Source: a virus
Reading direction: 5' to 3' (one strand)
Virus record (IMG/VR): IMGVR_UViG_3300017963_000640
Coordinates: 1-28,754 of that record
Length of the DNA stretch: 28,754 nucleotides
The position numbers and the translations under genes are program-made. The notes below the pieces were generated by a model, which saw nothing but the letters and a program-made list of their open reading frames with translations, had not been told where the DNA came from and searched no databases. Positions 1 to 28,754 of this stretch are shown piece by piece (the first letter of the stretch is position 1; the number at the start of each line of letters is the position of its first letter).

Positions 1-1
1 C

Positions 2-97
2 GCCGGAGTCTTTCAGCTTGGTTGGGTCTTCTGCACAATCATTGTTTTCTACTTCGGGCCGCATCTGATTCAATTCTTCTCGAAAGGAAAAGGCTGA
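2..97 (+). CDS. C-terminal fragment of a small membrane protein (5' end outside window)
   Basis: The reading frame is open from the window edge to a TGA that overlaps the next ATG (TGATG). The 31 visible residues contain a hydrophobic run (LGWVFCTIIVFYFGP) followed by a basic tail FFSKGKG, which fits the last transmembrane segment of a small inner-membrane protein with a charged C-terminus. It sits directly before a LamG-type late gene and near another one-segment membrane protein, so a lysis or structural accessory role such as holin is possible but not shown. The frame, stop/start coupling and composition support a real gene; its function is unknown. Confidence 0.55.
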   Translation, partial: AGVFQLGWVFCTIIVFYFGPHLIQFFSKGKG

Positions 98-846
98 TGA
101 ACAGTCCATTCAAGAATCCTATCTCTGCTCCGGTCAAGGCCGGTGGGCTGAGTGGTCGCGGTCCTCTCGGGGAAGTGACTTATGATTTCGTAACCGATGG
201 CCTTGCCGCTCATTGGGATCCAAACAACGGAACCTCGTGGACCGGATCCGGAACGCTGAACGATCTCATCGCAACCGCGAATCTGACATTTGGAAACGGG
301 GCCGCTGTCGCCGGTACTGCGCCGAAGTATGTGAACCTGGATGGCGACAACGATTCGCTCTACAATATCAACCAATCTATCCTCCAGGTCGGAACAGGGA
401 TCATCACTGTCTGCGCATGGATCTACCCAACTCGCGGATCAGGTTTCTTTGATCCGATCATTACTAAGCGAACCTCTGCGGGTACTGCCGGTTGGGAAAT
501 AGTTAATGGAGCAGGATCGCTGCGTGCTACGATTCGAGGAGGAACGACGAGAGATATATATGGGCAAACCTTGAGTCTCAACGCATGGCAGCTTGTTGGC
601 TTCTCTTACAACGAGACTACGGGGGCCGGTCGAATCTTCAAGAACGAAAGCATCGGATCTCCAACACCTGGAACCGGTGCAACAATCGATAGCACATCGG
701 CACAGCTCCAGGTTGGGGATCGCATGGGCGACGTTAACAACGACTACGCCGGACGCATAGGCAAGATGTTCGTCTACAATCGATTCCTGTCCACGGTTGA
801 GATCGTCACGAACTATCGTGCCACGAAAGCGACCTACGGCCTGTAG
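97..846 (+). CDS. LamG/concanavalin A-like jelly-roll protein, probable virion surface protein
   Basis: This 249-residue protein starts at the ATG coupled to the upstream stop; an in-frame start at 22 would overlap the preceding gene and has no ribosome site. After an N-terminal stretch rich in Gly and Pro come the usual LamG/laminin-G-like landmarks: a DGDNDSL segment (about residue 83), a beta-strand ITVCAWIYP, a GWEIVNGAGSL strand, and a final GRIGKMFVYNRFLSTVEI strand near residues 216-235. Such domains bind carbohydrate and occur in phage tail fibres, head decorations and other virion surface proteins. Its position at the end of the + strand late genes fits that role. The exact location on the virion cannot be told. 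Confidence 0.75.
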   Translation: MNSPFKNPISAPVKAGGLSGRGPLGEVTYDFVTDGLAAHWDPNNGTSWTGSGTLNDLIATANLTFGNGAAVAGTAPKYVNLDGDNDSLYNINQSILQVGTGIITVCAWIYPTRGSGFFDPIITKRTSAGTAGWEIVNGAGSLRATIRGGTTRDIYGQTLSLNAWQLVGFSYNETTGAGRIFKNESIGSPTPGTGATIDSTSAQLQVGDRMGDVNNDYAGRIGKMFVYNRFLSTVEIVTNYRATKATYGL

Positions 847-854
847 GAGGATTC

Positions 855-1004
855 ATGCAACAGCAAATGATTAAACAACCCATGACGCAAGCTGAGTCAC
901 TCTATCAGTTTGCTTCTGACTATCCAGGCGTTATCATGCTTGTCTGCGGAATACTGTTGGGCTTGCTGCTTATTCTTCTCAAAATTGTTCTAACGCGAAA
1001 ATAG
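855..1004 (+). CDS. 49-residue single-pass membrane protein
   Basis: It starts 8 bases after the LamG stop, with GGAGG four bases before the ATG. The first 24 residues are polar (rich in Gln and Met). Residues 25-46 form one clear transmembrane helix (VIMLVCGILLGLLLILLKIVL), and the end is basic (TRK). That is the shape of a small holin-like or spanin-like phage protein with one transmembrane segment. As the last gene before a terminator and the convergent early genes it could belong to a lysis cassette, but no endolysin is visible in the window, so function is inference only. Confidence 0.6.
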   Translation: MQQQMIKQPMTQAESLYQFASDYPGVIMLVCGILLGLLLILLKIVLTRK

Positions 1005-1022
1005 CCACCAGACAAGCGATCT

Positions 1023-1059
1023 AAAAAAAGAGCCCCTACCATACTCGGAAGGGGCTCTT
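1023..1059 (-). terminator. Intrinsic terminator between convergent units
   Basis: A GC-rich hairpin (AAGAGCCCCT at 1028-1037 pairing with AGGGGCTCTT at 1050-1059, 12-base loop) is followed, on the - strand, by a run of T (seven A on the + strand, 1023-1029). It closes the long leftward gene block. On the + strand the hairpin is followed only by TTCGTG, so it is weaker for the late genes. Confidence 0.8.
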
Positions 1060-1082
1060 CGTGTCTCCTGGCTTAACCTGGG

Positions 1083-1289
1083 CTACTTGGCTGCTTGATT
1101 TTTGATAGCCTGTACTTCTTCTTTCACTTCACCTACGGCATTCTTCACGGATTTCTCCACGATATCGTGAGATCTCAATATCTGTGCTTCGATTTCCGAA
1201 AACCGTTTCGTGTTGTTTCGGTAAATGAACAGGCCGCCGATACTTCCGACAACGCCACCAAGTACGAATGCAAGAATGATCCAACCCAT
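1083..1289 (-). CDS. Small membrane-anchored coiled protein, last gene of the leftward block
   Basis: This 68-residue protein starts at an ATG four bases after GGAGG. Residues 3-22 form an N-terminal transmembrane helix (WIILAFVLGGVVGSIGGLFIY), followed by a basic patch (RNNTKR) and a charged helical tail (residues 30-68) likely to form a coiled coil facing the cytoplasm or periplasm. It is the last leftward gene, 24 bases before the terminator. No family recognised; the shape resembles small phage membrane proteins including some lysis accessory proteins. Confidence 0.6.
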   Translation of the reverse strand: MGWIILAFVLGGVVGSIGGLFIYRNNTKRFSEIEAQILRSHDIVEKSVKNAVGEVKEEVQAIKNQAAK

Positions 1290-1301
1290 GTCTCCTCCTT
1301 T

Positions 1302-1595
1302 CTAATCCTTATCTTCGACAGCGACCTGGACCTTGCCATCGACTTTCCGGATTGAGTACGGTTGCTCTGACGGATCAAACCCGAACTGGAGTCCTACTTC
1401 CTCCCAGGCTTGCCGCTCATCTCTTGTGATCTCCTCCAGGCGATTCGCGTAATAGTTCAATGCCGTATCGAGCATCATTTTGGCCGCGTGCTTCTCGTAG
1501 CCAATCGTGTCAAAACGCTCGATCTGCTTTGCATTGAGAATCGCAGGATTCTCAAGCCCCTTGTACTTCTTCTGGTCCTTCGACTTTAATGCCAC
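1302..1595 (-). CDS. Hypothetical phage protein, 97 residues
   Basis: It starts at GTG (1593-1595) with GGAGG six bases upstream, giving a sequence beginning MALKSKDQKKYKG. It is hydrophilic and mostly helical (NAKQIERFDTIGYEKHAAKMMLDTALNYYANRLEEI), with a short possible beta end (YSIRKVDGKVQVAVEDKD). It overlaps the metallopeptidase-like gene upstream by 44 bases, and its start lies inside that gene. No domain recognised. The strong ribosome site and conserved-looking composition support it being translated. Confidence 0.6.
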   Translation of the reverse strand: MALKSKDQKKYKGLENPAILNAKQIERFDTIGYEKHAAKMMLDTALNYYANRLEEITRDERQAWEEVGLQFGFDPSEQPYSIRKVDGKVQVAVEDKD

Positions 1596-1896
1596 TGTTC
1601 GCCTCCGTCAATGGGATAATGGTTTTGAGACTTTGATACAACAGATGTGCGAAGGCATCTACAAAGTCCTCGTCGTTTCGCAGATCATGACGGTTCTGGA
1701 TATAAAGCACCCAATGAACCAACTCGTGGATAAAGGCTTGCTCAACGGTCTGCTTGGGAGCAGCCGTCGGGTCGATCCTGATTTCTTGACGTTGATAGTC
1801 AGACTTGCCATACATCTTCTCGTTGATCATCAGCTGATCGTCGAGGATAACAGTTACTTCGATTCCTGCCAGGGTAAACTTCTTTGGAATAATCAC
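1552..1896 (-). CDS. HExxH zinc metallopeptidase-like phage protein
   Basis: The start chosen is the GTG at 1894-1896, with GGAGG four bases before it; the longer open frame to 2046 would run inside the nuclease gene and has no ribosome site. The 114-residue product has an HELVH motif at residues 57-61 (zinc-binding HExxH), and E76 or D80 in NDEDFVDAFAHLLYQ could be a third ligand. This layout (short beta sheet, HExxH helix, then an acidic helix) is typical of the small SprT/IrrE-type putative metallopeptidases of phages. Whether it is an active protease, and on what substrate, is unknown. It follows the PD-(D/E)XK nuclease by 11 bases and is probably cotranscribed with it. Confidence 0.7.
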   Translation of the reverse strand: MIIPKKFTLAGIEVTVILDDQLMINEKMYGKSDYQRQEIRIDPTAAPKQTVEQAFIHELVHWVLYIQNRHDLRNDEDFVDAFAHLLYQSLKTIIPLTEANSGIKVEGPEEVQGA

Positions 1897-1907
1897 AAGT
1901 CCTCCGA

Positions 1908-2894
1908 TTAGAATAAAGGTTTTTCTTCGGCTTCTTCCGTCTGGTTTTCCTTGAGCCACAGAGGACAGACCGTGGCAGCCGCACAATACTTCATGCAACG
2001 CTTCGGAGGATCCACCCGCTTCTGAATCTCGTGGCTTTCTTCCCACCCTTTCTCTTTGATGTAGTCAATGCACATTTGCTCACCGGCCTTCTCATCGGGG
2101 AAGACCGCTGTTGCCTTCTGGCCGCCTTTCCGGATCACACACCAATCACGGAAGTTTGCCCATCGCTCCTTGTCGGAACACGGAAACTTCTGGGCAAGCA
2201 TTTCGTCAGAGAGCCCTTTGCCGTACTCGACATCCTTCACGCGGCTGTCGATCCACGCCTTGATTGCTCCCTCGTCCCAGAGAGGAATCGATAAGACAAC
2301 AATGGGGACCTCCGGATAACCCTGTTTGTAGGTTTCTCCTTCCTTCCAGTTATCGAGCATCGCGATGATCTCAATGCTTTCGATGGGCCAATTATTTTCA
2401 CGACAGAGCTGCGCGTAAATGTTCTGCTGAATCTCCCAATCAAGGAAGTCGCCCTTCATGATCTTGTAGACGGCGGTGTTTTTATAGTCCTTGATCTTAC
2501 CCGAGTGCCACCGATCCATCTTTCCTGATACACTCTTCCCTCGAACAACCATGTATAGCCGTTCTTCAACAACGCCTCCCATTGACTCGTGCCAGGAATC
2601 TTCCATGACTTGATGACCAACTGCTCCTTTGAAGGAATGGAATTGGTCGATAACGTCAAAGATCTTGAGCTTTCCAGTATCTCGATAGCGGCCTTCGAGC
2701 ACAGTTTTGAGTACAGGTTGGACGAGGCGGGAAGCACTGTAATCAGACTCTTCTTCTTCTGGATCATTATACCGGTCCTTCAGAATGGCAGCGACAACCT
2801 CTGGCGGGAGATTATGCTTGTTCGTATATTTCGTGACCCGCCCACGCTTGTCCTTGACCTCGATGATCCTGCTTGGTTTTACAAGTTTTGCCAT
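1908..2894 (-). CDS. RecB/Cas4-like PD-(D/E)XK nuclease with C-terminal cysteine cluster
   Basis: Starts at the ATG five bases after GGAGG (2892-2894), giving 328 residues. Signature residues of the RecB/Cas4 (PDDEXK_1) nuclease fold are visible: H94 in GAVGH, D127 in SGKMDRW, D136-Y-K138 in IKDYKNT (the D...DxK metal-binding core), and Q156 with Y160 in the QxxxY helix. The C-terminus carries C300, C304 and C310, likely iron-sulfur ligands together with an upstream cysteine, as in Cas4 and AddB. The likely role is DNA end processing or exonuclease activity in phage recombination. RusA lies two genes upstream, which fits a recombination cluster. Confidence 0.8.
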   Translation of the reverse strand: MAKLVKPSRIIEVKDKRGRVTKYTNKHNLPPEVVAAILKDRYNDPEEEESDYSASRLVQPVLKTVLEGRYRDTGKLKIFDVIDQFHSFKGAVGHQVMEDSWHESMGGVVEERLYMVVRGKSVSGKMDRWHSGKIKDYKNTAVYKIMKGDFLDWEIQQNIYAQLCRENNWPIESIEIIAMLDNWKEGETYKQGYPEVPIVVLSIPLWDEGAIKAWIDSRVKDVEYGKGLSDEMLAQKFPCSDKERWANFRDWCVIRKGGQKATAVFPDEKAGEQMCIDYIKEKGWEESHEIQKRVDPPKRCMKYCAAATVCPLWLKENQTEEAEEKPLF

Positions 2895-3008
2895 TGGTTC
2901 CTCCATAAAAGTTTGCCCTCGTGCCTCGCCAAACGTTGTAACCTGAGTCATCTACAATATGGTAGTGTGAGGCTCAGTACCCTATGTACCTTGACCGAGG
3001 GCAAATCG

Positions 3009-3323
3009 TTAAACTTCGACTTGAGATAGGAGAACCTGGATCCTCTCACGGATTCCGGCCATCCTCCAGTTAATTGTAGCGATCTCAGCTGCTAATGGAA
3101 CAGGAAGAGCAGGTTGCTGCTTGCCTTCTCCTCCTTCAGAGCATGGTTCATCTCTCAAAATCGGCCGCAGCTTCTCCCTCAAGCAGGAAATCATTTCTTC
3201 GAGATCATTCATTCCTCGATGCAACCGGTTAACCTCTGAGTTAATCAAAGGCTCTTTTTTCAGGGTTGCTTGCTTCGCCCCCATCGATTCTTGTTCGCAA
3301 CAATCTTCAGGATACATCGCCAT
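3009..3323 (-). CDS. Hypothetical phage protein with helical/coiled segments
   Basis: 104 residues, starting at an ATG preceded by AAGGAG (seven bases) and overlapping the RusA gene by 17 bases. The N-terminus has CCEQES. The middle is helical and charged (EVNRLHRGMNDLEEMISCLREKLRPILRDE), then a Gly/Gln/Pro linker and a second helix (AAEIATINWRMAGIRERIQVLLSQVEV). The pattern suggests an oligomerising helical protein. No family recognised. It lies between RusA and the PD-(D/E)XK nuclease, so a link to recombination is possible by position only. Confidence 0.6.
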   Translation of the reverse strand: MAMYPEDCCEQESMGAKQATLKKEPLINSEVNRLHRGMNDLEEMISCLREKLRPILRDEPCSEGGEGKQQPALPVPLAAEIATINWRMAGIRERIQVLLSQVEV

Positions 3324-3747
3324 CGTGTAGCTCCTTAACTAATACTCGCGTGCGCGGAATTTCGCTATAAAGCTTCCAGACCGTAAGGTAAGCAATATAG
3401 CTGTCATCGTGCCAAAAGATTCCGTTCAATGAATCACAAACGAACTTCGCAAGATTGTCTGTGTCAGGTCGGCCTGTATGGTAAACCGGAGCGGAGTCTT
3501 TCAGAAGGTGAGCGTTCTTCCCTGTTCGATAGTGTCCCTTCGGTCTGGGGAAGTAACAATGGATGTTGACTTCAAGAGGGACTTTGAATGGAGCTGCCGG
3601 TCGATGCTCCAGTGCTAGGGAGAGGAAGTCGGCCTTGTCGCCTTGGCTTGGATCCACTTGCCTCAAAGAACCGTTTCCCATGCGATAGGATCTGTGCCTC
3701 TTCAATGCTTGCGGATTACCAGGGATTTCAAAAACTATCGTGTCCAT
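3307..3747 (-). CDS. rusA: RusA-family Holliday junction resolvase
   Basis: Two ATG codons are adjacent; the second (3747) is chosen because it is correctly spaced from GGAGG and couples to the upstream stop in a TGATG overlap. The 146-residue product has the RusA core: an N-terminal strand FEIPGNPQALKRHR with its conserved basic residues, a FPRPKGHYRTGK segment, and the metal-binding region GRPDTDNLAKFVCDSLNGIFWHDDSYI, in which the aspartates of PDTDN and HDD match the catalytic acids of E. coli RusA. RusA dimers cut four-way DNA junctions, here probably to clear branched replication intermediates before packaging. Confidence 0.92.
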   Translation of the reverse strand: MDTIVFEIPGNPQALKRHRSYRMGNGSLRQVDPSQGDKADFLSLALEHRPAAPFKVPLEVNIHCYFPRPKGHYRTGKNAHLLKDSAPVYHTGRPDTDNLAKFVCDSLNGIFWHDDSYIAYLTVWKLYSEIPRTRVLVKELHDGDVS

Positions 3748-3971
3748 CATTCCTCCATCGGCACGAAGTTATCCTCGAAATACTTTCGAGCGACGTACCA
3801 CATATCATCGTGGTTCTTCGGGTTCCTGGCGATCATCCCGAGATCTTCAGCCGGATTATCAACTCCGGAAACACTGATGTTCGAGAGATCCTCACCAAGA
3901 ACGTATGGACGCATTTCAGCAATATTCGTCCGGCGATACTTCTTGAATGGTTCAGGTTTTTCTCTTGCCAT
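3747..3971 (-). CDS. Conserved small phage protein (PYVLGEDLSNISVS type)
   Basis: 74 residues, ATG seven bases after GGAGG, stop coupled to RusA. The core (RPYVLGEDLSNISVS followed by GMIARNPKNHDDMWYVARKYFEDNF) is a pattern I know from many unrelated phages, where it occurs as a short unnamed protein in early regions. No catalytic motif is visible. Its constant company with replication and recombination genes suggests an accessory role, but no function is established to my knowledge. Confidence 0.7.
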   Translation of the reverse strand: MAREKPEPFKKYRRTNIAEMRPYVLGEDLSNISVSGVDNPAEDLGMIARNPKNHDDMWYVARKYFEDNFVPMEE

Positions 3972-4320
3972 ATTTCTTCCTCCCGTTTGGACGCACTCCT
4001 TGTGCGTAAAGATAATGATAGGTCGGCTCTCCAGGCCGCCACTCTTGTCCCTTGTGAATGATAGGCTTATGCAGATTCAGCCGCTTGACTCCTCGCGGCC
4101 ATCCACCGCCACCACCACCTTTGCAACATCGAACCATATCCCGTTGATGCTTAAAGCAACCATGAAGATCGAATCGGGTGAGCAGTTGTCGGAAGTAACT
4201 AAGGTTAAATCCAAGAGTCCTTGCTGTGGCTGTCTTGGAGTAACCGAGATCTGCAAACCCTCTAACGACATCGACAAATGGTTCTCCATACTCTCTCCTG
4301 ACTTCGAGCATCTTGCTCAT
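3952..4320 (-). CDS. Putative DNA-binding protein with helix-turn-helix and basic tail
   Basis: 122 residues; the ATG overlaps the upstream stop (ATGA). Residues 10-50 (EPFVDVVRGFADLGYSKTATARTLG and on) read as a helix-turn-helix in which the GYSKTATARTLGF stretch is the turn and recognition-helix region. The middle has a C-C pair and a run of six glycines; the C-terminus is strongly basic (RPNGRKKYGKRKT). This fits a small phage DNA-binding regulator or structural DNA binder. The last 20 bases overlap the next gene. Specific target unknown. Confidence 0.6.
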   Translation of the reverse strand: MSKMLEVRREYGEPFVDVVRGFADLGYSKTATARTLGFNLSYFRQLLTRFDLHGCFKHQRDMVRCCKGGGGGGWPRGVKRLNLHKPIIHKGQEWRPGEPTYHYLYAQGVRPNGRKKYGKRKT

Positions 4321-4484
4321 AGGTCTTCGAGCTCAATAGAAATCGTAGTCAGCCGGTTTCGCATGTTGACCACTTCGATCCGGTACTTCTTCTCAATGCT
4401 TTTGTCTTGAATAATCTTGTCCAGGTGAGCTGAAAAATCGCACATCGCGTCGATGAGCTTACACTTCTCTTCGATTGATACCAT
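4317..4484 (-). CDS. 55-residue helical protein
   Basis: A short frame with a strong ribosome site (GGAGG five bases before the ATG at 4484) directly after the terminator at 4495-4537. It ends in an ATGA overlap with the helix-turn-helix gene, so the two are translationally coupled. The sequence begins MVSIEEKCKLIDAMCDF and is charged and helical, with no recognised domain. It is the first gene of a leftward unit that includes the DNA-binding protein and RusA. Confidence 0.65.
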   Translation of the reverse strand: MVSIEEKCKLIDAMCDFSAHLDKIIQDKSIEKKYRIEVVNMRNRLTTISIELEDL

Positions 4485-4494
4485 GATGTCCTCC

Positions 4495-4537
4495 AAAAAA
4501 ATGCCCCACGACTTTGAGGGGGTGGGAGTCGCGGGGC
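4495..4537 (-). terminator. Intrinsic terminator
   Basis: A near-perfect 10-base-pair stem (GCCCCACGAC at 4503-4512 with GTCGCGGGGC at 4528-4537, one mismatch, 15-base loop) is followed on the - strand by seven T (A run at 4495-4501). It ends the unit that includes the zinc-ribbon and winged-helix genes at 4582-5224. Confidence 0.75.
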
Positions 4538-4581
4538 CAATGTAGGAGGAACTTCTTTCCGGTATTGTCCCGCACTCCCTG

Positions 4582-4722
4582 TTAATTGTAAACGGTTATC
4601 TTCGCTCCGCAGCACTTCGAGAACAGTTTTCCCATGTTGCCGGTCGCTTCAAAGTCGGCTTCTGTGTTGCATTTCATACACACATAGACCGGCTCAGATC
4701 TCGATGATACCTTCCGCTGCAC
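4582..4722 (-). CDS. 46-residue zinc-ribbon-like protein
   Basis: The frame overlaps the end of the winged-helix gene by 29 bases. A GTG at 4722 with a weak GGGA site is taken as start; a GTG at 4683 or an ATG at 4677 are alternatives. The core CMKCNTEADFEATGNMGKLF is followed by a C-C pair, giving CxxC...CC, a probable one-zinc fold. The protein is typical of the many short cysteine proteins in this block. Function unknown; start uncertain. Confidence 0.5.
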   Translation of the reverse strand: MQRKVSSRSEPVYVCMKCNTEADFEATGNMGKLFSKCCGAKITVYN

Positions 4723-5224
4723 AGAGCCATTCCCAAAATCCTTGTCTTGTGTCATTGTTGGCTACCTCCTCCCGCCACTCCTCGATCTTTGGATGATCGG
4801 CCCAATACCCGTCAACGTCGTTCCCTTCGTAAAACTCTCTTACCTTCTTACAGGTACACTTCATTCTGCGACGGCGATCCCTGGTGATCGACCGGCTCAT
4901 TTCCTCCGGTGAGAAAAATTTCGTGGCCGCCATCACCCGCTGCTGCCGTCCTGCCTCTCCCGTCCTCCGCTCTCCGGTATCCCAGATGTAACCCTTCCTC
5001 ATGAGCGGTCTGAACCGTGGCGAGATCGAGAACGGCTTGTGACTTGTCACCTGGTCAAACACCTGGTCGGCAATACATCCTTGTCTCCCGTACTGAAGAA
5101 TCACAGCATAGATCTTCTTCTCTAATTCCGGAGCGTCAATCGATCTTGCTGCTGCGTGACTTGTGTCCGGATCCGTCGACCGTGCATACGCACCGTCACC
5201 ATAAAATTTACTTCGCACTCCCAT
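4694..5224 (-). CDS. Winged-helix-like phage protein with DTSHAAA motif
   Basis: The start at 5224 is chosen because GGGAG stands six bases before the ATG; a TTG at 5281 with a poorly spaced site would add 19 residues. Of 176 residues, the N-terminal half (RSTDPDTSHAAARSID, then EKKIYAVILQYGRQGCIADQ, then ISPRFRPLMRKGYIWDTGER) follows a pattern seen in phage and bacterial proteins that carry a winged helix: the DTSHAAA cap, a helix-turn-helix, and a short wing with the R-P-L-x-R-K-G-Y-I strand. The C-terminal half has a C-x-C pair (KCTCKK) and an acidic, aromatic tail. Probably a DNA-binding regulator. It is downstream of the structured intergenic element at 5521-5717. Confidence 0.6.
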   Translation of the reverse strand: MGVRSKFYGDGAYARSTDPDTSHAAARSIDAPELEKKIYAVILQYGRQGCIADQVFDQVTSHKPFSISPRFRPLMRKGYIWDTGERRTGEAGRQQRVMAATKFFSPEEMSRSITRDRRRRMKCTCKKVREFYEGNDVDGYWADHPKIEEWREEVANNDTRQGFWEWLCAAEGIIEI

Positions 5225-5247
5225 TTTTGACTCCCTTATCTTGTTAT

Positions 5248-5379
5248 CTACTCCTTTGGTGAGTTCATCGAGAAGGCGCAAAGACTCCTATCCCTAGAGC
5301 GTCTTTGCACCTGAACGATCTCATAGACTACTCCTCCGGAGCCGTCCATCGTATCGGCGATCTCAACATTCCTACACAT
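5248..5379 (-). CDS. Possible 43-residue protein
   Basis: The ATG at 5377-5379 opens a 43-codon frame (start MCRNVEIADTMDGSGG) that ends 23 bases before the winged-helix start, a normal spacing for this genome. It has no clear ribosome site, and the composition is only partly protein-like. Translation is doubtful. It is recorded because it fills part of a gap otherwise without genes. Confidence 0.25.
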   Translation of the reverse strand: MCRNVEIADTMDGSGGVVYEIVQVQRRSRDRSLCAFSMNSPKE

Positions 5380-5398
5380 TTGAGATTGGTCAGACTTT

Positions 5399-5417
5399 GA
5401 CCCGATATAGGCGGGTC
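5399..5417. other. Short inverted repeat (possible operator or hairpin)
   Basis: GACCCG at 5399-5404 and CGGGTC at 5412-5417 form a perfect 6-base-pair inverted repeat with a 7-base spacer, lying between the two tiny frames upstream of the winged-helix gene. It could be a regulator site or a small RNA hairpin. Confidence 0.3.
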
Positions 5418-5427
5418 GCGTCAGGCT

Positions 5428-5517
5428 CTAACCCTTCGACCCACCTTGAAGCTGTGACGCATCCCACAGTAGCTTCGATATGATATGTGCGCTGCCGTTA
5501 AATGTCCGACCACACAT
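5428..5517 (-). CDS. Possible 29-residue peptide directly after the switch-like element
   Basis: The ATG at 5515-5517 has GGAG seven bases upstream and follows immediately after the T run of the terminator at 5533-5595. The frame (start MCGRTFNGSAHIISK) ends at 5428. If transcription reads through the terminator this would be the first coding region reached, so it might be a leader peptide or a small regulated gene. Short length makes it uncertain. Confidence 0.3.
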   Translation of the reverse strand: MCGRTFNGSAHIISKLLWDASQLQGGSKG

Positions 5518-5520
5518 AAA

Positions 5521-5717
5521 AGTTCTCCAAAAAGAAAAGCCCCTCTAGGAAAGTTCTGACAGGAACGAGCACAAAGAGAGACTTGGGGCTTTTCTATTTA
5601 ATTTTTTAAGGTCTCTTTGTCGAACCATGTCCCTGTCAGAAGACAGATTCATGGTACTACAAAGAGAATCGTTTGTAAAGCGAAAGCCCCAGGGTCGGAC
5701 AGCCTGGAGCTTTCTAG
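5521..5717 (-). promoter_or_regulatory. Switch-like structured RNA element with alternative helices around a terminator
   Basis: Read on the - strand, the element contains in order: hairpin 1 (5703-5714 pairing with 5682-5693, 11 pairs with one mismatch), hairpin 2 (5659-5667 with 5612-5620, 5650-5655 with 5624-5629, 5642-5646 with 5633-5637: 20 pairs with two 3x3 internal loops and a 4-base loop), and a terminator (5585-5594 with 5534-5543). Alternative pairings exist: the inner strand of hairpin 1 (5682-5690) can pair for 8 bases with the left arm of the terminator, enclosing hairpin 2; and one side of hairpin 2 (5612-5641) can pair with 5554-5579 in the terminator loop (9 plus 10 pairs). 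These are the parts of an attenuator: terminator, antiterminator and anti-antiterminator. It lies after the gene at 5750-6004 and before the winged-helix gene. Ligand or factor unknown. Confidence 0.55.
5533..5595 (-). terminator. Intrinsic terminator within the switch-like element
   Basis: A perfect stem of 10-11 pairs (GAAAAGCCCC at 5534-5543 and GGGGCTTTTC at 5585-5594) with a long 41-base loop. On the - strand the stem runs into TTTTCTTTTT; on the + strand it is followed by TATTTAATTTTTT, so it may work in both directions. The long loop contains the segments that can pair with hairpin 2 upstream. Confidence 0.7.
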
Positions 5718-5749
5718 GAGCCTTCCGATGATTCGGATGGGATGCAGTT

Positions 5750-6004
5750 TTATTTTAGTCCAACAGCGTCCAATGTCAATCTTTTTATGACTTCACATTC
5801 CCTGGTACATGGATTTTTTTCTTTAAGGCGTGTGAGACACTGTTTCTTCGACATCGTGTTGTGCGTCAGCTGAACGCCGTCACTCTTCATTTCAGGACAG
5901 GCGTGTGTTGCGGTCAATGGATCCGGAAGATCTGGATTGATCGAGCCGTACTCTGCTTCCCAATCTGTGCAGAAGCAGTCCATCTTGTTGTATGCCCGGG
6001 ACAC
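5750..6004 (-). CDS. Cysteine-rich small protein, 84 residues
   Basis: The GTG start at 6002-6004 overlaps the stop of the upstream zinc-ribbon gene (TAGTG), with AAGGA nine bases before it. It has six cysteines: CFC near residues 10-12, C36, C56, and C66 with C70 in NPCTRECEVIKR. The spacing does not match a family I know, but metal binding is likely. It is the last gene before the structured intergenic element. Confidence 0.55.
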   Translation of the reverse strand: MSRAYNKMDCFCTDWEAEYGSINPDLPDPLTATHACPEMKSDGVQLTHNTMSKKQCLTRLKEKNPCTRECEVIKRLTLDAVGLK

Positions 6005-6147
6005 TACCGGCGATCCTTACATCTGCGCTCGTATATCTCAATTTTCTCTGAGATTCTTACATATGTCCCGCAGAGAAACTCTCTGATCCATGAGGACTTC
6101 GGCTTAGTCCTCTGCCCACACCAAGGGCAACTACTCATCATGTTCAT
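6004..6147 (-). CDS. 47-residue zinc-finger-like protein
   Basis: Starts at the ATG at 6147, seven bases after GGAG; two further in-frame ATG codons follow at 6141 and 6138. The first cysteine pair is in SCPWCGQRTKPKSSW (C7, C10), with later cysteines C26 and C43. The CPxCG knuckle is typical of zinc ribbons. Overlaps the upstream gene by 17 bases and is coupled to the downstream one. Confidence 0.55.
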   Translation of the reverse strand: MNMMSSCPWCGQRTKPKSSWIREFLCGTYVRISEKIEIYERRCKDRR

Positions 6148-6448
6148 GTGACATCTCCAAAAGCTTAGATCCTGGGAAGTATCTTTGAATGATAGGCGGC
6201 TGCGCCTCGCTGCCGAGCAGTTCCATCAACATGATTGCCGGTATCACAGCACCCTTGCCTTTCAGCTTGTCTCCATCATCAGGGTTTGTGATCACAAAAG
6301 CAATAGGATCCTCCTCGTCATTGAACAACGCGGCCACCATATCGTGCTCACTCAACAGCATGGCCTTGATCAGTGACATCCCCTGGATCTCTTCGAGACT
6401 CACGAGATGCCACTTGCGATCAATCTTTTTTTTGACGCTTATCTTCAT
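6131..6448 (-). CDS. Hypothetical phage protein, 105 residues
   Basis: ATG start at 6448, overlapping the upstream gene by 29 bases. The sequence begins MKISVKKKIDRKWHLVSLEE, then has a mixed alpha/beta core (MVAALFNDEEDPIAFVITNPDDGD) and a hydrophobic helix (GAVIPAIMLMELLG). It looks like a small folded cytoplasmic protein. No family recognised; no metal or catalytic motif seen. Confidence 0.55.
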   Translation of the reverse strand: MKISVKKKIDRKWHLVSLEEIQGMSLIKAMLLSEHDMVAALFNDEEDPIAFVITNPDDGDKLKGKGAVIPAIMLMELLGSEAQPPIIQRYFPGSKLLEMSHEHDE

Positions 6449-6659
6449 CCGCTGCCTCCCTGAGATGCAAGAAGGTGAGCGAATTAATAATGATTCGCCC
6501 CTGGTCGTTGATGTCTACGCCATTTTTGTTGAACATCGACTTCAGCTCTTCCTTGACTTCTTTGTAGCTTTCGAAGCTGTCGATCATCTTGTCACGCTCG
6601 ATGATTCCGTCGATGGTATACGTCTGGAAACTGCACAGAAAGTGATAAATGAATCTCAC
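6420..6659 (-). CDS. Hypothetical phage protein, 79 residues
   Basis: The GTG start at 6659 is set by AAGGAG six bases upstream and by its overlap with the stop of the CHC2-type gene. The product is helical and charged (KMIDSFESYKEVKEELKSMF, then GVDINDQGRIIINSLTFLHL). It is coupled to the zinc protein upstream, so it may act in replication, but this rests on position alone. Confidence 0.55.
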   Translation of the reverse strand: MRFIYHFLCSFQTYTIDGIIERDKMIDSFESYKEVKEELKSMFNKNGVDINDQGRIIINSLTFLHLREAADEDKRQKKD

Positions 6660-7138
6660 AACAAGCTCCTTACTGCGTCAAGAAACGTGTATCCGTCACG
6701 CTCCATCAGCACATCGATTGCATTAAACTTCTTATCGCAGACCGGACAGACCGCGATATTCCTTTTGTCCCCATGGAACAGGCTTGGCCGGTTATCATCA
6801 TGACACCATGCTATGGCCTTACCGTATCGATTAAACTGCACAACCTCCGTGATCAGAACTTCCTTGGCTTCAGCGATCATCTCTTCCGTTACCTTGCTCC
6901 GGTTGTGCTTCACGACTGTCTCCCTCTTTACCCTGATATCAGCGATCTCCTCCATGATCTCGCGGATCCAGATCATCACAATGCCACTCGGTTGCTTCGC
7001 CCAGGACTTCAAGAGATCGATCAGCTGTTGCTTCAGGTATCTCTCCCTCATTCGAGCAGCGGCCTTCTTCGATATTCCGAACCGCTTTGCGTACAACGCC
7101 CACGACTGCGGGGCTTCCCAACATTCACTCAGGCTCAT
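6656..7138 (-). CDS. Stand-alone CHC2-type zinc-binding protein (primase zinc domain-like)
   Basis: Start at 7138 (GGAGG nine bases upstream); the open frame to 7258 would overlap the gene before it. In 160 residues the N-terminus resembles a small helical DNA-binding region (residues 1-45, ending in a basic RERYLKQQLIDLL). The C-terminus (107-160) matches the zinc-binding domain of DnaG-type primases: AWCHDDNRPSL with C112 and H113, CPVC at 131-134, then an aliphatic-aromatic segment ending TFLDAVRSLL, where DnaG proteins have F-x-E-A-V-x-x-L. No Toprim catalytic domain follows. It is 224 bases downstream of a Twinkle-like helicase. It may recognise primase start sites in trans or be a regulator. 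Confidence 0.7.
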   Translation of the reverse strand: MSLSECWEAPQSWALYAKRFGISKKAAARMRERYLKQQLIDLLKSWAKQPSGIVMIWIREIMEEIADIRVKRETVVKHNRSKVTEEMIAEAKEVLITEVVQFNRYGKAIAWCHDDNRPSLFHGDKRNIAVCPVCDKKFNAIDVLMERDGYTFLDAVRSLL

Positions 7139-7292
7139 TGATCCACTCCTCCCACTCTGCTTCAGTATAAAACTTGCCATCAAGCTTATGAGTTTTGCAT
7201 TGGTGGCAGTAAAGATGCTCAACCTTCGGGCTGAAGTTATCGCCCCGCTTGAAATCAAAATGGCTGATCTGTGGATTCTTGCAGCACTTCAT
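7125..7292 (-). CDS. 55-residue zinc-ribbon-like protein
   Basis: Start at 7292, five bases after GGAGG; the longer frame to 7442 would run into the helicase gene. CC near the N-terminus (MKCCKNPQISHFDFKRGD) and CHQC at about 34-37 make a CC...CxxC zinc-ribbon pattern, followed by an acidic-aromatic tail. It is the first gene after repeat copy 1 (7312-7350), so it probably leads a transcription unit that includes the CHC2-type protein. Confidence 0.65.
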   Translation of the reverse strand: MKCCKNPQISHFDFKRGDNFSPKVEHLYCHQCKTHKLDGKFYTEAEWEEWINEPE

Positions 7293-7311
7293 AGGTTCCT
7301 CCTTGAAAAGG

Positions 7312-7350
7312 GTAGAATGGTGAAGGCGAGGTATGAACACCAAACAGAGA
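7312..7350 (-). promoter_or_regulatory. Phage-specific promoter-like repeat, copy 1
   Basis: The most diverged of four related copies. On the - strand it reads TCTCTGTTTGGTGTTCATAC, then CTCGCCTTCACCATTCTAC. It lies 20 bases before the ATG of the zinc-ribbon gene and just after the helicase gene; an imperfect hairpin precedes it (about 7351-7376). Position and direction match the other three copies at 20930, 24547 and 25774. Confidence 0.5.
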
Positions 7351-7362
7351 AAGCCCCGCCGA

Positions 7363-8241
7363 TTAAAACGGAGCTTCCACTTCATGAGGTAGAGTAAATT
7401 CCTTCGCATCACGCGGCTTGAATCGCCCCGTATCAATATCATAGTCCATGCACCGGATACCTGGAGTACCCATCCACTTGAATTTTCGCTTCTGGATGTG
7501 AATGTCGACCACGTTCTCCGATTGATCTGGCCGATCGATCACGAATCCGTAGTCGCATTTGTTCCTCCACATGGCTCCGTCTGCAATCGAGTACAGGTCC
7601 GGTGTGGGATAGTTGCCCTTCTTGTCTTTGGTCGGCATCTTCGGGTGAGCGACGATAGCGAAGTGGATGTCATACCGCCTCGCTATGGATGTGACTATCG
7701 TCAATGCTTTCTGAAGATACTGATCACTCCTCAATGTCCCTTGGTCATGCAATACGCTGTTCCACGGATCAATCACAAAACAATCTATATCAAACTCCTT
7801 CTTCCCTCTTTTGCACTGTTCGATCAGCAAGTCAAACTCCGGTGCTTCAGCATCCGGATCCAACCAAGCAAAATGCTTCGACAAAAACGCCATCGCTGTC
7901 CGGTTGTCATCTTTACTGAACGTCAGGATATTTCTTCCCATGTACTTCTCTGACAACTTTGCCATATGGGATTCGAGGGGAAGGTTTTCAGGCGAGAAGA
8001 CCAACGTCTTCCATCCGTGAAGGATCGCCATGTTCACGAGGATCGCATCAAGAAATTCTGATTTGCCGCTAGAGGGATAGCCTGTCCAAATTGACATATA
8101 CTGCTTCGCGATGCGAATGTTTCCGGCCTCGTTTAGAGGACCGTCGAAGCAATCAAATCCAGTGATCAATCCCTTCTTGTTTAACGATCCTGTCCTAACG
8201 CGGCCAAACTCAGCTGCCAATTGTTTAGGCTCGATAATCAT
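7363..8241 (-). CDS. DnaB/Twinkle-like replicative helicase (RecA-fold ATPase)
   Basis: Start at 8241 with GGAGG eight bases upstream, overlapping the previous stop (ATGA); a TTG at 8262 is possible but less well placed. 292 residues. A short N-terminal segment (TGFDCFDGPL, like the start of the DnaB C-terminal domain) is followed by Walker A at 54-61 (GYPSSGKS), Walker B at 154-160 (CFVIDPW) and the sensor-like strand IHFAIVAHPK, which is Twinkle/gp4-like rather than DnaB-like. A later KRKFKWMG holds basic residues typical of arginine-finger/DNA loop positions. Shorter than full helicases because no N-terminal primase domain is fused; the CHC2 protein downstream may supply part of it. Unwinds the fork for phage replication. 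Confidence 0.85.
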   Translation of the reverse strand: MIIEPKQLAAEFGRVRTGSLNKKGLITGFDCFDGPLNEAGNIRIAKQYMSIWTGYPSSGKSEFLDAILVNMAILHGWKTLVFSPENLPLESHMAKLSEKYMGRNILTFSKDDNRTAMAFLSKHFAWLDPDAEAPEFDLLIEQCKRGKKEFDIDCFVIDPWNSVLHDQGTLRSDQYLQKALTIVTSIARRYDIHFAIVAHPKMPTKDKKGNYPTPDLYSIADGAMWRNKCDYGFVIDRPDQSENVVDIHIQKRKFKWMGTPGIRCMDYDIDTGRFKPRDAKEFTLPHEVEAPF

Positions 8242-8456
8242 CCCTTGCTCCTCCTGCGCCAAGTTTTGAGGCTCCGCTTTTCCTTCTTATTTGTCCCACG
8301 CATATAGGTTACTTCATCTAGAAAAGCGGCTCTTACTCTACCATCACTCACGATAATATTAAAAGCTTCCAGTGCATCAGCTTCTCTCTGATAGCCGTCA
8401 AAGAACCTGGCGTGGGCTTCCCCGGGCGGTATTACATAAATGTCGTAGGCTTTCAT
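8238..8456 (-). CDS. Hypothetical phage protein, 72 residues
   Basis: ATG at 8456 five bases after GGAGG; ATGA coupled to the helicase. It begins MKAYDIYVIPPGEAHARFFD, has a helical middle and ends strongly basic (GTNKKEKRSLKTWRRRSKG), suggesting contact with nucleic acid. No family recognised. Tight coupling with the helicase suggests it acts with it. Confidence 0.6.
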   Translation of the reverse strand: MKAYDIYVIPPGEAHARFFDGYQREADALEAFNIIVSDGRVRAAFLDEVTYMRGTNKKEKRSLKTWRRRSKG

Positions 8457-8644
8457 CAGTCCCTCCACGGATCCGAACCGTCATACGGAAACTCCCCTGC
8501 GAGCTTCCGTCGTTTAATTTCGTTTCTTACAACCCGCAGGGAGGTCGCTGCATGAATGATCAGACCAGGATGCCTTGGATGAGTAGCTTCCCAATGATCC
8601 CCAACATAATCAATGTGACAATCTGCATACACATAACTTTTCAT
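8456..8644 (-). CDS. Hypothetical phage protein, 62 residues
   Basis: ATG at 8644; stop coupled to the next gene in a TGATG. Begins MKSYVYADCHIDYVGDHWEA and ends with an aromatic acidic tail (DGSDPWRD); alpha/beta composition, no motif known. Sits between the replication-organiser-like protein and the helicase, in one translationally coupled chain. Confidence 0.55.
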   Translation of the reverse strand: MKSYVYADCHIDYVGDHWEATHPRHPGLIIHAATSLRVVRNEIKRRKLAGEFPYDGSDPWRD

Positions 8645-9108
8645 TTTCTCACTCTCTGGCCGTTAAGGTTAGTGACCCACTCTCCGGACTCGTCGGGATT
8701 CTCGTCTTCCCAACGCCGCCCATTCAACCATGTCTGCGCATGAGGAATAAACTGCTCGTCCCTATCAAGGTGATCTTCTGACTCCTTCTGCCATTCCAGG
8801 GCATTAAGCATCGCATGGGTGGCCTTATCCTGATCTCCTTGGAAAAAACTCTGGCACGCCCCCCAGAAGGCTTTCCACGCTCCTCCCTTGTTTGTTTTGC
8901 GAGGGTACTCTCTCCAGAACAACAGAAAGTGTTCCGAGTAGGCTTTCGGACATGCTCTTACTGCCGGAGCTTTCGTTGCCCAGGGTGCTTCAATGATTCC
9001 CCGACTGAAGAACCTGAACATCTCAAGCAGGTAGTCTGCTCTCTCATGCTCTGGCCTCATTAATAAATCCTTCCTCAATTCTTCGAGGTCTATCAAGACT
9101 TGACCCAT
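8641..9108 (-). CDS. Replication-organiser/helicase-loader-like domain protein
   Basis: 155 residues from the ATG at 9108 (AGGAG eight bases upstream; an ATG at 9060 with AAGGA is also possible). The C-terminal two thirds have the pattern often found at the end of phage replication proteins: FWREYPRKTNKGGAWKAF, a helical middle ending ALEWQKESEDH, then QFIPHAQTWLNGRRWEDE. In other phages this domain is fused to a winged helix (replication protein O/DnaD-like replisome organisers); here it stands alone. Four genes of one coupled chain lead from here to the helicase, so a role in loading that helicase is the best guess. Confidence 0.65.
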   Translation of the reverse strand: MGQVLIDLEELRKDLLMRPEHERADYLLEMFRFFSRGIIEAPWATKAPAVRACPKAYSEHFLLFWREYPRKTNKGGAWKAFWGACQSFFQGDQDKATHAMLNALEWQKESEDHLDRDEQFIPHAQTWLNGRRWEDENPDESGEWVTNLNGQRVRK

Positions 9109-9299
9109 CCTCCAAACTCCTCTCTGATCTGCTTATACAGCTTCAGCTGTGGAACACAGATCCTCTCAATTTTTAGATATATTCCCATCCGCTGCCAACA
9201 CTCCTCCTTACTCACCCTCCCCGTATTATCGACAGGGAGGGCAAGCAGGACAGTCAACAGAAGACATACTCGATAGCAGAATGCACGACGTAGTAACAT
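9093..9299 (-). CDS. Small protein, possible N-terminal membrane or signal segment
   Basis: The frame opens at the ATG at 9299 (AGGGG six bases before). If used, residues 8-22 (CYRVCLLLTVLLALPV) form a hydrophobic stretch after two arginines, like a signal peptide, but this part lies inside the end of the upstream gene. A GTG at 9213 would give a 39-residue soluble protein (start MSKEECWQRMGIYLKIERIC) instead. Which start is used cannot be decided from sequence. Overlaps the next gene by 16 bases. Confidence 0.4.
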   Translation of the reverse strand: MLLRRAFCYRVCLLLTVLLALPVDNTGRVSKEECWQRMGIYLKIERICVPQLKLYKQIREEFGGWVKS

Positions 9300-9541
9300 T
9301 TGCGACCCCTGTATTTACTTCTGAAGTATCGGACATGGTGATCGTCGCAAAGCATGATGCTTCCATAGGCCGGACCATACCCGAACATATCGTTCAGATC
9401 CCGAAGATGCACATGCTTGATGAACGTCCGATAGGTGACTTCGATGGCAGCATCGACCATCTTCTCGATATCTTCGCCGCGTGCATTGACACAGCAAGTG
9501 ACATAATTAAACCAACCTGGAAAATACTTTCGTCCTCGCAT
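9254..9541 (-). CDS. Hypothetical phage protein, 95 residues
   Basis: ATG at 9541, eight bases after GGAG, coupled by TGATG to the PP-loop gene upstream. The sequence (start MRGRKYFPGWFNYVTCCVNA) has four cysteines and several His/Asp residues (HVHLRDLN, LCDDHHVRYF), so metal binding is possible, but no known motif is met. It follows the PAPS-reductase-like gene directly and may work with it. Confidence 0.55.
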   Translation of the reverse strand: MRGRKYFPGWFNYVTCCVNARGEDIEKMVDAAIEVTYRTFIKHVHLRDLNDMFGYGPAYGSIMLCDDHHVRYFRSKYRGRKCYYVVHSAIEYVFC

Positions 9542-10482
9542 CAGAACAGCTCCTTAATAATCTGCTTGTGAAAATGGTTCTCGACCTTCGCACATTCGCA
9601 ACCGCCGATCAGTTTCGACAGGCTATCTTTGCGGTGTGGTCCCTCGAAGGTGAATCCGCGTTTGGCCTTCTGGCAGTTCTTATTGAGCGGCATCCATTCT
9701 AGTTCGTCAGGATGTGTGAAAGGAATCTGCTTCTCAACAAGGTATTCTGTGATAGAGCCTGGTCGGTTGTCTCTCTTGCGTCTTCTACGCCACAAGCCTT
9801 CAACTTTTCGATTATATGGCTCTGCGACAACTTCAACACGCACAATGCGCCCAAGCTCTTCCATTGAGAGTTCCTCCAACTCATGAGGCTTGAGGTTCGG
9901 ACAGAAGATACAGGAAGACTTCGGAGGAATTGGCAACCCTGCTCTTTCGATTTGCACCTTACACTCGTCACGATCCCATCCCCACTCAATAAGCGGATAA
10001 AGATAGTCGTATCGATCTGACTTCGCTGTATGTGCTTTATCATTTGCTCGAAGCTGCCGGTATTCCTCACCGGCCTCAAAGCCAATTGCTTTAACAATCC
10101 GTCCTTTGACATGGCTCTTCTCCCATTTCATTTGAGGTTTGATTTTCCACTTGTCAGTACAGGATCCGCGATTGAACGTTGCTCCTGGCAGAGTCGCGTT
10201 CATCACCATGTTGCCTTCGATGGTGTCGTAAGGACTAAACTTCGGCTGATACTTCACGATCTCGACCGGTGGGAAATTGTGCTGCTTGAGGTATTCCTGC
10301 ATGATGGGGATATAATCATACGTCCCTTGCTTCTCAGCACCCACATCTGCAAACAGGATAAAATCAGGACGGATCCCCCGCTGCACCCAACCTACGATGA
10401 TGGCGGTGGAGTCTACCCCCAACCCGTAAGCCAGGCCGAGGGTAGACTTCTGATTGACCTCGATAAGAACTTGCTGTTCCAT
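9541..10482 (-). CDS. PAPS reductase/adenine nucleotide alpha-hydrolase family (PP-loop) protein
   Basis: 313 residues, ATG seven bases after AGGAG. The N-terminus has a PP-loop variant (LAYGLGVDSTAIIVGWV, residues 17-33), then PDFILFADVGAEK, which binds the adenosine part. A CIFCPNLKPHE segment near residue 190 gives a CxxC pair, and three more cysteines lie near the C-terminus (GGCECAK), possibly for metal or iron-sulfur. Phages often carry this family; the sulfur-transfer members (PAPS reductases, DndC-like, thiolation enzymes) activate sulfate or modify nucleic acids. No Dnd genes lie nearby, so the substrate is open; DNA or tRNA modification or sulfate use are all possible. Confidence 0.8.
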   Translation of the reverse strand: MEQQVLIEVNQKSTLGLAYGLGVDSTAIIVGWVQRGIRPDFILFADVGAEKQGTYDYIPIMQEYLKQHNFPPVEIVKYQPKFSPYDTIEGNMVMNATLPGATFNRGSCTDKWKIKPQMKWEKSHVKGRIVKAIGFEAGEEYRQLRANDKAHTAKSDRYDYLYPLIEWGWDRDECKVQIERAGLPIPPKSSCIFCPNLKPHELEELSMEELGRIVRVEVVAEPYNRKVEGLWRRRRKRDNRPGSITEYLVEKQIPFTHPDELEWMPLNKNCQKAKRGFTFEGPHRKDSLSKLIGGCECAKVENHFHKQIIKELF

Positions 10483-10486
10483 CGGA

Positions 10487-10726
10487 TTACTCCTCTTCTT
10501 TCCAGTAGGCTCCTTCCTTCTGGATAAGCCTCACCACAGTCAGGTGAGTTTCAATGGACATCGGAGCCGCTGAGTCCATGTGAAGGATCTCGTTTCGGTT
10601 GATATCCCAAACGATTGTTTCGGCGTACCGGCCACCCATGGGAACAGACGATTCTCTGTCCACTGTGCTGACAATGTAACCGGTATCACCGTGATAAACG
10701 CTTGTGTGTGCGATCATCTTGGTCAT
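10487..10726 (-). CDS. Hypothetical phage protein, 79 residues
   Basis: Start at the ATG (10724-10726) overlapping the upstream stop (ATGA); the longer open frame lies inside the previous gene. Begins MTKMIAHTSVYHGDTGYIVS, mixed alpha/beta with a polar end (YWKEEE). No motif recognised. Immediately precedes the PP-loop protein. Confidence 0.55.
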   Translation of the reverse strand: MTKMIAHTSVYHGDTGYIVSTVDRESSVPMGGRYAETIVWDINRNEILHMDSAAPMSIETHLTVVRLIQKEGAYWKEEE

Positions 10727-11346
10727 GACGCACACCATCCACCGATCAACCATCGATATGTCCGGTGATTCTTCTTGTCGGAATTCTTCAACGCGACCTT
10801 GCGCTTCTCGATCCGAACACGCAGCGTTTCCATTTTGTTCAGCCACGCCTTCACCCGCTTTGCATCCGTCGGCGTATAGAGAAACTCGCCGCTGCTGCAG
10901 ACCGGACAATAGATCTCCTTGATGAATTTCGTCGCGATTTTGCTGCCGCACTTTCGACAGGTATAGAGTTTGGACTTCATCTTCCTCGCCCGGGAAATAA
11001 CCTCCTGCTCGAAGCCCTCATGAATCTGATGCTTCAATGCCTTGTACCGGCGATTTAATTCATCGTCGGCCTTGGTATGAGGAAACTCGGGCGGCCCCTG
11101 GTGAATAAACTTGACTGCGTGAGCCGGACCCCACTTGTCATTGTTCTCCTCAATCCAACTTTCGGCTTGACCATAGCTCTCGAACTTCTCAGCCGTAACC
11201 GAAAGGCCGTCCTTGATCCCCAGGTGTCCGGCGTAAGCGTCGTTGCCATACTGTTCGCACTCTCCGTGTTGAAAGACTTTGAACTCTCGGGCAAGCTCGG
11301 TTGCGTCCATCAGGTCGAATGACCTGGCTTGAAATGTGGCTCCCAT
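10723..11346 (-). CDS. Zinc-ribbon-containing phage protein, 207 residues
   Basis: ATG at 11346 directly after AGGAGGAATT; the frame is open to 11499 but lacks a site there. The N-terminal half (start MGATFQARSFDLMDATELAR) includes a YAGHLGIKDGLSVT segment and a helix-rich acidic region. The centre has a zinc ribbon with CRKC and CPVC knuckles about 16 residues apart (TCRKCGSKIA, then YCPVCSSGEF). The C-terminal 50 residues are basic and helical. A DNA- or RNA-binding role fits the ribbon plus basic tail, but no family is recognised. Confidence 0.65.
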   Translation of the reverse strand: MGATFQARSFDLMDATELAREFKVFQHGECEQYGNDAYAGHLGIKDGLSVTAEKFESYGQAESWIEENNDKWGPAHAVKFIHQGPPEFPHTKADDELNRRYKALKHQIHEGFEQEVISRARKMKSKLYTCRKCGSKIATKFIKEIYCPVCSSGEFLYTPTDAKRVKAWLNKMETLRVRIEKRKVALKNSDKKNHRTYRWLIGGWCAS

Positions 11347-11354
11347 AATTCCTC

Positions 11355-11570
11355 CTAGTTGAGTCCCAGGATCTTCCTGGCCTCGATGTATTGGCCGTAT
11401 GTTTTCGGTTTGTAGCAAGGCTCGTTTGGATACAGGTTGTAAAACGGGATATAGGATGTCCCGACAGCCTCGCTCCGGAGGCTGAATCCAAGTAGGCACT
11501 CGAACTCATGCGCTCCGGTTCCAAGCAACGCTCGACAGCTGTTGCAATTTTTTTTCTGCGAAAGGTTCAT
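11355..11570 (-). CDS. Cysteine-containing small phage protein, 71 residues
   Basis: Start at the ATG at 11570. The N-terminus CNSCRALLGTGAHEFECLLGF carries three cysteines in a CxxC...C pattern; the rest is aromatic (SYIPFYNLYPNEPCYKPKTYGQY). Short proteins with this pattern are common in phage early regions and are thought to bind zinc. Function unknown. Confidence 0.6.
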   Translation of the reverse strand: MNLSQKKNCNSCRALLGTGAHEFECLLGFSLRSEAVGTSYIPFYNLYPNEPCYKPKTYGQYIEARKILGLN

Positions 11571-11572
11571 GA

Positions 11573-11812
11573 TTATTCCTTTTTGACATCAGTGCCATAC
11601 TCGATGCCCTCCAGGTAACGGACGTTCCACTTCGACTGAAGCTTCCCCTCGTTGTCATAGATGCAGACAAAGATCAGGCCATAGTCACCCATGTTCTGGA
11701 ACTCTTCCTGCATCACCCTGCCGTCTTTTGCCTCAATGAAATCCTGGCTGCCGTCCGGATCCTTCGTGAACCAGATCTTCTTAACTGCCTTCGGCGCGTC
11801 GTGCTTGCTCAT
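11573..11812 (-). CDS. Hypothetical phage protein, 79 residues
   Basis: ATG at 11812, eight bases after GGAG. Begins MSKHDAPKAVKKIWFTKDPD; a beta-rich middle (MGDYGLIFVCIYDNEGKLQS) suggests a small folded domain. Overlaps the upstream gene by 32 bases and precedes the next by 2 bases. No family recognised. Confidence 0.55.
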   Translation of the reverse strand: MSKHDAPKAVKKIWFTKDPDGSQDFIEAKDGRVMQEEFQNMGDYGLIFVCIYDNEGKLQSKWNVRYLEGIEYGTDVKKE

Positions 11813-12455
11813 TGTTTTTTCTCCTCATGTATTTGTGGTAGGTACTAGGGACAACATCCTTGTTCATTCTCCCTGCCATTTGTTTCATGATCGCCTCTGC
11901 TTCGCCCAGGCGTGCGGCTATAATATCAATGAACGTCATGATGTTCTCCGCACCACAGGTGCAACTCGGTCCATTGGCAGACGTTCCTTGGAACTGCATT
12001 GTGATATTGCATTCAGGCCGGTGACGGATGAGACATTTAGCGACGGGCTCTTCGTTCTCGTCAACGCCGCCACAGTCCATGCAAACATCGCTGCTGTCGA
12101 GATCTTCCTTGCACTCTCCGCACTCAGCACAGATCATGCAGTCCTCGTAGTCCTCGTGACCGCATTCACGCTCCGGCTTGTACCATAGATACTCCTCGCC
12201 GTTGTGCGCCCAAAGTTCGTTGCTGATGAAGTACATCACCCTGTTGACTAGGTGATAACCGGCCACGATATACATGCAGTCATCATCAGCGTCGACCACT
12301 GTCCACACTTTGCGCCGTTGCTTATCATCATGGACAAGCTCCAAGACACGCTCGATATGTGGACTGAAGGTTTCCATCTGTCCTTCGCAGCCTTCAGATC
12401 CCTGCCAATTGTAAGCAGGATCTCCGGTGTACTTTGTATCGCTGAATTCTTTCAT
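11781..12455 (-). CDS. Cysteine-rich multi-zinc phage protein, 224 residues
   Basis: ATG at 12455, four bases after GGAGG. The middle is dense in cysteines: a CGHEDYEDCMICAECGECKE block followed by DVCMDCGG, giving at least four CxxC-type knuckles, then CLIRHRPECN and SCTCGAEN. Two to three zinc sites are likely. The C-terminus is helical and basic (YHKYMRRKNNEQARRAEGS). The N-terminal 100 residues are beta-rich (VWTVVDADDDCMYIVAGYHL). No named family recognised. First gene after the terminator at 12473. Confidence 0.6.
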   Translation of the reverse strand: MKEFSDTKYTGDPAYNWQGSEGCEGQMETFSPHIERVLELVHDDKQRRKVWTVVDADDDCMYIVAGYHLVNRVMYFISNELWAHNGEEYLWYKPERECGHEDYEDCMICAECGECKEDLDSSDVCMDCGGVDENEEPVAKCLIRHRPECNITMQFQGTSANGPSCTCGAENIMTFIDIIAARLGEAEAIMKQMAGRMNKDVVPSTYHKYMRRKNNEQARRAEGS

Positions 12456-12472
12456 CGTTCCTCCAAAAGGGA

Positions 12473-12494
12473 GAGCCCCCCTTTCGAGGGGCTC
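12473..12494 (-). terminator. Intrinsic terminator-like hairpin
   Basis: GAGCCCC at 12473-12479 pairs with GGGGCTC at 12488-12494 (8-base loop). On the - strand it continues into TCCCTTTTGG. It lies between the gene ending at 12499 and the start at 12455, so it separates two leftward units or dampens readthrough. Confidence 0.6.
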
Positions 12495-12498
12495 CAAG

Positions 12499-13011
12499 TT
12501 ATGCAGACTCTAGCCATTCATCCAGTTCCTCTTGAAGCTCTTTCTGAAAAAGCTTGCCTTCGTCCTTCGTCGAGTCTTTGATCGCTGTCAATGCTCTCGC
12601 CGCTGTTTCAGGATTGATCAACTTCGCTGCTTCAAGGATTTTTTCTTCCGGTGTCTTCTTCTTCGGTGGGGGAGCTGATGTCCCGCTGCAAATATAAGCT
12701 GCATTCAGCGCACGATTCTCATGCTCCGACTGATACGCCCTCATCTTCTTCACGCAGTCTCGTGCGATAGATTCGAGCGTTTTCTCCATGTCTTCGTGAT
12801 AGTGAAGCATCATCGAAAACCCGCTGTGCCTGAAGTGAATCCTCCAGACTTCATAATGACCGAAGACATTCCGGTATGATCCGTCAAGATCGTAATCAAC
12901 TTGTCGAACAACGTCGACGGGCTCCTTGGCTATTGCCTCAAGGATCCGGTTGAACAAGACTGCCGATCTTTCCTTATCATGCTTATCTGGCCGCATCATG
13001 GCCGCCGACAT
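12499..13011 (-). CDS. Hypothetical phage protein, 170 residues
   Basis: ATG at 13011 overlaps the upstream stop (TAATG), AAGGA nine bases before. The N-terminal domain (to about residue 100) is alpha/beta with FGHYEVWRIHFRHSGFSMML, a stretch rich in His and aromatic residues. A linker with APPPKKKTPEEK leads to a C-terminal acidic helical region (KLFQKELQEELDEWLESA). It looks like two domains joined by a flexible proline/lysine linker. No family recognised. Confidence 0.55.
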   Translation of the reverse strand: MSAAMMRPDKHDKERSAVLFNRILEAIAKEPVDVVRQVDYDLDGSYRNVFGHYEVWRIHFRHSGFSMMLHYHEDMEKTLESIARDCVKKMRAYQSEHENRALNAAYICSGTSAPPPKKKTPEEKILEAAKLINPETAARALTAIKDSTKDEGKLFQKELQEELDEWLESA

Positions 13012-13484
13012 TATTTCGCATCCTTCAGCCGGACATTGACGTTAGGCAGAGCGTCCATGACACGCTGCATGAACTGTTGCATCTGCTTGCGCTGATCTGC
13101 CAATTCATCTTCGAGCTTCTTGGCATAGTCAGCACGGATCTGCTTGATCTCTGCTTGAGCAGCCTGTTCTGCCTCGAACTGATTGCGCTCCATTTTCAGA
13201 GCGTTCTTCTCGATGATCAGGGCTTGCTGATGCTTGATGTCCTCGATGGTGTGCTTGTACTGAAGCTGCGCATCCTTCAGCTGCTTGTGAGTATTGTCGC
13301 GATCCTCTTGCAGATTCGCGATCTCCTTGCGGAGTTTTGCCTCGGAGCCCACCAATTTCTCCAGATCCTTTGCACAAGTGCATTGAACAGGAACTTCGAT
13401 GGTTTCCGGCTGCTTGTCTTTGGCCTCTTTTAACTCGGCCACATCCTGGGTGATCTGTTGAATGAGCTTTTTCAATCCGAACAT
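13011..13484 (-). CDS. Long coiled-coil phage protein, 157 residues
   Basis: ATG at 13484 preceded by GGAGG and a 6-base spacer; the frame extension to 13517 covers the terminator and is rejected. After a short amphipathic N-terminus (MFGLKKLIQQITQDVAELKE) and a CTC pair (VPVQCTCAKDL), about 90 residues are continuous charged helix with heptad-like Leu/Ile/Ala spacing (KLRKEIANLQEDRDN, KKLEDELADQRKQ), ending in VMDALPNVNVRLKDAK. Probably a dimeric or oligomeric rod. Upstream neighbour is the SSB-like gene. Function unknown. Confidence 0.6.
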   Translation of the reverse strand: MFGLKKLIQQITQDVAELKEAKDKQPETIEVPVQCTCAKDLEKLVGSEAKLRKEIANLQEDRDNTHKQLKDAQLQYKHTIEDIKHQQALIIEKNALKMERNQFEAEQAAQAEIKQIRADYAKKLEDELADQRKQMQQFMQRVMDALPNVNVRLKDAK

Positions 13485-13498
13485 TTTTGTCCTCCAAG

Positions 13499-13528
13499 TA
13501 AAAGAGCCCCTACACAATGCAGGGGCTC
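13499..13528 (-). terminator. Intrinsic terminator
   Basis: GAGCCCCT (13504-13511) pairs with AGGGGCTC (13521-13528), 9-base loop, followed on the - strand by TTTTAC. It lies after the SSB-like gene and before the coiled-coil gene. The stem is the same as in the terminators at 1023 and 12473. Confidence 0.7.
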
Positions 13529-13553
13529 ATGGTTTCAACGGTGAAGCTGCCCC

Positions 13554-14270
13554 TTAGAATGGCGGCTCCTCATCATCGTCGTTGGTCTTCCCCTTTTTCG
13601 AGGACGAGCCCTTGTTCTCGGACTCCTCACGTTCAGCCTGGGCCTCCTCGCGCTCCTTCTCGATATCATCCTTGAAGGACGGATTCTCGGAGAGGAATGC
13701 TTTGCCCTCATGAGAGTCGAAGATGATCTTCTGAACCCAGGCATACAGCTTCCGGAACTCAGGACAGTCGATCTTCGGAGGCATGTCATCATCGTTGTAA
13801 TCAACGACCTCAAAGTTGACCAGATCGTTAACTGCCTCTTCAGCTTTCATGCCCTTCGGCAGCGGCATGATCGACTCGACGTTGACATACGTCTTCTCGC
13901 CGCTCTCTTTGTGAACGACATTCAGAAGGCAGGGAGCCCCAAGGACATTCGCAAGATCGAACTCCTCAAGCTCTGCATCGGTGAACGGCTTGCCACGCCA
14001 CGGCACAAGGATCTTGTTCCGCAGATGAGCCTTCTCACCAATGGATGCAGTCCCTCTCCAGTTGACAACAAAGGGCCGCCCGTCTTCCATTGTTTCGGAC
14101 AGCTCCCAAACGATCAGGATCTCCTCCTTGGTCGCGCCCTTCTTGGCCTTCGGGTGAGTGTTTTCATGTGTTCCAAGTTCTACGACCTGGATGCAACGGG
14201 CCGGATAGGATCCTGCATCTGGAATCTCGTAATCACCGCCGCCGCTGTTTTTTCCACTGACTCTTGCCAT
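13554..14270 (-). CDS. Probable phage single-stranded DNA-binding protein
   Basis: 238 residues from an ATG eight bases after AAGGAG. The body matches a phage family that begins with a G/S-rich lead, then YEIPDAGSYPARCIQVVELG, ILIVWELSETMEDGRPFVVN, LVPWRGKPFTDAELEEFDL, LGAPCLLNVVHKESGEKTYV and MPLPKGMK: beta strands as in an OB fold. The C-terminus is flexible and highly acidic and ends DDDEEPPF, the classic SSB tail that recruits partner proteins. This fits a high-expression ssDNA-binding protein for replication and recombination. Family assignment is from memory of the pattern, not a search. Confidence 0.75.
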   Translation of the reverse strand: MARVSGKNSGGGDYEIPDAGSYPARCIQVVELGTHENTHPKAKKGATKEEILIVWELSETMEDGRPFVVNWRGTASIGEKAHLRNKILVPWRGKPFTDAELEEFDLANVLGAPCLLNVVHKESGEKTYVNVESIMPLPKGMKAEEAVNDLVNFEVVDYNDDDMPPKIDCPEFRKLYAWVQKIIFDSHEGKAFLSENPSFKDDIEKEREEAQAEREESENKGSSSKKGKTNDDDEEPPF

Positions 14271-14712
14271 AGCTTATACTCCTTCTTGGGATGTGGCTGC
14301 TCGTAATGCAGCCCTGGATTTCGGGCGATGCGCTTAAAGGCCGCTTGTTCGGGAAGACCCATTCTCCCTGATGTTGCCTTAGATAAATACGCCCATTTTC
14401 TTCGTGCTTCAGAATGTTGTCGAGATAGTTTCGGATGGCATAGGTAAGTCGCAAGTAAATATGGTATCCGTTGAGTGCATCGAAAGCCTCCGAATCATGA
14501 TCAAGTTCCTCCAAGACTTGCCCGACATGATTTATTTTAACATTCTTCAACTCGATTGCAAAGTTTTTCTTAAAGAAATCAATAGTTTTCGCGGGACTCC
14601 TCCAGTCATTCTCCGGCAGCATCTCCAGGGTAATGTCAATGTTCTCCTGGTAGTTCTCCTTGAGATCTTTCACTTTCAGGATGTCGAAATCGATCCATGC
14701 AAGCTCTTCCAT
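14233..14712 (-). CDS. PolA thumb-like stand-alone protein (no polymerase active site)
   Basis: Start at 14712 (GGGG five bases before, TGATG coupling). The 159 residues resemble the thumb and the entrance to the palm of A-family DNA polymerases: NDWRSPAKTIDFFKKNFAIELKN (as in S-P-K-Q-L...F....G), then LEELDHDSEAFDALNGYHIY, LRLTYAIRNYLDNILKH and NGRIYLRQHQGEWVFPNKRP leading to SPEIQGCI, where polymerases have the GR...PNLQNIP segment. The palm and fingers are absent and the C-terminus ends within the SSB start. It could be a processivity or DNA-binding accessory derived from PolA, or a distinct family that resembles it. Confidence 0.5.
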   Translation of the reverse strand: MEELAWIDFDILKVKDLKENYQENIDITLEMLPENDWRSPAKTIDFFKKNFAIELKNVKINHVGQVLEELDHDSEAFDALNGYHIYLRLTYAIRNYLDNILKHEENGRIYLRQHQGEWVFPNKRPLSASPEIQGCITSSHIPRRSISYGKSQWKKQRRR

Positions 14713-14957
14713 CAGATCCCCTTTCGATAATACTCCATGACGTACCACTCCCCACAGGGACCGTGCTTTTCAATCAATCCTCGTGCGATGAGGCCGTCAT
14801 GGGCTTTGATTGCACGCTGCAATCTCCAGTTCAATTGATACAGCAGCGTGCTAAAAGTAATGTTTCCGATACCAGACTCAACCCATCCGATCATCCGCTT
14901 CAGCATTTCTTCTTCGTCCGGAGTCATCGGTCCATCGATTAAGGTCATCTGTTCCAT
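14712..14957 (-). CDS. Small winged-helix-like protein, 81 residues
   Basis: ATG at 14957 (GGTGAG upstream), stop coupled to the PolA-like gene. After an acidic lead (MEQMTLIDGPMTPDEEEMLK), the region SGIGNITFSTLLYQLNWRLQ followed by RAIKAHDGLIARGLIEKHG reads as a winged helix: helix, turn, recognition helix, then a wing (GPCGEWYVMEYYRKGI). A local DNA-binding regulator is likely. Confidence 0.5.
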   Translation of the reverse strand: MEQMTLIDGPMTPDEEEMLKRMIGWVESGIGNITFSTLLYQLNWRLQRAIKAHDGLIARGLIEKHGPCGEWYVMEYYRKGI

Positions 14958-14960
14958 GGC

Positions 14961-15149
14961 TCACCCTAGATCGTCGCCGCAATTGCGACAATGGTAATCA
15001 GGCTCTAGACCGCCTGGGTTGTAATAGACAATTCCTTCTGGGTGATTCCTGAACCGACACCATAAAACTGTCGGCCAGGACACCCAATTGCTTTTCCTGG
15101 CAAGCAAGTAGCTCCAGTAATCTTTCGTGAAAAACCACAGGAATCTCAT
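14961..15149 (-). CDS. 62-residue aromatic-rich protein with C-terminal CxxC
   Basis: ATG at 15149, four bases after GGAGG. Trp-rich N-terminus (MRFLWFFTKDYWSYLLARKS), then RFRNHPEGIVYYNPGGLEPD and an ending YHCRNCGDDLG. The Cys pair plus C43 could hold zinc. I recall this N-H-P-x-G...Y-N-x-x-G-x-E-P-D-Y-x-C-x-N-C-G pattern in several phages without any known function. Confidence 0.6.
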   Translation of the reverse strand: MRFLWFFTKDYWSYLLARKSNWVSWPTVLWCRFRNHPEGIVYYNPGGLEPDYHCRNCGDDLG

Positions 15150-15340
15150 GGCTCCTCCATCGGGTTGACAGGCCGGTGCTCCCATCGGGCATCATGGCTG
15201 TCACAGTCGCCGCAATACGCACCCTTCTCCCAAACCTGCTCAATCTCGAATTCCTGCTTATCAACGCACCATACTACTGAAGCGTCGATATTGATATTCG
15301 TTCCTCCGCATTGGGTACAGTGAACATCGGTCATACTCAT
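15146..15340 (-). CDS. Zinc-ribbon protein, 64 residues
   Basis: ATG at 15340 (GGAG nine bases before; an in-frame ATG two codons later). Four-cysteine ribbon: CTQCGGTNI near the start and CGDC near residue 43, plus C25. The gene overlaps the next start (ATGA) and ends MEEP. Likely a metal-binding adaptor; unknown function. Confidence 0.6.
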   Translation of the reverse strand: MSMTDVHCTQCGGTNINIDASVVWCVDKQEFEIEQVWEKGAYCGDCDSHDARWEHRPVNPMEEP

Positions 15341-15645
15341 GGCAAGTTGCTCCTCTCATAGATAATGTTGAACGCTTCGATCAGGATCTCGAAGTCAAGA
15401 TTATGCTTCTTCTGGAATGTGATCCATCCGATCTGATGTCCTTCTCGATGATGATCCCAACACATCGGGAGAGCCCGCTTATCATTAAACTTGGCAGACC
15501 CTCCCGACTTGTCGTTGACATGGTGAGCGTCGTTTTTATCCTGCTTGAATCCGGCTTTCAACCGGCCACAAACAACGCAGGGTCGACGCTCGATCCACTC
15601 CAGATAGTCCTGGTCATGAACAACACCTGGCTTCGGGAATTTCAT
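15337..15645 (-). CDS. HNH-type nuclease-like protein (Ref/DUF968-like)
   Basis: 102 residues, ATG at 15645, coupled to the upstream stop. CVVCGR at 23-28 forms the first zinc knuckle; then DAHHVNDKSGGSAKFNDKR holds the HH of the HNH centre, and LPMCWDHHREGHQ carries a C and three histidines. This order (CxxC, HH, C..HH...H) is that of the phage Ref/DUF968 HNH group, which in phage P1 cuts DNA at RecA filaments. In this phage it may act in recombination or end processing. Assignment by motif only. Confidence 0.72.
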   Translation of the reverse strand: MKFPKPGVVHDQDYLEWIERRPCVVCGRLKAGFKQDKNDAHHVNDKSGGSAKFNDKRALPMCWDHHREGHQIGWITFQKKHNLDFEILIEAFNIIYERSNLP

Positions 15646-15866
15646 AAGTTGTTAATCGCCTTGATCACAGCTGCAAGATTCAGTTCGTCAACGCACTGGA
15701 TCAATACGCTCCTGGTTTGCTGCGTGACCTTCTCGATCTCCGGAGTATAGCCGTACTTCTTGGTCGGACGCTCATCGCCTTCCTTGTACTCTTCGCCAAT
15801 GACTGTCCACTCCTTGCCTTCGATAGTGATTTGGTTTCTGATCTCTGTGATTTCAATCTTAAACAC
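15642..15866 (-). CDS. Hypothetical phage protein, 74 residues
   Basis: GTG start at 15866 with GGGAGG six bases before. Begins MFKIEITEIRNQITIEGKEW, beta-rich, then a Tyr/Pro segment and a helical C-terminus (SVLIQCVDELNLAAVIKAINNL). Short conserved-looking protein; no family recognised. Coupled to the HNH gene. Confidence 0.55.
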   Translation of the reverse strand: MFKIEITEIRNQITIEGKEWTVIGEEYKEGDERPTKKYGYTPEIEKVTQQTRSVLIQCVDELNLAAVIKAINNL

Positions 15867-15888
15867 GATCTGCCTCCCTTCATTAGGG

Positions 15889-15926
15889 GCGGGGCGACGG
15901 CTGCTTCATGCAACCAACCGCCCCGC
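15889..15926 (-). other. Strong GC-rich hairpin without T tract
   Basis: GCGGGGC at 15889-15895 pairs with GCCCCGC at 15920-15926; inner pairs (GG with CC, and TGC with GCA) extend it to a 5-base loop. It lies between the 336-residue protein and the GTG-started gene. With no T run it is more likely a processing or mRNA-stability hairpin than a terminator. Confidence 0.5.
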
Positions 15927-15938
15927 ACTCCCTCCTTT

Positions 15939-16949
15939 TTATATGTGACAGTCTACGACGGTCAACATAATGTCCGGATCCAACGACTTCAGGTATTGAC
16001 GCACCTGGTTGTCCCAATCGTCTTGAGTATGGTCATCGTTGCTCATGCCGAACCAACCCATCTCGCCCTTGGCAACCCACTTGCCGTTGATCAGCATAGC
16101 ATACGGGCTGAATGCGCTGCTCACCTTCGACTCAGCATAGGCTTCCCGTCCCATGGCAAGGATCTCACCGGCATCCATCCCGAAGAACGACTGATAAACC
16201 TCGTTGAGGGCTTTGCGGTCCCTCTCCGGCTGTGCATGATACTCTGCCCTGGCTTGCTCGATGGTATAATCTTCACCGACCTTCGCAAGGCACTCCGACC
16301 AGAACTTGTAAAGGGGATACTCCCGCTTGAAGACGGTCAATTCATCATACAGCTTGTAAGCCTTCTCCCGCTCGTAGTTTTCCATCCACTCGATATCCAG
16401 ATCCCCGATCTGCAGCCGGTCGACAAACATATGCTCGTCGGGCCTCGGCTCGTCCTTGCCGAACACGCCCGGGCTGCCGACTTCGCCTTCCGCATCTGGC
16501 TTTATGCGCAGCCATCCGGACCACCGGCCACCAACCTGATACCAATCCCACTTTGCATTAGGATTGCTATGATAGCCGTAAAGCCCTTGTTCGTTCTTCC
16601 GGTAGCCGTGCCAATCTTCGGCAAACTCCTCGAAGCTGCCGTACATCTCTTTGACAGGGATATCGACAAGCTCAAACCCTTCCGGCAAATTCTCCGAATC
16701 CACACGGCGATCATCAAAGATCCTGGGACTCTTCGGGCCGCAAATCCAATCTTTGGCCTTGTCTCCCCAGACTAAATCGACCTCTCCGGTGTCAAGCTTT
16801 TTGACATGCTCAACTTTCCGGTTTTTCCATTCTTCCTGAAGCTCTTCAGTCTCGTCGCAGAACTCGCAGAACTTCTCGTCCTGCTCATTGTACGGGGCAA
16901 GCTGATCCTCAATGTCATCACCGATTACAAACAACACGAAATGGCTCAT
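15939..16949 (-). CDS. Conserved phage protein (MSHFVLFVIGDD type), 336 residues
   Basis: ATG at 16949, after AAAGGAGA. It begins MSHFVLFVIGDDIEDQLAPY, followed by an acidic region with C28 and C31 (KFCEFCDET). The middle has NPNAKWDWYQVGGRWSGWL, a landmark I know from many phages, and the end is LTVVDCHI. The long helical stretch (residues 190-260) and FGMDAGEIL are typical. It recurs across unrelated lytic phages, often in early regions, but I know of no experimental function. Among the largest genes of the leftward block, so probably abundant or important. Confidence 0.7.
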   Translation of the reverse strand: MSHFVLFVIGDDIEDQLAPYNEQDEKFCEFCDETEELQEEWKNRKVEHVKKLDTGEVDLVWGDKAKDWICGPKSPRIFDDRRVDSENLPEGFELVDIPVKEMYGSFEEFAEDWHGYRKNEQGLYGYHSNPNAKWDWYQVGGRWSGWLRIKPDAEGEVGSPGVFGKDEPRPDEHMFVDRLQIGDLDIEWMENYEREKAYKLYDELTVFKREYPLYKFWSECLAKVGEDYTIEQARAEYHAQPERDRKALNEVYQSFFGMDAGEILAMGREAYAESKVSSAFSPYAMLINGKWVAKGEMGWFGMSNDDHTQDDWDNQVRQYLKSLDPDIMLTVVDCHI

Positions 16950-16960
16950 TGTCTTCTCCT

Positions 16961-17143
16961 TTAGCTATGAATGTGTCCTTCTGGTGAACATCCGACGTAA
17001 ATACGCCCTTTCTCTACACCCCCAACCCAACCTTCGACCCAATCGCTCGGTGAGCCGATGGCCGGATGGTAGTGCTCCTCTTCAAACTCGACCTCGAACC
17101 TTTCGCAGATCCGAATCAATGCGTCCCTTTGCGTTGAATTCAC
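16961..17143 (-). CDS. Hypothetical phage protein, 60 residues
   Basis: The GTG at 17143 has GGAGG six bases upstream, giving MNSTQRDALIRICERFEVEF; the ATG at 17164 lacks a site. The rest has EEHYHPAIGSPSDWVEG and GWVGGVEKGRIYVGCS, a compact alpha/beta pattern. It overlaps the upstream gene by 62 bases, long for this genome, but the ribosome site is excellent. Confidence 0.55.
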   Translation of the reverse strand: MNSTQRDALIRICERFEVEFEEEHYHPAIGSPSDWVEGWVGGVEKGRIYVGCSPEGHIHS

Positions 17144-17276
17144 GACGCTCCTCCTGCTCAACATCTTGAATCATCTGTCGAGCTTCTTCTGTGTCCAGGC
17201 CACAAGTGTTGCAAAACCCATCACAGATGAGTCGCTCACCTTTGCACCTGAAGCAGTATTCACGATAACAACTCAT
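17082..17276 (-). CDS. Zinc-ribbon protein, 64 residues
   Basis: ATG at 17276. CFRC at residues 8-11 and CNTC at 22-25, with C3 and C18, form a four-cysteine ribbon (CYREYCFRCKGERLICDGFC, then NTCGLD). The C-terminal half is helical and charged, ending basic (DSDLRKVRGRV), and is encoded partly over the next gene. Typical of the metal-binding small proteins here. Confidence 0.6.
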   Translation of the reverse strand: MSCYREYCFRCKGERLICDGFCNTCGLDTEEARQMIQDVEQEERREFNAKGRIDSDLRKVRGRV

Positions 17277-17277
17277 G

Positions 17278-17475
17278 CTATTCTCCTAGTAACGTAATCT
17301 CCCTGGGATCAACCCGAAGCGGATAATCGTGGCTGTCCCACCAATCGTTCCAGAACTTCGCCTGATCACAAGGGCTATCGTCCGGATGCCTTGCGCCGAT
17401 CCTGCATAACAAACATTCTCCGCGCTCTGCTGCTGCCAATTCTTCCTCGATGTCAATTCGCGTTGCGTATGCCAT
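17278..17475 (-). CDS. Hypothetical cysteine-containing protein, 65 residues
   Basis: ATG at 17475, five bases after AAGGA, coupled by TGATG. Begins MAYATRIDIEEELAAAERGE, has CLLCRIGARHPDDSPC (three cysteines and a histidine, a CxxC...H...C possible zinc site) and a Trp-rich stretch FWNDWWDSHDYPLRVDPRE. No family recognised. Confidence 0.6.
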   Translation of the reverse strand: MAYATRIDIEEELAAAERGECLLCRIGARHPDDSPCDQAKFWNDWWDSHDYPLRVDPREITLLGE

Positions 17476-17642
17476 CAGTGTCCTTCCTTTCTCAGGAGAT
17501 CTTCGTCACCGATCATCTGATCCTTGCGCCGGTGATACTCGTAATCGCCCCGCTCGTCGGCCTCATCCACACTTTCAAACGTCGGGCCACGCTTGTAGCA
17601 TTGACATGGAAAGCCGTACTCTTTCGCTCTACAACAACTCAT
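17475..17642 (-). CDS. 55-residue cysteine-containing protein
   Basis: ATG at 17642 with GGAGG six bases before; ends in a TGATG overlap. MSCCRAKEYGFPCQCYKRGP contains a CC and a CxC, followed by an acidic helical tail (SVDEADERGDYEYHRRKDQM). Likely metal-binding; first gene after the terminator at 17676. Confidence 0.6.
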   Translation of the reverse strand: MSCCRAKEYGFPCQCYKRGPTFESVDEADERGDYEYHRRKDQMIGDEDLLRKEGH

Positions 17643-17675
17643 AAAACTCCTCCTTTGTTTGGTCGCTCAAAGAAA

Positions 17676-17699
17676 AAGGGGAACCTTTCGGCTCCCCTT
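17676..17699 (-). terminator. Intrinsic terminator
   Basis: AAGGGGAACC (17676-17685) pairs with GGCTCCCCTT (17690-17699), one mismatch, tetraloop TTTC; on the - strand it runs into TTTTTC. It follows the glycine-rich gene and separates it from the gene at 17475-17642. Confidence 0.8.
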
Positions 17700-17721
17700 A
17701 AACTTTCAACGGTCAAATAGT

Positions 17722-18228
17722 TTAATAGCAGAAATCATCCCCTTCATTAGGGGTGCAGCCACCATGTAACCCTACTGCACGATCACCACCGGACTCAGAA
17801 TTTCCAGAGTCAGCATTCCCATCACTACCGCTGCCGCCGTTACCAGAGCCACTGTTGCCAGAGCCGTTACCGGATCCACCCGACCCTGAATCACCGCTGC
17901 CCCCTCCAGAAGAGCCACCATTACCACCACTGTTAGAACCGCCGTTGCTACCGCCGTTTCCACCATTGTTTCCTCCTGCGTTTCCGTTGCCGGAATCATT
18001 TCCCTGATTCCCGCCGTCGGTCCCGCCATGGCCGTTACCGGAGTTACCTCCACCGTGACCGCCATGACCGCCGCCCTGACCAGAATTACCGGCTTCGGAT
18101 CCGTTGCCTTGACCTTGGCCGCCGCCTTTGCCGCCGCCTTGTCCTTGACCACCGTTGCCGTCCCTTTCCGCGTACGAAAATGAACAGGCCATACACAGGA
18201 TGATAATCAGAATCGTGAACCTTTTCAT
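17722..18228 (-). CDS. Secreted glycine-rich low-complexity protein, 168 residues
   Basis: ATG six bases after AGGAG. Residues 1-20 are a signal peptide (MKRFTILIIILCMACSFSYA, cleavage likely before ERDG; a cysteine at 12 makes a lipobox unlikely). The body, residues 22-150, is almost only Gly with Asn, Ser, Gln, Asp and His, without hydrophobic residues: the order changes from GGQGQ to GGHGGH to GGNNGG to GGSGSG. The end is GLHGGCTPNEGDDFCY, with C158 and C167. Bounded by hairpins, so transcribed by itself. Fits an exported disordered, matrix- or slime-like protein; an exclusion, adhesion or lysis-timing role is only a guess. Codon bias to GGx is natural for the composition. Confidence 0.7.
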   Translation of the reverse strand: MKRFTILIIILCMACSFSYAERDGNGGQGQGGGKGGGQGQGNGSEAGNSGQGGGHGGHGGGNSGNGHGGTDGGNQGNDSGNGNAGGNNGGNGGSNGGSNSGGNGGSSGGGSGDSGSGGSGNGSGNSGSGNGGSGSDGNADSGNSESGGDRAVGLHGGCTPNEGDDFCY

Positions 18229-18254
18229 TTGTTACTCCTCTTTTCATTTAGTGT

Positions 18255-18276
18255 GGGGCGACCCGAAGGCCGCCCC
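18255..18276 (-). other. GC-rich hairpin after the DUF932 gene
   Basis: GGGGCGACC (18255-18263) pairs with GGCCGCCCC (18268-18276), one mismatch, tetraloop CGAA (TTCG on the - strand, unusually stable). No T run follows, so it may act as a weak terminator or as an RNA end protector between the DUF932 gene and the glycine-rich gene. Confidence 0.55.
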
Positions 18277-18282
18277 GTTTAA

Positions 18283-19377
18283 CTACGCTGCTTCCAGGAT
18301 GCGCTCAAGCTTTCGGCCATTCAGATCAACGATCTTCCCGCCAATTGCTTCAAGCTCGGTGCTACGATCATACGACACTTCATCGTCCTGGGCATAGCGT
18401 GTAACTGCATTCGCTAACCCGTACTGCGACAGATCGCCGCCGCGAATCAAGTGCTGCATGATGGTGCTGCCCTCGTTCTGCGTGAAGCCGACCTCACGGC
18501 CAAGCTCGATGATAACCTTCGACGGATCCGCTTTGGGAGCAATCCGGTTCTCGGTTGTCGCACGCAGCCGCTCCAGGGTCTTCTGGAAGTTACCTTCATC
18601 AAGAAGGCTGTCAAAGGTATCACGCACCTGGAGCGCAAATGCCTTCGAATTGGCAAACACAGTGTCCTCACGATACAGGATCCCTTCGGTCTGCTTCGAG
18701 CCAAGGTGCCGCTTCTCGATCCCCGGAGTGACATCCTTGCCGGTGATCATCCCGTTCATACACGCGAGGGTATACAGAAGCATCTGCATCTTCCAGGATC
18801 CAAGGCCGACCTCGCTGTTGCTGATGATGATTCCTGCTTGCAGGATATCACCAACCTTGATCTCGCCCTGAAGTCTCGGGCTGACAACCTTCAGGTACAT
18901 GCGGGTGTCAGTCACATCGCAAGACATGACTTCCAGATCCGGACCCTTCTCCAAGATCGCAGGGAGGATAGTCTCCAGTACCGGAAAATTGTCGATCCGC
19001 TTGTATTTGTCCGACAGGAACGCCCTGGCTTTGCCGTCGAGCGTCCGGACCATACGGTTGACCGGAAACTTGTGATTCAATGCGTTAATGTTGTAAGCCA
19101 GAAGCTCCGGATCCTTATCAATCAGCTTGCGCTGATACGACGCGGGAATTTCTGCTTTCGTACCCATCTGCTCCAGGGCCAGGTCGTTCAGCCTATAGGC
19201 TTCATGACCGCTGCCATTGGTAAACGTCTGCAGCGTGAACTCTGGCTGATTTTGAGGAGTCGGCTCAACCCTCACCGTCATATTCTGCGTACCGGTGATA
19301 AAATCCTTCTGAGTTGAGTTTCTGCGATCAATCTCAGCTGCCAACGACTGCAACGTACCAAATTGTCCTGTTTTCAT
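18283..19377 (-). CDS. DUF932-family phage protein
   Basis: 364 residues, ATG after AAGGAG with a 7-base spacer. The features fit the DUF932 (phage/plasmid-like, TIGR03299 type) family: the N-terminal segment with LNDLALEQMGTKAEIPASYQ, the ARAFLSDKYKRIDNFPVLE motif near residue 118, then YLKVVSPRLQGEIKVGDILQ and GIIISNSEVGLGSWKMQML. Members occur in phages and plasmids and are common in early gene regions. No biochemical role is established to my knowledge; DNA or nucleotide interaction is often supposed. One of the longest genes in the leftward block. Confidence 0.78.
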   Translation of the reverse strand: MKTGQFGTLQSLAAEIDRRNSTQKDFITGTQNMTVRVEPTPQNQPEFTLQTFTNGSGHEAYRLNDLALEQMGTKAEIPASYQRKLIDKDPELLAYNINALNHKFPVNRMVRTLDGKARAFLSDKYKRIDNFPVLETILPAILEKGPDLEVMSCDVTDTRMYLKVVSPRLQGEIKVGDILQAGIIISNSEVGLGSWKMQMLLYTLACMNGMITGKDVTPGIEKRHLGSKQTEGILYREDTVFANSKAFALQVRDTFDSLLDEGNFQKTLERLRATTENRIAPKADPSKVIIELGREVGFTQNEGSTIMQHLIRGGDLSQYGLANAVTRYAQDDEVSYDRSTELEAIGGKIVDLNGRKLERILEAA

Positions 19378-19399
19378 TGATTTGCTCCTTGTTGGGGTT

Positions 19400-19651
19400 T
19401 CAGCCTACAATCAGGCCGTTTTCAGAAGACGCATCAAATATCTTCTGGAAGTTGGGATCATGTTTTGCTGCCAATGGAGTCGTATTGAGATGGATTGCAC
19501 TGTTCGTGCATCTCTTACATTGGCACAGATCCCCTGCGAACAGCTTGTATGGTGTCCCGTCCTCCAGGCGTTCACACCATACGACTCCGTTTTTAACAAC
19601 CTTCATCTCCGAGCCGCATCCACATGCGACGTAACTTGATCGGCCTCCCAT
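19400..19651 (-). CDS. Cysteine-rich zinc-binding-like protein, 83 residues
   Basis: ATG at 19651, four bases after GGAGG. CGCG near residues 10-13, C26 in GVVWCERLEDG, and CQCKRC at about 43-48 suggest one or two zinc sites. The end (DASSENGLIVG) is not conserved-looking. Function unknown. Confidence 0.6.
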   Translation of the reverse strand: MGGRSSYVACGCGSEMKVVKNGVVWCERLEDGTPYKLFAGDLCQCKRCTNSAIHLNTTPLAAKHDPNFQKIFDASSENGLIVG

Positions 19652-19659
19652 GGTTCCTC

Positions 19660-19869
19660 CTAGTTAACGCAGACACAGTTGGGGCTGTCATCACCCAACG
19701 GTGCTGCTTCGAATTCGTTGTCCTCGAACTTCCCCAGGGTTGGATCGAAATGCACTTCAGAAAAAGAATTTCCTTCATCATCTGAAGAGTAGATAACGGT
19801 CAGATCCTTTCCCCCTGGGGCATCGTTCATGATCTTCTGGAGTTTCTCGATATAGTCTTTTAGCTTCAT
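19660..19869 (-). CDS. Small phage protein (MKLKDYIEKL type), 69 residues
   Basis: ATG at 19869 overlaps the upstream stop (ATGA). MKLKDYIEKLQKIMNDAP is followed by DLTVIYSSDDEGNSFSEVHF and an acidic end. I recall this K-D-x-I-x-x-L...V-x-Y-S-S-D-D-E-G-N pattern in various phages as an unnamed family. Unknown function. Confidence 0.65.
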   Translation of the reverse strand: MKLKDYIEKLQKIMNDAPGGKDLTVIYSSDDEGNSFSEVHFDPTLGKFEDNEFEAAPLGDDSPNCVCVN

Positions 19870-20207
19870 TAGCAAAACTCCATCGCTTCGCCATCGTCGG
19901 CACACCCTTCGAGGCCATCGGCAAGCATCAACGCCTGACTCTTGTCAAAGTCATCGTCCGGCCAATGCTTGACCAGATCCCGCAGTTTGTCTGCGATCTC
20001 CTGGCAATACTTCGGCTGAATGTCACCATCGCAGTCGCTATGGTACATAAAGTGCTGACAGAATACGTCGTTAGGCCACGGATTTTCGCCGCCGAAGCCC
20101 TGCATTTCGTCAAGGTTTAGCCCCAAACAGGCGGCTAGACGCTTGCGAAAACGGTTGAAGCCTGAATAGCTCCAATGTGCATCGCTGTGACTGAAATCAA
20201 GTCCCAT
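19869..20207 (-). CDS. Conserved phage protein (MGLDFSHSDAHWSYSGF type), 112 residues
   Basis: ATG at 20207 after AGGAGG. The N-terminus MGLDFSHSDAHWSYSGFNRF is a landmark that I recognise from many phage genomes, together with QHFMYHSDCDGDIQPKYCQE and an acidic, helical end. The spread across phages suggests a useful but still undefined role. H, D and C residues in FSHSDAHW and YHSDCDGD could coordinate metal. Confidence 0.7.
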   Translation of the reverse strand: MGLDFSHSDAHWSYSGFNRFRKRLAACLGLNLDEMQGFGGENPWPNDVFCQHFMYHSDCDGDIQPKYCQEIADKLRDLVKHWPDDDFDKSQALMLADGLEGCADDGEAMEFC

Positions 20208-20242
20208 TTTTTCCTCCTAGAATGCTTGTGAAATTGTGCCGA

Positions 20243-20518
20243 TCAAAACAGGCACGCTTGCCAACAGCTGAAGTTGGCCCTGTAAGTTATGGTGAAATCG
20301 TTCTCATCGAGGATCTCACCGGCTTTCGGGTGCATCATGATGTTCTGTTCTGGCATCGGCTTGTCATCCTCATCCAGGTAGGCCATGTCGATCACCGCGC
20401 CGCTTGCCTTGTCAATAGTAATACTCCCGTTACCGCATCCATGATACTTGTCCTCATGCTCATGGCTGAACCGATCCGGCAGGTCGTAATACACTCCGTT
20501 ATTGTTTTCGTGCTTCAT
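20243..20518 (-). CDS. Hypothetical phage protein, 91 residues
   Basis: ATG at 20518, the second of two adjacent ATGs and the one well spaced from GGAGG, coupled to the previous stop. Begins MKHENNNGVYYDLPDRFSHE; the middle GSITIDKASGAVIDMAYLDE and the end FTITYRANFSCWQACLF are beta-rich. No known motif. Confidence 0.55.
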   Translation of the reverse strand: MKHENNNGVYYDLPDRFSHEHEDKYHGCGNGSITIDKASGAVIDMAYLDEDDKPMPEQNIMMHPKAGEILDENDFTITYRANFSCWQACLF

Positions 20519-20697
20519 CATTCCTCCTCGCACATTTTGCAGATCAACTTCCCACTCTGGAAGTCGTAGTCGAACTGCATGATCGTGTCCGTGACGACTC
20601 CGGCTTGAGGGTGCATGTCAAAGGCAGGAATGTCACACTGACCATCCTGCCAATACATGCAATTGTCATTGGTGCATCCGAGTATGTTGAATTTCAT
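20518..20697 (-). CDS. 59-residue cysteine-rich protein
   Basis: ATG at 20697 after AAGGAGAGAAC. MKFNILGCTNDNCMYWQDGQ is followed by CDIP and at the end KLICKMCEEE: five cysteines with a CxxC at the end and a CxxxxC plus C at the start, suggesting a zinc or iron site. Stop coupled to the next gene. Unknown function. Confidence 0.6.
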   Translation of the reverse strand: MKFNILGCTNDNCMYWQDGQCDIPAFDMHPQAGVVTDTIMQFDYDFQSGKLICKMCEEE

Positions 20698-20897
20698 GTT
20701 CTCTCCTTGACCTTCAACAATGCGTTGCGCAGCGTGACAAGATCCCATTCCTGTTCTTCAGTCAGGCCGCCAAGTACCAGGTCTTCTTCGACCTTCTGCA
20801 ACAACCTTCTGCTAAGAGAGTACATAGTCTCTTCAACATTCATCTCCTTGCCCAAGATTTCTTTTTGAATCAAGAGCGCATCCTTGACTTTGCACAT
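20694..20897 (-). CDS. 67-residue helical protein, first gene after repeat copy 2
   Basis: ATG at 20897, six bases after GGAGG; the longer frame to 20966 covers the promoter-like repeat and is rejected. MCKVKDALLIQKEILGKEMN is followed by a helical, acidic sequence (TMYSLSRRLLQKVEEDLVLG, then GLTEEQEWDLVTLRNALLKV). Perhaps a small adaptor. It leads the transcription unit that starts at repeat copy 2. Confidence 0.6.
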   Translation of the reverse strand: MCKVKDALLIQKEILGKEMNVEETMYSLSRRLLQKVEEDLVLGGLTEEQEWDLVTLRNALLKVKERT

Positions 20898-20929
20898 AAG
20901 GCTCCTCCTTCTGTAAAAGGTGAAAAAAA

Positions 20930-20996
20930 GTAGAAAAGGTGAGGGCGAGGTATAAGCACCAGACAAAGATGCCCCCTATCAATCGATAGAGGGCAT
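20930..20996 (-). promoter_or_regulatory. Promoter-like repeat copy 2 with upstream hairpin
   Basis: Repeat at 20930-20970; on the - strand TCTTTGTCTGGTGCTTATAC then CTCGCCCTCACCTTTTCTAC. Immediately upstream is a hairpin (ATGCCC plus CTATC at 20969-20980 with GATAG plus GGGCAT at 20985-20996; 11 pairs and one mismatch) that probably ends the unit before. The pair (hairpin, then repeat) recurs at 25774-25829. Confidence 0.6.
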
Positions 20997-21001
20997 TTGT
21001 C

Positions 21002-21274
21002 TCAGTTGCCTACAAGAGAATCAGGACACTTCAGGACTGCTCTGGTGGGCTTGTAGGCATCAATGACCAGATACCTGTTGCGAAGTCGCTTGGCAAGGTC
21101 TTCTCGTGCTGTTTCCGGTGTTGGTCCTCTTCCAAATTGAGCACACAGAATTCCTGATCTGATCTGTGGCTTCGTTTCGATTCCTCGAATCGTTGCTTGA
21201 AAGCGGCCAATATTGTCATTCCATTTAACAAGAAGCTCCTTGCGGGTCAACGTGGCTAGATCTTGTACTGTCAT
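21002..21274 (-). CDS. Hypothetical phage protein, 90 residues
   Basis: ATG at 21274 coupled to the peptide deformylase stop (ATGA). Begins MTVQDLATLTRKELLVKWND; QATIRGIETKPQIRSGILCA and LRNRYLVIDAYKPTRAVLKC are beta-rich. Last gene before the hairpin and repeat copy 2. Possibly linked in function with the deformylase, by position only. Confidence 0.55.
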   Translation of the reverse strand: MTVQDLATLTRKELLVKWNDNIGRFQATIRGIETKPQIRSGILCAQFGRGPTPETAREDLAKRLRNRYLVIDAYKPTRAVLKCPDSLVGN

Positions 21275-21726
21275 ACCATCACCCCGTTCAGGTGATCCAT
21301 CTCGTGCTGAAAGATTTGTGCGTCCAGACCTTTCAATAGCATCGGATTCTCCAGGTTCGATGCGTTGATCAGGATCGTTTTGTACCGTGTTACCTTGAAG
21401 CCATTCGGATTGTCCGGCCACGACAGACAATGCTCAACGACTTCATACTTCTGGTAGCCTTCGAGGATCTCCGGATTGACATAGATCCTGAAGGTATTGC
21501 GCCGCTTGGCAACGAACACACGCTTGCGAATACCCAATTGGTTTGCAGCAAGTCCCAAGCATCCCATTCGATGATGAACAGCACAGTGCTGTGCCATCGC
21601 TATCAATGCTTGCCCGATCTCGTAGCCCTTCTTGATGCTAACCTTCCTGCACTTCCATTTGAGGAACCAACGCCGCCATCCTCGATCAATCAGCTTTCGT
21701 TTCCGGCCATATTTTATTTTTGTCAT
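21271..21726 (-). CDS. def: Peptide deformylase
   Basis: 151 residues from the ATG at 21726, four bases after GGAGG. All three deformylase motifs are present: GCLGLAANQLG (residues 55-65; canonical GxGxAAxQ with Q63), EHCLSW (98-103; canonical EGCLS, with histidine in place of glycine) and HEMDHLNG (141-148; H141 and H145 with C100 bind the metal, E142 is catalytic). The protein is short at the C-terminus, like deformylases of marine phages, and carries a basic N-terminal extension (residues 1-30). It removes the formyl group from new proteins; phage copies probably speed maturation of phage proteins. The H99 change is unusual. Confidence 0.9.
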   Translation of the reverse strand: MTKIKYGRKRKLIDRGWRRWFLKWKCRKVSIKKGYEIGQALIAMAQHCAVHHRMGCLGLAANQLGIRKRVFVAKRRNTFRIYVNPEILEGYQKYEVVEHCLSWPDNPNGFKVTRYKTILINASNLENPMLLKGLDAQIFQHEMDHLNGVMV

Positions 21727-21883
21727 CTCGCCTCCTACATCTCGCATGTTGAAGTCCAGGCTTCGGACAGTGAGTGTTGCGACAATCCTTCGCCCCAACG
21801 AAGATCGGTGCCTCATGATACTTCGAGTGAGCACATCGGCTCGAAGCATCACAGATGTCTACATGATCACATCGATATGTCAT
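21686..21883 (-). CDS. Cysteine/histidine-rich small phage protein, 65 residues
   Basis: ATG at 21883, seven bases after GGAG. MTYRCDHVDICDASSRCAHS is followed by KYHEAPIF and CRNTHCPKPGLQHARCRRRD; the C/H spacing is one I have seen in short unnamed proteins of many phages and fits a zinc knuckle. It overlaps the deformylase start by 41 bases, so both are probably made from the same mRNA. Confidence 0.6.
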   Translation of the reverse strand: MTYRCDHVDICDASSRCAHSKYHEAPIFVGAKDCRNTHCPKPGLQHARCRRRDDKNKIWPETKAD

Positions 21884-22275
21884 TTCAATTCTCCTGACCA
21901 CGGATCCATGTGAACGACTTGTGTGCCAAAGCGATCAGGTGGATCATCTCCTTGCTGAAGAATTGCCTTGAGCACGACCTCTATCCGCCTCAATTGATTC
22001 TTCAAGAGGCGATGCTGCCTGTACTTCCGTCGATTGTACGACAACCAGGCTTCTGCTTTGGTCGGATACGCATGACGCTTTCTGGCCGTCTTCGATACCC
22101 ACTTGTGAAGCTGTCGTACCGGCTGCATCTCGTTCTCTGATTCAGGCTTGAAATCAGTGATCCAGTAGCCGCATGGTGTTTCCTTCAATAGATACAGAGT
22201 TGAACAGGTGATTATCACTTGCTGCCCTCTGAATCCGGCATCACTTACCATCTCATCGTAACGATAGAACTCCAT
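21880..22275 (-). CDS. Conserved phage protein (YPTKAEAW type), 131 residues
   Basis: ATG at 22275, five bases after GGAGG. MEFYRYDEMVSDAGFRGQQV, LYLLKETPCGYWITDF and RKRHAYPTKAEAWLSYNRRK follow a family I know from phage early regions: a small beta domain, then a basic helix (YRQHRLLKNQLRRIEVVLKA). No established function. Coupled by ATGA to the cysteine-rich gene. Confidence 0.65.
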   Translation of the reverse strand: MEFYRYDEMVSDAGFRGQQVIITCSTLYLLKETPCGYWITDFKPESENEMQPVRQLHKWVSKTARKRHAYPTKAEAWLSYNRRKYRQHRLLKNQLRRIEVVLKAILQQGDDPPDRFGTQVVHMDPWSGELK

Positions 22276-22297
22276 AGTTCCTCCTTTCGTAATGTGC

Positions 22298-22355
22298 ATG
22301 TCCAGACAGCCAAGCCCTTCCTTTCCTTCCGACCTGGCTCCCTGAAGCTGGACAT
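22298..22355 (-). other. Branched hairpin upstream of the YPTKAEAW-type gene
   Basis: ATGTCCAG at 22298-22305 pairs with CTGGACAT at 22348-22355 and, inside, AGCCA (22308-22312) pairs with TGGCT (22335-22339), with a purine-rich loop on the - strand. It occupies the 124-base gap before the gene at 22275 and could be a 5' leader structure. A 36-codon frame crosses it on the - strand. Confidence 0.35.
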
Positions 22356-22399
22356 TACTCCTAGCGTTGCATGATCTCCTCCATTGATTGAAGTAACTG

Positions 22400-22621
22400 T
22401 TAATCTTTCAGGTCAATGACTACCCCAGGTTCGTAGCAAACATGCCTGACATAGGTTCCACCCAGGGCTTCGCATTTCTTCTTGTTTGCGTAAGACGAAT
22501 AGATGAGCACAAACAGAATGAACGCTATAGCGGCCACGATCATGTAGCCGCCATAGCGATCATATATTGACTCGATCCAAGCGTCACCAAACGTCCAGAT
22601 CCTATTGAGCCATCGCTTCAT
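22400..22621 (-). CDS. Small membrane protein, 73 residues
   Basis: ATG at 22621 overlaps the upstream gene by 20 bases. Residues 26-44 form one transmembrane helix (YMIVAAIAFILFVLIYSSYA), then a basic patch (NKKK) and CEALGGTYVRHVCYEPGVVI, in which the two cysteines and the L-G-G-x-Y-V...C-Y-x-P-G-V pattern resemble short phage membrane proteins. Probable single-pass inner-membrane protein; function unknown. Confidence 0.6.
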   Translation of the reverse strand: MKRWLNRIWTFGDAWIESIYDRYGGYMIVAAIAFILFVLIYSSYANKKKCEALGGTYVRHVCYEPGVVIDLKD

Positions 22622-22946
22622 CCTGCTGCCTCACCTTCTCTGCGAGTTTCCGCAGCTTCGGGTTGTTCCAGTGCGAGTAGCGGAAGTCCTGCGAGGGCTT
22701 GGCAACAACGAGCATGTTCGTCCCGTTGCGGCCCTGCTTCACGCGGCGTGCTTTCTCCTGGCTGCCCTGATGCGGATTGTACTTCGAGCTGCGTACGCGG
22801 ACCTTCGGAATGAAGTCAGTCATGTCGCGCCCGGGGATAATGCCGCTCATCATCGCCTTCATCGCTGCTATAGCACCCATCATGCCAATACGGTTCATCG
22901 GTGCGCCCTTCTGCTGCTTCATCGTGCCTTTCTTGCTTCTCGCCAT
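22602..22946 (-). CDS. Basic, methionine-rich phage protein, 114 residues
   Basis: ATG at 22946, five bases after GGAGG. MARSKKGTMKQQKGAPMNRI is followed by a hydrophobic small-residue stretch (MMGAIAAMKAMMSGIIPG), then basic sequence (RVRSSKYNPHQGSQEKARRV) and a C-terminal helix. Could be a nucleic acid-binding or membrane-touching protein; no family recognised. Overlaps the upstream gene by 28 bases. Confidence 0.55.
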   Translation of the reverse strand: MARSKKGTMKQQKGAPMNRIGMMGAIAAMKAMMSGIIPGRDMTDFIPKVRVRSSKYNPHQGSQEKARRVKQGRNGTNMLVVAKPSQDFRYSHWNNPKLRKLAEKVRQQDEAMAQ

Positions 22947-23362
22947 GATTTCCTCCCATTAGCGTCAATAGTCCTTGCATAAGCAAGGATGTGGTCACAA
23001 AGCCCTTCCCAATTATCCCAATGGTAATAGTATCTCACGATGCCGTCTTTTTGCTTGGTATCCTGATCTACATGAAGATCCTTGCGAAGGTTCCATTTGT
23101 ACTGATACTTCTTCTTGCCGCCGTGATCTCCAATGCGGAGAGAGCGAAGATTGTCATCTCGAAACTTGATGTAAACTGATCCGGTGACTGCGTAGTAATA
23201 AACGTAAGGTCCGAGCGGCCTGAGTCGCTGCAAAACCTTGCTCACCAATCTTTCAGGTGTTTTGCTATTCTTGTAGCCATTCGGGATGTCACCATAATCT
23301 TCCTCGCCATTCAGCATTCGATCAACGGCTTCGATCTCATGATCGCTGCCGAAGATAGACAT
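22919..23362 (-). CDS. Conserved phage protein (GSVYIKFRD type), 147 residues
   Basis: ATG at 23362, coupled to the upstream gene in a TAATG overlap. The core YYYAVTGSVYIKFRDDNLRS, LRIGDHGGKKKYQYKWNLRK and ILAYARTID is a pattern I know from several phage early regions. The basic GGKKKYQYKW stretch suggests contact with nucleic acid. No function established. Confidence 0.65.
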   Translation of the reverse strand: MSIFGSDHEIEAVDRMLNGEEDYGDIPNGYKNSKTPERLVSKVLQRLRPLGPYVYYYAVTGSVYIKFRDDNLRSLRIGDHGGKKKYQYKWNLRKDLHVDQDTKQKDGIVRYYYHWDNWEGLCDHILAYARTIDANGRKSWREARKAR

Positions 23363-23523
23363 TATTTCCTCCCGATATTCTTTGGTTCTGCCGCTCGAAG
23401 CAGAGCCATTTCTGCTTCAATGATTGCCTGTTTCTCCTGCCCCTTGGCGATTGTTTGCTTCTGCCTGAGAATCTCAACCACCTTGAGGATCTGCTGCTTT
23501 TCGTTCTCTTTGTAAGTGACCAT
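23362..23523 (-). CDS. 53-residue coiled-coil protein
   Basis: ATG at 23523, six bases after GGAGG. MVTYKENEKQQILKVVEILR continues as one charged helix with Ile/Leu/Val spacing (KQTIAKGQEKQAIIEAEMAL) and a basic end. Likely a small coiled coil. Ends in TAATG with the next gene. First gene after the hairpin at 23557. Confidence 0.6.
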   Translation of the reverse strand: MVTYKENEKQQILKVVEILRQKQTIAKGQEKQAIIEAEMALLRAAEPKNIGRK

Positions 23524-23556
23524 GATTAACCTCCGTTTTTGCTAAATATAACAGAA

Positions 23557-23574
23557 GGGGCTCCGAAGAGCCCC
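23557..23574 (-). terminator. Terminator-like hairpin
   Basis: GGGGCTC (23557-23563) and GAGCCCC (23568-23574) around a CGAA tetraloop (TTCG on the - strand). The - strand then reads TTCTGTTATATTT, a moderate T-rich tail. Separates the 53-residue gene from the membrane protein upstream. Confidence 0.6.
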
Positions 23575-23588
23575 AATCTTTTTAGCGG

Positions 23589-23810
23589 CTAATCTTCCTG
23601 GTCACAACTGGATCGTGGATGTCTCCCTTGATGATCAAGTAGCTGAGTCGCAAGCCATTTGAGTCGATCTTCTCTTTGCGATCTCCAAGTAAGATCCTCT
23701 TTCCAGTGCTTTTCCTTGCTTTTTGCATTGTTTCCTCCCAGGGCTAATAATAGTGCGGCCCCCAAAGCTACGAGGGCCGCTGCGATAAAGAACAGACCGG
23801 CGATATTCAT
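23589..23810 (-). CDS. Membrane-anchored small protein, 73 residues
   Basis: ATG at 23810 overlaps the upstream stop (ATGA) and follows AGGGA. MNIAGLFFIAAALVALGAAL with LLALGG forms an N-terminal transmembrane helix; the rest is charged and helical (KSKEKHWKEDLTWRSQREDR), like the short protein at 1083-1289. A single-pass membrane protein with a cytoplasmic tail is likely. Function unknown. Confidence 0.6.
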   Translation of the reverse strand: MNIAGLFFIAAALVALGAALLLALGGNNAKSKEKHWKEDLTWRSQREDRLKWLATQLLDHQGRHPRSSCDQED

Positions 23811-23947
23811 ATCCGATCCCTGTAAAGATGTTCGAACAGCTCTTGAGGCATCAGCTCCTCCTCTTCGGAGCAATCCAGATCCATCGCTGTAAGATCCACG
23901 ATTTCATCATCACGCTGCTTGCCTGTCGGCTTAGTATGTTGTTTCAT
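23807..23947 (-). CDS. 46-residue acidic protein
   Basis: ATG at 23947 (GGAGG six bases before) overlapping the upstream stop (ATGA), and stop overlapping the next ATG. MKQHTKPTGKQRDDEIVDLT then a very acidic stretch (DLDCSEEEELMPQELFEHLY). Part of a chain of five coupled short genes. Acidity recalls DNA-mimic or adaptor peptides, but nothing more can be said. Confidence 0.6.
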   Translation of the reverse strand: MKQHTKPTGKQRDDEIVDLTAMDLDCSEEEELMPQELFEHLYRDRI

Positions 23948-24063
23948 ACCCAACCTCCATTGTTAAAGTATGCCCAATAGTCTTCAACCCAGAACATCGA
24001 CCAACCTTCAAGACCGTGCCACTCGATGTCCCTCCGCACCTGGCTCCACTTGCGCTCAGTCAT
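23944..24063 (-). CDS. 39-residue tryptophan-rich protein
   Basis: ATG at 24063 overlaps the upstream stop, and the stop overlaps the next ATG, both as ATGA. MTERKWSQVRRDIEWHGLEG is followed by a Trp/aromatic end (WSMFWVEDYWAYFNNGGWV; seven Trp in 39 residues). Coupling on both sides and a sensible composition support a real gene. Confidence 0.55.
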   Translation of the reverse strand: MTERKWSQVRRDIEWHGLEGWSMFWVEDYWAYFNNGGWV

Positions 24064-24347
24064 ATCATCACCGGAAGCTCAAGCTCTTGAGCCATCGCCA
24101 AACCTTCGGCCATCCATGCTTCAGCCATCGTCTTGTACTGATGCCAACCGGTGGCCCAGGGCTCCCAGAACGGAGTCGGCAAGTCTTCGGTGTTCAGCCA
24201 CATATGGCGTGCCTTGAAGCCATACATCGCATGATACACATCAACAAACGCATCAACAGCCTCCAGTTCCTCGCTGCTGATGAGCTTGATTCCTCTCTTA
24301 GCAGCTAAGACCTTCAGATCCTCAATCGTTACCCTCTCAAAATCCAT
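24060..24347 (-). CDS. Hypothetical phage protein, 95 residues
   Basis: ATG at 24347, six bases after GGAGG; the frame open to 24455 has no site further up. MDFERVTIEDLKVLAAKRGI is alpha/beta, then a Trp/aromatic-rich middle (HMWLNTEDLPTPFWEPWATG) and a helical end. No family recognised. Confidence 0.55.
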   Translation of the reverse strand: MDFERVTIEDLKVLAAKRGIKLISSEELEAVDAFVDVYHAMYGFKARHMWLNTEDLPTPFWEPWATGWHQYKTMAEAWMAEGLAMAQELELPVMI

Positions 24348-24486
24348 GATAACCTCCCAGGTTCTTGCGGATATTGCGGAGTGCCTTAAACAGCTCCACG
24401 CACGCTCTTCGAAATCCCTCGCTGTTCCGCTTGTCCGATACCTGCTGATCGGCAAACTTCATCAGCCCACAAATTAATTGCTCCAT
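24337..24486 (-). CDS. 49-residue helical protein, first gene after repeat copy 3
   Basis: ATG at 24486 with GGAG six bases before. MEQLICGLMKFADQQVSDKR and EGFRRACVELFKALRNIRKN are helical and basic. The end overlaps the next gene by 11 bases. It leads the transcription unit that begins at repeat copy 3. Confidence 0.55.
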   Translation of the reverse strand: MEQLICGLMKFADQQVSDKRNSEGFRRACVELFKALRNIRKNLGGYHGF

Positions 24487-24546
24487 TTAGTGCTCCTTTC
24501 CGCTGCTTATCAGCTATGGTGGAATGAAAACGAAAAGAAAGAGAAA

Positions 24547-24585
24547 GTAGAATGGTGAATAAAATGTATAAACACCAGACAAAGA
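24547..24585 (-). promoter_or_regulatory. Phage-specific promoter-like repeat, copy 3
   Basis: On the - strand TCTTTGTCTGGTGTTTATAC, then ATTTTATTCACCATTCTAC. The block from GTAGAATGGTGAA to the end matches copy 1 nearly base for base on its gene-side half, while the middle is AT-rich. It lies 61 bases before the ATG at 24486. No hairpin is evident upstream of this copy. Confidence 0.55.
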
Positions 24586-24589
24586 CATC

Positions 24590-24867
24590 CCTTTCCAAGA
24601 AAAAACGCCGCTAACTTTCCCTTCCAACCATAAGAATAGATATACATACAGATAAGAGGTAAACCCCCAAGAAACTTGACCAGAGTCCATCCGCTATTCG
24701 TAATGACTTATAGCAATACTCACAATTCGAAGTATCAAGTATCAATAAAAATACACAGCCTTCTGAAGTAACACACACGCGTCAGGCATGAGGCTTCTTG
24801 TCAATGCTGCCATCAATGGAGCCGTTGAGAAGCCACTTGGAGCTATCCCCGAGCGAAGCGAGGGGAA
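24590..24867. other. AT-richer intergenic stretch without a supported gene
   Basis: About 280 bases with no convincing coding frame on either strand. A + strand pair TTGACC and CGTAAT with a 17-base spacer (24677-24705) resembles a weak sigma-70 promoter and a repeat AAGTATCAAGTATCAATAAA is near 24730, but neither is strong. The - strand frame that ends at 24782 (NGSIDGSIDKKPHA) has no start of its own. It could contain regulatory or replication signals that I cannot identify. Confidence 0.35.
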
Positions 24868-25029
24868 TTACTTCCCCTGCTCCGAATGGAACGTGACGGT
24901 TCGACAGACTGTGCAGTAACAGCTGATCGATCCCTGATGGTACGTCACGTTGTCCTTCAGCGACTCTTCGTTCTGGACAGTCACGGCAACGTGACATTCG
25001 TCGCAGACGAAATATCTTTTGACTTTCAT
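24868..25029 (-). CDS. 53-residue zinc-ribbon protein
   Basis: ATG at 25029, five bases after GGAGG. CDEC at 9-12 and CTVC at 39-42 with a C at 37 give a clear four-cysteine ribbon (FVCDECHVAV and CYCTVCRTVTF). Charged between the knuckles. The stop lies in a hairpin, GGGGAA/TTCCCC at 24862-24877. One of many metal-binding small proteins in this block. Confidence 0.7.
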   Translation of the reverse strand: MKVKRYFVCDECHVAVTVQNEESLKDNVTYHQGSISCYCTVCRTVTFHSEQGK

Positions 25030-25054
25030 AGACACCTCCGAAAGTTGGAAGAAG

Positions 25055-25082
25055 CTCCCCCTGGGCGTTAGCCCAAGGGGAG
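25055..25082 (-). other. Strong hairpin between two small genes
   Basis: CTCCCC (25055-25060) and TGGGC (25062-25066) pair with GCCCA (25071-25075) and GGGGAG (25077-25082), one mismatch, GTTA loop. On the - strand it continues into CTTCTTCC, so it may be a weak terminator after the 23-residue membrane peptide. Confidence 0.5.
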
Positions 25083-25089
25083 ATTCCAG

Positions 25090-25161
25090 TTACCGCCGAT
25101 CAGCTAGGCAGATCGCAAGGACGATGATCAGTCCGACGATGCCGAGAAGTCCGGCGATCAT
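25090..25161 (-). CDS. 23-residue transmembrane micro-protein
   Basis: ATG overlaps the stop of the upstream gene (ATGA), so it is read by coupled translation. The whole sequence (MIAGLLGIVGLIIVLAIC followed by LADRR) is one transmembrane helix with a charged C-terminus. A peptide of this shape could insert in the host inner membrane. Very short, so reality is not certain, but the coupling and composition are right. Confidence 0.5.
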   Translation of the reverse strand: MIAGLLGIVGLIIVLAICLADRR

Positions 25162-25673
25162 GATCTGCCCGAAAGGAACGCCTTCAGGCGAGCCTGAACA
25201 TCGTCCTTTGCGATAGTGACGGCACCTTTGGTGCCGGTCACGCCGCGCTTGAGCGAATCTTCGTGATACTTTGCGTTGGCCGGAGTGACGACCTGACCCT
25301 TTTCGGAGTCACGGCTGATGTCGTCATCATCGGGCGTGATGGTGAGACGCAAAGTATCCCCGAAGCGAGGCACGAGCTGTTCGTACGCTTCGTCAAACTC
25401 CGGAGTGCCACGACGGACATCGCCGGTGAAGCGTGAAATCGGAAGCTCGTAAGTGGGCAGAATCGAGCGGACGAACTGCTTGGCCTCGTCGCTCATGCCG
25501 TCGAACTCGCTCCGGCGAGGAGATACCAGAATGCGGAAGTTCTTCGAAGCATCCCACTTCTCGTGGTGAGGCCCGAAGGTGACTTGGAACACGGTGTCGA
25601 TGACACCATCCGCATTCTGGATGTTGGACAGGGACTGCTCGACTTCGGCCATGATCTTCTTTTGATTTGGCAT
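25158..25673 (-). CDS. Hypothetical phage protein, 171 residues (first leftward gene)
   Basis: ATG at 25673, seven bases after AAGGA. MPNQKKIMAEVEQSLSNIQN opens a protein with VFQVTFGPHHEKWDASKNFR, a FDGMSDEAKQFVRSI helix, DVRRGTPEFDEAYEQLVPRF and an acidic DDDDIS segment. It is the leader gene of the whole leftward block, directly behind repeat copy 4, a position often held by highly expressed early proteins. No family recognised. Confidence 0.6.
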   Translation of the reverse strand: MPNQKKIMAEVEQSLSNIQNADGVIDTVFQVTFGPHHEKWDASKNFRILVSPRRSEFDGMSDEAKQFVRSILPTYELPISRFTGDVRRGTPEFDEAYEQLVPRFGDTLRLTITPDDDDISRDSEKGQVVTPANAKYHEDSLKRGVTGTKGAVTIAKDDVQARLKAFLSGRS

Positions 25674-25688
25674 AACCAAATCCTTTCT

Positions 25689-25960
25689 CCCGCGAAGCGG
25701 GGATTAGAGTCCAGAGAAGAATTCTCTGGCGGGGTTTGGGGCAGAGCCCCAAGGTTTTAAGGTGGGCTGAACCGGTGATTATGAGGTATAAGCACCAAAC
25801 AAAGATCAGCCCTATCGAAGATAGGTCTGGTTTGGGTTTCATAGTGAAACAGAATTACTCAGGGTTCTTTGAGTAATTGTGGTTCACGAGCGGTCAAGCG
25901 GCGGCACGCTTGCGGGTGTGGGCAGAGCCCACGGTTCACCGAAGCATTACAAAGTAATGC
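25689..25960. repeat. Array of short perfect hairpins in the divergent intergenic region
   Basis: Within 272 bases there are at least eight perfect inverted repeats, mostly with 3-base loops: CCCGC/GCGGG (25689-25701), CCAGAGAA/TTCTCTGG (25711-25729), TTGGGGC/GCCCCAA (25736-25752), CCTATC/GATAGG (25811-25825), GTTTCA/TGAAAC (25836-25850), AATTACTCA/TGAGTAATT (25853-25878), CAAGCG/CGCTTG (25895-25912), GTGGGC/GCCCAC (25918-25932) and GCATTAC/GTAATGC (25944-25960). GGTTCAC occurs twice (near 25881 and 25933). Such density is not chance and fits an origin, packaging recognition site or structured RNA. It lies just upstream of the terminase small subunit. Confidence 0.6.
25774..25829 (-). promoter_or_regulatory. 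Promoter-like repeat copy 4 with upstream hairpin
   Basis: Repeat at 25774-25806; on the - strand TCTTTGTTTGGTGCTTATAC then CTCATAATCACC. Directly upstream, CCTATC (25811-25816) and GATAGG (25820-25825) form a hairpin with a GAA loop, extended by CAG with CTG. The arrangement equals copy 2. It faces the first gene of the leftward block (start 25673). Confidence 0.6.
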
Positions 25961-26075
25961 GCTACGAGCGAAGCGAGTCGGCCTTTAGCTACCCGTATCT
26001 ATGCTACTTTGATGGCCCCCCTACCCATCCACTACCCTATGCTTCTAGTCATATAAATATCCCACATGCACAACT

Positions 26076-26095
26076 GCCTCGCGTGAGGGCTTTTT
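26076..26095 (+). terminator. Weak terminator-like hairpin
   Basis: CCTC (26077-26080), loop GCGT, GAGG (26085-26088), then GCTTTTT. The stem is only 4-5 pairs. It might stop rightward readthrough into the packaging genes or be chance. Confidence 0.3.
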
Positions 26096-26269
26096 CGGAA
26101 CCAATATGTGGTATACGGGGGAATGTAATTTCAGGCATTTACGAACTTCCGTTTCTCCACGCATAAGGATTATCCCGGGGAAACATCGCAGATATGGTAG
26201 AATTGCATTTGGGAACTGCGTTGCGTTGACACGAGGATTGTGATACTAAGGCATGGAAAGGGGTTATTT

Positions 26270-26857
26270 ATGCCGTTTGAACGTCGAGAACAGAGTTATG
26301 CTGAGAGTCATGCTGTCACGAAGCATAATAAGAATGTGACCCGCCCGATCACGCGGATCGACAAGGAGATCGGGAAGAAGAAGCGTTACGGGGGGAAGAA
26401 GAAGAAGTTTACTGTGACGCGGATGCGGAACGGGATCAACAAGTATTTTGAACGGTGTGAGAAGCGGGACGAGCCGCCGACGATCAAGGGACTGATGATT
26501 TACCTGAAGATGGGTGCTCAGTCCTTTTATGATTATATCAAGTATCCGGAGTTCACGGAGTTGTTGGAACATACGAAGATGATCATCACGCATTGGTTCG
26601 AGCTGGACGTATATACGACCCAGGGACGGCCTGACGGGAAGATCGCTTACATGAAGAACATTCACAACTGGACAGACAGGATAGAAACGAAGAACGAGAA
26701 CATCGAGGTCCGGTTGACTGCGGAACAGGCAAGGGCGAAGATTGCTGCTTTGGCTCCGGCGTTGTTGGATATTTTGGATCAGAGTCCGGAGACAGTTCGG
26801 CAGATTGGCAAGGAAGAGGTTGAGGAAGCTGAATACGTTGAGGCAAGGAGAGTCTAA
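26270..26857 (+). CDS. Terminase small subunit
   Basis: ATG at 26270, six bases after AAAGGGG; 195 residues. After a basic N-terminus (KKKRYGGKKKKFTVTRMRNG) comes the domain of the phage small terminase/DNA-packaging protein group: INKYFERCEKRDEPPTIKGL, IYLKMGAQSFYDYIKYPEF (helix-turn-helix-like, DNA recognition) and GRPDGKIAYMKNIHNWTDRI, ending with acidic residues. It binds the packaging site and helps the large subunit start packaging. Gene order small subunit, short genes, large subunit is common. The site it binds may be the hairpin-rich region just upstream. Confidence 0.8.
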   Translation: MPFERREQSYAESHAVTKHNKNVTRPITRIDKEIGKKKRYGGKKKKFTVTRMRNGINKYFERCEKRDEPPTIKGLMIYLKMGAQSFYDYIKYPEFTELLEHTKMIITHWFELDVYTTQGRPDGKIAYMKNIHNWTDRIETKNENIEVRLTAEQARAKIAALAPALLDILDQSPETVRQIGKEEVEEAEYVEARRV

Positions 26858-27075
26858 TGGGTGGATACGAGAAGGTTGGTCAGACACCGGACGGGATTCC
26901 GATTAAGGTGAAGCGGGGGAAGGGTCCGAAGAAGCCGTCGCTTGCGGAGCGGGGAAAGGCATGGGCGAAGAAGGTTGGGAAGTCTGCCTTGAGCAACCTG
27001 CCGACCGGCTACGGGGTTTCGACTGAGAAGAAGGGCGTATTGCGGGGGAAGGATACGTTCATGAAGGAGTCGTGA
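26857..27075 (+). CDS. Basic protein of the packaging module, 72 residues
   Basis: ATG overlaps the terminase stop (TAATG). The sequence is highly basic (MGGYEKVGQTPDGIPIKVKR, then KGPKKPSLAERGKAWAKKVG) with no long hydrophobic segment. It might bind DNA. No family recognised; early-late junction genes of this kind are poorly known. Confidence 0.6.
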   Translation: MGGYEKVGQTPDGIPIKVKRGKGPKKPSLAERGKAWAKKVGKSALSNLPTGYGVSTEKKGVLRGKDTFMKES

Positions 27076-27329
27076 TGGAGCTGAAGGAAGAGATCACTTT
27101 ATTGGAGCGAAAGCTTGAGTTGCTGAAACAGATTATCGAGTTGGAGGCGACGTTGAATCTGTATCGGCCGTATCCGGTTTATCCGGTTTATCCGACCTAT
27201 CCCACGACACCGGTGAATCCACCGTGGCAGCCGTGGACGTATAGTTCGAGTAATACGGAGCGCAAATGTCATGGGACACTCGATTCAATGGGAAGCCCAC
27301 CGGAGGGGTTGCACGGTCAAGGCACTTGA
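27075..27329 (+). CDS. Coiled-coil plus Tyr/Pro-repeat protein, 84 residues
   Basis: ATG at 27075 coupled to the upstream stop (TGATG). Residues 1-28 form a heptad-rich coiled coil (MELKEEITLLERKLELLKQI); then a repeat of YPVYP units (residues 32-46: YRPYPVYPVYPTYPTTPV), a Trp/Pro segment and a Ser/Gly-rich tail. The coiled coil probably gives oligomers; the Tyr/Pro repeats resemble flexible adhesive or structural segments. Unknown function. Confidence 0.55.
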   Translation: MELKEEITLLERKLELLKQIIELEATLNLYRPYPVYPVYPTYPTTPVNPPWQPWTYSSSNTERKCHGTLDSMGSPPEGLHGQGT

Positions 27330-27351
27330 GCACGCGGTTCTTGAGATCGAG

Positions 27352-27486
27352 ATGAGAGCCGTCAAATATTGCAAGCATTGTGGATGGCCGGAGGAGGCAC
27401 ATGGAGACAGCGATTTTTCTGATAGCACTCGTGGGATGTTTGTTTATTCCTTCGATAACTGCCCAGGGTTTGAAGAAGACGTTTGA
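27352..27486 (+). CDS. 44-residue cysteine-containing protein (CKHCG...CPGF type)
   Basis: The ATG at 27352 is preceded by GAGATCGAG; a clear site is lacking. The sequence MRAVKYCKHCGWPEEAHGDS, with CPGFEEDV at the end, matches a short phage protein type with CxxC, H and C that I have seen in many phages. It overlaps the next frame by 86 bases, unusually much, so one of the two starts may be misplaced. Confidence 0.5.
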   Translation: MRAVKYCKHCGWPEEAHGDSDFSDSTRGMFVYSFDNCPGFEEDV

Positions 27487-27772
27487 GATCAAGACCATTA
27501 CCGAGGGGATGATGATTCCCTGGGGGTTGAGTTGGTTTCGTCCTGCGTCATACGCCAATCTTTTTTATAATGGAGAGCGGTATCTGGTGATTTGTTTCCG
27601 GCTGCCGTTTTATTGGCGGGAGCGGGACTTTTGTTCGATGAGGATTGTTTGGGGAGGGGCTGTGTTCCGGTGGGCGGTCGGGTATGATTGGCCGAAGATT
27701 GTTTGGATTCCGGACTATGAGATGGAGAGGAACAGCGACAGGGAGCCAGAGGGGGAGATAGATTATGTTTGA
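27401..27772 (+). CDS. Protein with signal or membrane N-terminus, 123 residues
   Basis: The ATG at 27401 has an excellent GGAGGAGGCAC site. Residues 1-20 (METAIFLIALVGCLFIPSIT) are a signal peptide or anchor. The rest is rich in aromatic residues and strands (GLSWFRPASYANLFYNGERY, FRLPFYWRERDFCSM, AVGYDWPKIVWIPDYEMERN). A start at 27509-27512 (MMIPWGLSWF) would remove the overlap with the preceding gene, but lacks a well spaced site. Function unknown. Confidence 0.55.
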   Translation: METAIFLIALVGCLFIPSITAQGLKKTFEIKTITEGMMIPWGLSWFRPASYANLFYNGERYLVICFRLPFYWRERDFCSMRIVWGGAVFRWAVGYDWPKIVWIPDYEMERNSDREPEGEIDYV

Positions 27773-28055
27773 TCATGTCTATTTGAGAAAGATCGCGATT
27801 ATGCCGGAGAAGGGAACCCTGTATTTCTGCGGGGTGGCCGAGAAGGGGAACGAGATGATGAATCTCAAGGCTTCCCTGCAGCCGTTCTTCAAATCCGACG
27901 GATCGTTTTTGGCCGGTGAGTTTTTGGAGTTGTTGAAGGAAACCCTTGCGAAAGACTTCGATGTGCATACCTGGAAGGTGAATATTCAGGATGAGGTCGT
28001 GGTCGGAAAGATAATGTCATGGCAGGAAAAGTTTGTGGAGCTTGGCTTGGTATAA
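27765..28055 (+). CDS. Hypothetical phage protein, 96 residues
   Basis: ATG overlaps the upstream stop by eight bases. Beta-rich N-terminus (MFDHVYLRKIAIMPEKGTLY) and helical C-terminus (FLELLKETLAKDFDVHTWKV). It resembles a small folded cytoplasmic protein. No family recognised. Confidence 0.6.
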   Translation: MFDHVYLRKIAIMPEKGTLYFCGVAEKGNEMMNLKASLQPFFKSDGSFLAGEFLELLKETLAKDFDVHTWKVNIQDEVVVGKIMSWQEKFVELGLV

Positions 28056-28156
28056 ATTGGGACGTTGTGTTCTGGTGGACCCTGGCATTGTTTGTCTCCG
28101 TCTGTGCGTGGATTGGTTTCTGGGAAGTCTGCAAGTGGGTATGGAATTTACTATGA
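28019..28156 (+). CDS. 45-residue Trp-rich membrane protein
   Basis: ATG at 28019 inside the previous gene (37-base overlap), weak GGAAAG upstream. After MAGKVCGAWLG come residues INWDVVFWWTLALFVSVCAW and IGFWEVCKWVWNLL: one strong transmembrane helix with eight Trp. The stop is followed by a 6-codon frame (MTGLEQ) whose TAA overlaps the terminase ATG, so it may link translation to terminase. Composition supports a real gene, but not securely. Confidence 0.45.
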   Translation: MAGKVCGAWLGINWDVVFWWTLALFVSVCAWIGFWEVCKWVWNLL

Positions 28157-28172
28157 CAGGATTGGAGCAGTA

Positions 28173-28754
28173 ATGAGCCGTCTTGACGAGCTAACAAAAT
28201 CTCTGGTCGACGTTTACTCCAAGCATCTCACTCCCTCTCAGCAAACGGAGTTGATCGAGGCTTTGGAGATCGTCGCCCATGAGAAGAAGTACAACCGCTT
28301 CGGATCCTTCTTTCCTGAGACAGGCCAATATCGGCGTGCTTTATATCAGAAGCATGTCGATTTTTTTAATGCGGGAGCAGACTACCGGCAGAGAGCGTTT
28401 ATCGCCGGAAACCGCGTCGGGAAGTCGGAAGCCGGTTGCTTTGAAACCGTCTGCCACGCAACGGGGCAATATCCGGATTGGTGGGAAGGCCATCGGTTTA
28501 ACAGGCCGGTCACGATCTGGGTCGGTGGTGACACGGTTACGACCTGTCGTGACATCATTCAGAAGAAACTGTTGGGAGAGCCCGGGGAACACGGATCCGG
28601 AATGCTCCCGAAAGAGTCGATCATAGAGGTTAAGACAAAACGGAACGTACCAGACGCGATAGAAATCATTCGCGTGCGTCATGCGTCTGGTGGCGTTTCG
28701 ACGATCACGCTCAAGACTTACGAGCAGGGACGGGTTGCTTGGCAGGGGGCTGAA
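28173..28754 (+). CDS. Terminase large subunit, N-terminal part (runs off the window)
   Basis: ATG at 28173 overlaps a TAA (TAATG). The 194 codons present contain FFPETGQYRRALYQKHVDFF, then Walker A at 78-85 (AGNRVGKS, in RAFIAGNRVGKSEAGCFET) and ATGQYPDWWEGHRFNRPVTI, WVGGDTVTTCRDIIQKKLLG and KTYEQGRVAWQGAE: the ATPase domain of the Terminase_6N group (epsilon15/BPP-1/T7 gp19-like). Walker B and the nuclease domain lie beyond the window. Motor for DNA packaging together with the small subunit at 26270. Confidence 0.9.
   Translation, partial: MSRLDELTKSLVDVYSKHLTPSQQTELIEALEIVAHEKKYNRFGSFFPETGQYRRALYQKHVDFFNAGADYRQRAFIAGNRVGKSEAGCFETVCHATGQYPDWWEGHRFNRPVTIWVGGDTVTTCRDIIQKKLLGEPGEHGSGMLPKESIIEVKTKRNVPDAIEIIRVRHASGGVSTITLKTYEQGRVAWQGAE

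Follow-up and report, generated by a model that had tools for sequence, protein, structure and literature searches.

An intergenic region on the minus strand of virus record IMGVR_UViG_3300017963_000640 raises the question of whether its overlapping inverted repeats form an RNA switch and, if so, which of the possible helices perform the switching and what is placed under their control. The window (the whole stretch of DNA analysed, a 28.7-kb virus record) carries plus-strand genes for a virion protein at its left end and for the terminase small subunit at its right end, and the space between them is filled by a leftward early-gene block. The element separates two groups of genes: replication-type genes upstream (primase zinc finger, helicase and replication initiation protein) and recombination-type genes downstream (RusA and exonuclease). 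No repressor or integrase was recognized among the scanned ORFs of the window. The early block also encodes, on the minus strand, a phosphoadenosine phosphosulfate reductase-like protein (9541-10482), a DUF932 protein (18283-19377) and a peptide deformylase (21271-21852).

All of the segments named in the original prediction were read directly from the sequence at their minus-strand positions (Table 1). The location between two genes was also given correctly, but two neighbours had been overlooked: a promoter and a copy of the Betaproteobacteria-1 RNA. The whole leader folds to -81.7 kcal/mol, compared with -57.5 ± 4.7 kcal/mol for shuffled sequences (z -5.2), and none of 200 shuffles was as good. 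The C:B hairpin, described previously as having 20 pairs and symmetric 3x3 internal loops, is present at 5612-5667, but it contains 21 pairs (9+6+6) interrupted by one 3x3 and one 2x2 internal loop (-29.3 kcal/mol). The complementarity that had been noticed between B and segment A inside the terminator loop proved to be real: it consists of two colinear blocks of 9 and 10 nt, arranged in the same order, and was attained in only one of 20,000 dinucleotide shuffles of the A loop, while the energy of the A/B duplex was equalled in 2 of 2000 shuffles. The sequence TCTCTTTGT is common to C and A, and B can pair with either of them. Elsewhere in the window, possible targets of A, B and C were limited to two 11-base matches, i.e. 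chance level.

Table 1. Features of the predicted leader and its surroundings, in the order of transcription (coordinates of the window).
Feature	Position	Strand	Details
Predicted sigma70 promoter P1	5752..5779	-	TTGACA-16-TAAAAT; 11/12 consensus positions
E:D hairpin	E 5703-5714, D 5682-5693	-	E GAAAGCTCCAGG, D CCTGGGGCTTTC; 12 base pairs, -18.7 kcal/mol
Weak promoter-like site P2	5651..5679	-	TTTACA-17-TACCAT; 9/12 consensus; predicted RNA start ~5644, at B
C, 5' side of the C:B hairpin; putative anti-antiterminator	5642..5667	-	blocking C turns the terminator off in silico
B	5611..5641	-	pairs with C (via 5612-5637) or with A (from 5641)
T1, 5' arm of intrinsic terminator	5585..5594	-	GAAAAGCCCC; 10 perfect pairs with T2
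A, segment inside the terminator loop	5554..5584	-	complementary to B; direct repeat of part of C
T2, 3' terminator arm, and T run	5529..5543	-	GGGGCTTTTC at 5534-5543, TTTTT at 5529-5533
Betaproteobacteria-1 RNA (Rfam RF02932) copy	5400..5520	-	36.9 bits, E 3.1e-5, under the gathering score
First gene after the leader	4694..5281	-	195 aa, PHROG 1123/11556 (unknown function), termed winged-helix in the original prediction, start codon uncertain

Promoter P1 is the top sigma70-type match on both strands of the entire window. It overlaps the end of the ORF at 5750-6004 and is directed into the element, with an expected RNA start at ~5745. Since the best promoter of the window lies just upstream of the element, the latter may be regarded as a transcript leader, which most probably makes up the 5'-terminal 215 nt of an RNA and is not merely an intergenic structure within a long operon. 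The match of site P2, taken alone, is not above chance; the start predicted from it nevertheless falls inside the narrow interval of 5' ends that gives antiterminator folds (see below). A leader peptide starting at 5652 (ATGAATCTG..., with its stop codon immediately before T2) was considered and rejected, as no ribosome-binding site was seen.

The folding of RNAs with different 5' ends, or with individual segments blocked, was then compared; every state probability given in this text is predicted for protein-free RNA at equilibrium. RNA starting at 5745 had a P(T1:T2) of 0.99 and a P(C:B) of 0.98, and its minimum free energy structure (-76.5) contained the terminator. When C was made unavailable in the full leader, P(T1:T2) fell to 0.00, as T1 is then enclosed by the pairing of B with A. 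Transcripts with 5' ends at ~5652-5640 folded as the antiterminator, with a P(T1:T2) of 0.00 for starts at 5644-5640. In the case of the 5644-start RNA, the antiterminator reached -32.0 vs. -25.9 for the terminator, and P(T1:T2) was 1.00 if A was blocked. Starts at 5630 or later brought P(T1:T2) back to 0.99. This switch behaviour survived in 8 of 300 shuffles of the A loop and in 1 of 300 shuffles of C:B.

The results of the folding and shuffle analyses thus point to C as an anti-antiterminator, B:A as the antiterminator and T1:T2 as the terminator. In RNAs lacking free C, B:A is comparable to T1:T2 in stability or better, and at the sequence level the order is that of an attenuator, with an upstream promoter, a leader and an intrinsic terminator ahead of the gene to be controlled. 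Of the two kinds of logic originally suggested, riboswitch or attenuator, the latter is borne out in silico for the C/B/A set, with B:A as the convincing switch. The riboswitch reading was rejected, as no Rfam aptamer matched. Consistent with the earlier remark that no known riboswitch or leader class could be recognized, the Rfam search gave only a chance-level match to Phe_leader (19.3 bits vs. 55).

The interpretation that we tentatively favour, with a probability of about 0.4, is that the element is a promoter-proximal transcription attenuator (a conditional intrinsic terminator) leading the recombination-gene segment. According to this model, RNA synthesis would start from P1 near 5745, and E:D, followed by C:B, would fold while emerging. 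With B held by C, T1:T2 could form freely around loop A, and transcription would stop near 5530. If C were lost, either by initiation or cleavage at ~5652-5640, or if it were covered by RNA, a ribosome or a protein, B would pair with A and T1 would be trapped in the B:A loop; readthrough would then pass the Betaproteobacteria-1 RNA into the downstream genes, which are probably controlled by the leader. What the analysis shows directly is the sequences with their non-random complementarity and predicted energies, the match to a promoter and the adjacent RNA; we infer the activity of P1, the actual termination and readthrough, and their regulation.

That the terminator is the default state in full-length folds is also compatible with a simple insulator, in which the tandem terminators E:D and T1:T2 part the replication from the recombination genes, the product of P1 is a small RNA, terminated and stable, and local duplication gave rise to the C/B/A repeats incidentally. 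One stem, (A)AAGCYCC...GGGGCTTT, underlies both E/D and T1/T2 in variant form, and the same stem family is found again at 7378-7349 (minus strand), within the early gene block, as a terminator-like hairpin (GGAAGCTCC...GGGGCTTTC), which favours such a role. However, both blocks of A match B in order, switching is rare among the shuffled sequences, and a strong promoter facing a terminator suggests a regulated product or an RNA product, all of which makes the insulator a somewhat unlikely explanation.

Considered as an attenuator, the leader may be compared with several known systems. Trp-type attenuators comprise a 1:2 helix, a 2:3 antiterminator and a terminator, which are paralleled here by C:B (anti-antiterminator), B:A (antiterminator) and T1:T2 (terminator). 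Unlike in these systems, there is no leader peptide with a ribosome-binding site, and A is located within the terminator loop and not in the 5' arm of the terminator. The Gifsy-1 IsrK/orf45 region is a prophage leader and resembles the element in that RNA from one promoter meets an intrinsic terminator, can also occur in a readthrough form and folds into helices that exclude one another, but IsrK affects the translation of orf45/anrP, whereas no leader gene is supported in the present case; no Rfam match to IsrK was found in the window. The terminators of P4 are largely Rho-dependent, while the downstream partner A of the element sits in the loop of an intrinsic terminator. The likeness to the P4 immunity leader lies in one segment being complementary to similar upstream and downstream segments of the same leader (B is flanked by complementary C, with which it forms a hairpin, and by A) and in premature termination, here predicted, deciding the expression of downstream phage genes. 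In P4, the replication genes are blocked by premature termination, and CI RNA pairs with seqA upstream and seqC downstream (PMC4825925). No sequence relation of the leader to P4 was detected. The C4 antisense RNA (RF01695) was absent from all covariance-model matches up to E 10, and identity with this RNA was rejected on these grounds. With moderate confidence, we file the leader as attenuator-like, working in outline like the P4 leader.

It is unlikely that this resemblance extends to antisense control of the P4 CI type, in which the P1 transcript would end at T2 or be processed into a small RNA that pairs in trans with nascent transcripts of incoming or induced phages and forces their termination (RNA-based immunity). 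C, B and A, of which the middle segment can pair with either neighbour, do correspond in order to seqA - CI RNA - seqC (PMC4825925); moreover, a strong promoter lies upstream, recombination and replication genes are nearby, and a readthrough transcript and a small RNA would have complementary segments in common, as in IsrK. This has to be set against the absence of a C4 or IsrK family match, the sequestration of B by C in the full leader, and the lack of a recognizable repressor or integrase mentioned above.

Pairing of D with T1, originally put forward as a means of breaking the terminator, is very unlikely to be the working switch (opening of E:D, capture of T1 by D and continued transcription): the eight pairs exist, P(T1:T2) drops to 0.07 when E is blocked, and T1:T2 is also lost in RNAs starting at 5700-5690, from which E is missing, but E:D is stable, the terminator state is favoured over the D:T1 state by ~8 kcal/mol, the latter state leaves another terminator-like hairpin (AAGUCUCUCU:AGAGGGGCUU, then a U run), and cross-pairing of D and T1 follows from the stem common to E/D and T1/T2, being expected without a switch or selection. 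D:T1 is thus a possible, weaker and secondary alternative, which would act only with E blocked or missing.

In the attenuator model, the first sequence reached by readthrough would be the Betaproteobacteria-1 RNA, which is located directly after the T run, between the terminator and the downstream gene. Its assignment to RF02932 is supported by the covariance-model match and by conserved loops and stems: helix P1 of the RNA (5513-5518/5484-5489), the motifs GGTCGG...ACGGCAGC and CTGTGGG, and a pseudoknot joining 5455-5461 with 5417-5423. A profile built without the window found this copy at E 1.6e-10. A search with one DNA pattern yielded 82 viral stretches (L012-L093) and at least 120 genome stretches (L099-L218), and a profile trained with a subset of these stretches gave good scores to >110 of them. 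An additional copy is that of MW202545 (L098:5829-5946). The motifs GGTCGG, ACGGCAGC and CTGTGGG are nearly invariant across the copies, which is partly imposed by the search pattern. RNAalifold, applied to a plain MAFFT alignment, recovered little pairing, because the stems were misaligned; we therefore compared the pairing of true partners with that of mismatched ones. The pseudoknot, which joins the second loop to a site ~40 nt downstream, had a Watson-Crick stem of at least 6 pairs in 45 of 72 distinct copies, compared with 1.9% for mismatched partners. This conserved pseudoknot is missing from the structure line of the Rfam RF02932 model and is apparently undescribed. Carriers of the RNA include phage contigs or prophages and genomes of Alpha- and Betaproteobacteria, Acidobacteria, Bacteroidetes and others, so that, contrary to its name, it occurs far more widely than in Betaproteobacteria. 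The possibility that it is a small RNA with its own terminator was rejected, as no enrichment of terminators was observed behind the copies.

Neither protein-based nor DNA-based searches identified homologs of the leader that could supply covariation. Three matches to a DNA pattern of the leader were unrelated, a search with an exact pattern gave chance matches only, and a pattern combining the T run with the Betaproteobacteria-1 RNA revealed no new true copies. A terminator directly upstream of this RNA was a candidate feature in 12 of 104 loci, several of them not credible; most loci thus lack one, which counts against the attenuator model. In L062 and the near-identical L027, which represent a distant phage, a promoter-like site (by eye presumably of the Bacteroidetes type) and a leader directly precede the RNA. 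Early RNA of this leader is complementary to the terminator loop plus T2 (equalled in 6 of 2000 shuffles), and the lowest-energy structure predicted is the antiterminator, which speaks for the model. L062/L027 is one independent, unrelated analogue, and does not constitute a family with the leader of the window. In MW202545, a promoter, a terminator and the Betaproteobacteria-1 RNA follow in the same order as in the window. The complementarity between its leader and terminator loop was not significant (814 of 2000 shuffles were as good), and GTGGAAAACC/GGTTTTCCAC was rejected as a second B:A antiterminator; since this pairing is at shuffle level, only the order promoter-terminator-RNA counts. 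In L034, only a terminator was found ahead of the RNA. Five clustered tRNA genes (L098:5946-6700) immediately precede the promoter, terminator and RNA of MW202545.

The HK022 put RNA lies close to the beginning of early phage transcripts (PMC9378689). It is a possible analogue of the Betaproteobacteria-1 RNA, differing from it in sequence and structure, and one may guess that the latter works by put-like antitermination. It would be a quite improbable extension of the attenuator model that a phage outside the P4 group evolved a switch of the seqA-seqB-seqC style on an intrinsic terminator and gates with it a transcript containing the widespread, pseudoknotted Betaproteobacteria-1 RNA, which may in turn act as a processive antiterminator. 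If so, RNA would govern an early operon of the phage in two consecutive layers with no dedicated protein. If the attenuator model itself is right, the choice between stopping and continuing early transcription would be made by RNA pairing alone, with a logic near that of P4 immunity, yet built on an intrinsic terminator. A widespread structured RNA would then sit directly behind a conditional terminator, and its role, e.g. in antitermination, would be approachable with a reporter.

Some copies of the Betaproteobacteria-1 RNA directly follow a strong promoter. In L089 (~3306-3429, minus strand), the RNA is placed directly after such a promoter, between a divergent gene for an HTH repressor-like protein and a primase-helicase gene. 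Early lytic operons are arranged in this way, which suggests a put-like antiterminator or another function in early transcripts.
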